Assembly (NCBI RefSeq): GCF_000312665.1
Contig: NZ_HF536772.1
Span: 1,397,496 to 1,461,495 of the forward strand
DNA from: Rhizobium mesoamericanum STM3625
GTDB lineage: Bacteria > Pseudomonadota > Alphaproteobacteria > Rhizobiales > Rhizobiaceae
Length of the DNA stretch: 64,000 bases
Direction of reading: 5' to 3'
Below, one piece after another: positions 1 through 64,000 of this stretch. A program made the position numbers and the translations under genes. Each line of letters begins with the position of its first letter. The stretch's first letter is position 1. A model generated the notes under the pieces. The model was not told the DNA's origin. It worked only from the letters and a program-made list of their open reading frames with translations, and did not search any database.

Positions 1-206
1 ACACAGCGATCATAGAACGTCTCCCCTGCCCTGGTCAGTTCCACCCGTCTGGTCGAGCGGATGAAGAGCGCACAGCCAAGCTCCCGTTCCAGTGCCATCA
101 CGTGATTGCTGAGCGCCGGCTGGGCAATCCGCACCCTCGCTGCCGCCCGGCCGAAGTGCAGTTCCTCGGCCACGGCTTTGAAATACGAGAGTTGGCGGAG
201 TTCCAT
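1..206 (-). CDS. LysR-family transcriptional regulator, N-terminal part (runs off left edge)
   Basis: Only the first 68 codons are present; the rest lies left of the window. Reading leftward from the ATG at 204-206, the protein opens [15 protein letters not shown], then has the winged helix-turn-helix pattern of LysR regulators ([19 protein letters not shown], then [20 protein letters not shown]). The effector-binding domain is out of view, so the ligand and targets cannot be guessed. It is transcribed divergently from the small XRE gene at 328, and the 120 bp between them presumably holds both promoters. Confidence 0.88.
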
Positions 207-327
207 AGATTGCCTCCGACGCACGTGCCATTTTATTGCAACGGTGCCTCGCAAAAGATAAGTTGGAGTGTCCTAGCACACGTAAATTGTGTTTTCAATA
301 AACAACGTTCTAAAAACGAAAGTTTTC

Positions 328-588
328 ATGCTCAAACCACCTCAATGTCGCGCTGCAAGAGCGCTGTTGGACTGGACCCAGAATGATCTTGCTGGACGAA
401 CAGCCATAAGTGCAGTGTCGATCCGTAGCTTCGAGAAGGGCGGCGAAATGCGTGAGAGCAATCTCCGGCTTTTGAGACTGACATTCGAAGCTGCGGGGAT
501 CGTCTTTGAAGACGAAGGAGAAATGGTGCCAGGTGGCATTGGAGTGCGGCTTCGCTCAACCGACGAGAATACCCAACCAGAGGGATAG
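328..588 (+). CDS. Small XRE-type helix-turn-helix regulator
   Basis: An 86-residue protein beginning MLKPPQCRAARALLDWTQ. This is the layout of the short Cro/C1-type regulators common in rhizobia: helix 1 (AARALLDWTQNDLA), recognition helix around ISAVSIRSFEKG, then the tail motif EAAGIVFEDEGE and GVRLR. It would act as a cytoplasmic DNA-binding protein with no separate ligand domain. The ATG at 328 is preferred over one at 289 because it matches the usual start of this family. A short inverted repeat (ACAC-N7-GTGT) lies about 60 bp upstream and could be an operator. Target genes are unknown. Confidence 0.7.
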   Translation: MLKPPQCRAARALLDWTQNDLAGRTAISAVSIRSFEKGGEMRESNLRLLRLTFEAAGIVFEDEGEMVPGGIGVRLRSTDENTQPEG

Positions 589-729
589 GTGAAATTTCGT
601 ACCGAACACATCGGTTACATCTTCCGCTTTTTAGCGGGAGGCGTTGATGCCGTGGAAAGATCTCGGTGATGGAGAAACGTCTACTGCAAATATTCGAGGT
701 ACTCCCTACGACCATTGATGTTTGACTGC

Positions 730-735
730 TTGACA
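730..735 (+). promoter_or_regulatory. Candidate -35 element for the tRNA-Gly gene
   Basis: A perfect TTGACA lies 33 bp before the first base of the tRNA, the spacing expected of a sigma-70 -35 box. The matching -10 position (about 753-758) is a poor match to consensus, so this is a tentative call. Confidence 0.35.
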
Positions 736-768
736 GCGGCGATCATCTGTAGAAAGTCTCCGTTTAGT

Positions 769-842
769 GCGGGTGTAGCTCAATGGTAGAGCAGCAGCTT
801 CCCAAGCTGAATACGAGGGTTCGATTCCCTTCACCCGCTCCA
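769..842 (+). tRNA. tRNA-Gly (anticodon CCC)
   Basis: A 74-base cloverleaf with encoded CCA. The acceptor arms are GCGGGTG and CACCCGC, the D arm is GCTC..GAGC, and the anticodon loop is TTCCCAA with CCC at positions 34-36. The T arm is GAGGG-TTCGATT-CCCTT, followed by discriminator T and CCA. It reads glycine GGG codons. It stands alone, with no integrase or direct repeat of its 3' end nearby, so nothing suggests use as an integration site here. Confidence 0.97.
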
Positions 843-847
843 GCGAC

Positions 848-982
848 ATGGAAGATAGGCGCCTTTCGTTTCCCAGCCTGCCTCTAGGCCAACTTGAGCA
901 CTGGTACGAGCCTGGTGCGGTTTGTCCCCTGTGCAGCCATGGCAAAGATTTGGATCGCTATGAATTCGTGCGACTTATCTAA
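848..982 (+). CDS. Possible 44-residue protein with a CxxC motif
   Basis: A short frame starts with ATG six bases after the tRNA and ends at 980-982, overlapping the stop of the HD-domain gene on the other strand. The product has a CPLC pair followed by DLDRYEFVRL, which looks more like a small zinc-binding or redox peptide than random translation. There is no clear ribosome binding site, since the ATG sits almost against the tRNA 3' end. It could be a remnant. Function unknown. Confidence 0.3.
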   Translation: MEDRRLSFPSLPLGQLEHWYEPGAVCPLCSHGKDLDRYEFVRLI

Positions 983-1437
983 GCGTCGCGTCGCCGCTCG
1001 ACTATTTTCAACCCTTTTTCATATTTGCTTGTATCCGATCCAATGCTTTTGGCCTGTGCAAGATTGTCCCTGAGATCTGCGACCTTCACAGGACGGGCGA
1101 GGGGGTTGCTCAAGGCCCGCATGATGAATTCGTCATCGCTCTCCTCGGGGCGTCTGGTTAATGCATCGACAGCCTCGATGATCGTGGAGCTGAAGCCCTC
1201 TTCCCGTAATCGATCCAGCGTCCAGCCGGGTCCCTTCTCGACCACGTCATGCAAATACGCGACGACGCGTTCGTCCTCATCCTCAACGGCATCAGCGACG
1301 CGCTTGCAATGCAGGAAATAAGGCCCGCCGGCTTTGTCGGTCTGTCCCGCGTGCGCCCTGCCTGCGATTTTTGCCGCATGCAGAAGGTCTAGCTGGTCGT
1401 CATGTTCATTAGTCGATTCTCGCCCACCTGCTGTCAT
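979..1437 (-). CDS. HD-domain phosphohydrolase, RelA/SpoT-hydrolase-like
   Basis: A 152-residue cytoplasmic protein resembling the stand-alone (p)ppGpp hydrolase/MESH1-like HD proteins. Visible signatures are AHAGQTDKAGGPYFLH (the RelA/SpoT entry motif, metal-ligand His43), YLHDVVEKG (His63-Asp64 pair), LTRRPEES and VKVADLRDNL (Asp121). This is a complete H...HD...D metal site. The family removes pyrophosphate from nucleotides such as (p)ppGpp, but the substrate here is not proven. The start at 1437 (MTAGGRES) gives a typical length; an ATG ten codons upstream is the alternative. It lies 26 bp after the secreted-protein gene and probably shares its EcfG-type promoter. Confidence 0.8.
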   Translation of the reverse strand: MTAGGRESTNEHDDQLDLLHAAKIAGRAHAGQTDKAGGPYFLHCKRVADAVEDEDERVVAYLHDVVEKGPGWTLDRLREEGFSSTIIEAVDALTRRPEESDDEFIMRALSNPLARPVKVADLRDNLAQAKSIGSDTSKYEKGLKIVERRRDA

Positions 1438-1463
1438 GCAATTCCTCCCTGCCAGCCGCAGCG

Positions 1464-1838
1464 TCATTTTTCTGACCGCTCCAGCAGAATACGGGCCTCC
1501 TCGAAACGGCGCTTTCGGTCGCCGTCCGGCTCGTTCGGCGAATAGCATGTGGTTGATACACAGAAGCGAACGAGGTGATGAGGTTTGTCGACTTTGTCGA
1601 ACTCGCATGAGAACGCGTCGGTCATTTCGGCGGGCGTGGTGCCCTCGCGAGTAGAGTAGGTCATCCTCACTCCCGGCGGTTTCAGTTCCGGGAAGGACTG
1701 AACAGTACCGATCGCAAGTTTGCTCACCATGAAGAAGCCTCTGGCGACGGATTGACAAGTTGCCTCGAGTTCACGCGACTGCGCGAATGCGGAGGCAGGG
1801 AACATGAGAAGAAGGGATAGAACTAGGGTGTTTCGCAA
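1464..1838 (-). CDS. Small secreted protein of unknown function
   Basis: A 124-residue protein with a clear signal peptide (basic start, LVLSLLLMFPASAFA, cleavage after AFA). The mature part is periplasmic and contains four cysteines that could form two disulfides (ATCQS, FSCEF, RFCVS, TTCYS). I do not recognise the family. It is the first gene of a two-gene unit with the HD hydrolase, and the minus-strand EcfG promoter at 1889-1914 sits about 50 bp before its ATG, which suggests general-stress control. Confidence 0.62.
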   Translation of the reverse strand: MRNTLVLSLLLMFPASAFAQSRELEATCQSVARGFFMVSKLAIGTVQSFPELKPPGVRMTYSTREGTTPAEMTDAFSCEFDKVDKPHHLVRFCVSTTCYSPNEPDGDRKRRFEEARILLERSEK

Positions 1839-1888
1839 GTGGTCGCCTCCGCCTGTTAACGGGAGGCCGACAAATCCTCCCTATGCAT

Positions 1889-1914
1889 AACGGATCGGAA
1901 CATCCGAGAGTTCC
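1889..1914 (-). promoter_or_regulatory. EcfG (general stress sigma) promoter toward the secreted-protein/HD operon
   Basis: On the minus strand this reads GGAAC, 17 bases, CGTT, a full match to the alphaproteobacterial EcfG/RpoE2 consensus (GGAAC-N16/17-CGTT). The -10 element ends about 50 bp upstream of the start codon at 1838. It overlaps the oppositely oriented promoter at 1897-1921. Confidence 0.72.
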
Positions 1915-1921
1915 CGTCGTT
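1897..1921 (+). promoter_or_regulatory. EcfG promoter, distal, toward csbD
   Basis: GGAAC at 1897-1901, 16 bases, CGTT at 1918-1921: a perfect consensus on the plus strand. A transcript from here would carry a leader of roughly 230 nt before csbD, or could end earlier as a separate RNA. It shares most of its sequence with the divergent minus-strand site. Confidence 0.6.
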
Positions 1922-2103
1922 CCGTTGTCTGCGGCTGAAGAACGCCCACCCCCCGACGATCGGTTCGCCTTAAAGCGGCGCGAACTGCACAGCAGAGCAT
2001 CGTGCAGACTGCAATTGGGCCGCTTCTGGGAGCTGTCGCAATCCTGTAGCGCCGACATCAGGGAAATGAACGGCGTCGATCCGTCCGTCGTCGTGCATGC
2101 TTC

Positions 2104-2128
2104 GGAACACTCCGATGCCTTGGCCGTT
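2104..2128 (+). promoter_or_regulatory. EcfG promoter, proximal, for csbD
   Basis: GGAAC at 2104-2108, 16 bases, CGTT at 2125-2128. Transcription would start near 2135, giving a leader of about 27 nt that carries the AGAGGAGA ribosome binding site in front of the csbD ATG. CsbD genes are typical stress-sigma targets. Confidence 0.8.
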
Positions 2129-2161
2129 TAGCCTCCAGTCCAACATTAGAGGAGACGATCC

Positions 2162-2368
2162 ATGGATTGGAACCGAATCGAAGGAAATTGGAAGCAGATG
2201 AAAGGCAAGATCAAGGAGCAGTGGGGCGAACTCACCGATGATGATCTTGATCAGATTGCCGGGAAGCGTGATCAGCTGGAGGGCAAAATCCAGGAGCGTT
2301 ACGGGATCCAGCGCGATCGTGCGCGGCGCGATATTGACGACTGGTACAACCGCCAAACCTGGCACTGA
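2162..2368 (+). CDS. CsbD-family stress protein
   Basis: A 68-residue, highly charged protein starting MDWNRIEGNWKQMKGKIKEQ, with WGELTDDDLDQIAGK and a second EGKIQERYG segment: the standard CsbD layout of a small helical bundle. CsbD proteins are abundant general-stress proteins with no known biochemical activity. Start and ribosome binding site (AGAGGAGA, 8 bp away) are clear. It is expressed from at least the proximal EcfG promoter at 2104-2128 and is closed by a hairpin at 2378-2400. It is convergent with the glycosyltransferase gene. Confidence 0.93.
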   Translation: MDWNRIEGNWKQMKGKIKEQWGELTDDDLDQIAGKRDQLEGKIQERYGIQRDRARRDIDDWYNRQTWH

Positions 2369-2377
2369 TTGACAGCG

Positions 2378-2400
2378 AGCCCGGAAGTCTATTCCGGGCT
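2378..2400 (+). terminator. Hairpin terminator after csbD
   Basis: AGCCCGGAA (2378-2386), a 5-base loop and TTCCGGGCT (2392-2400) form a perfect 9-bp stem 10 bp after the csbD stop and ending 2 bp before the stop of the convergent glycosyltransferase. The following T-rich stretch is short, so termination strength is uncertain. Confidence 0.7.
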
Positions 2401-2401
2401 T

Positions 2402-3427
2402 CTACCCTCTTTGTGGAAAGTCGATCTTGGTCATGTAGCCGCGGCTCACGAGCTGCTGTGGCCCCTCGTAGCAGATTGACTTCGCGTAAGTGAAATCAAT
2501 CTCACCTTCCCGGTGAAGGACATCCATCATTTTCTGATAGTGCTCTGACGAATTAAAGTGCTGTTTGCCCTCGACCGCTTCGCTTATCTTCGCCTTGTAG
2601 TTCGTAAAGAATTTGAAGTGCAAAATCGCACCCCAGACTGATGGGAAATTCCGGCCATAGGGCAGTGGCTGGTGAAGGCTGCTTCCAAAAAGGCATGCTC
2701 CGTCCCAGTAGATCAGAGGGTATTTGATAAGCTCGTTGTTTTCTCCGAATTTTCTGCCCCGCGGACCGCCTCTGACGCTGACGCCTCGCTTCTTTATCCT
2801 CGCAACATAACTGTCGCCATCAAAATACCGCGAGAACTGCCACGGCTTGTCGACGGAAGAAGGCATCGCGTCGAATTCACTCAGCTTGGGGTACATATCC
2901 AGCATCGGCGCCGCCATCCGCTTTAGATTTTGACCTTCAAGCATGCGTATAAGTGATGACAATGGCTGGTTGAAGCAATCGTCGTAGACAAGGAATTCGT
3001 CGGAATCGACATTCAGATACCATCGATCCAGACCATATCTGGAGAAGAGGCTTTCCCTCCAGTTTCGGCCGCGCCTTGCCTCGCCAAATCGCACCGGCGA
3101 GGTCCAAAGGTCGACGTCTGGTTCATTCAAGAGAGCCTCTCTTGTGCCGTCGGTCGAAACATCGTCAACGCAGATAAACCGCGTCACTCCCAGCTGGCGA
3201 TAGTGCTGGATGAAAGCAAATAAAAGAGCGATGTCGTTATGTGTGACGAAAATAAGCGGCACGTCCGTCGCCGCCAGGGGCCGAATCTCGCGAATAGGCT
3301 GGATGATCGTCTCAGCCCGACTGCGCCTCTCGCGGCGGGTCACCCGAAATGTGTCATAGCCCGTCCGCAGACGATCAAGGAAGGAACGTGTAAGGTTCGG
3401 CGCGCCAGGGGGAAATGGATAGTTCAT
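2402..3427 (-). CDS. Family 2-type glycosyltransferase
   Basis: A 341-residue protein with a GT-A-like N-terminal half. After FVTHNDIALLFAFIQHYRQLG comes FICVDDVSTDGTREAL, then WYLNVDSDEFLVYDD with the metal-binding DxD-type motif. It resembles the Glyco_tranf_2_4 branch, enzymes that move sugars onto polysaccharides or other surface glycans from the cytoplasmic side. The ATG at 3427 is chosen because AGGAGG lies 13 bp upstream and no ribosome binding site supports a start inside the preceding gene. It lies 19 bp after the other glycosyltransferase and so is probably its operon partner. Acceptor and donor are unknown. Confidence 0.8.
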   Translation of the reverse strand: MNYPFPPGAPNLTRSFLDRLRTGYDTFRVTRRERRSRAETIIQPIREIRPLAATDVPLIFVTHNDIALLFAFIQHYRQLGVTRFICVDDVSTDGTREALLNEPDVDLWTSPVRFGEARRGRNWRESLFSRYGLDRWYLNVDSDEFLVYDDCFNQPLSSLIRMLEGQNLKRMAAPMLDMYPKLSEFDAMPSSVDKPWQFSRYFDGDSYVARIKKRGVSVRGGPRGRKFGENNELIKYPLIYWDGACLFGSSLHQPLPYGRNFPSVWGAILHFKFFTNYKAKISEAVEGKQHFNSSEHYQKMMDVLHREGEIDFTYAKSICYEGPQQLVSRGYMTKIDFPQRG

Positions 3428-3446
3428 GAGACGGACGCAAGGCCTC

Positions 3447-4295
3447 CTAGAATATCCAAAACAGCTTATAGCGCGTCTTGCGGCGCGCATCGTTCCAGCA
3501 CATCCTGAAAAACTTTGCTTTCGTCAAAAGACCCGCCGGTGGCAATTTGTCGACCAGCCGATAGCAGCCGAGGGTGTATATCAATCGTTGAGAGAGCTTG
3601 TCCCGAAATCCTTTTGCCCCATACTTTTGCTCGGAACCCGATCCTTCCCTGAAGTCAAAAGTAGCATCGGAGACATAGGCCACCAGGTCGCGAACCACAA
3701 ATTCCGACAGGACATAGGAAGCGACGCCCCAGGGATTGCCCAGCTCACGCCAGCGCGCCATTAGCGTATCGACTGCCCGTGACCTGAACATGCCGTAAAT
3801 CCACTCGGATGGAAATGTCAGGTTGCGTGGTACGCGACCCTGTGCATACGACTGCTGAAAGTTGAATATATTGGCTGCCGGATGCTTGAGCTTGAAGCCG
3901 TTGGCGTTGAAGGTCTTTGTCGGGCAGGCGGCGAGTAGCTTTGTTTCATCGGCATCGAGGGCGTCGACCAACTTTTTCAAGAAATCCCGGGACGAAAGAT
4001 CGTCTGCTGCCCTGAGGCAAAAATACTCTGCCGCTTCCGCGCCAAGCTTTATTGCTTTGGCGAAATTGTCCTCGGCAGTAAGATGGGTTTCGTTTGAAAT
4101 GATGGAAAAACGAGCATCTTCCTCACAGAAGCGCTGCGCCACCTCTAATGTTTTGTCCGTCGAGCAGTTGTTGAGAATTACGGCGCGGAAATCGCCGAAG
4201 TCCTGATCCTTAATGGACTGCAAGCTCTCTCGAAGAGTAGCCGCTCCGTTGTAGACCGGAAACACAACAACAACCCTGGCATTCATCGACAGCAT
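3447..4295 (-). CDS. Family 2 glycosyltransferase
   Basis: A 282-residue GT-A enzyme. The N terminus ARVVVVFPVYNGAATLRESL is the classic GT2 opening, followed by QDFGDFRAVILNNCSTDKTLE (nucleotide-binding Asp region) and LRAADDLSSRDFLKK, the DD motif that binds the metal and sugar nucleotide. No membrane segments are visible. The start may be the ATG at 4295 or the one three codons later at 4286 (MNARVVV). It is first of a two-gene unit. No polymerase or flippase gene lies nearby, so the glycan is unknown. Confidence 0.84.
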   Translation of the reverse strand: MLSMNARVVVVFPVYNGAATLRESLQSIKDQDFGDFRAVILNNCSTDKTLEVAQRFCEEDARFSIISNETHLTAEDNFAKAIKLGAEAAEYFCLRAADDLSSRDFLKKLVDALDADETKLLAACPTKTFNANGFKLKHPAANIFNFQQSYAQGRVPRNLTFPSEWIYGMFRSRAVDTLMARWRELGNPWGVASYVLSEFVVRDLVAYVSDATFDFREGSGSEQKYGAKGFRDKLSQRLIYTLGCYRLVDKLPPAGLLTKAKFFRMCWNDARRKTRYKLFWIF

Positions 4296-4496
4296 CCCAC
4301 GACGCTCAGATCAATCGAGAAGACGATAGATGCTGCGCGGACGGCAGCCGCTTCTAGTTCAGGTCCTGATTTATCCTCTTTGCGTTCAAATGCAACGATG
4401 CCGTAGTCCCGTTATCGCTTTTCGCCATACCTCCTTGATGTGGCATGCTGAATTGATGCCGCAAAAACCCTTTAGTTGACAATCGTCTAATAAACA

Positions 4497-4513
4497 TAGT
4501 TAATTTTTAACTA
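4497..4513. repeat. Perfect inverted repeat TAGTTAA-TTT-TTAACTA
   Basis: Seven-base arms with a 3-base spacer, AT-rich, lying between the divergent glycosyltransferase and 61-residue stress protein genes and 16 bp upstream of the EcfG promoter. A TTGACA lies at 4475-4480. The shape suits a regulator binding site, but the protein is unknown. Confidence 0.4.
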
Positions 4514-4528
4514 TTCTCCGATACTACG

Positions 4529-4554
4529 GGAACGCATACGACCTCTTGGTCGTT
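4529..4554 (+). promoter_or_regulatory. EcfG promoter for the 61-residue protein gene
   Basis: GGAAC at 4529-4533, 17 bases, CGTT at 4551-4554: a full match to the EcfG consensus. The start codon at 4582 is 27 bp further on, with AGGAGGAG between. Confidence 0.78.
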
Positions 4555-4581
4555 GTCGGCATGATCAGGAGGAGTAGCAGA

Positions 4582-4767
4582 ATGCTTTTGAAGATTTTCA
4601 CGGCGAAGCGCGAAATCCGGGACAATGGCGATACCGGTACATACGCGGACGGCTACCATGCCCCCGAGATGGTCGTTGCGTCGCGGCGTGATGACGATCG
4701 TGCGTCCTACGAACGCGACTATGGCCGTGGCCGTAAAGTAGAGCAGGTTCCACTCGGGTTTAGCTGA
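4582..4767 (+). CDS. Putative EcfG-controlled 61-residue protein of unknown function
   Basis: Starts MLLKIFTAKREIRDNGD behind an excellent ribosome binding site (AGGAGGAG). The ATG at 4582 is preferred over a frame-mate at 4546 that overlaps the promoter. The product is hydrophilic with no signal peptide or membrane segment. Its middle is a run of Arg, Asp and Tyr (SRRDDDRASYERDYGRGRK), suggesting a disordered, nucleic-acid- or protein-binding peptide. I do not recognise the family. The perfect EcfG promoter places it in the general stress response. It is closed by the hairpin at 4847-4869. Confidence 0.68.
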   Translation: MLLKIFTAKREIRDNGDTGTYADGYHAPEMVVASRRDDDRASYERDYGRGRKVEQVPLGFS

Positions 4768-4846
4768 GCTTCATTTTTAAATTCTGGCCAGGTGCGCTTC
4801 GGGCCTGCAGCAAGGTCGTGGCTGCTGTTTGAAGTGCCATAATCGA

Positions 4847-4869
4847 AAGGGCGGCTTCGAGCCGCCCTT
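4847..4869. terminator. Bidirectional hairpin terminator
   Basis: AAGGGCGGCT (4847-4856), loop TCG, AGCCGCCCTT (4860-4869): a perfect 10-bp stem between the ends of the 61-residue protein gene (plus) and the chemoreceptor gene (minus). T-containing stretches follow on both sides. Confidence 0.75.
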
Positions 4870-4894
4870 CGTTCTTCTGTCGTTTTTCACGAGG

Positions 4895-6916
4895 TCAGAA
4901 TTCCGTCCAGTCGGCGTCATCGCGTGTGACGGAAGGTGCACTGCCGGCACCGAAGGCGCTTGCAAGCTTCTGACCAAGTGCTCGAGCCGGCGAGTTGGAG
5001 GCGCGCGTGACCCCTGGAGTGGCGATGCGAACTGGCGCCTTTCTGCCAGCTATTGGCGGCGTGGGTGAGCGGGGCGGGGAATGGATCGGAGCGCTCTGCA
5101 GCGGCGCGGCGGCAACGGTCGCGCTGACGCCAGCGGCGCTGGAGAGCTTGAACTGGTCAAGCAGATTGTTCAGCGTCGCCGCTTCCGTCGCGAGCTTGTG
5201 GCTCGCCGCCGTGCTTTCCTCGACCATAGCCGCATTCTTTTGCGTGCCCTGGTCCATGGTGTTCACGGCCGTGTTGATCTCGTGCAGGCCGGTCGATTGC
5301 TCGCGGGCGGCTTCCACGATCGCATCGACGTGTTCATTGATTTCCTGGACCTCATGAACGATTGCATCCAGCGCCCTGCCGGTTTCGGCGACAAGGGATA
5401 CGCCAGTCTGCACATGATCCCTGGATGTCATGATCAGTGACTTGATCTCCCTGGCGGCGTTGGCGGATCGTTGCGCGAGTTCGCGCACTTCCTGGGCAAC
5501 GACAGCAAAGCCCTTCCCTGCTTCGCCGGCGCGGGCGGCTTCGACGCCGGCGTTGAGGGCAAGAAGGTTCGTCTGGAAGGCAATGTCATCGATGACCCCG
5601 ATGATGTTGCCAATCTCCGCGGAAGACTGCTCGATCTGCTGCATGGCGTTGACTGCCTTGCGCACGACCTGGCCGGACTTTTCCGCGCCGGCGCGCGTGC
5701 GCGCCACCAGCCCTCGTGCTTCTTCGGCGCGTCTTGCGGCACCCTTCACCGTAGTGGTGATTTCCTCGAGAGCTGCGGCCGTTTCCTCGATAGACGCCGC
5801 CTGCTGCTCCGTCCGCTTCGAAAGCTCGTCCGCCGAGGAACGAATCTCGCTTGCGCCAGCGGAGATCGTGCGGGCGTTGGCGCCGACCGTCTGCATGGTG
5901 TCGTTCAGCCGCTGGATCGAGTTGTTGAAATCCTGTCGCAGGACGTCGAGATCGCCAACGAAAGCCGTGTCGATCCGTGATGCGAGGTCGCCGGCCGCCA
6001 GCCGGCGCAAGCCGTCGCCAAGCGCGCCGACAGCACGCGAAAGGTCAGCGGCTTCGGTTGCGCGTTGCGCTTCGCGTTCGCGGCGTTCGCTGTCGCCGAG
6101 AGTGCGGCTCTTTTCGGCTTCACCCTCAAGGCGGATGCGTTCAATTGCGTTGTCGCGGAAGACGGCAACGGCGCCGGCCATCTGGCCAACCTCGTCGCGC
6201 CGGTCAAGGCCGTCGACGGCGCTTTGTGTATCGCCCTGGGCGAGTTGTGCCATCCGGTCGCGCAAACTGGCCATCGGAGCCGCGATCCCCGCCTGAGCAA
6301 CCCACACCGAAAGGCCGAGCGCGCCAACTACGGCGAGCCCGATCAGTGCGAAACAAAGAGTAATTCGCTCGTTGACGGTAGCCGAAAGCGCGTCGCCGCC
6401 ATCGTTCAGCAATGCCATCAACGCATCATTGTTGGCGATCATCTTCGGAGTGACTGTGTCAAGCTTGGCATTGAGGGTGCTGGCCGCGAGCTGTGCGCCG
6501 GCGCTGTCCTTTGCCTTGACGAGATCGACGATCTTGCGGGAAAGCACCTCCATTTCACCAATGTCGACGAGGATGTCATCAATCGCCTGCTTGCGGCTCG
6601 GAACCAAGGCTGCTGCCTTTTCCAGACGTTCGCGCGCCTGAGGCAGCTTGTTCGGCGTTGCGACCGCCGTGTCGAAAGCCGGCGTCTCTGGTTTGAGGCT
6701 GGCGATCAACGTCGTTTGAAGCACGCCTGCGTTGGCCGATGCGCTGGCGCGCGATGCCAGCATGGCGGCCAAAGCCTCGTGATCGATGAAGGCGCTGTAG
6801 GTGGCGTCCGCGCCGCGGAATTCGCCGATGACATAAACAAGGCCACTGAGCGCGATCGCCCCGAGAAGCGCGACGACAGATATGATCTTTGTCCGGATTG
6901 TGAGGTTCTTCAGCAT
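4895..6916 (-). CDS. Methyl-accepting chemotaxis protein (transmembrane chemoreceptor)
   Basis: A 673-residue inner-membrane receptor. Residues 9-30 form TM1, about 31-185 an Ala-rich periplasmic helical sensor domain, and 186-208 TM2. HAMP follows ([17 protein letters not shown]), then a second HAMP-like linker ([18 protein letters not shown]). The signalling coiled coil has the invariant tip ([20 protein letters not shown]). The last five residues, DWTEF, fit the xWxxF tether that recruits CheR/CheB, so this receptor is probably a well-methylated major one. The ligand cannot be read from sequence. The ATG at 6916 ([10 protein letters not shown]) is chosen because the upstream extension is not protein-like and TM1 follows at the normal distance. 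It stands alone, away from any che cluster. Confidence 0.93.
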
Positions 6917-7361
6917 GGATGTGTCCAGTCGCTTGATCCGGCCGATGGCCGGCTGGCTAATGAAGCATTTTTGAGAGGCAGGGCATGTCGCAGGATACGG
7001 CATGGTGGGATGCCCGGAAGGCTCGACATGCGCATCATGCATTCGGCCCGTGAGCCGGCGTCGTCCCGCCGAATAGAAAGGAACATTGCTTAATGTGCCC
7101 CTAACGCCTGGCGGCTGTCCCGGGAAAAAATTGGGTTCTGCTGCCCAGGGCTGAGTAGCGTCTGGTGCGGCGCAACTTCTCACTGGTCCTGAGCGGAGTA
7201 TGCCTCTGGTATTGCATCGGTGGCGGTGCGGCATGCCGGTTTGCACGATCATCCAAGAGCGCACGGAGTATTGACCCCGTCGGCGCGTATTCCCCGATAC
7301 GAATGACTCTGATACATCGTTTCAAGAATGACCGTGCAGCTTTTCCCCGAGGTCGATCATA
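6917..7361. other. 445-bp gap between divergent chemoreceptor and solute-binding protein genes
   Basis: No convincing gene: the open frames here give low-complexity Arg/Pro-rich products. It must hold the promoters of both flanking genes. A CCGGCC-GAT-GGCCGG hairpin lies about 30 bp upstream of the chemoreceptor ATG and could affect its mRNA leader. I recognise no regulator site. Confidence 0.5.
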
Positions 7362-8237
7362 ATGGTGCAATTAAAACTAGCATCTCTTATTCTTAAGGGG
7401 CTCCGCGGCGTTTGGTTGTCTCTCGTTGTGTTTTCTTGCCCGTTCTCGTTGTCGGCCCAGCAGATGGCGCCAAACCTGCCACTGCTATTCGATTCCAGGG
7501 AGCGGCTAGCAAAGCCGGATCTTTCGTCGCTCGTGCGCCTGCGTTTTCTGACGACGATCGATTTTCCGCCGTTCAACTTTACGGACCAGAACGGAAAGCT
7601 TGCGGGCTTCAACATCGATCTGGCCCGCGAGATCTGCAACGAACTTGAGATCGCAAGCAAATGCCAGATTCAGGCGCTGCCGTTCGCCGACCTGAAAGTT
7701 GCGCTGGCGGCATCGCAAGGCGACGCGGTGATCGCGGGAATTGCCGTGAGCGAAGAGCTCCGGCAGCAGTTCGCCTTCTCTCGTCCCTATCTGATGCTGC
7801 CGGCTCGCTTTGTTCGAAATCTGAAAGCTCCCATCAAGGGGGAAGATTCAAGCGCTCTCGCCGACCATTCGGTCGGCGTCGTCAAGGCGACGGCGCACGA
7901 GGCGATGCTGGCGGCCTATTTCCCAAAAGTGAAGGCCGTCTCTTTCGATAGCAAGGATACTCTTTTGGCGGCATTGAAGGATGGCAAGGTGGAGGCCGCC
8001 TTCGCGGATTCTCTCCAGCTTTCGTTCTGGGTTTCGTCGCAGGCTTCGGCGAAATGCTGCGCGCTGTTCGATGGGCCTTATCTTTCCGAGAAGTTTCTTG
8101 GTGAAGGCATGACAATCATGCTGCGTGAGAAGGACGATGTCCTGACCGCAGCGCTGGATCACGCCCTTGCGGCGCTGTCGCGAAACGGCCGCCTGCAGGA
8201 AATCTATCTGCGGTATTTCCCGTATGGGTTATATTAG
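7362..8237 (+). CDS. Periplasmic amino-acid-type solute-binding protein (SBP family 3), orphan
   Basis: A 291-residue exported protein with a signal peptide (LVVFSCPFSLSAQ). The SBP_bac_3 fold then begins at TTIDFPPFNFTDQNGKLAGFNIDLAREIC, the motif that binds the alpha-carboxylate and amine of polar amino acids. GVVKATAHEAML marks the domain crossover. The C-terminal ALDHALAALSRNGRLQEIYLRYFP is typical. No permease or ATPase gene is adjacent, so it either serves a transporter elsewhere or has a sensing role. An unusual 40-residue segment separates the signal peptide from the fold. It is divergent from the chemoreceptor gene, which could suggest a joint sensing role, but that is only context. 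Confidence 0.85.
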   Translation: MVQLKLASLILKGLRGVWLSLVVFSCPFSLSAQQMAPNLPLLFDSRERLAKPDLSSLVRLRFLTTIDFPPFNFTDQNGKLAGFNIDLAREICNELEIASKCQIQALPFADLKVALAASQGDAVIAGIAVSEELRQQFAFSRPYLMLPARFVRNLKAPIKGEDSSALADHSVGVVKATAHEAMLAAYFPKVKAVSFDSKDTLLAALKDGKVEAAFADSLQLSFWVSSQASAKCCALFDGPYLSEKFLGEGMTIMLREKDDVLTAALDHALAALSRNGRLQEIYLRYFPYGLY

Positions 8238-8270
8238 GCCCTTCTGGTTTCAATTTAACCAGGACAGATT

Positions 8271-8684
8271 CTATCCTTTTCGAAAGCGGGCGATCGCGCT
8301 GCGTTCGATAGCGGCGCAGGTCAGCTTGTCGAGGCCGAGGCGGTCGCGCAGCAGGCTGAGCAGCCGCAGTTCTTCCGCCTTGACCGAGAGGTCGGCCGAG
8401 GCAACTTCGACAGCGAGCGCATAGGCCGTGTCGTAAAGGCGTGAAGGCAGTGTGTCCTTGACGGTTTCAAGCACGATGTCGAGCCCCTCAGGGCCGGCGA
8501 GCAGCGCCGCGCAGTCGCGCGCAACAGAAATCAGCTTTTCGTCGTCGAAATCACGGAAGACCGGCAGAAAGCCGATCAATTGGCCGATCCGCTCCATCTC
8601 GCGATCGTTCATCGTGCTGTCGACGGCGGATGCCATTACCATCACGTAGATCAGTGCGTCATGGGCGGAAAGCGGCTTGTTCAT
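8271..8684 (-). CDS. TerB-like (tellurite resistance family) protein
   Basis: A 137-residue helical cytoplasmic protein. HDALIYVMVMASAVDSTMNDREMERIGQ and AYALAVEVASADLSVKAEELRLL are the two halves of the TerB four-helix repeat, each with the acidic metal-binding loop (DSTMNDRE, ADLSVKAEE). In rhizobia this is a stand-alone protein and the link to tellurite is by family name only. It is transcribed toward the solute-binding protein gene (convergent). Confidence 0.8.
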   Translation of the reverse strand: MNKPLSAHDALIYVMVMASAVDSTMNDREMERIGQLIGFLPVFRDFDDEKLISVARDCAALLAGPEGLDIVLETVKDTLPSRLYDTAYALAVEVASADLSVKAEELRLLSLLRDRLGLDKLTCAAIERSAIARFRKG

Positions 8685-8737
8685 ATCTCAATGACCCCTC
8701 TTGCATGAGCCAAGAGTCTAGGAACTGACCGGCGACA

Positions 8738-9472
8738 TTACAAGCCGTCAGGCGGCAGAGCGGCAGGTAGATTCTCAAGGGCGTCGGTTTGCGGGACGCT
8801 ACGAGGGTCATCACCATAGATGCCCTTGCCTGCCTGTTTTGCCATCTCGCCAGCCTCGGCAAGGGCCGATCCTTTTTCTGCCTCTGCCCAGCCGTTTTCA
8901 ACCAGCCACCGCGAAATGTCCTGCGTGCCGATCCGGCAGGCGGTTGTCACCGTGCCGGTCCATTCGGCGCTGTCGAGATCGCAGCGGACGGTCCTCAAGC
9001 GAAGAAACAGTCGCACATTGGTTTTTGCGAGCATCCCGCATGGCCATTCCCGCCCCTTGCTGTCGGTGCATGTTTTGTCCGCTGGCGTGGGATTGATGCC
9101 GGCAAGCTGCAGGCGGCGGTCGCCAAACGCAAGCACCCCCGCGCTTTCGGCGATCGGACGAACGAGGTACTCGCCCTTGTCTTCGGTTGCCTTTACCGGC
9201 TGTTCTGGCTCTACCGCCGCGATGCGCTCGAGGGGTTTGCCGTTGATAGCGGCAGGGTAGAACTGGCTGGCATCGTCGACGCGTCTGGCACGCATACTGG
9301 CCTCGGAATTTTTCGCCGGTTGAGCAACTGGCGCGGGAGGCACGTTAATTTCTACCGGGGCTGCCGTTTCCACCGGATCGATGGGCAAGGCAAGCCTTTG
9401 TCTGCCCGCTGCGATCAGGCCGGCAACCGCTCCGATTCCTGCAATAGCCGTCAGAAGGGCCGCAGGACGCAT
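8738..9472 (-). CDS. Thermonuclease (SNase)-like membrane-anchored protein, active site degenerate
   Basis: A 244-residue protein with an N-terminal anchor or signal (MRPAALLTAIAGIGAVAGLIAAG), a Pro/Ala-rich linker, and a C-terminal SNase-like fold: LAFGDRRLQLAGINPTPADKTC, then ECxGxxA-like TNVRLFLRLRTVRCD and SRWLVENGWAEAEKGSA. The catalytic RLxGIDxPE motif is here QLAGINPTPAD, so the key acidic residue is not obvious and activity is doubtful. The start at 9472 follows the stop of the S24 gene by 11 bp, implying one operon with the S24 regulator. Confidence 0.7.
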   Translation of the reverse strand: MRPAALLTAIAGIGAVAGLIAAGRQRLALPIDPVETAAPVEINVPPAPVAQPAKNSEASMRARRVDDASQFYPAAINGKPLERIAAVEPEQPVKATEDKGEYLVRPIAESAGVLAFGDRRLQLAGINPTPADKTCTDSKGREWPCGMLAKTNVRLFLRLRTVRCDLDSAEWTGTVTTACRIGTQDISRWLVENGWAEAEKGSALAEAGEMAKQAGKGIYGDDPRSVPQTDALENLPAALPPDGL

Positions 9473-9483
9473 GGAATATCTTC

Positions 9484-10149
9484 CTACTGGCTGGCCCAGA
9501 TGATCCGAGCGATCCAATCGACATCGGAAAGCTCGATCGTCCGGTTCGGATGTTCAGGGTTGAGCGACATCAATTCGATCGATCGGGGGCTCTGGCGCAA
9601 CAGCACCTTGGCCATCACCTCGCCTTCGCGGGTCTTGACAACGACGCGGTCGTTGCGGCGAACTTGCGCGCCCGGCTCGACGATCAAAACGTCGCCGTCA
9701 CGGTAAAGTGGCATCATGCTCTCGCCCTGGACCTCAAGCGCATAGACGCCCGCTTTCTGCGAGGGCGCCGCGGGAAACTCCACCACGTCCCAGCCTTGCC
9801 CAGCCGGAAAGCCGCCATCATCAAAGAAACCGCCGGCTCCAGCCTGTGCAAAGCCGAGCAGCGGGATCGAGCTGCCGTGCCGCGGGATGGCACCGTCCGG
9901 AAGGCTGGAAAAACTGCTTTTCGGGCGCATGAAGGTCAGGAACTGCTCCATGCTGGCGCCCGTCGCATCAAGCACCTTGGCGATCGACTCGGTCGACGGC
10001 CACCGCAATCGCCCATCGGCAGAGAGCCGCTTGGACTTGTTGAAGGAGGTCGGGTCGAGCCCCGCCCGCCGGGCAAGACCAGATGGCGTCAGGGCATGCC
10101 GTTCGGCAAGCCGGTCGATCGCGCCCCAGATCTGCTCGTGTGACAGCAT
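9484..10149 (-). CDS. LexA-like S24-domain transcriptional regulator
   Basis: A 221-residue repressor. An N-terminal helix-turn-helix (ALTPSGLARRAGLDPTSFNKSKR) is followed by a linker with AQAGAGG, an Ala-Gly pair of the kind cleaved in SOS-type repressors. The C-terminal S24 serine/lysine dyad domain has the Ser in VQGESMMP and the Lys in EVMAKVLL. Such CI-like proteins are conserved in Rhizobiaceae chromosomes away from prophages and could respond to DNA damage by self-cleavage. The start is at 10149 (MLSHEQIW); an ATG seven codons earlier is possible. The downstream SNase-like gene is likely co-transcribed. Confidence 0.82.
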   Translation of the reverse strand: MLSHEQIWGAIDRLAERHALTPSGLARRAGLDPTSFNKSKRLSADGRLRWPSTESIAKVLDATGASMEQFLTFMRPKSSFSSLPDGAIPRHGSSIPLLGFAQAGAGGFFDDGGFPAGQGWDVVEFPAAPSQKAGVYALEVQGESMMPLYRDGDVLIVEPGAQVRRNDRVVVKTREGEVMAKVLLRQSPRSIELMSLNPEHPNRTIELSDVDWIARIIWASQ

Positions 10150-10244
10150 GTCGCCTGATTCCTGCGCCATCCTTCAACGACGAAATTTTAACCGCAAGCC
10201 CTGCGGGAGTAAAGAGAAGAAAGGAATAAAATCCTGCCTCTGCT

Positions 10245-10892
10245 TCAGGCGACCATGGCCATGTTGATCTTGCCGAGCTGTATGACCGCTTGAGTGCGGC
10301 TGTCGACATTGAGCTTGAGGAGGATCGCCGAGACATGTGCCTTGATCGTCGCCTCGGAAACGCCGAGCTCGTAGGCAATCTGCTTGTTGAGGAGGCCTTC
10401 CGCCAACATCGTCAGGACACGGCTTTGCTGCGGTGTCAGCGTGTGCAACCGGTGGATCAGGTCTGCCACATCTGGGTCCTGTTCCTGTCCGTCACGATAG
10501 CTTTCGGGGGTCGCGATATCGCCGGCGAGAACCGTCTGTATGCCGCGGCGAATTTCGTCGATACCTGAGGACTTGGATATGAAGCCGGAGGCGCCGAGTT
10601 CCAGGGCCCGGCGTATCGTAGTCGCGTCATCGGTCGCCGAGATAATAACGATCGGCAGGCCGGCATATTCGGAGCGAAGCGCCATCAGGCCGGAGAAACC
10701 GCTGACGCCCGGCATCGAAAGATCGAGCAACATCAGGTCCGCTTCAGGGTGCTTCCCGGCAGCCACCCGTGCCGCAGCAAAATCGCCGGCCTCGACGATA
10801 GCAGGGTGGCCTTCCATGCCGATCACTGCCTGGCGAAGCGCATCCCGAAAAAGCGGATGGTCGTCGGCAATGATGATTGTCTGTTCCTGCAT
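10245..10892 (-). CDS. NarL/FixJ-family response regulator
   Basis: A 215-residue two-component regulator. The receiver domain has IIIADDHPLFRDAL (acidic pocket), the phospho-acceptor Asp57 in LMLLDLSMPG, the T/S switch in VIISATDD and the Lys in GFISKSSG. A C-terminal LuxR-type helix-turn-helix (LTPQQSRVLTMLAEGLLNKQIAYELGVSEATIKAHV) follows. No kinase gene is adjacent. The hybrid kinase at 51029-54532 belongs to the transporter-kinase (CrbS-like) class, whose partner is normally a NarL-type regulator of this size. Pairing of the two is a hypothesis only. Confidence 0.9.
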   Translation of the reverse strand: MQEQTIIIADDHPLFRDALRQAVIGMEGHPAIVEAGDFAAARVAAGKHPEADLMLLDLSMPGVSGFSGLMALRSEYAGLPIVIISATDDATTIRRALELGASGFISKSSGIDEIRRGIQTVLAGDIATPESYRDGQEQDPDVADLIHRLHTLTPQQSRVLTMLAEGLLNKQIAYELGVSEATIKAHVSAILLKLNVDSRTQAVIQLGKINMAMVA

Positions 10893-10981
10893 CGATAACT
10901 CCCTCCCAAGAGCTCGATCGCTGCGTCATGCCGCGCTCTCCCACGCGATACATGCCGCCATTCTGATATGACTATACCAAA

Positions 10982-11380
10982 TCATGTCTTTTGCGGAAGG
11001 GCGTTGCGCTCCTCTTCGCTTTGGAATTCCTTGACTATCCCCATGAAGCTGCGCATCCAGCGTTCCATGATGCTGATCGAGCGATCGATTTCGGCGTCCG
11101 AGGGCAGGGCCTTGTTGACGATGCTTTTGTTCTCCAGCGCCGTGACGCGGGCCGAAAGCCGGTCGAGTTCCTGCTCGTAGGCCGCCCGCTCGTCGGCTGC
11201 CATCCTGCAGACGAGGGCGCCATCCTTCTCCTCGCAAAGCGACATGGCGCCGGTCTGCTTGTCGAGGCGTATGAAGTGATCGCCGCTGCGCTCCAGCTGG
11301 AAGCGCGACGAATCGGCTTCGGCTGCAGGAACGCCGAACGGCAGGAGAAGCGCGAAAAGGGCAATTGTGGCATTTCTCAT
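10982..11380 (-). CDS. Secreted coiled-coil protein of unknown function
   Basis: A 132-residue protein with a signal peptide (MRNATIALFALLLPFGVPAAEA). A short beta segment (FIRLDKQTGAMSLCEEKDGALVCRMA, two Cys that may pair) is followed by a heptad-rich helix (YEQELDRLSARVTALENK), then a C-terminal region with IMERWMRSFMGIVKEFQ. It looks like a periplasmic or inner-membrane-associated oligomer. The family is seen in rhizobia, but I know of no function. The ATG at 11380 is chosen because the signal peptide starts there. Confidence 0.65.
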   Translation of the reverse strand: MRNATIALFALLLPFGVPAAEADSSRFQLERSGDHFIRLDKQTGAMSLCEEKDGALVCRMAADERAAYEQELDRLSARVTALENKSIVNKALPSDAEIDRSISIMERWMRSFMGIVKEFQSEEERNALPQKT

Positions 11381-11487
11381 GGTTTCCTCCGGAAATCTCG
11401 ATAGCCGCCGCATTTTTCGCGGCAAGGCGTGGACATCGCCGCCGCTTTGCGGCAAAGCCCCGGAAAGACCAGCCATACGAGGCCATC

Positions 11488-11841
11488 ATGACCCTGACAC
11501 CCACGCTTTACAAGATCGTGACGGAAACGCTCTGGCAGGAGGCGAAGGCAGCCGGCGTCTTTAGAGGGGCTCCGATCGACCTTGCCGACGGTTACATCCA
11601 CTTCTCGACCGTCACACAGGTCAGGCAGACGGCAGCACTCTATTTTGCCGGCCAGGAGGGGCTTCTGCTCGTTGCCGTCGATAGCAGCAAGTTCGGCGAC
11701 GAGCTCGTTTTCGAGCCTTCGCGCGGCGGCGCTCTCTTTCCGCATCTCTACTCCGAACTGCCGCTGTCAGCGGTGTTGTGGGAGGCGCCGCTGCCCCTCG
11801 ACGTCGCCGGCGAGCTTATCTTTCCGGACCTTCAGCCATGA
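11488..11841 (+). CDS. DUF952 family protein
   Basis: A 117-residue cytoplasmic protein with YKIVTETLWQEAKAAGVFRGAPIDLADGYIHFST, the DUF952 hallmark, and PHLYSELPLSAVLW near the end. The family has a glutathione-S-transferase-unrelated alpha/beta fold and no established reaction. Its TGA overlaps the ATG of pyrD (ATGA), so the two are translationally coupled, as commonly seen in Rhizobiales. The ATG at 11488 is supported by the domain start. Confidence 0.87.
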   Translation: MTLTPTLYKIVTETLWQEAKAAGVFRGAPIDLADGYIHFSTVTQVRQTAALYFAGQEGLLLVAVDSSKFGDELVFEPSRGGALFPHLYSELPLSAVLWEAPLPLDVAGELIFPDLQP

Positions 11842-12926
11842 TCGACCTTTTCAAGCATGCCGCCCGCAAGGGCCTGTTCCTCTTCGATCCCGAGACGGCG
11901 CACGGCATGTCGATCGCCGCACTGAAGGCCGGTGCTGTGCCGGCCTGCCGGATCGCGCCGGATCCGCGCCTGCGGCAGAATGTCGCCGGGCTCGATTTCA
12001 TCAACCCGATCGGCATGGCGGCGGGCTACGACAAGAACGCCGAGGTTCCCGAGGCGTTGCTGAAGATCGGCTTCGGCTTCACCGAGATCGGCACCGTGAC
12101 GCCGAAGCCGCAGCCCGGCAATCCGCGCCCGCGTATCTTCCGGCTGGTCGAGGATGAAGGCGTCATCAATCGCCTCGGCTTCAACAACGAAGGCCACGAC
12201 GCCGCCTTGGCGCGGCTTTCGACCATTCGCGGCAACGGCATGATTGGCGTCAACATCGGCGCCAACAAGGACAGCGAAGACCGCATCGGCGACTACGTCC
12301 TTGGCATCCGGCGGTTCTATTCCGTCGCCCGCTATTTTACCGCCAACATTTCATCGCCGAACACGCCGGGCCTTCGCGATCTGCAAGCGCGTAAAAGCCT
12401 TGCTGCGCTTTTGTCGGCCGTGCTTGCGGCCCGCGATGCCGAGGCCGAGAAGGCAGGCAGAAAGATCCCGGTCTTCCTGAAGATCGCGCCCGATCTGACG
12501 GAAGGGGGGCTGGACGATATCGCCGCCGAAGCGCTGTCGCATGCTCTGGATGGTCTGATCGTCTCGAACACCACGCTTTCCCGCGAGGGCCTCAGGGACC
12601 ACCGTCAGGCTAAGGAGGCGGGCGGACTTTCCGGCAAGCCGCTCTTCGAAAAATCGACCGCCGTTCTCGCCAAGATGCGCAAGCGCGTCGGCCCGAGCCT
12701 GCCGATCGTCGGCGTCGGCGGTGTCTCGTCGGCTGAAACGGCGCTCGAAAAAATCAAGGCCGGTGCCGATCTCGTGCAGCTCTATTCCTGCATGGTCTAT
12801 GAGGGGCCTGGCCTGCCGGGCACGATCATTCGCGGCCTCTCAAAGCTGCTCGATCGCGAGCAGGTGAAATCCATCCGGGATCTTAGGGATACGCGGACGG
12901 ATTACTGGGCGGCGCGGAACGTCTGA
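11838..12926 (+). CDS. pyrD: Dihydroorotate dehydrogenase (quinone), class 2
   Basis: A 362-residue enzyme oxidising dihydroorotate to orotate in pyrimidine synthesis, passing electrons through FMN to quinone. Class 2 is shown by the N-terminal amphipathic helix that contacts the membrane (FKHAARKGLFLFDPETAHGMSI). Further marks are NPIGMAAGYDKNAE, GFGFTEIGTVTPKPQPGN, RLGFNNEG, the catalytic-Ser loop NISSPNTPGLRDLQ, KIAPDLTEG, and the FMN phosphate loops SNTTLSR and VGVGGVSS. It overlaps the upstream DUF952 gene by 4 bp. Its 3' end overlaps the end of the convergent MATE gene by 25 bp. Confidence 0.97.
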   Translation: MIDLFKHAARKGLFLFDPETAHGMSIAALKAGAVPACRIAPDPRLRQNVAGLDFINPIGMAAGYDKNAEVPEALLKIGFGFTEIGTVTPKPQPGNPRPRIFRLVEDEGVINRLGFNNEGHDAALARLSTIRGNGMIGVNIGANKDSEDRIGDYVLGIRRFYSVARYFTANISSPNTPGLRDLQARKSLAALLSAVLAARDAEAEKAGRKIPVFLKIAPDLTEGGLDDIAAEALSHALDGLIVSNTTLSREGLRDHRQAKEAGGLSGKPLFEKSTAVLAKMRKRVGPSLPIVGVGGVSSAETALEKIKAGADLVQLYSCMVYEGPGLPGTIIRGLSKLLDREQVKSIRDLRDTRTDYWAARNV

Positions 12927-14247
12927 TCCGCCCGCGGCCGCACCAGCATTGCCAGGAAAACACCGCGAAACAGCAGGAAGCCGTTCATCGCCAACCATAG
13001 GCCATGGTTGCCGAACAGCGGCACGAACACGGCCAACGCTATCAGATAGCCGGCAAACGACATCAGCATTCGGTTGCGCATGTCGGTCGACCAGGTGGCG
13101 CCGATGAATACGCCGTCCATCAGGAAGGCGAGCGCGCCGGTAAGTCCGGTGACAGCTGCCCAGGGCAGGTAGATTTGGGCGGCCTGCTGCACCTCCGGCG
13201 AGGTGGTCAAGACTGAAATCAACCATGGACCGGCCAGCAGGAAGAACACCGAAATCATGCCGGCAAGCCCGAACGACCAGAGCGCCGTTAGCTTCAGGCC
13301 ACGGTCGAACGCCGGCCGGTAGCGTGCACCGATCGCCCGTCCGGTGATCTGCTCTGCCGCGTTGGCGAGTCCATCGAGATAATATCCGGAGAGCAGGAAG
13401 AAGTTCATCAACACGGCGTTAGCGGCAAGTGTGACCGCTCCGAAGCTGGTGCCGATCCGTGTCATGACGGTAAAGGCGGCGAGCAGCACGAAGGTCCGGA
13501 TGAGAATGTCGCGATTCAACGCAAACAATTCGGCCAAGTCGTGCCGCGAGAAGATCTCCGCACGTGTCGGCCGGTTGGCGCGGTCGAAGCTGCTGAGGAC
13601 GATCAGCAGACCGACGACGGCGCCGGCCGTCTCGCCGACCATAGTGCCCCAGGCGACGCCCGCCACGCCCCAGTCGAGCCAGAGGCCGAGCAGGATCGCC
13701 AGAACGATGTTGATGCCGTTGATGATCGTCTGCAGCAACAGGCCGATGCTACCCTGGCCGCGGCCGAGGACGAAGCCGAGGATCGCGTAATTGGCAAGCG
13801 CTGCCGGGCCGCAAAGAATGCGGATGGAGAAGTAAGTGCTGGTAGCGGCTGCAACAGCGCTCTCCGGTCCCATCAGCTTCAGTCCTGCCGCTAGAAGCAG
13901 CGGCGAAGACAGAAAAGTGCAACCCCGCAACCGAGCGCCGAGATCAGCGCCCGCCAGAAAACGCCTTGTTGAGCATGCCGGTCGCGCCGCCCGAAGGCTT
14001 GCGCCGTCAATCCCGTGGTGGAGGCGCGCAGAAAATTGAAGCTGCCTAGGATCAGATCAAACAGCATGGCGCCGATCGCAAGCCCCGCCAGCGCATCCGG
14101 CTGACCCATGTGGCCGACGACGCCCGTGTCGACGAGACCGAGTAGCGGCGTCGTGATGAAGCCGAGCGTCATCGGAATCGCGATGGACAACACCAGCCGG
14201 TGCGTCACGTCGAAGGCCAGCCTGTTATCGTGACCATAAGTATCCAT
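12902..14247 (-). pseudogene. DinF-type MATE efflux transporter split by a frameshift
   Basis: Two overlapping frames together encode one MATE/DinF exporter of about 447 residues, normally 12 membrane helices and Na+- or H+-driven drug export. The first frame (start 14247, MDTYGHDNRLAF) carries the N-terminal helices, including GLVDTGVVGHMGQPDALAG. It continues to LGCGVALF and then meets a stop. The other frame resumes immediately with LSSPLLLAAGLKLMGPESAV and runs to 12902. The break falls at a CTTTTCTG tract near 13910, and one extra base would restore VALFLSSPLLL. The gene may be genuinely inactive, recently mutated, or carry a sequencing error. The rest shows no decay. Confidence 0.87.
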
Positions 14248-14262
14248 GTCTGCCTCTGAGAT

Positions 14263-14283
14263 CTGAGGCGGGAATCGCCTCAG
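14263..14283 (-). terminator. Hairpin at the end of the CAP-domain gene
   Basis: CTGAGGCG-GGAAT-CGCCTCAG forms a perfect 8-bp stem that spans the stop codon of the CAP-domain gene and lies 16 bp upstream of the MATE start. There is no T-run, so it may attenuate or stabilise rather than terminate. Confidence 0.4.
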
Positions 14284-14777
14284 CCGGAGAGCACCATGGA
14301 CCAGTAGGGGACGTTTCTGGAAGCGGAATTGCGCGCCACCGCTACGCCGAGACCATTATAGCGACCAAGCATGTTCTCCAGGTGGTGCGGAGAATTGATC
14401 CAGGCGGTCACGACTGCAGGCACCGACTGCTGGCCGGCTGCAATGTTTTCGGCAGCTGGCATCTGTACTCCGCTTGCCTTGACGCGCGGCGCGAAACCGT
14501 CGCCGATGCCCATCACGTGCTTCATCTTGCCGGCCGATGCCATGCGCTTCGCCTGGAACATCGCCGCATCCTTGGCCGCGGGATCTGCCGAAAGCGGCGG
14601 CAATCCGTTCTTGGCGCGCAACTGGTTGACGAGCGGCAGGGCGTCCGCCGTTTCGTCTTCGCCGTCAGAAGGCGTGGAAGAGAACTTGGTCGCCGTGGTG
14701 CAGCTTGCAACGCCCGCGACCAAAACGAGACCGGACAGGTGCAGCAGGCCGCGCCGCGAGAGGAAGAGAGAGGTCAT
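14280..14777 (-). CDS. CAP-domain (SCP/PR1-like) lipoprotein
   Basis: A 165-residue exported protein. The N terminus RRGLLHLSGLVLVAGVASC is a lipoprotein signal with lipobox VASC. The CAP core follows: LVNQLRAKNGLPPLSADPAAKDAAMFQAKRMASAGKMKH, ENIAAGQQS, and AWINSPHHLENMLGRYNGLGVAVAR, the SPxHxxNml motif. The family includes secreted peptide/lipid-binding or protease-like proteins; the role in rhizobia is unknown. It lies one base after the DUF6460 gene stop and so is in the same operon. Confidence 0.85.
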   Translation of the reverse strand: MTSLFLSRRGLLHLSGLVLVAGVASCTTATKFSSTPSDGEDETADALPLVNQLRAKNGLPPLSADPAAKDAAMFQAKRMASAGKMKHVMGIGDGFAPRVKASGVQMPAAENIAAGQQSVPAVVTAWINSPHHLENMLGRYNGLGVAVARNSASRNVPYWSMVLSG

Positions 14778-14778
14778 G

Positions 14779-15045
14779 TTATCGCCGATAGCTGAAGAGA
14801 CGGATGATGAGGAAGACGGGGATAACCACGGTTGCGCCAAGCAGCAGGTAATCGCCGACACGTCCCAAAGCGGCAAAGCCGCGATGCCAGACTTCCAGAA
14901 CGAAATTGCGGATGCCGTAGACGAAATCGAGCGGCGCCCAGCCGAACACGGCCATGATGAAGCCGACGATCAACGATACGACCAAAAGCTTGACCAACGT
15001 GCGGCCGAGGGAATCGCCGAGAAACTTGTTCACCTGATCGGACAT
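14779..15045 (-). CDS. DUF6460-like small membrane protein
   Basis: An 88-residue protein, MSDQVNKFLGDSLGRTLVKLL, with two predicted membrane helices (VKLLVVSLIVGFIMAVFGW and YLLLGATVVIPVFLIIRLF). Conserved in Rhizobiaceae with no known function. It is the first gene of a two-gene unit with the CAP-domain lipoprotein. The start at 15045 is chosen because the upstream extension is Arg-rich and not conserved-looking. Confidence 0.7.
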   Translation of the reverse strand: MSDQVNKFLGDSLGRTLVKLLVVSLIVGFIMAVFGWAPLDFVYGIRNFVLEVWHRGFAALGRVGDYLLLGATVVIPVFLIIRLFSYRR

Positions 15046-15191
15046 GCACCATCTCCTGTCTATGCCTGAAATACGGGCGCGAATCGCCGCTCGCAAGCGT
15101 TTTTCAGGTCTGGCGCCTCCGCCTCTGAAATAGGACTTGAGTTTTTTTGTGGCCGCAGCCAAATGCGGGCCGATCCCAACAGGTCTTGACC

Positions 15192-16124
15192 ATGCAGCCC
15201 AACCAGCTCACTTCAGGCGATGTGATCGCCGACCGCCGCGCCGATTATGCCAAGATGCTCGACGAAAGCGGTGAACCGAATGCTGCCGCCGAACTGATGG
15301 AACAGGCGCTGGAGCTGGCGCCGCGCTGGGGGGCCGGCTGGTATCGGCTGGCGGGCTACCGCGAGAAGGCAGGAAACAAGGACGGCGCGATCGAGGCCTA
15401 TCGGCAGACGTTGGAGGTCAGCCCGGACGATATCTTTGGTGCCGAGCTCAAGCTCGCGCTGCTCGGGGATCTCGCAACGCCCGACCAGCCGCCAAGCAGC
15501 TATGTCGAGCGACTGTTCGACGACTATGCCGATCGCTTCGAGGCGTCGCTGGTGGAGAAACTGGATTATAGCGTTCCGGCCAAGCTTGCAGCACTCGTTG
15601 CGACAACCGGCAGGAATTATATGCTGGCCGTGGACCTCGGTTGCGGCACCGGCTTGCTGGGACCGGAAATCCGTGATCGGGTTGCGCGTCTCGAGGGGTT
15701 CGACCTGTCACAGAACATGCTTGCCAAGGCAGCCGAGAAGAATGTCTACGATCATCTGGCACAGGCCGACCTGTCGCTGGCTCCGGAGGCGACGGGTCTC
15801 TTTGCAGAAGGCGCGGTGCAGCGCGCCGACCTCATAACCGCAGCCGACGTGCTGATGTATCTCGGAAATCTAGAGAGCGTCTTCGAGGCTGTTTCCGCGC
15901 TTGTCATGCCAGGTGCCGATTTTGCATTTTCGGTCGAGGATGCTGGCGAGGGCGATGGCTTCCATCTTGCGCAGTCACTGCGCTACGCCCATTCGGAAAT
16001 CTACGTCCGCGCACTTTGCATCCGCCATGGCCTCGAGATCGTCGCGGTCAGCAAGACTCCTATTCGCAAAGATGGCGCAAACATCGTTTCAGGCATTCTG
16101 TTCCTTACGCGCAAGGCGGCTTAG
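15192..16124 (+). CDS. TPR-containing SAM-dependent methyltransferase
   Basis: A 310-residue cytoplasmic protein. Residues about 10-95 hold tetratricopeptide-like helices (AELMEQALELAPRWGAGWYRLAGYREKAGNKDGAIEAYRQTLEVSPDD). The rest is a class I methyltransferase with motif I AVDLGCGTGLLGPEI, the acidic residue in LEGFDLSQNML and post-I regions ITAADVLMYLGNLESVF. This TPR-plus-methyltransferase arrangement (COG4976-like) is frequent in alphaproteobacteria and its substrate is unknown. The ATG at 15192 (MQPNQLTSG) is chosen over 15147 because the TPR region follows naturally. Confidence 0.85.
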   Translation: MQPNQLTSGDVIADRRADYAKMLDESGEPNAAAELMEQALELAPRWGAGWYRLAGYREKAGNKDGAIEAYRQTLEVSPDDIFGAELKLALLGDLATPDQPPSSYVERLFDDYADRFEASLVEKLDYSVPAKLAALVATTGRNYMLAVDLGCGTGLLGPEIRDRVARLEGFDLSQNMLAKAAEKNVYDHLAQADLSLAPEATGLFAEGAVQRADLITAADVLMYLGNLESVFEAVSALVMPGADFAFSVEDAGEGDGFHLAQSLRYAHSEIYVRALCIRHGLEIVAVSKTPIRKDGANIVSGILFLTRKAA

Positions 16125-16332
16125 CGGAACGATTCTTGCGAAGTGATAATAGGTCAGCATTGCTTACGCATTTTGCTTGATCGCGCTGCAAAAACACTGA
16201 TAATGTTGGCGAATTCAGTAGGGATGCCCTCAGGATTTTGAGGGGCCTGACATCATTTATCACCGACATTTCGTCACGCTCGGGTCTCGCCGGGGCGCAT
16301 TTGAACATGTCTGCCTTTTGGGATCGACAATA
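16125..16332. other. Intergenic region upstream of yitT-like gene
   Basis: Holds a short hairpin CCCTCA-GGATTT-TGAGGG (16227-16244) about 90 bp before the gene. I compared the region by eye with common riboswitches and recognise none. Confidence 0.4.
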
Positions 16333-16968
16333 ATGGCACAGCTCTTCAACGCTCTCGGGTTCTGGAACACCAGCGCCACCCGTCACACCCCGATCGAAGA
16401 TGTTCAAGGGATTTTCTCGGGCAGCCTCGTTGCGGCACTCGGGCTCTATGTTCTGGCAAGCGCCGGTCTGCTGACCGGCAGCACCGCCGGCATCGCGTTC
16501 CTGCTCCACTATGCCCTTGGCGTGAACTTTGGTCTCGCCTTCTTCCTGCTCAACCTGCCATTCTTTTATCTCTCGTGGACGCGACTGGGCGTGGCCTTCA
16601 CGATCAAGACCTTTATCGCGATCGGTCTGACATCCCTGATGACCAGCCTGCAGCCAAAGGTCATGGACATTTCCGCCATCCATTCGGCCTGGGCAGCACT
16701 TCTCGGCGGCTTGCTGCTGGGCTTCGGTCTTCTGGCGCTCTATCGCCATCGCGCCAGTCTCGGTGGGGTCGGCATTCTCGGCATCTACATGCAGGAGCGT
16801 TTCGGCATCCGTGCCGGCCTCGTGCAGATGGCGATCGACCTTTGCGTGCTGGCTGCAGCTTTCTTCGTCACCACTCCGCCGGTGGTCATCTATTCGGTTC
16901 TCGGCGCGGTAGTGCTGAACCTCTTCGTGGCCATCAACCACCGCGCCGATCGCTATATTGCGCTTTAG
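16333..16968 (+). CDS. YitT-family membrane protein
   Basis: A 211-residue integral membrane protein. The core DUF161-type repeats are visible: GIFSGSLVAALGLYVLASAGLLTGSTAGIAFLLHYALG, then LNLPFFYLSWTRLGVAFTIKTF, and a second half with GLLALYRHRASLGGVGILGIYMQ. About six helices are predicted. It lacks the C-terminal soluble DUF2179 domain found in Bacillus YitT proteins, making this the short proteobacterial form. Function unknown. Its 3' end overlaps the AhpD-like gene by 4 bp (convergent). Confidence 0.83.
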   Translation: MAQLFNALGFWNTSATRHTPIEDVQGIFSGSLVAALGLYVLASAGLLTGSTAGIAFLLHYALGVNFGLAFFLLNLPFFYLSWTRLGVAFTIKTFIAIGLTSLMTSLQPKVMDISAIHSAWAALLGGLLLGFGLLALYRHRASLGGVGILGIYMQERFGIRAGLVQMAIDLCVLAAAFFVTTPPVVIYSVLGAVVLNLFVAINHRADRYIAL

Positions 16969-17426
16969 GCAGCCTGTGCCGGCTTGTCGATTGGGTGCTG
17001 TGATCGGAAGCCGACGGCGAGCCGGTTCCAGACATTGATCGTGCCGATGGCGACCGTGATCTTGGTGATCTCTTCTTCGGAGAAGTGGGCCTTCAGGGCT
17101 TCGAAATCGGCGTCCGGCGCGCCCGTTTCAGCGATACGGGTCACCGCATCGACCCAACCGAGCAGGGCGCGCTCCTTGGCGTCATAGACCGGGGATTCCC
17201 GCCAGACGCACATCAGGTTGATCCACTGTTCGCTGAGCCCGTCGTGCCTGGCTTCCTTCACGTGCATATCGACGCAATAGGCGCAGCCGTTGATCTGCGA
17301 GGCGCGTAGCTTGATCAGGTGGATGAAACGGCGCTCGAGGCCGGAGCCCTGAACATATTGCTCGAGGGCGGCAACGGCCTTGTAAGCGTCCGGCGATGCC
17401 TTGGCGAAGTTGAAACGTGTTTGCAT
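16965..17426 (-). CDS. Carboxymuconolactone decarboxylase/AhpD-like protein
   Basis: A 153-residue cytoplasmic protein of the AhpD-like superfamily. The redox motif is intact: NGCAYCVDMHVKEAR has CxxC with a following His. The helical lead (YVQGSGLERRFIHLIKLRASQI) and the C-terminal ITVAIGTINVWNRLAVGFR match peroxidase-related alkylhydroperoxidase-like proteins. Such proteins reduce peroxides or partner with thiol systems. The Rrf2 regulator gene lies 28 bp upstream in the same direction, so this is probably its regulated target. Confidence 0.88.
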   Translation of the reverse strand: MQTRFNFAKASPDAYKAVAALEQYVQGSGLERRFIHLIKLRASQINGCAYCVDMHVKEARHDGLSEQWINLMCVWRESPVYDAKERALLGWVDAVTRIAETGAPDADFEALKAHFSEEEITKITVAIGTINVWNRLAVGFRSQHPIDKPAQAA

Positions 17427-17454
17427 AGTTCATTCTCCTTTTGGTTTTTGGCGC

Positions 17455-17955
17455 TCAGCGAGCCGCTCTGCGTTCATTCATTTCAAGGAAGGCGCAGCCG
17501 CGGGCGGCGATGCCGCCGTCATCATCAGCAGCGAGCTGCGCCAGAATGTCGGCGATGCTGGTCTTGGCGAGTTCTGCGCGATAGACGCGCTCGGCCTTCA
17601 GCATCGCCGCGCTGATCTGGCAGGGTTTGGTGAAATAGCGCCCCGGCAGCTGGTTCGGCCCACGCTGGCGGATTTCGCTGCAACGGAACGCCGGCTCCGG
17701 TCCTTCGACCGCGAGCACGATGTCGAGGAGGCTGATGTCTTCCGTAGGCTTCGCCAATTTGTATCCGCCCTTCGGCCCGGGAACGGGGTTTACGATCCCG
17801 GCACCGGAGAGCGCCTGCAGGTGCTTCAAAAGATAGCTCGTAGAAACCCCGTGAAACTCCGCCAGGGCGGCGGCTGAAAGCACGCCCCCTTCTGACAGAC
17901 CGGCCAGCATCGCGACGCTGTGTATCGCCTGCTCGACGCCATCACCTAGTTTCAT
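17455..17955 (-). CDS. Rrf2-family transcriptional regulator
   Basis: A 166-residue winged-helix regulator: GVEQAIHSVAMLAGLSEGGVLSAAALAEFHGVSTSYLLKHLQALSGAGIV (HTH), GPKGGYKLAKPTEDISLLDIVLAVEGPEP (wing and dimer helix). It has three later cysteines (FRCSE, KPCQI, RGCAF), but they are not spaced like the iron-sulfur ligands of IscR or NsrR. Direct thiol sensing or no cluster is therefore as likely. It sits upstream of the AhpD-like gene, suggesting a peroxide or electrophile response. A palindrome 21 bp upstream is its likely own operator. Confidence 0.87.
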   Translation of the reverse strand: MKLGDGVEQAIHSVAMLAGLSEGGVLSAAALAEFHGVSTSYLLKHLQALSGAGIVNPVPGPKGGYKLAKPTEDISLLDIVLAVEGPEPAFRCSEIRQRGPNQLPGRYFTKPCQISAAMLKAERVYRAELAKTSIADILAQLAADDDGGIAARGCAFLEMNERRAAR

Positions 17956-17975
17956 CGGACAATCTCCTCATATCG

Positions 17976-17992
17976 TGGATAAAAAATATCCA
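17976..17992. promoter_or_regulatory. Likely operator of the Rrf2 regulator (TGGATA-AAAAA-TATCCA)
   Basis: Perfect 6-bp arms with a 5-base A-rich spacer, centred 29 bp upstream of the Rrf2 start codon, where it would cover the transcription start. Rrf2 proteins usually bind palindromes of this size in front of their own operon. The assignment rests on position and symmetry only. Confidence 0.55.
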
Positions 17993-18129
17993 TGATTATG
18001 ATCTATGTCAAGACGGCGTATGAAAGGGATCGAATAGAAAGGGCGACGCACACGTCTGGGGTTGTGAAGCAGCAAGGATTCGCTAAAGTCGAGTTGTTGG
18101 GCAAAAATAATTCCAATAAGGGAACAGCA

Positions 18130-18885
18130 ATGAGAAAGACCATTTTCCTGGCTGCCGCAGCCTTGCTTGCGGCGACGCATCTCGCCTCGGCCGAGGACAC
18201 GATCCGCATCGCAACTGAGGGCGCCTATCCTCCCTTCAACTACGTCGAATCCGACGGTAGCCTGAAGGGCCTTGACGTCGACATGGCCAATGCGCTCTGT
18301 GAAGAGATGAAGGCCAAGTGCACGATCGTTGCGCAGGACTGGGATGGCATCATCCCCGGGCTTCTAGCCAAGAAGTATGATGCCATCATCGCCTCGATGA
18401 GCATCACCGAGGAACGCAAGAAGCAGATCGACTTCACGAACAAGTACTACACGACGCCGCTGGCGATCGCCGTGCCGAAGGACAGCCCGCTCAAGGGCGT
18501 CACGGTCGACGACATGAAGGGCAAGGTCGTCGGTGCGCAGGCATCGACTACGCAAGCCGACTACGCCAACGACGTCTACGCCAAGGGCGGTGCTGAAGCA
18601 AAGATGTATCCGACGCAGGACGAAGCCGTCGCCGACCTGCAGAACGGCCGCATGGACGCCCTGATCTCCGACAAGTTCGTGGTGGTCGACTGGCTGAACA
18701 AGGCCGGCAAGGATTGCTGCAAGCTGCTCGGCGACGTCCCCGGCACGGAAACGCAGGCCGGCATCGGCATCCGCCAGGGCGAGACCGAACTTAAGGAGCG
18801 CTTCAACAAGGCAATCGATGCGCTCGTCGCCAACGGGAAGTATCAGCAGATCACCAAGAAGTACTTCCCCTTCGACATTTATTGA
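18130..18885 (+). CDS. Amino-acid ABC transporter substrate-binding protein
   Basis: A 251-residue periplasmic protein of the HisJ/ArgT/OccT group (SBP family 3). It has a signal peptide (KTIFLAAAALLAATHLASAED), then IRIATEGAYPPFNYVESDGSLKGLDVDMANALCEEM and the Asp/Arg ligand regions DAIIASMSITEERKKQIDFTNKYY. GAQASTTQADY follows at the hinge and NGKYQQITKKYFPFDIY ends the protein. This group binds basic amino acids or opines. No permease or ATPase gene follows; the next gene is a DadA-like oxidoreductase, so uptake and oxidation of an amino acid may be linked. Confidence 0.9.
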   Translation: MRKTIFLAAAALLAATHLASAEDTIRIATEGAYPPFNYVESDGSLKGLDVDMANALCEEMKAKCTIVAQDWDGIIPGLLAKKYDAIIASMSITEERKKQIDFTNKYYTTPLAIAVPKDSPLKGVTVDDMKGKVVGAQASTTQADYANDVYAKGGAEAKMYPTQDEAVADLQNGRMDALISDKFVVVDWLNKAGKDCCKLLGDVPGTETQAGIGIRQGETELKERFNKAIDALVANGKYQQITKKYFPFDIY

Positions 18886-18903
18886 TCGCCTGTCGATCCA
18901 ACC

Positions 18904-18928
18904 GCGTGGAGGCCAAAAGCCTCCGCGC
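18904..18928 (+). terminator. Hairpin between the binding-protein and DadA-like genes
   Basis: A 10-bp stem (one G-T pair) with loop CAAAA, followed by CTTTG. It lies 19 bp after the binding-protein stop and could partly terminate, leaving lower expression of the oxidoreductase, a common pattern after abundant binding proteins. Confidence 0.55.
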
Positions 18929-18947
18929 CTTTGATCAAGTCCATCCC

Positions 18948-20201
18948 ATGAAAACAGATATTCTCGTTCTTGGTGCCGGCATTGTCGGCGTCAGCGCCGC
19001 CATTCATTTGCAGGATCGCGGCCGCTTGGTCGTACTTGCCGACCGCGGCGAGCCGGGCGGCGGCACTAGCTACGGCAATGCCGGGCTGATCGAGCGCTCC
19101 TCCGTCGTTCCATACGCCTTTCCGCGGCAGCTCGGCGCCATTGCCAAATATGCGCTGAACGGCTCATCGGATGTCCGTTATGATCCGGCCTACCTGCCGC
19201 GCATCGCCGCGTGGCTGGCGCGCTACTGGTGGCATTCGTCGCCTGCCAATCTAGAAAAGGCGACACGCGCGCTACTGCCGTTGATCGAGGCCAGCGTGAC
19301 GGAACATGACAAACTGATTGGCCGCGCCGGCGCCTCGGATCTCATCCGCGCACGCGGCTGGGTGTCGTTCTATAAGAACCCGCGCCGGTTCGACGCTGCG
19401 CGTGCAGAAGCCGAAGGCCTCTCTGCTCATGGTCTGGGGATCCGCGTTCTCGACGCCAGCGAGTTTCTGGCGCTGGAGCCCGCCTTTGCCGCGCGCGGCA
19501 GCGGTATCGCCGGCGGCGTGCACTGGCTCGACCCAAAGACTGTCACCGACCCGCAGGCGCTGACGGCAGCCTATGCAAAGCTCTTCACAGCGGCTGGAGG
19601 CGCGATCGTCCGGGCCGACGCCTCGGCACTGCGCGAAGAGAAGAACGGCTGGTCGATCGTCACCAATGAAGGCAAGATTATCGAAGCCGGCGAGATCGTC
19701 GTCGCCCTCGGTCCGCAATCCGGCCTGATCTTCCGCAAGCTCGGCTATCGGTTGCCGCTGGCAGTCAAGCGCGGCTACCACCGGCACTATGCGCAGCGCG
19801 AAGGCCAACCGCTCGGCCATTCCGTCGTTGACGAGGAAGCAGGCTACGTGCTGGCGCCGATGGCCCGCGGCATACGGCTGACGACGGGCATCGAATTCGC
19901 TGCGCCCGATGCGCCGCCGAATACCATCCAACTACGCCGCGATGAGAAACATGCTCGTACGCTCTTTCCGCTCGGCGAGCCGATAGAGGCGACGCCCTGG
20001 CTCGGCCTGCGTCCCTGCCTGCCTGATATGCGCCCGGTAATTGGTCCGGCGCCGCGCCATCGCGGCCTCTGGTTCAATTTCGGCCACGCTCATCACGGAC
20101 TGACGCTCGGCCCGGCAAGCGGCCGGCTGCTGGCGGAGCAGATGGCAGGCAACGACCCCTTCGCCGATCCCAAGCCATTCCATCCGCATCGCTTCCTGTA
20201 G
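18948..20201 (+). CDS. DadA-like FAD-dependent D-amino-acid dehydrogenase/oxidoreductase
   Basis: A 417-residue member of the DAO family. The N-terminal dinucleotide fold is DILVLGAGIVGVSAAIHLQDRG. GTSYGNAGLIERSS is the FAD motif seen in DadA. The C terminus has GLRPCLPDMRPVIGPAPRH and FGHAHHGLTLGPASGRLLAEQM. These enzymes oxidatively deaminate D-amino acids and feed electrons to the membrane chain. The substrate is not determined; the neighbouring basic-amino-acid-type binding protein suggests an arginine-like or opine-related compound. The ATG at 18948 places the FAD fold at residue 4. Confidence 0.88.
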   Translation: MKTDILVLGAGIVGVSAAIHLQDRGRLVVLADRGEPGGGTSYGNAGLIERSSVVPYAFPRQLGAIAKYALNGSSDVRYDPAYLPRIAAWLARYWWHSSPANLEKATRALLPLIEASVTEHDKLIGRAGASDLIRARGWVSFYKNPRRFDAARAEAEGLSAHGLGIRVLDASEFLALEPAFAARGSGIAGGVHWLDPKTVTDPQALTAAYAKLFTAAGGAIVRADASALREEKNGWSIVTNEGKIIEAGEIVVALGPQSGLIFRKLGYRLPLAVKRGYHRHYAQREGQPLGHSVVDEEAGYVLAPMARGIRLTTGIEFAAPDAPPNTIQLRRDEKHARTLFPLGEPIEATPWLGLRPCLPDMRPVIGPAPRHRGLWFNFGHAHHGLTLGPASGRLLAEQMAGNDPFADPKPFHPHRFL

Positions 20202-20252
20202 CGGATAGATCTGGCATTCTATTTCGGCTGCCGGTGCACTACCTTTAGCGTC

Positions 20253-22763
20253 GTGGACCAGATCGATTCCGAAGCCCGCGTTGTCCTGCCGCCGCCTTTT
20301 ACCCGCTGGTTCGCGGACAAGGGGTGGCACCCGCGCGCCCATCAGCTGGAATTACTGGCCCGCGCCGAGGCGGGCGACAGCACGCTGCTGATCGCGCCAA
20401 CCGGCGCCGGCAAGACGCTCGCCGGCTTCCTGCCATCATTGACCGACCTGACCCGCCGCGGCCGGATCCCGCCGGGCTCCGCCTTCACGGGCATCCACAC
20501 GCTCTACATCTCGCCGCTGAAGGCGCTCGCCGTCGATATCGAGCGGAACCTGATGAAACCGGTGGAAGAAATGGGTCTGCCTGTGACGGTTGAGAACCGC
20601 ACTGGCGACACACCTCTTGCCAAGCGCCAGCGCCAGAGGCTGAACCCGCCCGATATTCTGCTGACCACCCCGGAGCAGGTGGCCCTGCTGCTCGCCAATC
20701 GCGAGGCTGAGCGCTTCTTCAAGGACCTCAAATACATCGTCTTCGATGAGCTGCATTCGCTGGTCACGTCAAAGCGTGGCCACATGCTCTCGCTTGGCCT
20801 TGCCCGCCTGCGCCGGCTCGCGCCCGCCCTGCAGACGATCGGCCTTTCGGCCACCGTCTCCAATCCGATGGATCTGCAAAAATGGCTGGTTGCGCAAAGG
20901 GAAGGCGAAAATTGCCACGCAGGGCTTGTCATCGTCGAAGGCGGTGCCAAGCCCGACATTTCGATCCTGTCGACCGAGGAGCACATCCCCTGGTCGGGCC
21001 ATTCGGCGAAATACGCGATCCCCGATGTCTACAAGCAGCTCCTTGACCATCGCACGACGCTGCTCTTCGTCAACACCCGGTCGCAGGCTGAGATGCTGTT
21101 CCAGGAGCTCTGGACGGTGAACGAGGAAAACTTGCCGATCGCGCTGCATCACGGCTCGCTCGATGTTGGGCAGCGGCGCAAGGTGGAGGCTGCGATGGCG
21201 GCAAACCGGTTGCGCGCCGTCGTCGCCACCTCGACGCTCGACCTCGGCATCGACTGGGGCGATGTCGATCTCGTCGTCCATGTCGGTGCGCCAAAGGGCG
21301 CCTCGCGGCTTGCCCAGCGTATCGGCCGCGCAAACCACCGCATGGACGAACCCTCAAAGGCAATCCTCGTGCCCGCCAATCGCTTCGAGGTGATGGAATG
21401 CCAGGCGGCGCTCGACGCAAACTATATCGGTGCGCAGGATACGCCGCCGGTCGGAAAGGGTGCTCTTGATGCACTGGCGCAGCATGTGCTCGGCATGGCC
21501 TGCGCTGAACCATTTGACATGCTGGAACTCTACGACGAGATTTCAAGTGCCTCGCCATATGCCGATCTGCCCTGGGAGACCTTCGAGCGCGTCGTCGATT
21601 TCGTCGCGACAGGCGGCTATGCGTTGCGCACCTATGAGCGTTACGCCCGCATCCGCAAGACCAAGGAGGGACGCTGGCGTGTTTCCAATCCGCAGGTGGC
21701 GCAGCAATACCGGCTGAACCTCGGCACCATCGTTGAAAGCCCGATGCTCAATCTGCGCATGGTTAAGCGTGGCGAGGGCGGCCGGATCGGTCGCGGCGGC
21801 GCGGCGCTCGGCAAGGTCGAGGAATACTTCCTCGAGCAGCTTTCACCAGGCGACACCTTCATCTTCGCGGGCAAGGTGCTGCGCTTCGAGGGTATCCGGG
21901 AGAATGAGGCCCTTGTCTCGCAGGCCTTTTCGATGGACCCGAAGATCCCCTCTTATGCCGGTGGCAAGTTCCCGCTCTCCACCTATCTGGCGGACCAAGT
22001 GCGTTCGATGATCGCGGACCCCGACCGCTGGCGCCATCTGCCGGATCAGGTGCGCGACTGGCTGGCGATCCAGAATGAGAAGTCGATGCTGCCGAAGCGC
22101 GACGAGCTGCTGATCGAAACCTTCCCGCGCGGCAGCCGCTGCTATATGGTCATCTATCCCTTCGAGGGGCGGCTGGCGCACCAGACGCTCGGCATGCTGC
22201 TGACGCGGCGCCTCGACCGGGCCGGTGCCAAACCTCTCGGCTTCGTCGCAACGGACTATTCGCTCGGCATCTGGGGCTTCGAGGATATGGGACTGATGAT
22301 CCGCAATGGCCGGCTTAACCTCGCCGATCTCTTCGATGAAGACATGCTGGGCGACGACCTTGAAAGCTGGCTCGACGAATCATTCCTTTTGAAGCGCACC
22401 TTCCGCAATTGCGCCGTGATTGCAGGCTTGATCGAGCGCCGTCACCCGGGCAAGGAAAAGACCGGGCGACAGGTGACGGTTTCGGCCGATCTGATCTATG
22501 ATGTGCTCAGAACCCACGAGCCTGATCACATTCTCTTGCAGGCGACACGGCAGGATGCGGCAAGCGGCCTTTTGGATATTTCCCGGCTTGGCGATATGCT
22601 GAGGCGAATCAAGGGTCATATCACGCATCGTGCGCTCGACCACATCTCGCCGCTGGCGGTCCCCGTCATGCTGGAAATCGGCAAGGAGCCGGTGCACGGC
22701 GAAGCCCATGACGCAGTGCTGGCGGAAGCCGCCGACGACCTGATCGCCGAGGCGCTGGCCTAG
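20253..22763 (+). CDS. Lhr-like DEXH-box helicase, ligase-associated DNA damage response type
   Basis: An 836-residue superfamily 2 helicase: LLIAPTGAGKTLAGFLPSL (Walker A), TTPEQVALLL, FDELHSL (DExH box), IGLSATVSNP (motif III), LLFVNTRSQAEMLFQELW (IV), VVATSTLDLGIDWGDVDLVVHVGAPKGASRLAQRIGRANHR (V-VI). A long C-terminal Lhr domain follows. In many bacteria this protein is encoded with PdeM, an ATP-dependent ligase and an exonuclease-like protein; here only PdeM follows, 106 bp downstream. Start codon GTG at 20253; no strong ribosome binding site is seen, so the exact start is less sure. Confidence 0.93.
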   Translation: MDQIDSEARVVLPPPFTRWFADKGWHPRAHQLELLARAEAGDSTLLIAPTGAGKTLAGFLPSLTDLTRRGRIPPGSAFTGIHTLYISPLKALAVDIERNLMKPVEEMGLPVTVENRTGDTPLAKRQRQRLNPPDILLTTPEQVALLLANREAERFFKDLKYIVFDELHSLVTSKRGHMLSLGLARLRRLAPALQTIGLSATVSNPMDLQKWLVAQREGENCHAGLVIVEGGAKPDISILSTEEHIPWSGHSAKYAIPDVYKQLLDHRTTLLFVNTRSQAEMLFQELWTVNEENLPIALHHGSLDVGQRRKVEAAMAANRLRAVVATSTLDLGIDWGDVDLVVHVGAPKGASRLAQRIGRANHRMDEPSKAILVPANRFEVMECQAALDANYIGAQDTPPVGKGALDALAQHVLGMACAEPFDMLELYDEISSASPYADLPWETFERVVDFVATGGYALRTYERYARIRKTKEGRWRVSNPQVAQQYRLNLGTIVESPMLNLRMVKRGEGGRIGRGGAALGKVEEYFLEQLSPGDTFIFAGKVLRFEGIRENEALVSQAFSMDPKIPSYAGGKFPLSTYLADQVRSMIADPDRWRHLPDQVRDWLAIQNEKSMLPKRDELLIETFPRGSRCYMVIYPFEGRLAHQTLGMLLTRRLDRAGAKPLGFVATDYSLGIWGFEDMGLMIRNGRLNLADLFDEDMLGDDLESWLDESFLLKRTFRNCAVIAGLIERRHPGKEKTGRQVTVSADLIYDVLRTHEPDHILLQATRQDAASGLLDISRLGDMLRRIKGHITHRALDHISPLAVPVMLEIGKEPVHGEAHDAVLAEAADDLIAEALA

Positions 22764-22869
22764 AATAAGTCCCGGATAGGTTCGCGTCGGCTTACCATCC
22801 GGGGGGAATGCCCGATGACGACATGGAGCGGCCAGAGCGGAACCGCTTCCGAGACCAAGGACTGACCAA

Positions 22870-23598
22870 TTGATAAACCGCCTGGCGCTTGCGCGTGAAC
22901 TGAACGGAGTGGCTGCGCTGCCAGGCGTCGAGACCGCCGTCCACGGCGTTGCTGCCGTTTGCGATCCGCTTGGCGCGCTTTACATGTCCGACGCCGGAAT
23001 TCTAGTTGTTTCCGACCTGCACCTCGAGAAAGGCGCGGCCTTCGCCCGTCGCGGTATGATGCTGCCGCCCTACGACACCCTCGCGACATTGACTTTGCTT
23101 TCGGCCGTCGTCACCCGCTACGATCCGAAGTTGGTGGTCTCGCTCGGCGACAATTTCCATGATCGCATTGGCTCGGCGCACCTTCCCGAGGCGTTCCGCA
23201 GCCTGATATCGGAAATGGCGCGCGGCCGTGAGTGGGTCTGGATCAACGGCAACCACGATCCCGATGGCACGGTCGATCTGCCGGGCGCTTCCGTCGATGA
23301 GATGCATTATGGCGGCCTGACCTTCCGCCACGAGCCTAACGGCGGCCTGCAGAAGGGTGAGATCGCCGGGCACCTGCATCCGGCCGCAACTGTGCGCCGT
23401 CGTGAAAAATCGGTCCGCCGCCCATGCTTTGCCACCGACGGGGCCCGCCTTGTGATGCCCGCCTTTGGCGTCATGACCGGTGGCCTCGACCTTCGTCACA
23501 AGGCGATGAAGGGGCTTTTCGATAACACGTCGCTGATTGCCCATCTTCTCGGGCGAGACCGGATCTACTCCGTCAGGTTCGGAAACCTCGTGGGGTGA
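22870..23598 (+). CDS. pdeM: Ligase-associated DNA damage response endonuclease PdeM
   Basis: A 242-residue calcineurin-like metallophosphoesterase. Its metal-binding blocks are LVVSDLHLEKGAAFARRG (D-x-H), VSLGDNFHD (GDxxHD), WINGNHDPD (GNHD) and EIAGHLHPAATV (GHxH), all intact. The family partners the Lhr-like helicase immediately upstream and is inferred to act as a nuclease in DNA repair. The start shown is a TTG; a GTG at 22909 is another candidate, so the N terminus is uncertain by about 13 residues. Confidence 0.92.
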   Translation: MINRLALARELNGVAALPGVETAVHGVAAVCDPLGALYMSDAGILVVSDLHLEKGAAFARRGMMLPPYDTLATLTLLSAVVTRYDPKLVVSLGDNFHDRIGSAHLPEAFRSLISEMARGREWVWINGNHDPDGTVDLPGASVDEMHYGGLTFRHEPNGGLQKGEIAGHLHPAATVRRREKSVRRPCFATDGARLVMPAFGVMTGGLDLRHKAMKGLFDNTSLIAHLLGRDRIYSVRFGNLVG

Positions 23599-23728
23599 AC
23601 ACCTCGCAGGCGGCGAGCGACACCAAGGTAACAGTTGCCGAGACACGGATAGAGCTGAAGAATGTCTGGGTTGTCGGAATCTCGTTTAGCCAGTCGTCTT
23701 CAAGGCAGACAAGCCATGGAGAACAGCA

Positions 23729-24379
23729 ATGACGATCACCATTACCGCCTTTGAACGATCGCCGGATCGCGGCAGGGGTCTTGCGCGCGACATGCGCGTT
23801 CGCTGGGCGCTCGAGGAGGTGGGCCAGCCTTACGAAGTGCGTCTTCTTTCGTTCAAGGCGATGAAAGAACCCGCTCATCTTGCCATTCAACCCTTCGGGC
23901 AGATTCCGACCTATGAGGAAGGCGATCTCGCCCTGTTCGAGTCCGGGGCCATTGTGCTCCATATCGCGGAGCGCTATGCCGGCCTGCTGCCTGACGATGC
24001 GAACGCCCGGTCGCGCGCAATCACCTGGATGTTTGCCGCGCTCAGCACGATGGAGCCACCGATCATTGATCGTGCAATCGCTCTCTATGCGGAAGGCGAC
24101 CAGCCCTGGCACCAGCAACGCCTGTCTATGGTCGACGAACGAATCCGTAAGCGATTGAGCGAGCTTTCCACCCGACTTGGCGATGCCGCCTGGCTCGACG
24201 GCGAGTTCAGCGCCGGTGACCTGCAGATGGTGTCGGTATTGCTCAGGCTGAAAGGATCGGGCATCCTCGACGAGTATCCGAACCTTTCCGCCTATGTCGC
24301 CCGTGGCGAAGCGCGACCGGCTTACAAACGTGCGTTCGACGCTCAACTGGCGGTTTTCACCGGCGCATCGGCCGGATGA
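23729..24379 (+). CDS. Glutathione S-transferase family protein
   Basis: A 216-residue cytoplasmic GST. The N-terminal thioredoxin-like domain has MRVRWALEEVGQPYEVRLLSF, the cis-Pro region GQIPTYEEGD and glutathione-gamma-Glu binding LFESGAIVLHIAERY. The helical C-terminal domain ends with the conserved SAGDLQMVSVLLRL. The substrate is unknown. It stands alone with an ATG at 23729 following GGAGAACAGCA. Confidence 0.9.
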   Translation: MTITITAFERSPDRGRGLARDMRVRWALEEVGQPYEVRLLSFKAMKEPAHLAIQPFGQIPTYEEGDLALFESGAIVLHIAERYAGLLPDDANARSRAITWMFAALSTMEPPIIDRAIALYAEGDQPWHQQRLSMVDERIRKRLSELSTRLGDAAWLDGEFSAGDLQMVSVLLRLKGSGILDEYPNLSAYVARGEARPAYKRAFDAQLAVFTGASAG

Positions 24380-24438
24380 CATTGGTCCTCTGCAAGCTCA
24401 AAGCCCTCTTTGGTGCTTTTGCGCAGCTTGGATCTGCC

Positions 24439-24669
24439 CTAATCGCCGAAATAATAGAGAGGTTGGCGCGTCAGTTCGCCGCGACCGACATGGCCGTAGA
24501 CGTCATTTCCTAAGATCCAGAACGAAATTGTCTGGGTCTTTATACAGAAGACGTAATCACCTGAAATCCAGTGCTCTGCCTTGTTGCCGGAAAGGGCATA
24601 GAGATAGTCACCAACCTCATACATGACGGCCCGGTGTGAGCTGTAGTCGTATAAATAGCGCTCGGCCAT
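24439..24669 (-). CDS. Small Tyr-rich protein of unknown function
   Basis: A 76-residue protein starting MAERYLYDYSSHRAVMYEVGDYLYALSG. It is rich in Tyr, Gly and beta-forming residues (HWISGDYVFCIKTQT, FWILGNDVYGH) and has no signal peptide or membrane helix. It reads like a compact beta-sheet domain with a repeated GDY/GND-V/Y-Y pattern. I do not recognise the family. A TTGACA on the minus strand lies about 50 bp upstream. Confidence 0.6.
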   Translation of the reverse strand: MAERYLYDYSSHRAVMYEVGDYLYALSGNKAEHWISGDYVFCIKTQTISFWILGNDVYGHVGRGELTRQPLYYFGD

Positions 24670-24818
24670 CTATTCTCCTGATTCTGCGTCAGAAAGAATC
24701 CCATGTTCGCGAATGTATTGTCAAACGATACTACTGCCATACGCTCATCAACCCGATTTTGTTTCGTACTGGGCTATTGTATGCGTTTTTTACTAGGTTT
24801 CCGGTTGCTCTGGGCAGT

Positions 24819-25400
24819 TCAGTTGCATTCCTGCAATTGTCGCTGATAGGTCGCTGCCATGTTGTTGAACCGCTGCGCCGTCTTCTGCAGTTCCGCATTC
24901 GAGCGCCAGTCGCCCCGCATGTAGCCTTTCGGGCCGGAATAATAGGCGAGGTAGAGGCTATAGGCATCGTTCAGCGGTATGCCGGTCAACTGGCTGTTTT
25001 GTGAATGATACCAGCCGATGAAGTCGATCGCATCGGCGAAGTTGGTGCGGCGCGCCGCCCAGCTGCCTGTGGCGGATCGATAGTGGTCCCAGGTGCCATC
25101 CAGCGCCTGCGAATAGCCGTAGGCGGTGGACGGGCGCGTCCAGGGAATAAAGCCGAACAGCTTGGTACGCGGCGGTCGCGCATAGGGTTGGAAGCCGGAC
25201 TCGGTGTACATCGTCGCCATCAGGATCGGAACGGGAACCCCATATTTGTGCTCCGTCTTTTCCGCCACCCGCTGCCAGCTCGTGAAAAGCCCGTCGCGCT
25301 GGTCGAAAACGGCGCAAATGTTTCGGGTTTGTTTTGGAGCCGTCGCGCAGCCGGCAACAAGTGCCAGAAGCACGAGCACGGGGAGGGTACGGATACGCAT
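24819..25400 (-). CDS. Lytic-transglycosylase-like (SLT fold) lipoprotein
   Basis: A 193-residue lipoprotein (VLVLLALVAGC lipobox). The domain has the SLT catalytic Glu in MATMYTESGFQPYA, then PSTAYGYSQALDGTWDHY (GYSQ) and LYLAYYSGPKGYMRG (the AYNxG-like motif). It probably cleaves or binds peptidoglycan from the inner face of the outer membrane. The arrangement matches the annotated transglycosylase SLT-domain proteins of rhizobia. It stands alone. Confidence 0.88.
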   Translation of the reverse strand: MRIRTLPVLVLLALVAGCATAPKQTRNICAVFDQRDGLFTSWQRVAEKTEHKYGVPVPILMATMYTESGFQPYARPPRTKLFGFIPWTRPSTAYGYSQALDGTWDHYRSATGSWAARRTNFADAIDFIGWYHSQNSQLTGIPLNDAYSLYLAYYSGPKGYMRGDWRSNAELQKTAQRFNNMAATYQRQLQECN

Positions 25401-25507
25401 TACAAGGAACCTCTCGTTTCGGAGAGATTACTAACTCGTAAATATTAACGACCGGTTCTTAGCCGAATGCGAGTTCCACAGGCAAAATGGCGACTGGGCC
25501 GGTCCAC

Positions 25508-25900
25508 TTATGAGGACAGCTTCTCCGTCCGCAAATTGGTCAGCGCCTATCCACGCTTCTCGACACTTTGTCGTGCCAGCACGACGAAGCCTCGCGGTTC
25601 GAAGAAGGGCCCAACCGTCAGGCTTGCTTCAGCGAAGATGCGTTTGAGGCCGCCTTTCGTGGCCTCCGCCTCTATCCGTTGTAACAGTGAACTCGCCCCA
25701 CCGATCCCTTGACGGTCGGGGTGCTGCCACCAAGCCTGTCGGTCTTCCACTTTGGCCCAGGCATTGATCTGCGCCGGTCCGTGGTCTCGGGATGCAACCT
25801 CGCGGACCCCACGCGGGAAGATCTCCACCGTGGCATTGCCGTCTAAACTCGCAAGGTCAGCATCGTCACGAGCAGCCCTTTCGCTGTTCGGATGATCCAC
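25508..25900 (-). pseudogene. Decayed GNAT N-acetyltransferase
   Basis: On the minus strand the frame begins MDHPNSERAARDD and shows GNAT landmarks: FPRGVREVASRDHGPAQINAWAK, HPDRQGIGGASSLLQRIEAEA (acetyl-CoA loop) and LTVGPFFEPRGFVVLARQSVEKRG. Two lesions are visible. The stretch between the first block (DRQAWW) and the acetyl-CoA loop is missing, including the central beta strands. An in-frame TAG also follows VEKRG, while the same frame then continues ALTNLRTEKLSS to 25508, the usual end of this family. It is not expected to be active. Confidence 0.75.
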
Positions 25901-26040
25901 ACTCCTGGGGAAATGATGTAACGAGATTCAGGTTGCCAAATCCTTTGGTGAGGAGAACACAGGGCATTGGTCCCGGTCTCCCTTGCGTGTGGCCTGAACG
26001 TATTTATTGTCGACGAATGCCGGGCGGTTGGGAGTATGTG

Positions 26041-27108
26041 ATGTCGGCAGTGCCTTTCTCAAAGATTTCGACGCCGCTCAATGCGCTGTTCGCTACAATC
26101 GGTCTCTTGGTCGTTGCCGCTCTGACCACGCAGGGCCTTACTGGAAAGGAGAGGCTTGTCTTTGAGCTGCTACTTTCGGCAATTTGGCTGGCCTATGTCC
26201 TTCAATTGAGCGGCACATTGTTCTTATGGCGACACCGCCTGTCGGACGGGATGCCGGCCCTCGTGATCGATTTGCTCGCGGTTCTGGTTCCGGCTGCTGC
26301 ATTTTTGGTAGTCGGGTCCCGTGATCGAAACCTCTACTGCGCCATTTGGCTTCTAAAGCCGCTGCGCGACTCGACCTTCTTCAGGCTCCTGGCAAAGGTG
26401 GTCGCTAACGAATCGCGCAACCTGCTTGGCGTGACATCGGTGTTCGGCATAGTTCTTTTTGGCGCTGCGTTGGCCGGTTATGTAATCGAGCGAGACGTCC
26501 AGCCGGATAAGTTCGGCAGCATCCCGCAGGCGATGTGGTGGGCGGTCGTGACGCTGTCGACGACCGGCTACGGGGACGAGATTCCGCAGAGCCTTGCAGG
26601 TCGAGTTCTGGCCGGATTGGTGATGATGAGCGGGATCGGAATTTTTGCTCTTTGGGCCGGCATCCTCGCCACCGGCTTCTACGAAGAGGTTCGCCGCCAA
26701 GACTTTGTTCGCAACTGGCAATTGGTCGCTGCCGTACCCCTGTTCCAGAAGCTTGGTTCCGCGGCACTGATCGAGATCGTTCGGGCGTTGCGACCGCGCA
26801 TTGTCCCCGCAGGTGCCGTGATCTGCCGCAAGGGCGATGTTGGCGATCAGATGTTCTTCATCGTCGAGGGGCGGGTCACCGTAGCGACACCCGACCATCC
26901 GGTGGAACTCGGTGCCGGAAACTTTTTCGGCGAGATGGCGCTGATCAGTGGCGAACCACGCTCGGCGACGGTCAGCGCGGCAACCGAGGTGTCACTGCTG
27001 TCGCTCTACGCTGTGGATTTCCAGATGCTGTCGAGCAGTAGTCCGGAGATCGCGGAGACCATCCGCAAGACGGCGCTGGAGCGGCGGAGCGGGTCGCCGA
27101 AGGAATGA
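26041..27108 (+). CDS. Cyclic-nucleotide-gated K+ channel, MlotiK1 ortholog
   Basis: A 355-residue inner-membrane channel, the same length as MlotiK1 (MloK1) of Mesorhizobium. S1-S4 span about residues 12-110 and form a voltage-sensor-like domain with few positive charges. S5 is near 130-150, the pore helix and filter TTGYGD lie at 174-179, and S6 is at 188-212. The cyclic-nucleotide-binding domain fills 240-350, with GEMALISGEPRSAT at 297-310. Arg307 and Arg348, known cAMP contacts in MlotiK1, fall at the same positions. cAMP binding should open a tetrameric K+ pore. The start at 26041 (MSAVPF) matches MlotiK1. Decayed genes flank it on both sides. Confidence 0.95.
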   Translation: MSAVPFSKISTPLNALFATIGLLVVAALTTQGLTGKERLVFELLLSAIWLAYVLQLSGTLFLWRHRLSDGMPALVIDLLAVLVPAAAFLVVGSRDRNLYCAIWLLKPLRDSTFFRLLAKVVANESRNLLGVTSVFGIVLFGAALAGYVIERDVQPDKFGSIPQAMWWAVVTLSTTGYGDEIPQSLAGRVLAGLVMMSGIGIFALWAGILATGFYEEVRRQDFVRNWQLVAAVPLFQKLGSAALIEIVRALRPRIVPAGAVICRKGDVGDQMFFIVEGRVTVATPDHPVELGAGNFFGEMALISGEPRSATVSAATEVSLLSLYAVDFQMLSSSSPEIAETIRKTALERRSGSPKE

Positions 27109-27119
27109 TCCAAGCCTGA

Positions 27120-27382
27120 TGGCTGCGGCATTGCCGCAGTATTGCCGTTCATTTAGGTCTTGATCTTCTCGCCTTTCTTGTCCTTGAGCGTAGGCCAATA
27201 GCTTGACATGCCTTCATACGTCTTGCGACCAAAAACGAGCAGGTCGCTCTCTTCACCAAGATGCTCAGAGTACTGTTGCAGTTCGGGACCCCAGACAAGA
27301 CTGTGAAAAGCGATATCCCACGGCTTCGTGCCTTAGAAATAGCCGTCAAGCGTCATCAGATTCCAACGACAAGTATTCTCAT
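27120..27382 (-). pseudogene. Decayed dihydrofolate-reductase-family (RibD C-domain-like) gene
   Basis: Minus-strand remnant. An ATG at 27382 reads MRILVVGI then stops. A frameshift leads to MTLDGYF, an in-frame TAA where Glu is expected, then GTKPWDIAFHSLVWGPELQQ, EHLGEESDLLVFGRKTYEG and MSSYWPTLKDKKGEKIKT, followed by another stop. These are the N-terminal landmarks of the dihydrofolate reductase family proteins; the C-terminal half is gone. It lies divergent to the HxlR gene, the usual arrangement of an HxlR regulator and its target. Confidence 0.8.
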
Positions 27383-27474
27383 ACCTTCGTCCTTCTCTGA
27401 AACTGATTGCAATTTGCATCTTGTTGAAAGCTAGATATACCGATAGCAAAGTGCAAGCAGTTTTGGAGGTACTC

Positions 27475-27981
27475 ATGGACGATGCTCACCGCTCCGGCTG
27501 CCCGATCAATCTGACGCTCGAGGTCCTCGGCGATCGCTGGAGCCTGATTGTCATCCGTGACATCATGTTCGGCAACCGCCGCCATTTCCGCGAACTTCTG
27601 CAGAATTCGGAGGAGAGGATTGCCTCGAACATTCTGGCCGATCGCTTGCATCGTCTGGTCGACAGAGGATTACTGACCCGTGAGGACGATCCAAGCCACA
27701 AGCAGAAGGCAATTTACAGTCTGACCGAAATGGCGATCCAGCTGGTACCGATCTTGGCGCATATGGGCGCCTGGGGCAGACGACACCTTCCGGTTTCCGA
27801 GGAGCTTTCCATCCGGGCCGAGCTTCTAGAGACCGGAGGTGCAGAGCTCTGGGACGCCTTCATGGACGAATTGCGTGCCAAGCACCTGGGCAAGAAGCTG
27901 GCTGCCGGAACGCCATCCGTGCTCGGACGCCTGACCGAAGCCTATCTCGATGTCGTGGCCAGCAAGGCGAAATCGGCCTGA
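27475..27981 (+). CDS. HxlR-family transcriptional regulator
   Basis: A 168-residue winged-helix protein. The N-terminal HxlR core is SGCPINLTLEVLGDRWSLIVIRDIMFGNRRHFRELL (with the family Cys), then IASNILADRLHRLVDRGLLTRED and YSLTEMAIQLVPILAHMGAWG. A C-terminal extension of about 60 residues follows. The ATG at 27475 has a perfect GGAGGT 4 bp upstream, while a frame-mate at 27421 has none. Its probable target, the divergent reductase gene, is now a pseudogene. Confidence 0.9.
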   Translation: MDDAHRSGCPINLTLEVLGDRWSLIVIRDIMFGNRRHFRELLQNSEERIASNILADRLHRLVDRGLLTREDDPSHKQKAIYSLTEMAIQLVPILAHMGAWGRRHLPVSEELSIRAELLETGGAELWDAFMDELRAKHLGKKLAAGTPSVLGRLTEAYLDVVASKAKSA

Positions 27982-28788
27982 TCAATCCTTGCGGAACACC
28001 ACGCTGGCGCCCCACCCGGTGATCAACGCCAGAAAAACAGAGAGCAGGCCGTAGGCGATCGGCTGCGCGTGCGCCGCGTCGGTAATCATCTGCTCGATCC
28101 CGGTCTTAATAACGCGCAGCGGAACCGACTTCTCGGTGACGAAGCTGCCACTCTTGAAAAGATAGGCGCGCACGGTATGCACGCCGTTCGGAATATTCGC
28201 CGGCAGTCGCAGGCTTGCTTTGAAGAGGCTCGAACTGACGAAACGCACGCCACTCGGGTCGCGGTCGTAGAGCCCACCTTTTTCCTGCAGGCGGCGAAAA
28301 GCCTGCCGGAACTCGCCGAGATTACTCGCGTTGCCGACGAAGCCGACCGGTGTCAGCGGAATGTGATCGATGCCGATCCCCCTGTCCGTGAGGTCGAGCG
28401 GCGTGGTGATGTCGTCGAGCATGCGCGAACTTGACATGGAGTAGGAGTGTGGCACCGCTTCGAAAGTCATCGAGCGCGTATTGACCCAGACACCGAACAC
28501 CCGCTCCTTCCGGCGCACGGTCGCGTCTTCGCGCGGGCCCTCAAGAACGACGACCACATCATACTGGCCGATCGCCAAAAGCAGGCTGTCCGTGTTGGTC
28601 ACAGCTCCAAAGATCGTCAGATCCGCGCCGCGAAAATCCGAGGTGATGGCGATTTCGCTGGTCGACGTGCCGATCTCAAGCCCTTCGGCGGTCGCTTGCC
28701 TAGCCTGGCCGGGGAGCAGCATCTGCGCGGCCGCGATATCGGGTAGCACCACGGTGCAAAACAGCAGAACGGCTAGGAAGCGGCGCAT
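27982..28788 (-). CDS. TIGR02186-family membrane-anchored periplasmic protein
   Basis: A 268-residue protein with a signal peptide (RRFLAVLLFCTVVLPDIAAAQ), a large beta-rich periplasmic domain (EIAITSDFRGADLTIFGAV, IGQYDVVVVLEGPREDATVRRKE, GIGIDHIPL) and one C-terminal membrane helix (IAYGLLSVFLALITGWGASVVF). It matches the TIGR02186 group, of unknown function. Its ATG overlaps the TGA of the TauE/SafE gene by one base, so the two are coupled. It may be an accessory subunit of that exporter. Confidence 0.85.
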   Translation of the reverse strand: MRRFLAVLLFCTVVLPDIAAAQMLLPGQARQATAEGLEIGTSTSEIAITSDFRGADLTIFGAVTNTDSLLLAIGQYDVVVVLEGPREDATVRRKERVFGVWVNTRSMTFEAVPHSYSMSSSRMLDDITTPLDLTDRGIGIDHIPLTPVGFVGNASNLGEFRQAFRRLQEKGGLYDRDPSGVRFVSSSLFKASLRLPANIPNGVHTVRAYLFKSGSFVTEKSVPLRVIKTGIEQMITDAAHAQPIAYGLLSVFLALITGWGASVVFRKD

Positions 28789-29708
28789 CACTTCGCCCCC
28801 ATGACCACGGAGTAGACATCCGCCGGCGTTACGACTAGCGCCACGGCAAGGCGAAGACCAACGGCGAGCACGAGCAGCCCGAGCAGCGCACGCAGTTGCT
28901 CGCCGCGCAGCTTTTGTCCCACGCGCACGCCATATTGTGCTCCGACCACGCCGGCAATCATCAGGATAAAGGCGAGGACGATATCGACCGAGAAGTTCGT
29001 TGCGGCCTGCACGACCGTTGTATAGGCGGTCACGAAGATGATCTGGAACAGCGACGTACCAACGACCACATTCGTCGGGATGCGCAGGAGATAGATCATC
29101 GCCGGCACCATGATGAAGCCGCCGCCAACGCCCATGACCGATGTCAGAATACCGATGCCGAAGCCGAGCGCAACGACCGGGATCACGCTCAGGAAGATCT
29201 TCGACTTCTTGAACCGCATCTTGAGCGGCAGCTTGTGCACCCAATGGTGATGGCCAGGGCGCCGCGGTGTCGGCGGCACGTTCTTCGCCGCCCGGCGCAG
29301 GGCATTGATGCTCTCGAGCAGCATCAGCCCGCCAACCGTTCCGAGAAAGATGACGTAGAGCAGCGAGATGATGAGATCGAGCTGGCCGATCTGCCTGAGC
29401 AGCGAGAAGATCCAAATGCCGACCGTCGCGCCGGTCAGACCACCGACCAGCAGCACGGTTCCGAGTTTCACGTCGAGCGTTCCGCGCCGAAAATGCGTGA
29501 TGGCACCCGATATGGAGGAAGCGACAACCTGGTTGGCGCCGGTGGCAACGGCGACGACTGGTGGGATGTTGTAGAAGATCAACAATGGCGTGATCAGGAA
29601 GCCGCCGCCGACACCGAACATTCCGGAGAGAAAGCCGACAGCTGCCCCCATGCCGAGAATGATGAAGATGTTCACCGACAATTCTGCGATAGGCAGATAG
29701 ATTGTCAC
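28788..29708 (-). CDS. TauE/SafE-family sulfite/organosulfonate exporter-like permease
   Basis: A 306-residue membrane protein with two TauE/SafE repeats, each opening with the glycine-rich loop (GFLSGMFGVGGGFLITPLLI and GILTSVMGVGGGFIMVPAMIYL) and about eight helices. A polar loop rich in His and Lys (PRRPGHHHWVHKLPLKMRFKKSK) separates the halves. The family moves sulfite, sulfonates or other small anions; the substrate here is unknown. It is first of a two-gene unit with the TIGR02186 gene. Confidence 0.9.
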   Translation of the reverse strand: MTIYLPIAELSVNIFIILGMGAAVGFLSGMFGVGGGFLITPLLIFYNIPPVVAVATGANQVVASSISGAITHFRRGTLDVKLGTVLLVGGLTGATVGIWIFSLLRQIGQLDLIISLLYVIFLGTVGGLMLLESINALRRAAKNVPPTPRRPGHHHWVHKLPLKMRFKKSKIFLSVIPVVALGFGIGILTSVMGVGGGFIMVPAMIYLLRIPTNVVVGTSLFQIIFVTAYTTVVQAATNFSVDIVLAFILMIAGVVGAQYGVRVGQKLRGEQLRALLGLLVLAVGLRLAVALVVTPADVYSVVMGAK

Positions 29709-29970
29709 AGCAGACCCCGATTTACGAACTGCCCCCGCAGGCAGGCGTTCCTACATCCCGTTCGAATGGCGCATCATACGGTGAAATCGTTGCCAGAGGA
29801 TTTCGATACGCGACGTGCAATCCGCTCGATCGTGTGATCACTCTCGAATATTCAGGCTTTTTTTGGGTTTTCTGACAGAGCTTTAGAAGGGCGAGTTTTG
29901 CAAGATCCATCGCTATGCTTGATCCGGCGCTGTTGAACGTGACGCACCTGCCGACTAGGGTTGGCACGGC
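29709..29970. other. Intergenic region between TauE/SafE and DUF922 genes
   Basis: 262 bases with no convincing gene. Holds the minus-strand promoter region of the TauE/SafE operon and a T-rich stretch (29860-29872). I see no clear operator. Confidence 0.4.
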
Positions 29971-30582
29971 ATGATCCGGGGGATTCGCGTGAAGGCAGGA
30001 CTGGTTCGTTGGTTGTTGGCTGCTTCGGTCTTGCAGCCGTTCGAAGCAAGGGCGGAATGGCAGCCGGTTGAACAGGTGCAGACCTACTCGGTGACAGGCA
30101 GTTCCGGCGCGGCGCTCTACGATTCCATCGGCGAGCGCGGTCCCGAGCTTGGCGGCGCTCGCGCGGTGGCGCATACGACGTTCAAGCTGACCTGGACCAG
30201 AAAATACGAGCGCCGAGGAAACACCTGCGTACTTGCCGTGGCGCGGCCGAAGCTGATTATCACCTACACACTGCCGAAGCCTGCTACAAAGCTCACCACG
30301 GCTACTCAGGTGAGCTGGGCGACTTTCATTGCCGGTATCGAAAAGCATGAGCGGGTGCACGGCGACTATATCAAGGAAATGGTCAGGGACATCGAGGCGA
30401 TGAGCGTCGGTTTTTCCGCCGACGATGACCCTGGCTGCAGCAAGATCCGAGTCGAGCTGACGAAGCGGCTTGGCGAACTTTCTGCGCGACAGCGACAGCA
30501 GGGGCGCGATTTCGACAAGGTGGAGATGAGCGAGGGGGGCAATATCCGCCGTCTCGTCCTGCAGCTGGTGAACGGCCCCTGA
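29971..30582 (+). CDS. DUF922 secreted protein with HExxH-like zinc motif
   Basis: A 203-residue exported protein (signal VRWLLAASVLQPFEARAE). The DUF922 core shows YSVTGSSGAALYDSIGERGPELGGARAVAHTTFKLTWT and GIEKHERVHGDYIKEM, where HERVH is an HExxH-type zinc site. A conserved DDDPGCSKI and a C-terminal helix rich in Gln/Arg follow. The family is annotated as putative secreted Zn-dependent proteases. The target is unknown. It is convergent with the TerC gene. Confidence 0.85.
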   Translation: MIRGIRVKAGLVRWLLAASVLQPFEARAEWQPVEQVQTYSVTGSSGAALYDSIGERGPELGGARAVAHTTFKLTWTRKYERRGNTCVLAVARPKLIITYTLPKPATKLTTATQVSWATFIAGIEKHERVHGDYIKEMVRDIEAMSVGFSADDDPGCSKIRVELTKRLGELSARQRQQGRDFDKVEMSEGGNIRRLVLQLVNGP

Positions 30583-30605
30583 AGGCCGCCCGAACCTAGG
30601 CCGGA

Positions 30606-31241
30606 TCAACCCAAGGTGGCAGCGGCGACCGGAGCCAGGTGCGGCAAGACTTCCAGGGCACCGCGATAGATCATGTTCAGCGCCACATAGATGATGATGG
30701 CCAGACCAAGATAAGCAATCCAGTGGTAGCGGTTAAGCAGGCGTGCGATGAAGTTCGCCGCGATACCCATCATGGCGATCGATAGGATCAGGCCGATGAC
30801 AAGGATCGTTGGGTGCTCGCGGGCGGCCCCTGCGACGGCAAGCACGTTGTCGAGCGACATCGACACGTCGGCGATGACGATCTGGCTGGCGGCCTGGAAG
30901 AAGGTCTTCTTCGGTGCCGCCATGCCACCTTCGGCATAATCGGCTTCGCCGCTGCTGCCGTTGCGCAGATCGCGCCACATCTTCCAACAGACCCAGAGCA
31001 GAAGAATACCACCGGCAAGCAGCAGGCCGATAATGTCGAGAAGCTGAACGGTGACGCTGGCAAGCGCGATGCGCAGCACAGTGGCGGCAAGAATACCGAC
31101 GAGGATAGCCTTCTTGCGCTGGTCGGCCGGCAAGCCGGCCGCGGCAAGGCCGATGACTACGGCGTTGTCGCCAGCAAGCACGAGGTCGATGAGAACGACC
31201 TGCAGAAGCGCCAGCAAGCCGGCCGAAGTGAAGATTTCCAT
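30606..31241 (-). CDS. TerC-family integral membrane protein
   Basis: A 211-residue protein with seven predicted helices. Both acidic membrane motifs of TerC are present: LIDLVLAGDNAVVIGLA near the N terminus and VIADVSMSLDNVLAVAGAA in the middle. The family exports or handles divalent metals, with several members acting in Mn2+ efflux. No yybP-ykoY manganese riboswitch is visible in the 281 bp upstream. Confidence 0.9.
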   Translation of the reverse strand: MEIFTSAGLLALLQVVLIDLVLAGDNAVVIGLAAAGLPADQRKKAILVGILAATVLRIALASVTVQLLDIIGLLLAGGILLLWVCWKMWRDLRNGSSGEADYAEGGMAAPKKTFFQAASQIVIADVSMSLDNVLAVAGAAREHPTILVIGLILSIAMMGIAANFIARLLNRYHWIAYLGLAIIIYVALNMIYRGALEVLPHLAPVAAATLG

Positions 31242-31522
31242 GACGTGACAATCCCTGACATATATGCAAAACGCCCCCGGCGTGCCGACAACGCATAAAT
31301 GATCGCTGATCGGCTGATCAAGTGGCGCGGGCGCATTGTGCCAAAGTTCTGCCAGCCATTACAGTTCCGTCCAGCCGACAAACGCCCTTCATTTTCCTGA
31401 CTTAAGCTCCTTTGCATGATCAGGCATTGGCCACGACGCGGCGAACGTGCTAGCGAGAGCCGCAAAACGCCCCGGCCCGCACGATCGAGGGGTATTGCAA
31501 CGCATTCGGACTCCACGCAAAC

Positions 31523-33145
31523 ATGATTCGCATCGAGAATATCAGCAAGCAAAACAGTCATCGGATCCTCTTTATCGAGGCTTCCGCCGCCCTCAACAGA
31601 GGTGAAAAGATGGGTCTCGTCGGCCCGAACGGCGCCGGCAAGACGACGCTCTTTCGCATGATCACGGGGCAGGAGCAGCCTGATGAAGGCCAAGTCTCCG
31701 CCGAAAAGGGCGTAACGATTGGCTACTTCAACCAGGATGTCGGCGAGATGGAGGGCCGCAGCGCGGTGGCCGAGGTCATGGAAGGCGCCGGCCCCGTTAG
31801 CGTCGTCGCTGCCGAGCTGCGCGAGCTCGAAGCAGAAATGATCGATCCCGACAAGCTCGGCGAGATGGACCGGATCATCGAACGCTACGGCGAAGTACAG
31901 GCGCGCTATGAGGAGCTGGACGGCTACGCGCTCGAGGGCCGTGCGCGCGAAGTGCTCGCTGGCTTGAGTTTTACCCAGGAAATGATGGACGGCGATGTCG
32001 GCGCGCTGTCGGGCGGCTGGAAGATGCGCGTCGCGCTCGCCCGCATTCTCCTCATGCGTCCCGATGTCATGCTGCTCGACGAGCCGAGCAACCACCTGGA
32101 TCTGGAAAGCTTGATCTGGTTGGAAGAATTCCTGAAGACCTATGACGGCGCGTTGCTGATGACCTCGCATGACCGCGAGTTCATGAACCGCATCGTCAGC
32201 AAGATCCTCGAGATCGACGCTGGTTCGTTGAACAGCTACTCCGGTGACTACGTGTTCTACGAACAGCAGCGGGCGCAGAACGAGAAGCAGCAGCAGGCAC
32301 AGTTCGAGCGCCAGCAGGCAATGCTTGCCAAGGAAATCAAGTTCATCGAGCGCTTCAAGGCGCGGGCCTCGCACGCATCGCAGGTGCAGAGCCGAGTGAA
32401 GAAGCTCGAGAAGATCGACCGCGTCGAGCCGCCAAAGCGCCGCCAGACTGTCGCCTTCGACTTCCTGCCGGCACCGCGTTCCGGCGAAGACGTGATCAAC
32501 CTCAAGAATGTTCACAAGAAGTACGGCAGCCGCACCATTTACGAAGGCCTGGACTTCATGGTCCGCCGTAAGGAGCGTTGGTGCATCATGGGCATCAACG
32601 GCGCCGGCAAGTCAACCCTGTTGAAACTGGTCGCTGGTTCGACAGAACCGGATCAGGGCAGCGTTGCCCTCGGCGCCAGCGTCAAGATGGGATATTTCGC
32701 GCAGCATGCCATGGATCTGCTCGACGGGGAGCGGACAGTCTTGGAGTGGCTGGAGGATTCCTTTCCGCAGGCGGGGCAGGCGCCTCTGCGCGCACTTGCC
32801 GGCTGCTTCGGCTTCTCCGGCGACGACGTCGAAAAGAAGTGCCGCGTGCTGTCGGGTGGCGAAAAGGCGCGGCTGGTCATGGCCAAGATGCTTTTCGATC
32901 CGCCGAACCTGCTCGTCCTCGACGAGCCGACCAACCACCTGGATCTCGATACCAAGGAGATGCTGATCAAGGCACTGTCTCAATACGAGGGCACGATGCT
33001 CTTCGTCTCGCACGACCGGCATTTCCTCGCGGCCCTTTCCAACCGCGTGCTCGAACTGACGCCTGACGGCATCCACCAGTATGGCGGCGGTTATACGGAA
33101 TATGTCGAGCGCACCGGTTATGAGGCGCCCGGCCTGCGGAGCTAA
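31523..33145 (+). CDS. ABC-F family ATPase (YbiT-like)
   Basis: A 540-residue cytoplasmic protein with two ATP-binding domains and no membrane part. Walker A motifs are GPNGAGKTT and GINGAGKST; signatures are LSGGWKMRVALAR and LSGGEKARLVMAK; Walker B motifs are VMLLDEPSNHLD and LLVLDEPTNHLD. The inter-domain linker (KFIERFKARASHASQVQSR) is the ABC-F P-site tRNA interaction motif region. These proteins bind the ribosomal E site and modulate translation. The YbiT assignment is by general resemblance. The gene stands alone. Confidence 0.93.
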   Translation: MIRIENISKQNSHRILFIEASAALNRGEKMGLVGPNGAGKTTLFRMITGQEQPDEGQVSAEKGVTIGYFNQDVGEMEGRSAVAEVMEGAGPVSVVAAELRELEAEMIDPDKLGEMDRIIERYGEVQARYEELDGYALEGRAREVLAGLSFTQEMMDGDVGALSGGWKMRVALARILLMRPDVMLLDEPSNHLDLESLIWLEEFLKTYDGALLMTSHDREFMNRIVSKILEIDAGSLNSYSGDYVFYEQQRAQNEKQQQAQFERQQAMLAKEIKFIERFKARASHASQVQSRVKKLEKIDRVEPPKRRQTVAFDFLPAPRSGEDVINLKNVHKKYGSRTIYEGLDFMVRRKERWCIMGINGAGKSTLLKLVAGSTEPDQGSVALGASVKMGYFAQHAMDLLDGERTVLEWLEDSFPQAGQAPLRALAGCFGFSGDDVEKKCRVLSGGEKARLVMAKMLFDPPNLLVLDEPTNHLDLDTKEMLIKALSQYEGTMLFVSHDRHFLAALSNRVLELTPDGIHQYGGGYTEYVERTGYEAPGLRS

Positions 33146-33888
33146 GATAACGGTGCGACCTCCGGTCTCCGGCTTCGGCGCAAAGCATATGCTGGGATGA
33201 AGTTCGACGCCGGCTGCTGCCGCCTCGGCCAAGCGGTGCTCCGATCAGGGTATTCCGCGGTTTCTTCAGCAGCCGTCAGTGCCATCCGAAGAATGATCTG
33301 GCGTCGGATCTCTTCGGCCGCCAGCTTGCCTCCGGCATAGGCCGGCGCGACGGCAGGCGGGGACGGGCAACCCATCACGAAGCGTGGCAGCGATGGGTGC
33401 GATCACACATCTGCCGGAGCGCTTTCCACCCCCATGTTCAAAGTTCATCGCCTAGACGACGGCGAGCAAGTCGAAGACCGGCAGGCGAGAAGTCTTTTCA
33501 GGAAAAGGCTGCTTCCCACGCGTTTCTTCGACGGCATCTTTGCCGCTGTGTTCAAATCCCATCCGTGATGCCACGCAAACGCCAAACCTCACTTAGTAAT
33601 TGTTGTGACTCCGTATTTGCGTGGCCTGCGGCGTTTTTCGGGATATCTCCATCCCTCAGCTGGTCGCCTCGCCTCAGCTAAGCCCGGGCTGTCCGGCCGA
33701 ACTTGCACGGCTGAACCAAACCGGATGCTGGAACATCCAGAGAGGAGCCGCGCATGGATTGCGTCGCCCGAGGCTGAGGTTTCACCTGCAAAGACGCCGC
33801 TGTTTAGTCTGCAGGGGGTGGAGAAAGGCAGCTTGCCTCTTATGTCAAGGAAGGGGACAGCAAGCGAAGAGCGAAAGGACTCGCGCAA
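33146..33888. other. 743-bp gap with no clear gene
   Basis: Several short frames exist. One on the minus strand (33142-33378) contains GGKLAAEEIRRQIILRMALTAAEET, which looks helical, but it has an unconvincing start and may be a remnant. A 44-codon plus-strand frame at 33434-33568 has no ribosome binding site. Neither is called. The last 100 bp hold the promoter of the VOC gene. Confidence 0.4.
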
Positions 33889-34362
33889 ATGGCCAAGAAC
33901 ACGATCTGCCTGTGGTACGACAAGGACGCCGAGGCTGCAGCCCGGTTCTACGCCGAAACTTTTCCTGACAGCACGGTGGGCGCCGTCATTCGTGCGCCCG
34001 GAGATTATCCCGATGGCAAGCAGGGAGATGTGCTGGTGGTCGAATTCACCGTTGCCGGCGTTCCCTGTATAGGTCTGAACGGAGGGCCCGTGTTCAAGCA
34101 TAACGAAGCCTTCTCGTTTCAGATCGCCACCGACAACCAGGAGGAAACTGACCGCTATTGGAACGCGATCGTCGAAAACGGCGGTCAGGAAAGCGAGTGC
34201 GGCTGGTGCAAGGACCGATGGGGCCTGTCCTGGCAGATCACCCCACGGGTGCTGACCGAAGCCCTGGCGATCGGCGGTGACGAGGCAAAACGCGCCTTCG
34301 ATGCGATGATGACCATGAGGAAGATCGACGTCGCGGCCATCGAAGCAGCGCGGCGTGGCTAA
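33889..34362 (+). CDS. VOC-superfamily protein (PhnB/glyoxalase-like)
   Basis: A 157-residue cytoplasmic protein of the VOC fold. Motifs are ICLWYDKDAEAAARFYAETFPDS, DVLVVEFTVAGVPCIGLNGGP, FKHNEAFSFQIATDNQEETDRYWNAI and CGWCKDRWGLSWQITPRVL. The last is diagnostic of the PhnB/3-demethylubiquinone-methyltransferase-like group, a misleading database name for proteins of unknown reaction. A paralog in decay lies at 41613-42087. The gene is followed 46 bp later by the FMO-like gene. Confidence 0.88.
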   Translation: MAKNTICLWYDKDAEAAARFYAETFPDSTVGAVIRAPGDYPDGKQGDVLVVEFTVAGVPCIGLNGGPVFKHNEAFSFQIATDNQEETDRYWNAIVENGGQESECGWCKDRWGLSWQITPRVLTEALAIGGDEAKRAFDAMMTMRKIDVAAIEAARRG

Positions 34363-34407
34363 TCCATAGTATAATTCGCGCAGACCTCTGGCAGCTTCGA
34401 GATCTCC

Positions 34408-35523
34408 ATGACGGATGCAGAGACGATCATCATCGGCGCCGGACCGGCGGGATTGGCCTGCGCTGCGGCGCTGCAGGCGCGGGGCCGCTCGTTTCTAGTG
34501 CTCGAGAAGGGCGACACTCTGGCAGCGTCCTGGCATCACCACTACGACCGTCTTCGTCTGCACACCCACAAGATGCACTCGGCATTGCCGGGAATGCCGA
34601 TGCCGCGGCGATTTCCAAGGTACCCGTCGCGGCTGCAGGTCATCGAGTATCTCGAAACCTATAGCTCTTCGAACGACATCGAGGTCAGATTTGGCGTGCG
34701 CGCGACGGCGATACGCAAGGACAAGACGTGGACGGTGGAGAGTTCCGACGGAACGTTCGAGGCAAACAATATTGTCATTGCGACCGGCCTCGCGAACACG
34801 CCGATACGGCCGACATGGGAAGGGCAGGGGCTGTTTGCCGGCAAGCTTCTGCACTCCTCGGAGTTCAGGAACGCTGCGGAGCTGGCAGCCGAGCGGGTCC
34901 TCGTCGTCGGTTTCGGCAACTCCGCCGGCGAAATCGCGCTCGAATGCGCCGAGGCCGGCCTTGATGTCGCGATGTCCGTGCGCGGCCCGGTCAGCGTCGT
35001 GCCACTGGAGCTATTCGGACTGACGAGCGCCAGCATCGCCATTGCTCAGCAGTTCCTTTCCTATCGCCTCGTCGACGCGGTGAACGCCCCGATCCTCGCC
35101 CTGCGGTTCGGCGATCTCGAAAAGTTCGGGCTGGAGCGGGCAAAAGGCGGGCCATTGACCGGTATTATCGAACGAGGCCGCACGCCTATGATCAATATCG
35201 GAACGATCGAGCGCATCCGGTCGGGGGATATCAAAGTGTTTTCCGCAATCACGAAATCCGAGGATCGGCGCGTGCATTTCGTCGACGGCCGATCCGACGT
35301 GTTCGACGCGATCATAATGGCGACCGGCTACCGACCGGGGCTCGAGGCGCTACTGCCCGATTTCGCGCATCGATTTGACGGCGCCGACGGTCCTGGCCGT
35401 GGCGAGCTACAGCCGGCCCATGACGCCCTGTACTTTTGCGGCTTCACCGCCGTGCCAACCGGCCTCCTCCGGGAAATTGGACGAGAGGCAAGGAAGATTG
35501 CCGCATCGATTGCCGGCAAATGA
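34408..35523 (+). CDS. Flavin-containing monooxygenase-like NAD(P)/FAD oxidoreductase
   Basis: A 371-residue enzyme with an FAD-binding Rossmann motif (TIIIGAGPAGLACAAALQARG), the FMO-type LEKGDTLAASWHHHYDRLRLHT, an NADPH-binding motif (VLVVGFGNSAGEIALECA) and the C-terminal DAIIMATGYRP, which matches the ATG-containing motif of this group. It resembles the CzcO/YUCCA-like flavoproteins, which hydroxylate or decarboxylate small substrates. In plant-associated bacteria such homologs are sometimes linked to indole metabolism, but nothing here fixes the substrate. Confidence 0.87.
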   Translation: MTDAETIIIGAGPAGLACAAALQARGRSFLVLEKGDTLAASWHHHYDRLRLHTHKMHSALPGMPMPRRFPRYPSRLQVIEYLETYSSSNDIEVRFGVRATAIRKDKTWTVESSDGTFEANNIVIATGLANTPIRPTWEGQGLFAGKLLHSSEFRNAAELAAERVLVVGFGNSAGEIALECAEAGLDVAMSVRGPVSVVPLELFGLTSASIAIAQQFLSYRLVDAVNAPILALRFGDLEKFGLERAKGGPLTGIIERGRTPMINIGTIERIRSGDIKVFSAITKSEDRRVHFVDGRSDVFDAIIMATGYRPGLEALLPDFAHRFDGADGPGRGELQPAHDALYFCGFTAVPTGLLREIGREARKIAASIAGK

Positions 35524-35650
35524 CGAACAGTCCGCCGCTGATCTCAGCACCGATTTTTTGTTGTGGAGCTTGCAACGGTTTGACCAGCCTTCAGGTGAGC
35601 GTCAGACGTGCTGCCTACACGCGGCGCGGGCTGCAACGGAAAGGCTGATT

Positions 35651-36079
35651 ATGAACAGGTACGTACGGTACGTTCTCGCGGCATCTGCCGCAATCGCAAT
35701 TGCTTCGCCATCATGGGCGGCAACGACTGTGAAGGTCATCGAAGGTGGCGAGGGCGGCGGGCCGATGACCCTGACGCTTGATCAGACCACGATCAAGGCG
35801 GGCGAAACGATCTTCGCCGTTCATAACGACGCGATGACCGAGGAGCACGAGATGGTGCTCGTCAAGCTGAAATCTCCCGACCAGAAGATCCCGGTGATTG
35901 CTTCCAGGCATCGAGTGGACGAAAAGCAGCTCAAGAGCATCGGCGAAGTCTCGGACCTCAAGCCGGGGGCGGACGGGGAGTTGAAAGCGAAACTCGCCCC
36001 CGGCGCCTATCTGCTGTTGTGCAATATCAAAGGCCATTACGAAGCTGGCATGCAAGCTGGCCTGACGGTTACCAAATAG
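35651..36079 (+). CDS. Periplasmic cupredoxin-like blue copper protein
   Basis: A 142-residue exported protein (signal YVLAASAAIAIASPSWAA). The fold ends with the type 1 copper site: LLLCNIKGHYEAGM gives Cys, His and Met ligands in the C-x4-H-x4-M spacing. The upstream His is in MTEEHEMVL. It is probably a small periplasmic electron carrier or copper-binding protein. No oxidase or copper-resistance gene is adjacent. Start ATG at 35651, where the signal peptide begins. Confidence 0.85.
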   Translation: MNRYVRYVLAASAAIAIASPSWAATTVKVIEGGEGGGPMTLTLDQTTIKAGETIFAVHNDAMTEEHEMVLVKLKSPDQKIPVIASRHRVDEKQLKSIGEVSDLKPGADGELKAKLAPGAYLLLCNIKGHYEAGMQAGLTVTK

Positions 36080-36136
36080 TCAGCCGAGACCGAAAGCCAG
36101 CCGAAAGCACCGGCGGGCGTCAAAGAAATGATGTTC

Positions 36137-36159
36137 GGAGGCGGCTTCAGGCCGCCTCC
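36137..36159 (+). terminator. Hairpin between the cupredoxin gene and the beta-oxidation operon
   Basis: GGAGGCGGC-TTCAG-GCCGCCTCC forms a perfect 9-bp stem, followed on the plus strand by TTCTCCTT. It covers the last codons and stop of the FadB-like gene on the minus strand and could end transcription from both sides. Confidence 0.5.
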
Positions 36160-38360
36160 TTCTCCTTCGCGTAAGGATCAAATCGACTGTAGAAGGTCTC
36201 GCCCTTCGCGGCCATGTCCTTCAGCAGTGCCGTCGGCTTGAAGTGCGCGCCGCAGCTTGCCGCAAGCTTCTCGCTGAGCGTCACGAAGGTCTCCACACCC
36301 ATGCCATCGATGTAGGAGAGCACGCCGCCGGTGTAGGGGGCGAAGCCGAAGCCGAGGATGGAGCCGACATCGGCCTCGCGCGGATCGGTAACGATGCCCT
36401 CCTCAATGGTCCGCGCCGCTTCGAGTGCGATAGTGACGAGGAAACGCTGCTTCAGCACTTTGACGTCGACCTCCTCCGCCTTTTTCTGCGGGTAGAAGGT
36501 CTTCAGCTCCGGCCAAAGCGACTTCTTGGCCGGTTTCGCCGGATAGTCGTAGAAACCCTTGCCGTTCTTGCGGCCGCGACGGTCGAGCTCGTCGACCATC
36601 TTGTCGATCAGCGCCACGTGCTTCGGATCGACGGCGGCCTCGCCGAGATCGGCGACGGTCGCCTTGAGAATCTTTTGCGACAGATCGATCGCCACCTCGT
36701 CATTGAGGGACAGCGGACCGACCGGCATGCCGGCCATCTTGGCGGCATTCTCGATCATCGCCGGCGGGACGCCCTCGATCAGCATGTCATAGGCTTCATG
36801 GATGTAGCGAAAGACGCAGCGGTTGACGAAGAAGCCGCGCGTGTCGTTGACGACGATCGGCGTCTTCTTGATCGCGGCAACATAATCGAGTGCGACGGCC
36901 AGCGCCTTGTCGCCGGTCTGGTTGCCGAGAATGACCTCCGTCAGCATCATCTTCTCAACCGGCGAGAAGAAATGCACGCCGATGAAATCAGCCGGGCGCT
37001 TGGAGTTCTTGGCAAGGCCTGTTATCGGCAGCGTCGAGGTGTTCGAGGCGAAGATGGCGCCTTCAGGCAAGACGGCCTCAACGGCCTCGATGACGGCCTT
37101 CTTGACCTCACGATCCTCGAAAACGGCTTCGATAACGAGATCGGCATCCTTCAGGTCGGCATAGTCCGCGGAGGGGACGATGCGCGACAGCAGTGCCGCA
37201 CCCTCATCTGTCGTAAGGCGACCCTTACCGATCGAGTCCTTCACCAGGCCTTCGCCGACGCTCTTGCCCTTGGTCGCAGCTTCGATGTCGCGGTCGATCA
37301 GGATAACGGGGATGCCGGCGGCGGCGGTCACATAGGCGATCGAGGCTCCCATGAAACCGGCGCCGACGACACCCACCTTCTTCAACTCCGTCTTTGCAAC
37401 GCCGGCGGGGCGGCGGGCCCCTTTGCCGAGCTCCTGCATGGAGATGAAGAGCGAACGGATCATCGAGAAGGCTTCGTTGGTCTGCAGGATCTCGGTGAAG
37501 TAGCGCTGCTCGATCTTGAGGCCGGTGTCGAACGGCACCTGCAGGCCTTCATAGACGCATTTCAAGATAGCGAGGGCGGCGGGATAGTTGCCTGATGTCT
37601 CGCGGCGCAGGATTGCGGGTGCGGCTGGCCAGAGCTGCGCTGCCGCTGGCGTCCAGATGCCGCCACCAGGCGCCTTGAAGCCCTTCTCGTCCCAGGGGGC
37701 GACGGGCTTCAGCCCGTCCTTGATCATCTGCTTTGCGGTTGGGATGAGCTGATCCGGCTCGACCACTTGATGCACGAGGTTCATCGCCTTGGCGCGTGCT
37801 GCCGTCAGCGACTGGCCCGTCGTCATCATCTGCAGGGCCGACTGGGCGTCCGCCAGGCGCGAGACTCGCTGCGTGCCGCCGGCACCGGGAAAGATGCCGA
37901 CCTTGACTTCGGGCAGTGCGATCTTCACAGACTTGGCATTCGAGGCGACGCGACCGTGGCAGGCGAGCGACATTTCGAAAGCGCCGCCCATGCAGGTGCC
38001 GTTGATTGCCGAGACCCAAGGCTTGCCCGAGGTTTCGATCTTGCGGAACAGGCCAGTCATACGGCCGACAAGATCGAACAGCTTCTGCGCGGCGCCCTCT
38101 GGATTGGCAGCCTTCTCTTGCTGGTAGAGCGAGAACATCGACTTGATCATCGAGAGGTCTGCGCCGCCGGAAAAACTCGACTTACCCGAGGTGATGACCG
38201 CGCCCTGGACGGCGCTGTCGGCAACCACAGCATCGACGATGGCGTCCAGCTCGTCCATCACCTCCTCGGTGAAGACGTTCATGGATTTGCCGGGCATGTC
38301 CCAGGTGACAAGGGCGATGCCGTCCGCGTCTGCTTCGACGGTGAAGTTCTTGTAGGTCAT
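36147..38360 (-). CDS. FadB-like multifunctional enoyl-CoA hydratase/3-hydroxyacyl-CoA dehydrogenase
   Basis: A 737-residue beta-oxidation enzyme. Residues 1-200 are the crotonase domain ([13 protein letters not shown], oxyanion-hole [32 protein letters not shown]). From about 330, [22 protein letters not shown] is the NAD-binding 3-hydroxyacyl-CoA dehydrogenase fold, with [10 protein letters not shown] and [19 protein letters not shown]. The two C-terminal dehydrogenase domains contain [11 protein letters not shown]. It hydrates trans-2-enoyl-CoA and oxidises L-3-hydroxyacyl-CoA. It is third in the acyl-CoA dehydrogenase/thiolase/FadB operon, starting 11 bp after the thiolase stop. Confidence 0.95.
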
Positions 38361-38371
38361 GTCTCTCTCCC

Positions 38372-39580
38372 TCAGACGCGTTCGATTACCGTTGCCGTGC
38401 CCATGCCGGCGCCGATGCAGAGCGTGACGAGCGCGGTGTTCAGGTCGCGCCGCTCCAGTTCGTCCAGCACCGTGCCCAGGATCATCGCGCCGGTGGCGCC
38501 GAGCGGGTGGCCCATGGCAATCGCGCCGCCGTTGACGTTGATTTTGTCGTGCGAAATTTCGAAGGCCTGCATGTAGCGCAGCACGACGGCGGCGAAGGCT
38601 TCGTTGAGTTCGAAGAGATCGATGTCGGCAAGCGTCATGCCGGTGCGCTTCAGAAGCTTCTCGGTGACGTCGACCGGACCGGTCAGCATCAGCGCGGGGT
38701 CGGAGCCGATATTGGCGAAAGCCTTGATGCGGCCGCGGGGCTTCACGCCCATGCTTTCGCCGCCGGCTTTCGAACCCAGAAGAACGGCAGCAGCGCCGTC
38801 GACGATGCCGGAGGAATTGCCGGCATGGTGGACATAGTTGAGGCGCTCGACTTCCGGATGGGCCTGGATCGCGACGGCTTCGAAGCCACCCATCTCGCCC
38901 GGCAACTGGAACGAGGGGTTGAGTGCCGCCAGAGCCTGCATATCGGTCCCAGGACGCATGTGTTCGTCGCGGGCAAGGATCGTCAGGCCGTTTTGATCCT
39001 TGACCGGAATGACGGAGTTCTTGAAATAGCCCTTCTCCCAGGCATTGGCCGCGCGCTTCTGGCTCTCGACCGCATAGGCGTCGACGTCATCGCGCGAGAA
39101 TCCGTATTTGGTGGCGATGAGATCGGCCGATACGCCCTGCGGCATGAAATAGGCAGGGAAGTTCACCGATGGGTCCATGAACCAGGCACCGCCCGACATG
39201 CCGAGGCCGACGCGCGACATGCTCTCGACGCCGCCTGCGATGACGATGTCATCGGCGCCCTGGGCGATCTTCGCCGCGCCGAAGTTCACGGCGTCGAGGC
39301 CAGAGGCGCAGAAGCGCGAGATCTGCATGCCGGGCGCCTTAGTGGAATAGCCCGCCTCGAAGGCGGCACCGCGCGGGATCACCGCGCCTGCTTCCATCAC
39401 TGGATCGACGCAGCCCATCACGATGTCGTCCACGGTTGCGGTGTCGAGCCCGTTGCGATCGCGGATCGCCTCAAGCGTCTTGGCGGCAAGCCGCACCGAC
39501 GGGACCTCATGCAGCGAACCGTCCTTCTTGCCGCGGCCGCGTGGCGTACGCACGTGGTCATAAATGAAAACCTCGGTCAT
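38372..39580 (-). CDS. Acetyl-CoA C-acyltransferase (thiolase, FadA-like)
   Basis: A 402-residue thiolase. The acyl-enzyme Cys lies in [14 protein letters not shown]-terminal [18 protein letters not shown] carries the catalytic His, and [13 protein letters not shown] has the second catalytic Cys. The start [24 protein letters not shown] is typical of the acetyl-CoA acetyltransferases encoded with fadB in alphaproteobacteria. It performs the last thiolytic step of beta-oxidation. Second gene of the operon, 36 bp after the acyl-CoA dehydrogenase. Confidence 0.95.
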
Positions 39581-39616
39581 TCCTCTATCTCCCTGTCGGC
39601 GCGGGCGCCGTTGAAC

Positions 39617-41413
39617 TTAAAAGGCCTCGGCGGCCAAGGTCATCATCGTTTCCGCGCCGGTCTCGATGCGGGTTTTGCGCAGGGCCGTTTCCGGCATGAT
39701 CCGTTCCATGAAGAAGCGGGCGGTCACCAGCTTGTTGCGGAGGAACGCCTCGCGCTCCGCCTCTCCTGCCGCAAGGCCGTCCTCCGCAGCCTTCGCCATC
39801 TTCGCCCACATATAGCCGAGTACGACAAGGCCGAAGAGGTGCATGTAGTCGGTCGAGCCGGCGCCGGCATTGTCAGGCTTGGCCATGGCGTGCTGCATGA
39901 ACCACATGGTCGCCGCCTGCACGTCATTCAACCCCTTCTTCAGGTTCTTGGTAAAGAAGGTCATCTGCTCGTCGTTGCGGTTCTCTTCGCAGAAATCGCC
40001 GATCTCCTTGAACAGCGCCATGACGGCGCGGCCGCCATTCTGTGCAAGCTTGCGGCCGACGAGGTCCAGCGCCTGGATGCCATTGGCGCCTTCGTAGATC
40101 ATGGCGATGCGCGCATCGCGCACATACTGGCTCATGCCATGTTCTTCGATGTAGCCGTGCCCGCCGAAGACCTGCTGGGCCATGACGGCGTGCTCGAAGC
40201 CCTTGTCGGTCATCACGCCCTTGAGGATCGGGGTGACGAGACCAAGAATGTCGTCGGCCGTCTGGCGCTCCTTCTCGTCCGCCGAACGGTGGGCGATGTC
40301 GGATTTCAAAGCCGTCCAGAGGAGGAAGGCGCGGCCGGCCTCGTTGAAGGCACGGATCGTCATCAGCGAACGGCGAATATCGGGATGTACGATGATCGGA
40401 TCGGCTTGTCTGTCGGGCGCCTTGGGGCCGGAGAGCGAGCGGCCCTGAATGCGCTCGCGGGCATAGTTGACCGCGTTTTGATAGGCGACCTCGGAGATTG
40501 CCAATCCCTGCAGGCCGACGCTGAGGCGCGCCTCGTTCATCATCACGAACATGGCGCTGAGGCCCTTGTTTTCCGCGCCGATGAGGAAGCCGGTCGCCCC
40601 GTCATAATTCATGACGCAGGTGGCGTTTCCGTGAATGCCCATCTTATGCTCGATTGCACCGCAGGAGACCTCGTTGCGCTCGCCAATGGTGCCATCCGCC
40701 TTGATGAGATATTTCGGCACGATGAACAGCGAAATGCCCTTGGTGCCTTCCGGTGCACCCTCGATGCGGGCCAGCACCAGATGCACGATGTTGTCGGTCA
40801 TGTCGTGCTCGCCGGCCGAAATGAAGATCTTCTGGCCGGAGATCTCGTAGCTGCCGTCCGTCTGCGGCACCGCCTTGGTGCGCAGCAGGCCGAGATCGGT
40901 GCCGCAATGCGGCTCAGTGAGGTTCATGGTACCGGACCATTCGCCGGAGACCATTTTCGGCAGATAGGTCTGCTTCTGCTCGTCCGAGCCATGCACGAGG
41001 ATTGCCGCGATCGCGCCCTGGGTCAGCCCCGGGTACATCATCAGCGACATGTTGGCGGCGGAGGTATATTCGCCGACAGCGGCATGGAGCGTATAGGGAA
41101 GGCCCTGGCCGCCGAATTCTTCCGGAACGGCAAGTCCGGTCCAGCCGCCCTGGCAATAGGCGTCGTAACCCTCCTTGAAGCCATTCGGCACAGAAACCGA
41201 GCCGTCTTCGTTACGTAAGCAGCCTTCCTGATCGCCGGAGTAGTTCAGCGGAAAGAGCACTTCCTCGGCAATCTTTGCAGACTCGCCGAGAATTGCCTCG
41301 ATCGTGTCAGGCGTCGCATCGGCAAACCCCGGGAGATTGTTGTAGCGTTCCAGGCCGAGCACGTCGTTCAGCACGAAGAGCGTGTCATTAACCGGGGCCT
41401 TGTAGACTGGCAT
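39617..41413 (-). CDS. Acyl-CoA dehydrogenase, C-terminal-extended type
   Basis: A 598-residue flavoenzyme, longer than the classic 380-residue forms because of the C-terminal extension found in the fadE-like AcdH group. Landmarks are [40 protein letters not shown] (FAD-binding), [14 protein letters not shown] and [30 protein letters not shown] with the catalytic Glu region. It removes two hydrogens from acyl-CoA to give trans-2-enoyl-CoA, handing electrons to ETF. It is first in the operon, reading away from the palindrome at 41478-41499. Confidence 0.95.
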
Positions 41414-41477
41414 TGTTCGAATTCCTCCAATTCGGCAAGCCGGACGAAACCGGCATTTGAGAGTCTCTTACAAAATA

Positions 41478-41499
41478 TTGACGTTTGCGTAAACGTCAA
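41478..41499. promoter_or_regulatory. Perfect palindromic operator upstream of the beta-oxidation operon
   Basis: TTGACGTTT-GCGT-AAACGTCAA: 9-bp perfect arms with a 4-base spacer, 65 bp upstream of the acyl-CoA dehydrogenase ATG. The shape and the ACGT/ACGT core resemble binding sites of the MerR-type LiuR regulators that control fatty-acid and branched-chain amino-acid degradation in proteobacteria. No such regulator gene lies nearby, so the factor is inferred, not seen. Confidence 0.7.
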
Positions 41500-41612
41500 A
41501 TGTGGGTGTCGCGCGAATTTGTGAAACTTGCGCCATTGTCGGAAAGAGCCGGGCCGGCACGTCCTGGGGCTGTCGAACATTTCGTCAGAGCAGCAATGAG
41601 GAGGACAACCCG

Positions 41613-42087
41613 ATGCTCAAGGTCAGTTCGAAGCTCTGGTTCGAGAAGGAAGTCTCCTGGAAGCCGTCGAATTCTATGTGGCGACGATTCCGAATTCGTC
41701 CATGAGCCGCACGACCGTCCTTCCGGCCAAGACACCGAGCGGCCCTCCGGGCAGCGTAATTATCACCGAGTTCAGGCTCGGGAGCCAAGATTTCGTAGCC
41801 ATGCAGGCCGGTTTGCTCGACCTTTCAACCATGCCTTCTCGATCTCGGTTCAATGCGAGACGCGGGCAGAGATCGACAGGATCTGGAACGCATTTTTGAA
41901 GAACGGCGGTGTGGAAGAGCAGTGCGGTTGGTTGCGGGACCGTTGGGGCCTCTGTTGGCAAATCGTTCCACGGGTGCTGATGGAGATGATTGCCGATCCC
42001 GACCGCGAACGCGCAAAACGGGTTACCGAAGTCATGCTTGGCATGGTGAAGATCGATATCGTGAAGCTGGAGGCCGCGTATCGGTGA
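41613..42087 (+). pseudogene. VOC-superfamily (PhnB-like) gene broken by two frameshifts
   Basis: Three frames together give a full-length PhnB-like protein. The first, with a good AGGAGG ribosome binding site, reads MLKVSSKLWFEKE. The second continues AVEFYVATIPNSS and FRLGSQDFVAMQAGLLD. The third continues PFNHAFSISVQCETRAEID, CGWLRDRWGLCWQIVPRVL, and VKIDIVKLEAAYR to the stop at 42087. The shifts fall near 41660 and near 41820 (one base missing in GACCTTTC). It is a paralog of the intact gene at 33889. The high residual similarity points to recent inactivation or sequence errors. Confidence 0.85.
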
Positions 42088-42265
42088 GAGGCGGCCGACA
42101 GGAGATAATGCGGCCATCGCGGCGCAATCCCGCAACCATCCGCTCTCATCCTGAGGTGCTCTGCAGAGCCAGCGGCCTCTTCGCCACGCAACCGGGTTGC
42201 GTCCGAGCGAAGACGCGCTAGACTTCTCGTGCAGACCGATGAAAGAGCTTTGGAGGAGCGATTTT

Positions 42266-42637
42266 ATGAGACGGATGTGGCCGGAGGAGTTCAATTCCAT
42301 TCTCGACGGAGCCGAGGAAGTCACGCTGCAGCTGCCGGCGGTGGAGCACGAGGACGGCTCCCGCAGCGAAGCGGTCAGCCGCAAGGCACTGAAAGTTCGC
42401 ATTCCGATGGATGACTATGAACGCATCTGGCCGCTCGCCGAGATGCGTTACCGGCTCGACGGCAAGCTCGCCGGAAAGGCGATCACGCTGATCACCACCA
42501 GTCCGCATTATCATCGCTGGCATCCCGCCGATGGCGGCAGCGTCGATAATGTCTCCGACAGCGGCCGCCACTACACGACAAAATATGTCGTCGTCCATTT
42601 CCTGCTCGACGATGTAAGGGAAACGGCGGCCGCCTGA
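42266..42637 (+). CDS. Conserved-looking protein of unknown function
   Basis: A 123-residue soluble protein starting MRRMWPEEFNSILDGAEEVTLQLPAVEH. No signal peptide or membrane helix is seen. Features are RIPMDDYERIWPLAEMRYRLDGKLAGKAITLITTSPHYHRWHP and KYVVVHFLLDDVR near the end. I do not recognise it. The ATG at 42266 is preferred because GGAGGAG lies 7 bp upstream; an earlier ATG at 42239 has no ribosome binding site. It is convergent with the PLP enzyme gene. Confidence 0.65.
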   Translation: MRRMWPEEFNSILDGAEEVTLQLPAVEHEDGSRSEAVSRKALKVRIPMDDYERIWPLAEMRYRLDGKLAGKAITLITTSPHYHRWHPADGGSVDNVSDSGRHYTTKYVVVHFLLDDVRETAAA

Positions 42638-42657
42638 GCCGCCGCTAGGGCCAAAGC

Positions 42658-43941
42658 TCACGCTGCATCCAGCGCCTGCTGCAGATCGGCGACGAGATCG
42701 TCCGGATGCTCGATGCCGATTGACAGGCGGATGGTTGATTCCAGGACGCCAATCCGTTGGCGAACGTCGGCCGGCACGCCGGAATGCGTCATCGTTGCCG
42801 GATGGCTGGCAAGGGATTCCGTACCGCCGAGGCTAACTGCCAGCTTGAAGATCTGCAGGGCGTTCAGGAACTTGAAGGATGCAGGCTGGCCACCCCTGAT
42901 GTCGAAGGAGAAGGTCGAGCCGGCGCCGCTGCACTGCGCCGCGAAGACCCGCCCGACCGGCGAATTAAGATCGTGATAGGGCAGGTAGTGAATCCCCTCG
43001 ACCCTCGGGTGCTCACGCAGGAAATCGGCGACCACGCGGGCGTTGCTGTCGGCGCGCTCCATGCGGATCTGCAGCGTCTCCAGCGAACGGCCGAGCATCC
43101 AGCAGGAGTGCGGATCAAGTTGCGTGCCGATGGCGCCGCGCAGCGCCTTAACCTGCTTCATGACCGCCTTCGAGCCGAGCGCAGCGCCGGCGATCAGATC
43201 GGAATGGCCGCCGACATACTTGGTCAGCGAATAGAGCGAGATATCGGCGCCGTGTTCGATCGGCCGCTGGAAGACGGGGCCAAGCAGCGTGTTGTCGCAG
43301 GCGATAATTGGCACATGGCCCTGCTTCCGGCCGATCGTGTCGGCGACACGCCGGATCATCGCGACGTCGACGAGGCTGTTCGTCGGATTGGCTGGCGTCT
43401 CGACGAGGATCATCGACACGCGGCCCTTTGCCATCGCGTCTTGAGCCGCCACCTGGACCGATGCCTCGCTCACCCCATCGGCGAAACCCACGGCCGCGAC
43501 GCCAAGATTGAGAAACGTCTTTGCCAGCAGGGTCTCCGTTCCGCCGTAGAGCGGCTGGGAATGGAGCACCGCGTCGCCAGGACGAACGAAGGCCAAGAGC
43601 GTTGTGGCGATTGCCGACATGCCGGACGAGAAGAGGGCGCAGCTTTCGGTCCGCTCGTAAACGGCAAGCCGGTCCTCGACGATCTCGCTATTGGGATGAT
43701 TGAAACGCGAATAGACGAGGCCCGCGCCCTTGCCGGCCGGCGGCTCCTTGCGGCCGGACACGTAGTCAAAGAAGTCGCGGCCATCCTCGGCGGATTTGAA
43801 GACGAAAGTCGACGTCAGGAATACCGGCGGCTTCACCGCCCCTTCCGACAGTTCCGGGTCGTAACCATAGTTCAGCATCTGCGTCTCGGGATGCAGGGCA
43901 TGGTTGCCGATATGAGTCTTGGAAGGATGCGGTGCGGTCAT
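42658..43941 (-). CDS. Cystathionine gamma-synthase/methionine gamma-lyase family PLP enzyme
   Basis: A 427-residue cytoplasmic PLP enzyme of the Cys/Met metabolism family. Seen are [37 protein letters not shown] (PLP phosphate), [45 protein letters not shown] and the Schiff-base Lys in [15 protein letters not shown] long N terminus (about 40 residues) and the [11 protein letters not shown] insert are typical of rhizobial members annotated as cystathionine gamma-synthase family or methionine gamma-lyase. Synthase and lyase cannot be separated by eye. The divergent Lrp-family regulator 120 bp away is the probable controller, suggesting a catabolic role. Confidence 0.88.
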
Positions 43942-44061
43942 TGTCGTCTCCTCGAGAGATGCCGTGATGCTCGCAAATTATATCAGAACGCGAGGACTGT
44001 TCTTGCTATTTGCCGCGTCACCATGTTCTTTTGAGCAACTTGATGCGGAGAATCGCTGATT

Positions 44062-44520
44062 GTGACGCAGAAAATTGCTGACGACATGGACCGGAAGATC
44101 CTCAAAGAACTGATGAGCGATGCCCGCCTTCCGAACAACGAGCTTGCGGAACGCGTCGGGCTTTCCGCGTCGGCCTGTCTGCGTCGCCTCCGCCGGCTTG
44201 AGGATGCGAAAATTATCACGGGCTACACCACGCTCGTCGATCCGGCCGTCGACGGCTGGACGATGACGGCGCTGGCCTCCATTCGCCTCAGCCGCCAGCA
44301 CGAGGACGAGATCGAGATGTTCGAGAGCGCCGTGCGCGAGTGGGACGAAGTGCTCGAATGCCATCTGGTGACCGGCTCGCGCGACTATGTACTGAAGGTG
44401 ATGAGCTCGGGTCTCGAAGACTACGAGCGCTTCATCAAGGAAAAGATCGCCCGCCTGAAATGCGTCGATACCATTGAGACCAGCTTCGTGATGAGTACGA
44501 TCAAGGCGCGACGGGTATAA
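44062..44520 (+). CDS. Lrp/AsnC-family transcriptional regulator
   Basis: A 152-residue regulator. The N-terminal helix-turn-helix is DDMDRKILKELMSDARLPNNELAERVGLSASACLRRLRRLEDAKIITGYTTLVD. The RAM ligand-binding domain has LECHLVTGSRDYVLKVMSSGLEDYERFI and TIETSFVMSTIKARRV. The start is a GTG at 44062; an ATG at 44086 would trim eight residues. Divergent from the PLP gamma-lyase-type gene, it probably senses an amino acid such as methionine and controls that enzyme. Confidence 0.92.
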   Translation: MTQKIADDMDRKILKELMSDARLPNNELAERVGLSASACLRRLRRLEDAKIITGYTTLVDPAVDGWTMTALASIRLSRQHEDEIEMFESAVREWDEVLECHLVTGSRDYVLKVMSSGLEDYERFIKEKIARLKCVDTIETSFVMSTIKARRV

Positions 44521-44584
44521 CATCTGCAGGCGAGCTTGATGCTTGAACCGCAGATCTCCCAGGCGCAGCGACCGGAGGACAGCC

Positions 44585-45286
44585 ATGACAGAGTTTCCCT
44601 ACAGTTCCGCCCTCATCGTCGGCGCAGGCCCGGGGCTCAGCGCCTCGCTTGCGCGTCAGTTGGCGGAATGCGGTGTCAAGGTCGCTTTGGCGGCGCGCAA
44701 CACCGACAAGCTGAACAAACTCGCCGGCGAAACCGGCGCCTTGACCTTTGCCGCGGATGCCGCGCAACCTGCTTCCGTCGCTGCACTCTTTGACGACGTC
44801 GCGGCTGCGATCGGCGCTCCTGAGGTCGTCATCTATAACGCCAGTGGCCGCTTGCGCGGTGCTTTGGCAGAACTCGATCCAGCCGCCGTCGAACAGGCAA
44901 TTGCCATAAGCGCCTATGGTGGCTTCCTAGTCAGCCAGCAGGCCGCAAGGCGCATGCTTGCCCATGGGCGCGGCGCGATCCTGTTTACCGGGGCGACGGC
45001 GAGCATCAAGGGATATGCCGAGTCAGCAGCGTTCGCTATGGGCAAGTTTGCACTTCGCGGCCTTGCCCAGAGCGCTGCCCGGGAACTTGGGCCAAAGGGA
45101 ATTCACGTCGCCCATTTCATCATCGACGGTGGAATCCGTTCGCAGATGCGCCGGGAAGACCCGGCCAAGCCGGATGCGACGCTGGATCCTGGCGCCATCG
45201 CGCGGACCTATATCAATGTGCTCCTGCAACACCGGAGCGCTTGGTCGCAGGAAATCGAGATGCGGCCGTGGACGGAATCTTTCTGA
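44585..45286 (+). CDS. Short-chain dehydrogenase/reductase with Phe at the catalytic Tyr position
   Basis: A 233-residue Rossmann-fold protein. The cofactor loop is ALIVGAGPGLSASLARQLAECG and the NNAG-equivalent is IYNASGRLRGAL. Catalytic-site Ser lies in LFTGATASIKG. The YxxxK motif is changed to FAMGK (SAAFAMGKFALRGLAQSAARELGPKGIHV), so the general acid-base Tyr is missing while the Lys remains. This occurs in a recognisable SDR subfamily, so it is likely ancestral, but the chemistry must differ from classical SDRs. It follows the Lrp gene by 64 bp and may be co-transcribed. Confidence 0.88.
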   Translation: MTEFPYSSALIVGAGPGLSASLARQLAECGVKVALAARNTDKLNKLAGETGALTFAADAAQPASVAALFDDVAAAIGAPEVVIYNASGRLRGALAELDPAAVEQAIAISAYGGFLVSQQAARRMLAHGRGAILFTGATASIKGYAESAAFAMGKFALRGLAQSAARELGPKGIHVAHFIIDGGIRSQMRREDPAKPDATLDPGAIARTYINVLLQHRSAWSQEIEMRPWTESF

Positions 45287-45613
45287 TATTCGCCTAACAT
45301 GGCCGGGTGCTAGCGTAGCGCTTGCGGCCCCGTTTCGGCACGGAAAACGACTGAGAATACTGAAAAGTTAAAAAAATCTCACGCCGATTAACGGGTTCTT
45401 TACCACGTTTCGTGAAAGGTGCTGTCTGAGCATTGGCGACTTGCGTTCCTTTTTTAGTCTCGCGTTCATGGAATGCGCTACGCCGCACAGGTTGAGGAAG
45501 TCTGGTTGATTATCTCTTCATGAACGGTGCTCACGTCCGCATCTCGATGCGGCGCTGACGGAAGCCAATGATCGGCCCTGACGAGGGTTCGGACAGATGA
45601 AGCGAGCAAGAAG
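45287..45613. other. 327-bp upstream region of podJ
   Basis: No gene seen. It contains the podJ promoter and a possible CtrA half-site pair, TTAA-N7-TTTA at 45388-45402, one base off the TTAA-N7-TTAA consensus. No GANTC methylation site was found by eye. Confidence 0.4.
45388..45402. promoter_or_regulatory. Candidate CtrA-like site upstream of podJ
   Basis: TTAA at 45388-45391, seven bases, TTTA at 45399-45402. CtrA boxes are TTAA-N7-TTAA; one base differs here. podJ transcription is cell-cycle controlled in other alphaproteobacteria, which makes the site plausible but unproven. Confidence 0.25.
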
Positions 45614-48600
45614 ATGAACGGATCGCGATCAAATTCCCCACGGCATTCCGACAGGGCGTCGCTCGATGCGCTGAACCGCACCATCGAAGGTCTGGAAGCG
45701 AGGATCGAGGGTTTGATGGGCGCGAGCGCTCGCGACCAGCGCCAGCGCGCCGCGGCGCCGGAGCGCGAGGTCTATACCGATCCTTATGTCGCTCGCGCAC
45801 CTCACGCCGCTGAAACCCGGCGCGATCCTTTCGCAGAAATCCGCCAGCGCCAGCGCATTCTGGAAGCAAGCCGGGAGCGCCCGGCGGAGCGCGAGCAGCC
45901 GGCTCCGTCGCGCACGCCGCTGCCGGTTGCCGAACGCGCGCCCCGTCCGACCGCACCACAACCAACCATGGCTCAGCCGGCCCATCGCGCGGAAGACACC
46001 ATGACCGAGATTGCCCAGGCGCTCGTCAGTCTTCGCCAGGACCTGAAGCGCGACATCTCCGATGGCGTGACGCGCGAGATGAATGCGCTGCGGGAGGAGA
46101 TCCGCAGCATCAAGGTCGGTGCCGAAGACCGCCGCTTCGCCGATGACATGCGCGCCGATATGGGCCGTCTCGCCAGCAGCATCGACCAGCTTGCCGGCCG
46201 CTCAAATGCGGCCGACGTGCAAGGGTTGCGAGGCGAGTTCGAAGAGCTGCGCTCGCTGATGGATGGGCTGGCGCGCGAAGATTCAATCCGCCATATGGAG
46301 ACACGCTGGGACGGCTTCGAGAGCCAGCTGCATGCGCTCGACACGGCGGGCCTGCAGGAAGAGCTGGTGGCGCTTGCATACCGGCTCGACGACATTAAGC
46401 GCCATATCGGCGGCATGGGCGAAAGCCCGGCCGTGCGTGCTCTGGAAGACAAGCTTCTCTCCATAGCAACAGCGATGGAGCAGTTCGGCACCATGATCCA
46501 GCCGCATGACCGGGCAATGGCCGAGCAGTTTGCGGCGGTCGATCGTCGGCTCGACGAAATCAGCCGCGCCATTGCGGCAACCGGCCGCGCCACCACCGGC
46601 GGCGACCCCGCCATGATGCATCGCCTAGAAGGCCGCCTGAATACATTGGCCGAGCAGATCGATCTGATGGGCCACAGCGTCGCGAGCCGCGTAGCCCCGA
46701 GCGACGTCCTGACCGATCGGCTCGAAACGCTGACGCTGCGCGTCGAGGAACTTGCCAACGCTGAGGCCGCCTCGCGCCTCGACGAACGCCTGGAGCATCT
46801 GTCCTACCTGCTCGAGCGAGGCCATAAGGCCGCGCCGCAGCCGGAACTTACCGGCGCACTCGCCGACATCTCGCGCAAGATCGAGGCGCTTGAGGTCGGC
46901 TCGGTCAACGATGCGCTGGCGCAGCGCCTGGACTATCTGGCACGCCGCATCGACGAATTGGATTTCCAGCAGCTTCAGCCGATCGCCGCTCCCTCGGACG
47001 ATAGCGCCATCCGTCGCATTGAAAGCCGGCTCGGCGATATCGCCGCACGCCTTGAAGAAAGCACCGCCGCGCCGGCGGCCGATTCCTATGCGCTAAAGAA
47101 CCTCGAAGACCAGATCGCCAACCTTTCGGCCCTAATGAGCGAGCCGCGGCCCGTGGCAGAGCTGCCGCTGGATTTCGACCGCCGTATGGGTGCGATCGAG
47201 GACTACATGGCGACCAGCGATGAATATATCATCGAAGCCGCCCGCCAGGCGGCGGAAGCAGTGGTCGAGGCCTATGCGAGAAGCGGCGCCCTCCAGGGCG
47301 GCGCGCCGGCTGCAGCCGACATGTCGGCGCTCACGGCGCTTGCCGAAGACCTGCGCCAGCTCGAGGACCTCAGCCGCAGCAGCGAGGAGCGCACGCATAA
47401 GACCTTCCAGGCACTGCACGATACGCTGGTTCAGATTGCCGAGCGATTGGACACAATGGAAGACCGCGCCGCTGCAAGGCCAGCGCCGAGAATGCCTGTC
47501 GCCGCTGCCGATTTCGAGGTCGATACCTACTCGATGATACAGGCGGGCGCCGAGGAGGCGCAGAAGCCAGCGGTGTTTGGAACCCGCGCCCCGGCGAGCC
47601 GGCAGTCCGAACCAGCCAAAGACGCGCCGGCCGTACCTGTGAGGGCAGCGACCGACACCAGTGCGATTGCCATCGAGGCCGCAACCAAGCCGGCATCTTC
47701 TTCTGCCGCACCCTTAAAGGGCAGCCTGCTCACCAGCCTCGGCAAGCGACTGCTGCCGAGCAAGAGACCGAAGGCTGAAACCGTTACCGCTGAACGCACA
47801 CTTATCGATCCGGCTCCCTCCATCGATCCCGTCGATGTGATGCCGCCGGAAGCCGCCAACGAGCCGCTGGAGCCGGGCTCGGGCGCGCCGGATGTCAAGA
47901 AAATCCTGGAGCGTGTCCGCGCCAGCCAGAACGCCGCACGGACGAACGCCAAGCCGGTACCGGAAAACGAGCGCGCCGATTATATTGCCGCCGCCCGTCG
48001 CGCCGCGCAGGCGGCGGCCATGGAGACCGAGCCCGACCCCAAATCGCAGTCCGGCAAAGCTAATAAGAAGGCAAACGCCGAGGACGCAACGAAGGGGAGC
48101 GCCTTCTCGCGCTTCCGCCGTCCGATCTTGCTCGCTGTCGGCGCCGTGCTGTTGGCGATCATGGCCTTTCCGTTGGCCCGCACACTGACGAGCGGCCAGC
48201 CGGCACCGTCCGCCGAAGTTGCAGTGCTGACGGATTCGTCGAGCAATACGCTACCGTCAGACAGCGAAACCACGCCGGACCAAGTCGCTGCAATCGCTCC
48301 GGAGATCCCGGCTGCAGCACCGACGGTTGCGCCGCTTGCGAGCAACGATCCCGCACCGGCGCCTGCAGCATCCGACCATCTGACCGCAACCGCGCCGCTG
48401 AACGGTGATGCCGCCGCGCCGCTTGCGCCTTCCGGCGCTCCTCAGGACGCCTCCGGTTTCGTTTCCAAGGATGCCGCGCCGGCTGCTGCTGGAGTGGCCA
48501 CCACACCGACCGCGGAAACGGCAAGCATTGCCGTCCCGGAGACGGTGCAACCGAAGTCGCTCGCCGATGCCGCCAGGAGCGGCGATCCGCTGGCGCTCTT

Positions 48601-49402
48601 CGAAATTGGTGCACGCTATAGCGAGGGCCGGGCCGGCGTCGCAGTCGATGCGAAGGAAGCAGCAAATTGGTACCAGCTCGCTGCGAACAAGGGCTTCGCG
48701 CCGGCCGAATACCGTCTTGGCAACGTCTACGAGAAGGGCACGGGTGTCGATCGCGATATCGCCAAGGCGAAGCACTATTACGAACAGGCTGCCAACCAGG
48801 GCAATGCCAGTGCGATGCATAACCTCGCCGTGCTCTACGCATCAGGCGCGCTTGGCCAGCAAGACTACAAGGCGGCAGCGAACTGGTTCGTCAAGGCGGC
48901 CGACCTCGGCGTCACCGACAGCCAGTTTAATCTCGCGATCCTCTGCGCACGCGGCAATGGGGTCGTACAGGATCTGACCGAGTCCTATAAGTGGTTCGCG
49001 ATCGCCGCCAAGGGCGGTGACAAGGACGCGGCACAGAAGCGCGACGAAGTTGCCAACGCGATGAAGCCGGACCAGCTCGAAAAGGCGCGTGCCAAGGCCG
49101 ACCTCTGGAAGGCCGCACCGCTCGACAGCAAGACAAACAGCGTCGACGTTCCCGATGAATGGGCCGGCAGTGCCACCAAAACCTCGACCGTCGACATGAA
49201 ACGGGCGATCCGCAACATCCAGGCTATTCTCAACAACAACGGCTTCGACGCCGGCCGGCCGGATGGCGAGATGGGCGCGAAGACCGTTGCGGCGATCAAG
49301 AACTTCCAGAAGTCGATCGGGCAGGAACCGAGCGGCAAGATCAATGACGTCACGGTGAAGGCGCTGTTGGAGCGTAATAAGGGTCCGGCCACCAAGGTCT
49401 GA
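45614..49402 (+). CDS. podJ: PodJ-like polar localisation/organiser protein
   Basis: A 1262-residue protein with the PodJ domain order. Residues about 15-620 are long amphipathic coiled coil (many LDERLEHL / IDELDF-type heptads) in the cytoplasm. About 620-830 are Pro/Ala/Lys-rich and disordered. About 836-856 are one membrane helix (PILLAVGAVLLAIMAFPLA), and 860-980 a periplasmic Ala/Pro linker. About 981-1145 are Sel1/TPR-like repeats (ALFEIGARYSEGRAG, AEYRLGNVYEKGTGVD, AMHNLAVLYASG, SQFNLAILCARGNGV). About 1194-1255 are a peptidoglycan-binding domain (IQAILNNNGFDAGRPDGEMG). PodJ marks the new pole and recruits division, pilus or surface-polymer factors; the rhizobial form affects surface polysaccharide and envelope. 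It stands alone. Confidence 0.93.
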   Translation: MNGSRSNSPRHSDRASLDALNRTIEGLEARIEGLMGASARDQRQRAAAPEREVYTDPYVARAPHAAETRRDPFAEIRQRQRILEASRERPAEREQPAPSRTPLPVAERAPRPTAPQPTMAQPAHRAEDTMTEIAQALVSLRQDLKRDISDGVTREMNALREEIRSIKVGAEDRRFADDMRADMGRLASSIDQLAGRSNAADVQGLRGEFEELRSLMDGLAREDSIRHMETRWDGFESQLHALDTAGLQEELVALAYRLDDIKRHIGGMGESPAVRALEDKLLSIATAMEQFGTMIQPHDRAMAEQFAAVDRRLDEISRAIAATGRATTGGDPAMMHRLEGRLNTLAEQIDLMGHSVASRVAPSDVLTDRLETLTLRVEELANAEAASRLDERLEHLSYLLERGHKAAPQPELTGALADISRKIEALEVGSVNDALAQRLDYLARRIDELDFQQLQPIAAPSDDSAIRRIESRLGDIAARLEESTAAPAADSYALKNLEDQIANLSALMSEPRPVAELPLDFDRRMGAIEDYMATSDEYIIEAARQAAEAVVEAYARSGALQGGAPAAADMSALTALAEDLRQLEDLSRSSEERTHKTFQALHDTLVQIAERLDTMEDRAAARPAPRMPVAAADFEVDTYSMIQAGAEEAQKPAVFGTRAPASRQSEPAKDAPAVPVRAATDTSAIAIEAATKPASSSAAPLKGSLLTSLGKRLLPSKRPKAETVTAERTLIDPAPSIDPVDVMPPEAANEPLEPGSGAPDVKKILERVRASQNAARTNAKPVPENERADYIAAARRAAQAAAMETEPDPKSQSGKANKKANAEDATKGSAFSRFRRPILLAVGAVLLAIMAFPLARTLTSGQPAPSAEVAVLTDSSSNTLPSDSETTPDQVAAIAPEIPAAAPTVAPLASNDPAPAPAASDHLTATAPLNGDAAAPLAPSGAPQDASGFVSKDAAPAAAGVATTPTAETASIAVPETVQPKSLADAARSGDPLALFEIGARYSEGRAGVAVDAKEAANWYQLAANKGFAPAEYRLGNVYEKGTGVDRDIAKAKHYYEQAANQGNASAMHNLAVLYASGALGQQDYKAAANWFVKAADLGVTDSQFNLAILCARGNGVVQDLTESYKWFAIAAKGGDKDAAQKRDEVANAMKPDQLEKARAKADLWKAAPLDSKTNSVDVPDEWAGSATKTSTVDMKRAIRNIQAILNNNGFDAGRPDGEMGAKTVAAIKNFQKSIGQEPSGKINDVTVKALLERNKGPATKV

Positions 49403-49672
49403 TTGCGCCGCCCTGCGCTCTCCGCGTATCAGAGATTGAACAAAAAGCGCCAACGGTGGGCAGTTCCGCGCAAGCTTCGCCGATTATCTATCAGCAGAGC
49501 TGGATGTAGTTCGTTATCGCAGCTCATGGAGAAATTTCGCACTAAGCGCGAGTTCTTCGGAAAATGTTATTTGCAAAACATTGCAACTATGATTCTTCTT
49601 TCTGTGTAAGTGCTCTGCGTATCGTGATTCGGTGAATGTCGTTGATGCTGAATGATTTGGCGGAGATTCCGA

Positions 49673-49888
49673 ATGATAAGTCTTGATATCGAAAGCTGGG
49701 CGCTAACGCGAGCTCACCACATCGTCCTGAATGAAGGGTTGAATCTTGCGAGGGCGGCGCAGGATCTGGATCGCAAGCGCTCGCGTGCGCTGGTTTACGA
49801 GCTTCAGAAGGTCATAGCCGCTGCGATCCTCGAGGCACATGCGGCCAATGTCAGTTCCAAGGGGTCGCAGGCCGCCCAGGGGACCTGA
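49673..49888 (+). CDS. Small helical protein of unknown function
   Basis: A 71-residue soluble protein, MISLDIESWALTRAHHIVLNEG, then LARAAQDLDRKRSRALVYELQKVIAAAILEAHA. It is likely two helices, with an Arg-rich turn that resembles a minimal helix-turn-helix but lacks a clear recognition helix. The family is not recognised. The region 49403-49672 upstream holds no other gene. Confidence 0.5.
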   Translation: MISLDIESWALTRAHHIVLNEGLNLARAAQDLDRKRSRALVYELQKVIAAAILEAHAANVSSKGSQAAQGT

Positions 49889-50004
49889 TACTGCGTTGCT
49901 CTATGTATGAAAGCCTCCCACTTGGGATACCCACGACTGCTCGCGTCCTTTTAGCAGATATCCATAAGCCAATTGCTTCAGGTCGATTGGCCGCTATAGC
50001 GGGC

Positions 50005-50505
50005 CTATGCCTGGTCGATTTCCGTATCGAGAGTTTCGATCAGACGGGTCATGACGGCCAGGGCTGCCTCCATCTCGGCGGTGGCAAAAGACTGCCCTAG
50101 TCTGTCGGCCCACTCCGCCTGTGCTGTCTCGATCAAGGCGAGGCGGGATTCGCCTTCCTCCGTCAATTTTACCAGTTTGGCGCGCTGATGCAGCGGGTTG
50201 TCGACGTACGTGATCAGCCCGTCGCCTTCGAGTGCATCCGCCAGCCGTTGCACGCCCTGTCGGGCGACCCCGAGCAGGCGTGCAATCTGTGCGACGGAAT
50301 GAGCGCCACTTCGCGCACCGGCCAGCACCTGCCAGCGGGCGCTCGTCTGCCCGGCGGCCTTCGCCAACTCGTCGCCGGCGGCGGTCAACCGGCCTGCGAG
50401 CCGCAAAGCGGTGATGGTGAACAGCGAGAAGGCATCGCCTTCGGCGGTTCGCCTCGGGCGATTATGTTTGACAACATGTTGTCGTGTTGGTATGTCAACG
50501 GTCAT
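50005..50505 (-). CDS. MarR-family transcriptional regulator
   Basis: A 166-residue winged-helix regulator. The DNA-binding part is TSARWQVLAGARSGAHSVAQIARLLGVARQGVQRLADALEGDGLITYVDNPLHQRAKLVKLTEEGESRL, flanked by dimerisation helices. It is divergent from the GFA gene. Two palindromes, one over its start codon and one within its first codons, are likely operators for autoregulation and control of the neighbour. The ATG at 50505 overlaps operator 2, so the true start may be slightly different. Confidence 0.92.
   Translation of the reverse strand: MTVDIPTRQHVVKHNRPRRTAEGDAFSLFTITALRLAGRLTAAGDELAKAAGQTSARWQVLAGARSGAHSVAQIARLLGVARQGVQRLADALEGDGLITYVDNPLHQRAKLVKLTEEGESRLALIETAQAEWADRLGQSFATAEMEAALAVMTRLIETLDTEIDQA
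50470..50483. promoter_or_regulatory. MarR operator 1 (GACAACATGTTGTC)
   Basis: Perfect 14-bp palindrome at codons 8-12 of the MarR gene. It shares the TGACAA/TTGTCA core with the second site 28 bp away centre to centre toward the GFA gene, as expected for two bound dimers. Confidence 0.65.
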
Positions 50506-50520
50506 GACAACATATTGTCA
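50505..50520. promoter_or_regulatory. MarR operator 2 (TGACAA-CATA-TTGTCA)
   Basis: 6-bp perfect arms (8-bp with one mismatch), lying between the divergent MarR and GFA genes. Same core as operator 1, so the same regulator should bind both. Confidence 0.68.
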
Positions 50521-50556
50521 TAGGGATTGACCGTTGCAAAGGGCGGAGGAGGAATC

Positions 50557-50961
50557 ATGAAGAAAACCTACACCGGCAGCTGCCATTGCGGCAAAATCCG
50601 CTACGAGGTCGATGCTGATCTCCAGGCCGGTACCGGCCGCTGCAATTGCACCGTCTGCGGCAAGCGGCGCTATTGGGGGGCGGTCGTGAAGCCTGAGGAT
50701 TTCCGTCTTCTGTGCGAGGAGACGGCCGCCGCTGACTATCAGTTCGCAACGATGAGTGGCCATCACCGCTTTTGTCCGACATGCGGCCTTCATGCCTATG
50801 GCCATGGTCATATTCCGGAAATTGGCGGAGACTATGTGTCGATCAACATCGCCTGCCTTGATGGCATATCTCCCGAAGAGCTGGCCTCTCTGCCGGTTCG
50901 CTATATGGACGGGCTTCATGACAATTGGTGGAACGAACCCGCAGTGACGAGCTACCTTTGA
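50557..50961 (+). CDS. GFA-family (glutathione-dependent formaldehyde-activating-like) zinc protein
   Basis: A 134-residue cytoplasmic protein with the zinc-binding cysteines of the GFA fold: SCHCGKIRYEV, GRCNCTVCGKRRYWG and FCPTCGLHAYGHGH. The family name comes from an enzyme joining glutathione and formaldehyde; most members, including this one, have unknown substrates. The ATG at 50557 has GGAGGAGGA upstream; a TTG ten codons earlier is less likely. It is the probable target of the divergent MarR regulator. Confidence 0.9.
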   Translation: MKKTYTGSCHCGKIRYEVDADLQAGTGRCNCTVCGKRRYWGAVVKPEDFRLLCEETAAADYQFATMSGHHRFCPTCGLHAYGHGHIPEIGGDYVSINIACLDGISPEELASLPVRYMDGLHDNWWNEPAVTSYL

Positions 50962-51028
50962 CTAAGGCGACCTCGCAGCCCCGTTGCGTTCGGTGACCTG
51001 AAAGTCCGGGCATGACCGGACGAGAACG

Positions 51029-54000
51029 TCACTCCGCCGCAGCACGCTTCTGAGCGGAGATCTGCGTGACGTAAGCCCTTAGCGCTGCCGGCCGGACCGG
51101 TTTGTGCTGGAGGCCAATGCCGTGCCGCTCGACCTCGCTGCGGACCTCCGGAGTGCGGTCAGCGGTGACGATCAGCGCTGGAATGAACGCCATGAAGCGC
51201 TCCCTGAGCGTCAGGATCGCGGACACGCCGGTGCCGTCGCCCAGGTGATAGTCGGCGATGACAAGGTCAGGCGACGCCACGTGCGCATCGAGTGCGGCGA
51301 TATCGGCCAGTGAGCTCAGGCATCGAACCTCGCAGCCCCATCCGCTGATCAGGAGCTGCATACCTTCCAATATATGTGGCTCGTTGTCGATGCAGAGGAC
51401 CTTTAGTCCCTTAAGGCTCTGCGCGGAATGCTCCGCCGGCTGGGCAGCGCCGACACGCTCGGGGAGCCTCGACGCGTCGCGCGGCATCACGATACGGAAA
51501 TCCGTGCCCTTGCCATGTGTCGAGTGCAGTTCCACCGGATGGTTGAGGACGCGCGCGATACGATCGACGATCGAGAGGCCGAGGCCCAGTCCGGTGGCCG
51601 TTTTGGCGCCTTCGTCGAGCCTCGCGAATTCCTTGAAGACGGTCCGGAACTTCGACGGCGGAATGCCTATCCCCGAATCCATAACCTGAATGACGACCTG
51701 GTGTCCGCGCCGGCGCGCGCCGACAAGTACCTTGCCGTCGATCGTGTATTTGATCGCGTTGGAGACGAGATTTTGCACGAGGCGGCGAAGCAGGTTGGGG
51801 TCGGAGCGAACCCGTAGCGAGGTCGGCATCACCACCAGCTTCAACTTCTTCTCGCGGGCGATCGGTGCGAAATCGGTCTGGATTCGTTCCAGCAGATCGG
51901 AAAGCGGCACCGAGGCGAGGCGCGGCCGCATCGCCCCCGTATCGAGCCGCGAAATGTCGAGCACCGCGCCGAGGATGGTTTCGACAGATTCCAGTGCGGA
52001 ATCGATGTTGCGAACGATGGCACTGCTTTCGGAGTGGCCCATGCGCTCGACTAGCGCCGAGGAATAGAGCCGCGCCGCATTGAGCGGCTGCAGGATGTCA
52101 TGGCCGGCGGCCGCGAAGAAGCGCGTCTTGCCGAGATTGGCTTCATCCGCCGCGGCTCTTGCCTCACCGAGCTCCCGATTGACGCGGGTCAGTTCGGCTG
52201 TGCGCTCAGCGACGCGCTGTTCCAGCGTTTCGTTGGCCTGCTTGAGTGCCCGGTCGGCGGCGACGCGTTGCGTGATATCGGTGAAGGTCGCAACGATGCC
52301 CTTGTCCGGCATGGCGTTGGAGCGCACTTCGATGATGCGCTCTCCGCCGCCGAGCACCAGCGCGAAGGGTTTGTCCAGCGTCAGGAAATGCCGGACGGTC
52401 TGATTGACGTCGCCGGCCGCGATATCGCCGCGCTGGCTGAGGATCACGACAATATCGGCCAGCGGGAAGCCCACCTGTCCGGTATTTTCCGGCAGCTCAA
52501 GCAATTGCCGGAAGCGGCGGTTCCAGATCGTCAGATTGTTCGCGCTGTCGAATACCGCGATGCCCTGGTCCATCTGTGAAAGCGCGGTCTGCAGCATGTC
52601 CTGGTTATACTGCAGCGCCTCACTTGCCTGGTCTAGGAGCCAGGCGGTATCGGCGGAGGCATCTTCTACCTTCTGAAGGATTAGCGACAGCACGAGCCGG
52701 GCAGATGAGGATCCGATGGCGCTGCCCAGCAGCTGCTCGGTAAAGTGGATGAGCGCCATGTCGGCCGGCTGGTCGTCTTCCAACTTGCGGCCCGAGTTCT
52801 GCTGATAGGTCTGGAACGAGCGCTCCATGCGCTCTTCGCCAAGGTAGCGGAAGACCGTCGCCTTCAAATCGCCGACGCTGATGCGGGTCTTCCAGCCACG
52901 CGTGGCAAACTGCGACCGGGATTGCCGTTTGACGAAGATGCCAGCCTGAACGCGTTCGAGCGGCCGGGCATTGCGGGTTGCCGAACCGATGACGAAGAAG
53001 ACCGTGTTGACAAGCAGACTCATCACCGTCGCGTTGACCAGCGGATCGGCAGCGTTTCCCGTGAAGATCGTCGTGCCGGGAAAGATGAAGCCGAGAACCA
53101 CACTTGCAACGCCTGAATAGTCCGGACCCCCAAGCGAGGGCAGGAACAACAGGTAAACCCAGATCACAAAGCCCGACGTCAGCCCAAGGATGGCGCCCCG
53201 CGCGTTAGCCCGCCGCCAAATCAGGCCGCCGAACAGGGCAGGAGCCATCTGCGCGATTGCCGCGAAGGACAGCAAGCCGATTGAGGCCAGCCCCGTCGTG
53301 CTGTCGGTCGAGCGGTAATAGAGATAGCCGAGCAGCAGGACTACGAATATCGCGCTACGCCTTACGTTGAGCAGCGTCTTTGAGAAGTCGCTGCGCTGTC
53401 CGGTGCGGTCAGTCAGCTTCCGGTGCAGGAAGATCGGCATGATGATGTCGTTCGATACCATGATCGACAGGGCGACCGAAGCGACGATGACCATGGCGGT
53501 CGCCGCCGAAAAGCCGCCGATGAAGGTGATCAGCGAGACGACGGGCATTTTTCCGGCAAGCGGCAGGGAGAGAACATAGAGGTCGGCATTGCCGTTGCCG
53601 CCGAATGTCAGCAGGCCGCCGATCGCCACCGGAAGCACGAAGAGATTGATGACGATGAGATAGAGCGGAAATAGGAAACCGGCGAGCCGAAGCTCCCGAG
53701 CGGTTCTGTTCTCGACTACGGTGACGTGGAATTGTCGCGGCAGCATGATGATGGCGAAGGCCGACAGCAATACCAGCGTAATCCAGCGGCTGATCGGTGT
53801 CTGGTAGTGCAGCGCCGAGAGAACGAGGTGGTTTTCAGTCGCCTTCTCCCAAAGATCGGAGGGACCATCGAACAGGAACCAGATCACGCAGACGCCGGCC
53901 GTCAGGAAGGCGAAAAGCTTGACGACGGACTCCATGGCAATGGCGAGGATCAGTCCGTCCTGATGTTCGGTCGCGTCCGTGTGGCGCGTGCCGAACATGA

Positions 54001-54532
54001 TGGCGAAGCAGGCGAGCACCAGCGTTACGAGCAGCGGCAAGTCAAGAAAGTAGAGATTGCCGCTGCCAATGCCATAGTCCGACGGGTTGAGCATCGCCGT
54101 CATGGTGCTCGACACCGATTTCAGCTGCAGCGCGATATAGGGGATGGCGCCAACGAGAGAAATCAGCGCCACAATGGTCGCGACCGCGGGATTCTTGCCG
54201 TACCGCGCGGAAATGAAATCGGCGACCGACGTCAGTTTCTCAGCTTTGGCAAGCTCGGTAATCCGTCGCAGCACGGGCATGCCCAGCGTGAAGACGAGGA
54301 TCGGGCCGATATAAATGCCGAGGAATTCCAGTCCGCGCTGCGATGCCAACCCTACACTGCCGAAATACGTCCAGGATGTGCAGTAGATTGCGAGGCTGAG
54401 TGCATAGACGGCCGGCCGACCGCCGGCGGGCGTTCCAAACATCCGACGCCTGCGGTCGCCATGGCTCGCCACTGCGAAAAGCAGAAGCATGTAGCCGAAA
54501 GCGGACGCAACTATGACCCAGTCTGACAGCAT
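51029..54532 (-). CDS. Solute-symporter-fused hybrid sensor histidine kinase (CrbS-like)
   Basis: A 1167-residue inner-membrane sensor. Residues 1 to about 560 form a Na+/solute symporter (SSF) domain with about 13 helices ([73 protein letters not shown]). A PAS domain follows ([20 protein letters not shown]), then a coiled coil and HisKA with His about 812 ([16 protein letters not shown]). The HATPase has [17 protein letters not shown] and [13 protein letters not shown]-terminal receiver has the Asp in [12 protein letters not shown]. CrbS-type kinases sense acetate or similar compounds and act with a NarL-type regulator. The ATG at 54532 has GGAGG at the right distance. Confidence 0.93.
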
Positions 54533-54750
54533 CGAACCTCCACCGATGCAACCAAGCACCGGTTCTCCCGAACCATTTGAGGTTACTGGAATTTCAGGCA
54601 CTTGAACATCAGGGGCGTATAGGTCTTAAGTCAAAGACGCACGGGCCGCATCCAATAATTTGTAATTGGCGATTGAATAATCGCATCGAAGATGTAGCTA
54701 ATGAAAACAATGACCTGTCAGTGCGACGGCATCAGAGGGAGACGGATCGG

Positions 54751-55194
54751 ATGCTTAATGAGTTTAAAGCATTTATCGCCCGCGGCAATGTCATGGACCT
54801 TGCTGTCGGCGTTATCATCGGCGGTGCCTTTGGCGGCATCGTGAAGTCGCTGACGGACGATGTCATCATGCCGATTGTCGGTGCCGTCTTTGGTGGCTTC
54901 GACTTTTCCAACTACTTCATCGGTCTGTCTTCCAACGTCAACGCGCAGACCCTGGGCGCCGCTCGCCAGCAGGGCGCGGTTCTTGCCTATGGCAGCTTCA
55001 TCACGGTCCTGATCAACTTCCTTATCCTTGCCTGGATTATCTTCCTGATGGTCAAGGGCGTGAATGCGCTGCAGAAGCAGGTGGACAAGCAGCTGAAGCT
55101 CAAGGCCAAGGAAGAGCCTGCTGCGCCGCCGGCCGATGTGGCGCTGCTGACGGAAATCCGCGACCTGTTGGCAAAGCGCCCCGCGGGAGTTTAG
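54751..55194 (+). CDS. mscL: Large-conductance mechanosensitive channel MscL
   Basis: A 147-residue pentameric inner-membrane channel that opens on membrane tension to release solutes in osmotic downshock. It has the N-terminal helix [41 protein letters not shown] (S1 and TM1, the most conserved MscL segment), then [26 protein letters not shown] (TM2) and a charged cytoplasmic bundle (LLTEIRDLL). The ATG at 54751 begins the canonical sequence and follows GAGGGAGACGGATCGG. Confidence 0.97.
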
Positions 55195-55200
55195 GAATTT

Positions 55201-55223
55201 GGTCCTGCTATTGCAGCGGGACC
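55201..55223 (+). terminator. Hairpin after mscL
   Basis: GGTCCTGCT-ATTGC-AGCGGGACC, a 9-bp stem with one G-T pair, starting 7 bp after the mscL stop. No T-run follows, so termination is uncertain. Confidence 0.4.
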
Positions 55224-55311
55224 AATCATCACGAAAATCGATATCGCATCACCGATTGTCATGGGATTTGCCGCCGCATTTGCATTATGTAGGTGAAAAC
55301 CGGAGTGATGC

Positions 55312-56478
55312 ATGTCGATTGTCAGCAGCCTTAGCCCGCGCGCCATCCGGGCGCCCGAAAGCGGGATCGTCGAAGTCGTCAACTATGCTCGTGGCCGCGA
55401 TGGCCTTCTGCCACTTTGGGTCGGTGAGGGTGATCTGCCGACGCCGGAGTTTATCAACAAGGCAGCGATTGAGGCCCTTGCAGGCGGCGAGACCTTCTAT
55501 ACCTATCAGCGCGGCATTCCTGAGCTGCGACAGGCGCTCTCGGACTACTACGCCAGACATTTCGACGTGTCCTTGTCGGCCGAGCATTTTTACGTCACCG
55601 GTTCCGGCATGCAAGCGATCCAGATCGCCGTGCAGGCATTGACTTCGCCAGGTGACGAACTGGTCTATCTCACGCCCGCATGGCCGAACATTGCGGCCGC
55701 CCTGGAAATTGCCGGAGCCCGTTCGGTCGGCGTGCAGCTGACTTTCGAGCGCGGCAGGTGGGCGGTCGATCTCGACCGTATCGCGGCAGCAATCACACCG
55801 AGGACGAAGGGGCTGTTCATCAACACGCCGTCCAACCCGACCGGCTGGACAGCAACCAGGGACGATCTGACAGCCATCCTCGCGCTCGCCCGCAAGCATG
55901 ACCTCTGGATCATGGCTGACGAGATCTACGCGCGCTACTACTTTGCCGGCGGCCGCGCGCCGTCCTTCCTTGACATTATGGAGCTGGACGACAAGATCAT
56001 GTTCGTCAACTCCTTCTCGAAAAACTGGTCGATGACCGGCTGGCGCGTCGGCTGGATCGTTGCCCCGCCGCATACCGGCCAGGTGCTCGAGAACCTCATC
56101 CAGTATTCGACCTCGGGCGTGGCGCAGTTCATCCAGCGGGGGGCAGTCGTCGCCTTAAATGATGGCGACGCATTCGTGAAGGCCAACATCGAAAAGGCCA
56201 GGCATTCCCGCGACATTCTTTGCGAGGCGCTGATTGCGACGAACCGCGTCGAAACGTTGAAGCCGGATGGCGCGCTCTACGCCTTTCTGAAGATCGACGG
56301 GGTGGCCGACAGCCGCAAGGCAGCCATCGACATCGTCGACAAGACAGGTGTGGGATTGGCGCCGGGCGCGGCCTTCGGCTCGGGCGGCGAGCTCTTCCTG
56401 CGCGCCTGCTTCCTGCGGGATCCGGTCCAAATCCGGATGGCGGCGGACAGGTTGTGTGATTACATTCTGAAGCTCTAA
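55312..56478 (+). CDS. Class I/II (AspC-like) aminotransferase
   Basis: A 388-residue cytoplasmic fold-type I PLP enzyme. LPLWVGEGDLPTPEFI and ETFYTYQRGIPELRQALSDYY form the substrate entrance. VTGSGMQAIQIAVQAL binds the phosphate, then LFINTPSNPTGWTATRDDL, MADEIYARYYFA (Asp-Tyr for the PLP ring), and the Schiff-base Lys in NSFSKNWSMTGWRVGW. It transfers amino groups between an amino acid and 2-oxoglutarate-like acceptors; the amino acid cannot be told. Start ATG at 55312 after CGGAGTG. Confidence 0.93.
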   Translation: MSIVSSLSPRAIRAPESGIVEVVNYARGRDGLLPLWVGEGDLPTPEFINKAAIEALAGGETFYTYQRGIPELRQALSDYYARHFDVSLSAEHFYVTGSGMQAIQIAVQALTSPGDELVYLTPAWPNIAAALEIAGARSVGVQLTFERGRWAVDLDRIAAAITPRTKGLFINTPSNPTGWTATRDDLTAILALARKHDLWIMADEIYARYYFAGGRAPSFLDIMELDDKIMFVNSFSKNWSMTGWRVGWIVAPPHTGQVLENLIQYSTSGVAQFIQRGAVVALNDGDAFVKANIEKARHSRDILCEALIATNRVETLKPDGALYAFLKIDGVADSRKAAIDIVDKTGVGLAPGAAFGSGGELFLRACFLRDPVQIRMAADRLCDYILKL

Positions 56479-56721
56479 AGCAGCGAACTCAAGCCGATAA
56501 AGACAACGTCTTCACTACGTTGCCAAGCTCGGGCGCCAATGAGGACGAGATATGCGCTCAGCCCTGTGTCCATCGACTGGGTGGCCTCCCGCGACATAGA
56601 GGTAGTCAACTTGTGGCAAGACGCCGAGGCAGGGCGAATTACCAATGAAAAAGCGGGCGATTGCCGACGTCGGCATCTGTGAGGATGCATCGTCCAGCAA
56701 ATCAAGCTTGTCTGTCATCAT
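56475..56721 (-). pseudogene. Possible small gene interrupted by a frameshift
   Basis: Two minus-strand frames fit together: one reads MTDKLDLLDDASSQMPTSAIARFFIGNSPCLG then VLPQVDYLYVAGGHPVD; another continues TGLSAYLVLIGARAWQRSEDVVFIGLSSLL to 56475. Both parts look protein-like, and a single-base shift near 56575 would join them into about 80 residues. No family is recognised and this could be chance. Confidence 0.3.
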
Positions 56722-56957
56722 TGCTAACGAGCGCTCTCCGATGATCTTCGGTGGCCGCCAAGGAAGGGCTTAGGGGCTCCGCTGCGGCCACTGGTCCCGT
56801 TAAAGGTTCGGTCAAAAGGACTGCATCCAGCGTTGGAATTTCCCTGTCGATGCGTTCTCAATCACAGTCAGTTCACGTTTCGATCCGCGCGCCAGCTATA
56901 CAGCTTAGGCATGTTTGTGTAGCAATTCCCTTAGAGGTTTAATGAAGGGGCTGCGTC
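56722..56957. other. Intergenic region before the small membrane protein gene
   Basis: No gene or clear regulatory motif seen. Confidence 0.35.
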
Positions 56958-56960
56958 TTG

Positions 56961-57149
56961 GTGAGGAAGATAATTTCCCTCGTTTTGGGCACGGTGCTGG
57001 TGGTTGCTGGAATCTACGGCCTTCTGTACCTGCTGTTCTTCACCGTCTATCCTGTTAGAACCCTGTATTATCTCGTTCCCGGTGGGGTGCTTATCATTGG
57101 GCTTGTGATCCTGTGGGAAGACCTTACGGAATTTCTTCGACGGCGCTGA
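56961..57149 (+). CDS. Small membrane protein of unknown function
   Basis: A 62-residue protein with two hydrophobic helices (ISLVLGTVLVVAGIYGLLYLLFFTV and LYYLVPGGVLIIGLVILWEDL) ending in ELxRRR-type basic residues, so it spans the membrane twice. It starts with GTG at 56961; a TTG one codon earlier is possible. Resembles short rhizobial hypothetical membrane proteins with no assigned role. Confidence 0.6.
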   Translation: MRKIISLVLGTVLVVAGIYGLLYLLFFTVYPVRTLYYLVPGGVLIIGLVILWEDLTEFLRRR

Positions 57150-57456
57150 AAGCATCAGAGACCCGCCACCGGTTTGTTTGACACGGGCAAAAAGTGACTT
57201 GTCGTCTGCGATCATCGGGTATAATTGGCGATTATCGCGCAAAGCGGCCGCTTCCCTTGATCCGTCGACGGCGGAGTAAACAGGTGGACGAATAGTCGTC
57301 CAGGTGGCCGAGTACACGCCAGCCATACGCTTTTGAAGCATGGTTCGGCCAGCGTTTTCCAAACAGCAATGCCTGACATCGCGTCAGGCCCAACCACCGC
57401 AAGCCTCGGGCGCCTTCGCGGCGACGCTGCGCGCTTGCGTCGATCGGAACACGCCC
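57150..57456. other. 307-bp upstream region of the MFS gene
   Basis: No convincing gene. An inverted repeat ATAAT-TGGCG-ATTAT at 57221-57235 could be a regulator site, but no TetR-type gene is found next to the transporter. Confidence 0.35.
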
Positions 57457-58665
57457 ATGAACAGACCACTCATTGTCATCTTTACTGCCATTGTTCTCGA
57501 TGCCGTTGGCATCGGCCTCATCTTTCCAATCTTGCCCTCGTTGCTGCAGGAAGTCACCCATTCCAAGGACGTGGCGCCCTACATTGGCACAATGACCGCT
57601 CTCTACGCGGTCATGCAGTTCATTTTTGCGCCGGTGCTTGGTGCCCTTAGCGATAGGCTTGGCCGTCGACCGGTGCTTTTGATTTCCCTGGCTGGCGCAG
57701 CCGTCAACTACTCGTTCCTGGCGGTTGCGTCCAATCTCGGGATGTTGCTGCTCGGCCGCGCGATCGCGGGCCTGACAAGCGCTAACATGTCCGTGGCTAC
57801 CGCCTACATCACCGACATTTCTCCTGAGCACGTGCGCGCCCGTCGCTTCGGCTTGTTTAACGCCATGTTCGGTATCGGCTTCATCATCGGACCTATCCTC
57901 GGCGGCTCCCTTGGCGATCATTGGCTACGACTGCCGTTCATCGCGGCGGCGATGTTGAACGCCTGCAATCTCCTGCTGGCGTTCTTGGTGCTGCCAGAGT
58001 CACGCACTCCTGCCCGCGAGGAGATCGACTTGAGCGCACTCAATCCCCTTCGACCGCTGCGCTGGGCGTTTTCGGTGAAGAACGTGCTGCCCATCATCTT
58101 CATCTTTTTCGTCTTCAGCGCCACCGGGGAGGCCTACGGTACATGCTGGGCCCTCTGGAGCAGCGACGTATTCCAGTGGAACGGGCTTTGGATTGGCCTT
58201 TCACTCGGCACCTTCGGCGTCTGCCAGACACTCGCCCAGGCGGTCCTCCCGGGGCCGGCAGTGAAGCTGCTCGGCGAGCGCGGTGCCGTTCTGACAGGCG
58301 TTGCCGGCGTCTGCATTGCACTGATCGTCATGGCTTTGGCGACCCAAAGCTGGATGATCTTCGCGATCATGCCGGTTTTCGCGCTGGGCGGTATTGGCGT
58401 GCCGGCTTTGCAGTCTCTGGCGACCCGACAAGTCGACGAGAGCCAGCAAGGACAGCTCCAGGGCGTACTGGCATCGGCCTTAAGCCTGGCGTCGATCGTG
58501 GGGCCCCTGGCTTTCTCGAGCTTCTACTTCGTCGTTAGAGAGCAATGGCCAGGTGCCATCTGGCTATTTGTCGTCGTCGTTTATGCGATCAGTGTACCGA
58601 CGGTTCTCGGCTTGCGCATCAAGACACCGGCGGCAGACTCGGCAATCGAGATTGCCGGCGTCTGA
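57457..58665 (+). CDS. TetA-like MFS drug exporter
   Basis: A 402-residue, 12-helix antiporter of the TCR/Tet subfamily: MNRPLIVIFTAIVLDAVGIGLIFPILPSLL (TM1 with the Asp of TetA), GALSDRLGRRPVLLISL (motif A), GRAIAGLTSANMSVATAYITD and GLFNAMFGIGFIIGPILGG (motif C). It resembles tetracycline/H+ antiporters, although most chromosomal rhizobial members have unknown substrates and no repressor gene is adjacent. The start at 57457 gives the canonical N terminus. Confidence 0.88.
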   Translation: MNRPLIVIFTAIVLDAVGIGLIFPILPSLLQEVTHSKDVAPYIGTMTALYAVMQFIFAPVLGALSDRLGRRPVLLISLAGAAVNYSFLAVASNLGMLLLGRAIAGLTSANMSVATAYITDISPEHVRARRFGLFNAMFGIGFIIGPILGGSLGDHWLRLPFIAAAMLNACNLLLAFLVLPESRTPAREEIDLSALNPLRPLRWAFSVKNVLPIIFIFFVFSATGEAYGTCWALWSSDVFQWNGLWIGLSLGTFGVCQTLAQAVLPGPAVKLLGERGAVLTGVAGVCIALIVMALATQSWMIFAIMPVFALGGIGVPALQSLATRQVDESQQGQLQGVLASALSLASIVGPLAFSSFYFVVREQWPGAIWLFVVVVYAISVPTVLGLRIKTPAADSAIEIAGV

Positions 58666-58753
58666 AGATGTTGCGCGAGACAGCGCGTCGACAAGATTTA
58701 TCAGCGCGGAAGTCGCTCAGGAAGCCGACATCATGAAATCGGCAGAATAGGAT

Positions 58754-59101
58754 TCACTCGGTGCGGCTCTCTCGATCCGCCGCATCGAGCGCTTTCACGC
58801 TGACGGCCGCGACGAGGCCAGTCAGGACGATCCCGGAAAATCCGATCACCAGCGCCAGTATCCGCGCCAAGGCATGCTTCGGAGTAAGATCACCGTAGCC
58901 GATTGTGAGGCCCGTGACAAAAGTGAAATACACCGTTTCACTGAGTCGCCAGTCCTCCATCCGCCCGATGACCGCGCCGAAGCCAACCATGATGACAAGA
59001 ATCCCAGAGATGACTGGCCACAATATGCGAATCTGCTGGAATAGCGCAGCGAAGAACAGTCGTCTCATTCGCTTTGATTGCCCCCTGGTGCTTTCCGCCA
59101 T
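58754..59101 (-). CDS. Two-helix K+ channel (Ion_trans_2)
   Basis: A 115-residue inner-membrane protein: TM1 ILWPVISGILVIMVGFGAVIG, pore helix VYFTFVTGL, selectivity filter TIGYGDLTP, TM2 ALVIGFSGIVLTGLVAAVSVKAL. This is the minimal pore without a regulatory RCK domain. It should form a tetramer conducting K+. It lies next to a Ca2+/H+ exchanger gene in the same direction (117 bp), suggesting joint ion control. Confidence 0.9.
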   Translation of the reverse strand: MAESTRGQSKRMRRLFFAALFQQIRILWPVISGILVIMVGFGAVIGRMEDWRLSETVYFTFVTGLTIGYGDLTPKHALARILALVIGFSGIVLTGLVAAVSVKALDAADRESRTE

Positions 59102-59217
59102 CTTCCGCCTCCCAGTTCGTGTGGTGCGTCGTCACGCCTCGCTTGCAGGACTGTCGAACCGCGTGTCTGAGGACGACGCACGTCGCCGATGATGACCGAT
59201 TGTTCAGTGCGGAAACA

Positions 59218-60363
59218 TCAAGTCGGGTTCGCAGGAGGCAAGACAAACAACGTGAATGCAAAAATGGCATAGAGCGCAAGGGCCATGACCCCGGCATACC
59301 ATGCTCCACGTCCGCCATTGGACAAGAGGGTCGCCGCTATCGTGGCAACGATCATCATCGTGACCGCCCCCCGCCAAAACTGAAGGGTCATCGGTTCTGG
59401 ACCGACAAAATAGCTGACGAGCACTAGGACTGGCGCGACAAAGAGGGCAATCTGGGCTGCACTGCCGAGCGCGATCCCGACACTGAGATCGAGGCGATTT
59501 GCACGGGCCGCCGAAAATGCGGTGGTCATCTCCGCAGCTGCGCCCACCAAGGCTACAACGATGAAACCGACGAAGGCGGGTGTCATTCCGAGGTGCTCCG
59601 CCGCGACTTGTACCGAACTGACGAAGATCTCGCTCACCATCGCGACCAATAACGTAACGCCGATCAATAGGATGATGCTGAGCCCGAGCGGCCAAGGTTT
59701 TTCGTCTTCATCCGCGTGGCCGACGCTGGCGAAAAGCTCCCGGTGCGTCCTCAATGAAAACAGCATGCCGAGCGCATAGACCACGATGAGAAGAACCGCC
59801 AAGCCCAGGCTGAGGTCTTGGGAGACACTGGGCGCCGGCGGCTGATCCACTTCACTGATCAACGACGGAACCAGAATGGCGATTGTTGCAAGGAATAGAA
59901 GACAGGCCTGAAACCGTGCATTGACCCGATTGAATTCCTGAATGTGATGTTTCAGACCTCCAAGGAAAAATGCACCTCCGAGCATGAAGAGCGTGTTGGT
60001 CACGATCGCTCCTGCCAGCGATGCCTTGACCAAGAGGTGTTGCCCGGCCTGAAGAGCCGCAAGCGAGATCACAAGTTCGGTCAGGTTCCCGAGGGTGGCG
60101 TTTAGCAGGCCGCCGACAGCGTCTCCGGTCTTAGCGGCAACGGCTTCGGTTGCACGGCTAAGGAGCGCGGCCAAAGGAACAATCGCCACCACTGAAACGA
60201 GGAACAGCAGCGTGTGCGCATCGGGCAGGATTCGTTCCAGAAGAATGACAACAGGCACGAATATAATAAGCGCGAGAGCAGGGGATCGTCTGACTTCGTC
60301 CGCAACGACTTCTCCGGCGCTGCGCGATGACGCGGCCGAAGGCTTATCCTCAGAATTGCCCAT
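59218..60363 (-). CDS. Ca2+/H+ (CaCA/CAX) cation exchanger
   Basis: A 381-residue antiporter with about eleven helices and two alpha repeats: GDAVGGLLNATLGNLTELVISLAAL and FVGFIVVALVGAAAEMTTAFSAA, each with the ion-binding Glu of CAX/ChaA proteins. An acidic cytoplasmic loop (GHADEDEKPWPL) lies between. It probably exports Ca2+ or another cation for protons. The start at 60363 (MGNSEDKPSA) is preferred over a GTG at 60456 because the upstream extension is not membrane-like. It precedes the small K+ channel gene in the same orientation. Confidence 0.87.
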   Translation of the reverse strand: MGNSEDKPSAASSRSAGEVVADEVRRSPALALIIFVPVVILLERILPDAHTLLFLVSVVAIVPLAALLSRATEAVAAKTGDAVGGLLNATLGNLTELVISLAALQAGQHLLVKASLAGAIVTNTLFMLGGAFFLGGLKHHIQEFNRVNARFQACLLFLATIAILVPSLISEVDQPPAPSVSQDLSLGLAVLLIVVYALGMLFSLRTHRELFASVGHADEDEKPWPLGLSIILLIGVTLLVAMVSEIFVSSVQVAAEHLGMTPAFVGFIVVALVGAAAEMTTAFSAARANRLDLSVGIALGSAAQIALFVAPVLVLVSYFVGPEPMTLQFWRGAVTMMIVATIAATLLSNGGRGAWYAGVMALALYAIFAFTLFVLPPANPT

Positions 60364-60652
60364 GCCCTTTTTCTCCGCGGATCGGAGCGACCCCTGGAGA
60401 AACCTACCACCGTTTAGGATTGATGTCGCGGCGCTCTTAGCCGGCTGATCGTCCACTTTAGGGTAGGTGACGACAATCAGTCTGGAATCGGTTTCGGCAC
60501 AAAATCGAACTTCAATCGCGAATTCCTACGTGTCACGGGAATGGCCCGGACCACCTACGCCACACTGGCAGCGAGATGTCTCCGCGCCTGGTCTGCCCGA
60601 CGGAGGCTTCGATCCGCCAGTCTATCACCTCAGTGCACAATCACAGCACGTA

Positions 60653-60699
60653 ACGTCCTAAATCGTGATCGAAGACGTCCTAAATCACGTTTTAGGACG
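60653..60699. repeat. CGTCCTAAA repeat array upstream of the hydrolase gene
   Basis: Two direct copies of ACGTCCTAAATC (60653-60664 and 60675-60686) are spaced exactly 22 bp, two helical turns. The second copy is followed by its inverted partner, giving CGTCCTAAA-TCACGT-TTTAGGACG (60676-60699) with perfect 9-bp arms. It lies 59 bp before the hydrolase start, a position and form suited to cooperative regulator binding or a terminator-like hairpin. No regulator gene adjoins. Confidence 0.65.
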
Positions 60700-60757
60700 C
60701 ACCGCCTTCCAATTTCACGACAAGTTCCAACAAGGGCTACGGCCGTGAGGAACTTCA

Positions 60758-61819
60758 ATGAAAAAGTTGATAAAAGTCGCCGCGATATCTTGGGCCACCG
60801 TCTCTCTCATGCTGATGGCTCAGTATTCTGTGGCTGCCAGCGACTTTGTCGGCGTGCGGCAGATAACAGCGGCTTCCAAAGAACGAGGCAGCGATCTGGC
60901 CGTGACCGTTTGGTACCCGGCGGACGCCGGAGGCAAACCTGTTACGCTTGGTGAAAATCGGTTTTTCGTGGGAACGGATGCCATGCTCGAAGCTCCGCTC
61001 TCACGCGGAAAATATCCGCTGATCTTGCTATCTCATGGCGCTGGTCTGGGAGGAACCCCGCAAGCCATGAGCTGGATTGCAACGCCATTGGCGAAACAGG
61101 GGTTTGTCGTGGCAGCTCCTGTTCATTTCGGGAACGGAGGCGCTAACAGGTCAGCAGAAGAAACGATGAAGCTCTGGCTAAGGCCAGCGGATATCAGCGC
61201 GACTTTGGATACAATCGAAAAGCAGCCGCTTTTTGAAAATCACTTCAAATTCGGGAGGATTGGCGTACTTGGTCTTTCCATGGGCGGAAACACGGCCTTG
61301 TTGCTGGCTGGTGGTCGCATCGATCCTGCCCGTCTGGCCAGCTACTGTGACAACGACGCTCTTAATCCTTCGCTTTGCAAATGGGTAAAGGAAAGCAGCG
61401 TCGATCTTCATTCCACGGACATGAAATTGGCTGGTCGTGATAATGAGGACAAGCGGATTGAATTTATTATGGCAATCGATCCTGCGCCGGTGGATGTCTT
61501 TCAGGCCGACGCCTTCTCCAAGGTTTCGATCCCCGTCGAGATCGTAAATCTTGGCCAACCTGGAACGATCCCCCTAACTGCGCTCGCTTTGGGGATCGCA
61601 ATGGCTATTCCGAACGGTAGCTATTCCACGATCAGTGACGCAAGCCACTACAGCTTGCTGGGCGAGTGCAAACCCGATGCGGGCGCGATGGCTGAATCCG
61701 AAAACATAGGCGATCCGATCTGCTCCGACGGCAACGGACAATCGCGACTCGAAATCCATCAGGAATTGGTCACTATGGCCATCGAGGCTTTCGACCAGAA
61801 GCTTAAATCGCCCCGATAG
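60758..61819 (+). CDS. Exported alpha/beta hydrolase (platelet-activating-factor acetylhydrolase-like)
   Basis: A 353-residue secreted hydrolase: signal peptide (KVAAISWATVSLMLMAQYSVAA), then VGVRQITAASKERGSDLAVTVWYPA, oxyanion loop YPLILLSHGAGLGG, nucleophile Ser174 in GVLGLSMGGNTALLLAGG, and a His late in the sequence (SDASHYSLLG). It is close to the PAF-AH/dienelactone-hydrolase-like predicted esterases. The substrate is unknown. It is expressed from the promoter next to the repeat array at 60653-60699. Confidence 0.85.
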   Translation: MKKLIKVAAISWATVSLMLMAQYSVAASDFVGVRQITAASKERGSDLAVTVWYPADAGGKPVTLGENRFFVGTDAMLEAPLSRGKYPLILLSHGAGLGGTPQAMSWIATPLAKQGFVVAAPVHFGNGGANRSAEETMKLWLRPADISATLDTIEKQPLFENHFKFGRIGVLGLSMGGNTALLLAGGRIDPARLASYCDNDALNPSLCKWVKESSVDLHSTDMKLAGRDNEDKRIEFIMAIDPAPVDVFQADAFSKVSIPVEIVNLGQPGTIPLTALALGIAMAIPNGSYSTISDASHYSLLGECKPDAGAMAESENIGDPICSDGNGQSRLEIHQELVTMAIEAFDQKLKSPR

Positions 61820-61920
61820 AAGGCATGATTTTTTAGACGCACTTTGAAAGCGCCAAAAGTGGTCTTCCTCGATCTGCCGATTGCTTATAGGGTCGCCGTG
61901 CACAGTCGGAGGTTGCAGTC

Positions 61921-62739
61921 TTGACGAAGCGGGCAGAGTATACTGTTTTCCAAGGGCGTGCGGGCGATCATAACGATCTGGCCATGCCTGGTGCGAAGGC
62001 CATTGGCGAGGAGCTGGAAAGCAGGACGGGGATAGCGCCTACGGTGATCGGCATTCCGGAGCCCGCACTGAATACCGGTTGGCAAGTAGAACTTGTTGCG
62101 GCTCTTCCAGCGCTGAAGGCGATTCAATCTAGGTTCAACGATGTATTCGCCAGGGGGGCGGTTTCGATCGCCGCAACCAGCCGGTGTGCCGTGTCTTTGG
62201 CGACGCTTCCGGCAGTCGCAAAGCATTTTCCCTCGGCCTGCATAGTGTGGTTCGATGCACATGGCGATCTGAATCCACCCGAGGCGAGCCCGACCGGTTA
62301 TCTCGGTGGACTGGCGTTGGCAGGGCCTGTTGGCCTTTGGGATTCAGGCCTTGGCGCAGGCTTGAGTTTGGATCAGGTCGTTCTGGTCGGGCAGCGCGAC
62401 CTCGATCCATTCGAACTTGATCTAATAGCACTGCACGACATCCCACTCGTCAAGCCGAAAGCTGATCTGGTAACGGAACTTCGGACAGCAATAAATGGTC
62501 GATCCGTCTATGTGCATCTCGACTGCGATGTCTTGGAGCCAGGCATTGTGCCGACGGACTATAAGCACGCTGGCGGCCTGTCGCTGGATGATCTGGGCGC
62601 CTGCTGCGAGCTAATTGCCGAGCATGATTTCATAGGCATCGAAATCGCGGAGTTTCAGAGCGCTTGGGAAACCGACGGTTCTCCTGTGTCTCCAAATGCC
62701 CTGCTAGACGCTTTAAAGCCAATTCTAACCCTGCGATAG
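61921..62739 (+). CDS. Arginase-fold protein with an altered metal motif
   Basis: A 272-residue member of the ureohydrolase (arginase/agmatinase) fold: CIVWFDAHGDLNPPEASPTGYLGG has the DAHxD ligands and VHLDCDVLEPG the DxD ligands. The first canonical ligand motif, GGDH, is replaced by AATSRCAVSLA, so one metal-binding His is absent. Such atypical members occur in alphaproteobacteria; the reaction is unknown and need not be arginine hydrolysis. The start is a TTG with GGAGG 10 bp upstream. Confidence 0.82.
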   Translation: MTKRAEYTVFQGRAGDHNDLAMPGAKAIGEELESRTGIAPTVIGIPEPALNTGWQVELVAALPALKAIQSRFNDVFARGAVSIAATSRCAVSLATLPAVAKHFPSACIVWFDAHGDLNPPEASPTGYLGGLALAGPVGLWDSGLGAGLSLDQVVLVGQRDLDPFELDLIALHDIPLVKPKADLVTELRTAINGRSVYVHLDCDVLEPGIVPTDYKHAGGLSLDDLGACCELIAEHDFIGIEIAEFQSAWETDGSPVSPNALLDALKPILTLR

Positions 62740-62952
62740 TCTGCGCCGGTGTCCGAATTAGTCGGCTGCGCGGTCACTCACATTCTCGCTCAAACGGCAG
62801 ATCGGTAAAATTGCAGCAGAACTCGAAATCGGCCTCTAACCACGCCATCAAACTTATCTGCGCTGATGCCCTGGAAGCCGCATCCAATAGGGGATTCTGA
62901 AAGGAAAACCCGCGCCAGATGCACCCGCGTGAATGAAGCGGAGATGCAGGTC
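62740..62952. other. Intergenic region before galE
   Basis: 213 bases with no gene seen; carries the galE promoter. Confidence 0.4.
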
Positions 62953-63987
62953 ATGGCAATTTTGGTCACCGGCGGGGCGGGCTACATCGGCAGCCACATG
63001 GTCTGGACATTGCTGGATGCAGGCGAGGACGTCGTTGTCCTGGACAATCTATCGACCGGCTTTCGCTGGGCGGTCGCTCCGCGTGCGCGTTTCTATCTCG
63101 GCGATGTCGCCGATACACAGCTTCTGAAGGCGATCTTCATTGAGAACGACATCGAAGCAATTATTCATTTTGCCGGCTCGGCGATCGTGCCCGCATCCGT
63201 TGCCGATCCACTTGCCTACTATGACAACAATTCCGGCAAGACGCGGGCGCTGTTGAGCGCTGCGATCAATGCCAGCATTCGCCACTTCGTCTTTTCCTCC
63301 ACGGCTGCTGTCTACGGGCCACAGAATACGTCCGAGCCGGTGAAGGAAACTGCGCCGCTTAATCCCGAAAACCCCTACGGCCAGTCTAAGCTGATGACGG
63401 AATTCATGCTGCGGGACGCGGCGGCGGCCTACGATTTCGACTATGTCGCGCTGCGCTACTTCAACGTCGCCGGCGCCGACCCGCTCGGACGCAGCGGCCA
63501 ATCGACATCGGGCGCGACGCATCTGATTAAGGTCGCCTGCGAGGCAGCACTTGGCAAACGCAACGGCGTTCACGTTTACGGTATCGATTACCCGACCCAT
63601 GATGGTACCGGCGTGCGCGACTACATCCATGTGAGCGATCTCACCGTGGCTCACCTGAAGGCCCTGCAGCATTTGCGCCGCGGGAGCGGTTCGCTGGTCG
63701 CCAATTGCGGCTACGGAACTGGCTATTCGGTGCTCGACGTTCTTAACATGGTCACCCGTCTGCACGGGCGCTTCTTCAAGGTTCACATGGCGCCGAGACG
63801 CCCGGGCGACGCCGCAAGCGTAGTCGCGGATTCAAGGCTTGCCCAACGCGTTCTGGATTGGAAACCGATGCACGATTCATTGGAGACCATCGTTCAAAGC
63901 GCCCTCCACTGGGAAGAGTTCCTGCTCAATCGCAGCGCCGACGATCTACAGAGTCTCCACCGCGCGCTCGCTGCAGCGTCGTTCTGA
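62953..63987 (+). CDS. galE: UDP-glucose 4-epimerase
   Basis: A 344-residue extended-SDR enzyme interconverting UDP-glucose and UDP-galactose, supplying galactose for exopolysaccharide and lipopolysaccharide; the rhizobial copy for surface sugars is often called exoB. Motifs are ILVTGGAGYIGSHMVWTLLDAG (NAD), IIHFAGSAIV, the active site Ser/Thr in VFSSTAAVYGP, the Tyr/Lys pair in NPYGQSK and the substrate loop YFNVAGADP. The start at 62953 (MAILVTGG) puts the NAD motif at residue 4. Confidence 0.94.
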   Translation: MAILVTGGAGYIGSHMVWTLLDAGEDVVVLDNLSTGFRWAVAPRARFYLGDVADTQLLKAIFIENDIEAIIHFAGSAIVPASVADPLAYYDNNSGKTRALLSAAINASIRHFVFSSTAAVYGPQNTSEPVKETAPLNPENPYGQSKLMTEFMLRDAAAAYDFDYVALRYFNVAGADPLGRSGQSTSGATHLIKVACEAALGKRNGVHVYGIDYPTHDGTGVRDYIHVSDLTVAHLKALQHLRRGSGSLVANCGYGTGYSVLDVLNMVTRLHGRFFKVHMAPRRPGDAASVVADSRLAQRVLDWKPMHDSLETIVQSALHWEEFLLNRSADDLQSLHRALAAASF

Positions 63988-64000
63988 GACCCAAAGCGAT

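Follow-up and report, generated by a model that had tools for sequence, protein, structure and literature searches.

The window, the whole stretch of 64,000 nucleotides of Rhizobium mesoamericanum STM3625 DNA that we analysed, contains a 33-bp block in which two matches to the consensus of the general-stress sigma factor EcfG face in opposite directions. On the minus strand the block precedes genes for a protein of secreted type (SEC) and an HD hydrolase, and on the plus strand it lies upstream of csbD. The features of this locus, with a further EcfG site and its open reading frame (ORF), are as follows.

979–1437, minus strand: HD hydrolase, 152 amino acids, related to (p)ppApp/(p)ppGpp hydrolase domains (Pfam HD_4)
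1464–1838, minus strand: SEC ORF, 124 amino acids, TTG start, with an N terminus that we read as signal-peptide-like
1846–1850, minus strand: Shine–Dalgarno-like GGAGG preceding the SEC start codon (TTG)
1914–1889, minus strand: EcfG-type promoter GGAAC-N17-CGTT, letters GGAACTCTCGGATGTTCCGATCCGTT, directed at the SEC/HD unit (the minus site)
1897–1921, plus strand: opposite EcfG-type match GGAAC-N16-CGTT, letters GGAACATCCGAGAGTTCCCGTCGTT, probably incidental (the plus site)
1899–1923, minus strand: tandem near-site GGAAC-N16-TGTT, mirror image of the plus site, read from the sequence
1929–2101: DNA that transcription from the plus site would cover, without a match in the genomes and loci searched
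2104–2128, plus strand: EcfG-type promoter of csbD, an exact match to GGAAC-N16-CGTT
2162–2368, plus strand: csbD, 68 amino acids (Pfam CsbD, 5.1e-24)
4529–4554, plus strand: exact EcfG site before a small ORF
4582–4764, plus strand: 61-amino-acid ORF, with the preceding site upstream

Both matches in the block are exact, as the earlier note on this DNA had read them: AACG-N17-GTTCC at 1889–1914 for the minus site and GGAAC-N16-CGTT at 1897–1921 for the plus site. Its statement that they share most of their bases also holds, the overlap being 18 bp (1897–1914). The sequence places the −35 box of each site within the spacer of the other and puts one −10 box at either end of the 33 bp. Two −35 boxes stand in tandem on the minus strand, an outer one at 1923–1919 and another at 1914–1910, and the whole forms an inverted repeat with outer arms GGAAC-N17-GTTCC and inner arms GGAAC-N8-GTTCC. 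Transcription from the minus site would be expected to start near 1882 and that from the plus site, if any, near 1928, which would put the opposite starts approximately 46 bp apart. By this geometry, polymerases could hardly occupy both sites simultaneously.

SEC has no match in Pfam or NCBIfam, and it has matches in 62 of the 148 genomes of the genus (own genome included). For the promoter count we took 57 SEC relatives from one-per-species genomes and searched the 200 nt upstream for exact GGAAC-N16/17-CGTT. A SEC-directed site is present in 21 of the 57, each of which has one at −100 to −64, compared with 0.21 in dinucleotide shuffles; the other 36 have no exact site. Conservation is patchy: among the best 30 SEC loci of the genus, only three have the exact site, namely the window and its nearest named relatives, Rhizobium sp. 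R711 (locus L070, genome G151) and Rhizobium sp. CF122 (locus L072, genome G028). At the same place these two relatives have an N16 spacer, against N17 in the window, and both retain the Shine–Dalgarno-like GGAGG before SEC. An exact reverse site upstream of SEC occurs in a single one of the 57 relatives, CF122. The earlier proposal that the minus site is the general-stress promoter of the secreted-protein/HD unit is thus supported by comparison, through the 21 of 57 relatives and through R711 and CF122, and the conserved letters suggest that EcfG would use this site in vivo.

The HD protein scores 4.4e-6 and 27.0 bits against Pfam HD_4, just below the cut-off of 27.2 bits. Its best relative of solved structure is 7smg, a (p)ppApp hydrolase (E 2.9e-23), followed by RelA/SpoT enzymes; it reads HDVVEK where 7smg has HDTIED. 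We found three relatives in which SEC and HD are adjacent (R711, CF122 and a third genome, G053), and the HD gene is probably co-transcribed with SEC. Of 20 HD loci, four have an EcfG site of their own directly before HD (0.04 in shuffles), and one has an exact reverse site, which does not overlap (L140).

The csbD gene has an EcfG site of its own, absent from the earlier note, which begins 58 nt before the gene. Of 30 csbD loci (own included), 22 have an exact site located between −55 and −60 (0.02 in shuffles), and the site is conserved in R711; in the 200 nt upstream of csbD, none of the 30 loci has an exact reverse site. In the available text of a study of Sphingopyxis granuli, csbD is listed as a direct target of the general stress response (PMC7083833), and in R. 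mesoamericanum, too, EcfG use of the csbD site in vivo may be predicted from its match and position. The plus site had been paired with csbD in the earlier note. That pairing falls away, because csbD has the nearer site that is common to 22 of 30 csbD loci and does not need the plus site, which we rejected as its promoter. In CF122, csbD (L072 3590–3745) is apparently missing its 5′ end and lacks an exact EcfG site.

The earlier note had offered an upstream RNA as the other possible product of the plus site. The stretch from 1929 to 2101 has no DNA match in 99 other genomes (a set without R711) and none in 167 fetched loci, which include R711 and CF122; in the same 167 loci, 1801–1928 matches both of these relatives. 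An Rfam search up to E 1 was empty, the region downstream of the plus site folds in no unusual way (z 0.43), and an ORF from 1925 gave no Pfam match and, in the 58 loci tested, none by tblastn. These comparisons yielded no conserved product for the plus site; the proposed RNA finds no support in them, and we set aside both a small RNA and an ORF as candidates. The distance between the starts of SEC and csbD is 0.32 kb in the window, approximately 1.7 kb in R711 and approximately 1.3 kb in CF122. A 263-amino-acid ORF lies between the two genes in both relatives (with a Nucleotid_trans match in R711), and R711 additionally has a DUF6894 ORF there. We also considered this DUF6894 gene as a former partner of the plus site and rejected it: it does lie downstream in R711, but the −35 box of the plus site is altered there.

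Whether relatives keep both motifs or only one was a check that the earlier note had named, and the answer is divided. In CF122 both sites are exact, although its SEC protein is only approximately 80% identical. R711 keeps the SEC-directed site exactly and has GAAAC-N16-CGTT in place of the plus site, and G053 has a SEC-directed site with one mismatch (GGAAC-N16-AGTT) and no plus site, neither box being exact. The plus site is therefore exact upstream of the orthologous gene in one of the three SEC–HD relatives. The tandem near-site is the same in CF122 and reads GAAAC-N16-TGTT in R711. Across the four aligned blocks, the spacer letters TCTCGG are identical in all four, the plus −35 is intact in two and the plus −10 in three. 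With only four sequences to compare, the letters specific to the plus site are no better kept than their neighbours, and the block does not seem to be kept for the plus −35. Sphingopyxis EcfG promoters almost always keep the AAC triplet, and GCAAC ranks second in frequency among their −35 boxes, in the available text of PMC7083833; because the GAAAC of R711 keeps this triplet, the plus site of R711 may retain some activity. Just upstream of the SEC promoter, R711 and CF122 share repeated imperfect palindromes, AGGACTTTGGTCCT (alignment columns 401–460), which are missing in the window.

Exact EcfG sites are more frequent in the window than expected. With spacers of N15–18 there are seven, compared with a mean of 1.66 in dinucleotide shuffles (none of 100 shuffles reached seven), and with N16–17 there are five, against an order-0 expectation of 1.0. 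Genome-wide, the single motif is not enriched (133 occurrences compared with 164 for the pattern read backwards), so a lone match proves little. NepR, the general-stress anti-sigma factor and the member of EcfG–NepR–PhyR for which we searched, is represented by a PF18557 match over the cut-off at C1:3257678-3257782.

The earlier note regarded the chance occurrence of the two perfect sites as low, which overlooks the partial self-complementarity of the EcfG consensus: GTT is common to the CGTT of the −10 box and the GTTCC of the reversed −35 box. In the self-symmetric register, three extra bases (GGAACG...CGTTCC) suffice for a perfect reverse site offset by 2 bp, and the computed chance of this is 2.7e-2. 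For the remaining overlapping registers taken together it is 3.4e-4 given one site, or approximately 0.045 per genome at 133 sites, and the pair in the window belongs to this remainder. On these figures the pair is unusual, not astonishing.

We also applied a relaxed rule for reverse sites (GNAAC-N16/17-NGTT) to 48 EcfG promoters at SEC, csbD and HD loci. An overlapping reverse site was found in 14 of them, and shuffling of the spacers and flanks gave 14.03 on average (171 of 300 shuffles reached 14); 11 of the 14 promoters have it in the self-symmetric register. The exact self-symmetric pattern, GGAACG-N14/15-CGTTCC, is present in 94 of the 148 genus genomes. Its reversed control is higher in most genomes (1 compared with 7 in the own genome), not in all (6 compared with 1 in G051), and 24 of 30 fetched occurrences lie inside mechanical ORFs of at least 100 amino acids, the other six outside. 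Across the 148 genomes, this pattern gives no sign of selected bidirectional promoters. The nested pair of the window occurs in two of the 148 genus genomes (own included), both times at the SEC locus (own and CF122), and among 385 genomes of the class (own included) in the own genome only; its neighbouring registers were each found in none of the 148.

Scoring of the flanks was given no weight. The score was trained on 38 sites chosen from 47, nine near-duplicates or the window's own csbD site having been omitted, and it gave −1.2 for the minus site, −4.6 for the plus site and 3.9 for the csbD site, with held-out families ranging from −16.8 to 5.4. With SEC sites removed from the training set, the minus site (0.9) fell below the plus site (2.3), which runs against a single promoter; the held-out spread and this reversal of order are the reasons for which we disregard the score.

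Other EcfG sites provide points of comparison. The exact site at 4529–4554 is likewise absent from the earlier note, and the 61-amino-acid ORF that follows it is 89% identical in R711 and CF122; the site is exact in CF122, and R711 has none within 250 nt. Among 100 listed of the 133 genomic places there is one further overlapping pair, at C1:1302127-1302153 (L150 1528–1554). There we read a GC-rich hairpin and then CCTTTT, located 25 nt beyond a chemoreceptor-like ORF, and this terminator-like pair is probably a false positive of consensus matching. At C1:2366230-2366341 (L155 1731–1842), two exact divergent EcfG sites do not overlap, with 60 bp between them, and this pair may be the more promising candidate for genuinely divergent stress promoters.

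The exact −35 and −10 boxes are those of EcfG (RpoE2/SigT-type) general-stress promoters of alphaproteobacteria; the motif of R. etli EcfG1 is given as GGAAC-N16-CGTT in the available part of PMC3892343. The locus differs from such promoters in the N17 spacer of the SEC-directed site and in the overlapping reverse match. An EcfG-dependent small RNA of R. etli, ReC64, whose start was mapped by 5′ RACE (PMC3892343), resembles the plus site in having an EcfG consensus before non-coding DNA, but here no conserved RNA or Rfam family follows. Bidirectional promoters of σ70 offer a second comparison. As described in the accessible sections of PMC12825309 and PMC10268837, their DNA is pseudo-symmetric and polymerase binds in either orientation, exclusively. 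Those reported by Warman, Grainger and co-workers in E. coli and Salmonella have symmetry at the −10 element and starts 7–25 bp apart, mostly 18 (PMC10268837, in those sections). The sequence of the pair in the window falls outside this definition of overlapping −10 elements, and its starts would be some 46 bp apart; the pair could at most work like these enterobacterial promoters. Among the open-access papers listed in our searches, we found no report of overlapping, bidirectional or symmetrical-divergent EcfG promoters.

The reading that we favour, with a probability of roughly two in three (0.66), is that the block holds one working minus-strand EcfG promoter for SEC and then HD, that the reverse match is mainly a by-product and that csbD relies on its own site. 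EcfG at the minus site would drive SEC and then the HD hydrolase, and csbD would be driven from 2104–2128. The outer tandem −35 with its near −10 (GGAAC-N16-TGTTCC) would, read backwards, supply the GGAAC-N16-CGTT of the plus site, a reverse match to which the partial mirror symmetry of the EcfG consensus gives rise. The plus site would then be weak or idle, perhaps an incidental site with weak activity, and the competition switch between SEC–HD and csbD that the earlier note envisaged is not supported. Several observations sit uneasily with a by-product. No second locus in the 148 genomes has the nested register, which is thus not the common self-symmetric one; CF122 keeps both exact sites, and the GAAAC version in R711 is maybe not dead. 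The joint change of the outer arms in R711 (GAAAC...GTTTC), the patchiness of the SEC promoter within the genus and the N17 spacer of the window, against N16 in both relatives, also count against the favoured reading. The converse is that these are true overlapping divergent EcfG promoters, both firing under stress and mutually exclusive, with reverse initiation damping SEC–HD and a plus transcript that is non-coding or a long csbD leader. Two exact consensus sites, both kept in CF122, speak for it, as does exclusion imposed by the 18 bp in common; E. coli bidirectional promoters supply a precedent, as strong one-way initiation represses the other direction (PMC12825309, as far as its accessible sections go). 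The altered plus −35 of R711, its absence from G053, the lack of a conserved downstream product and the site that csbD has of its own all weigh against it. In those sections, too, the basal activity of all five promoters tested in E. coli was too low for competition, which appeared once one direction was strongly activated. We consider true divergent promoters doubtful.

A wider form of this idea would make EcfG promoters two-faced as a class. A sizeable share (the 14 of 48 under the relaxed rule) would be enterable from both sides, with pervasive divergent stress transcription, and the window and CF122 would show a strong, nested version in which SEC–HD is capped by reverse initiation; we regard this as distinctly unlikely. 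The inverted repeat might instead be an operator for a dimeric regulator of SEC–HD, the EcfG look of its reverse half being coincidental. In R711 both outer arms are altered (GAAAC...GTTTC) and the inverted repeat is retained, a joint change by which the repeat itself could matter; the window, R711 and CF122 also agree in all letters of the 8-nt inner spacer. But this support comes from three sequences only, G053 is without the outer arm, and the genome shows no enrichment of the core palindrome GGAAC-N8-GTTCC (nine places compared with eight for the reversed control), a result on which we rejected the operator, now very improbable. That neither site is used and both are chance matches would agree with the unenriched single motif and with the 36 of 57 SEC relatives without an exact site; the positional conservation of the SEC-directed site in 21 of 57 relatives and in R711 and CF122 makes this hardly credible.

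The minus half of the block has comparative support as a promoter, to judge from related sequences, and the plus half has little. The minus site is likely an ordinary EcfG-type promoter, and what is useful here is the likely placement of SEC–HD in the regulon and the point about EcfG symmetry. The latter is a warning: because the motif is self-symmetric, overlapping opposite EcfG matches are to be expected. If reverse initiation were real, divergent transcription caused by symmetry would extend from σ70 to a stress sigma factor. For the organism, an uncharacterized secreted-type protein and an alarmone-hydrolase-like enzyme become likely members of the general stress regulon in a Rhizobium, and an EcfG-driven alarmone hydrolase would connect the general stress response with the stringent response.
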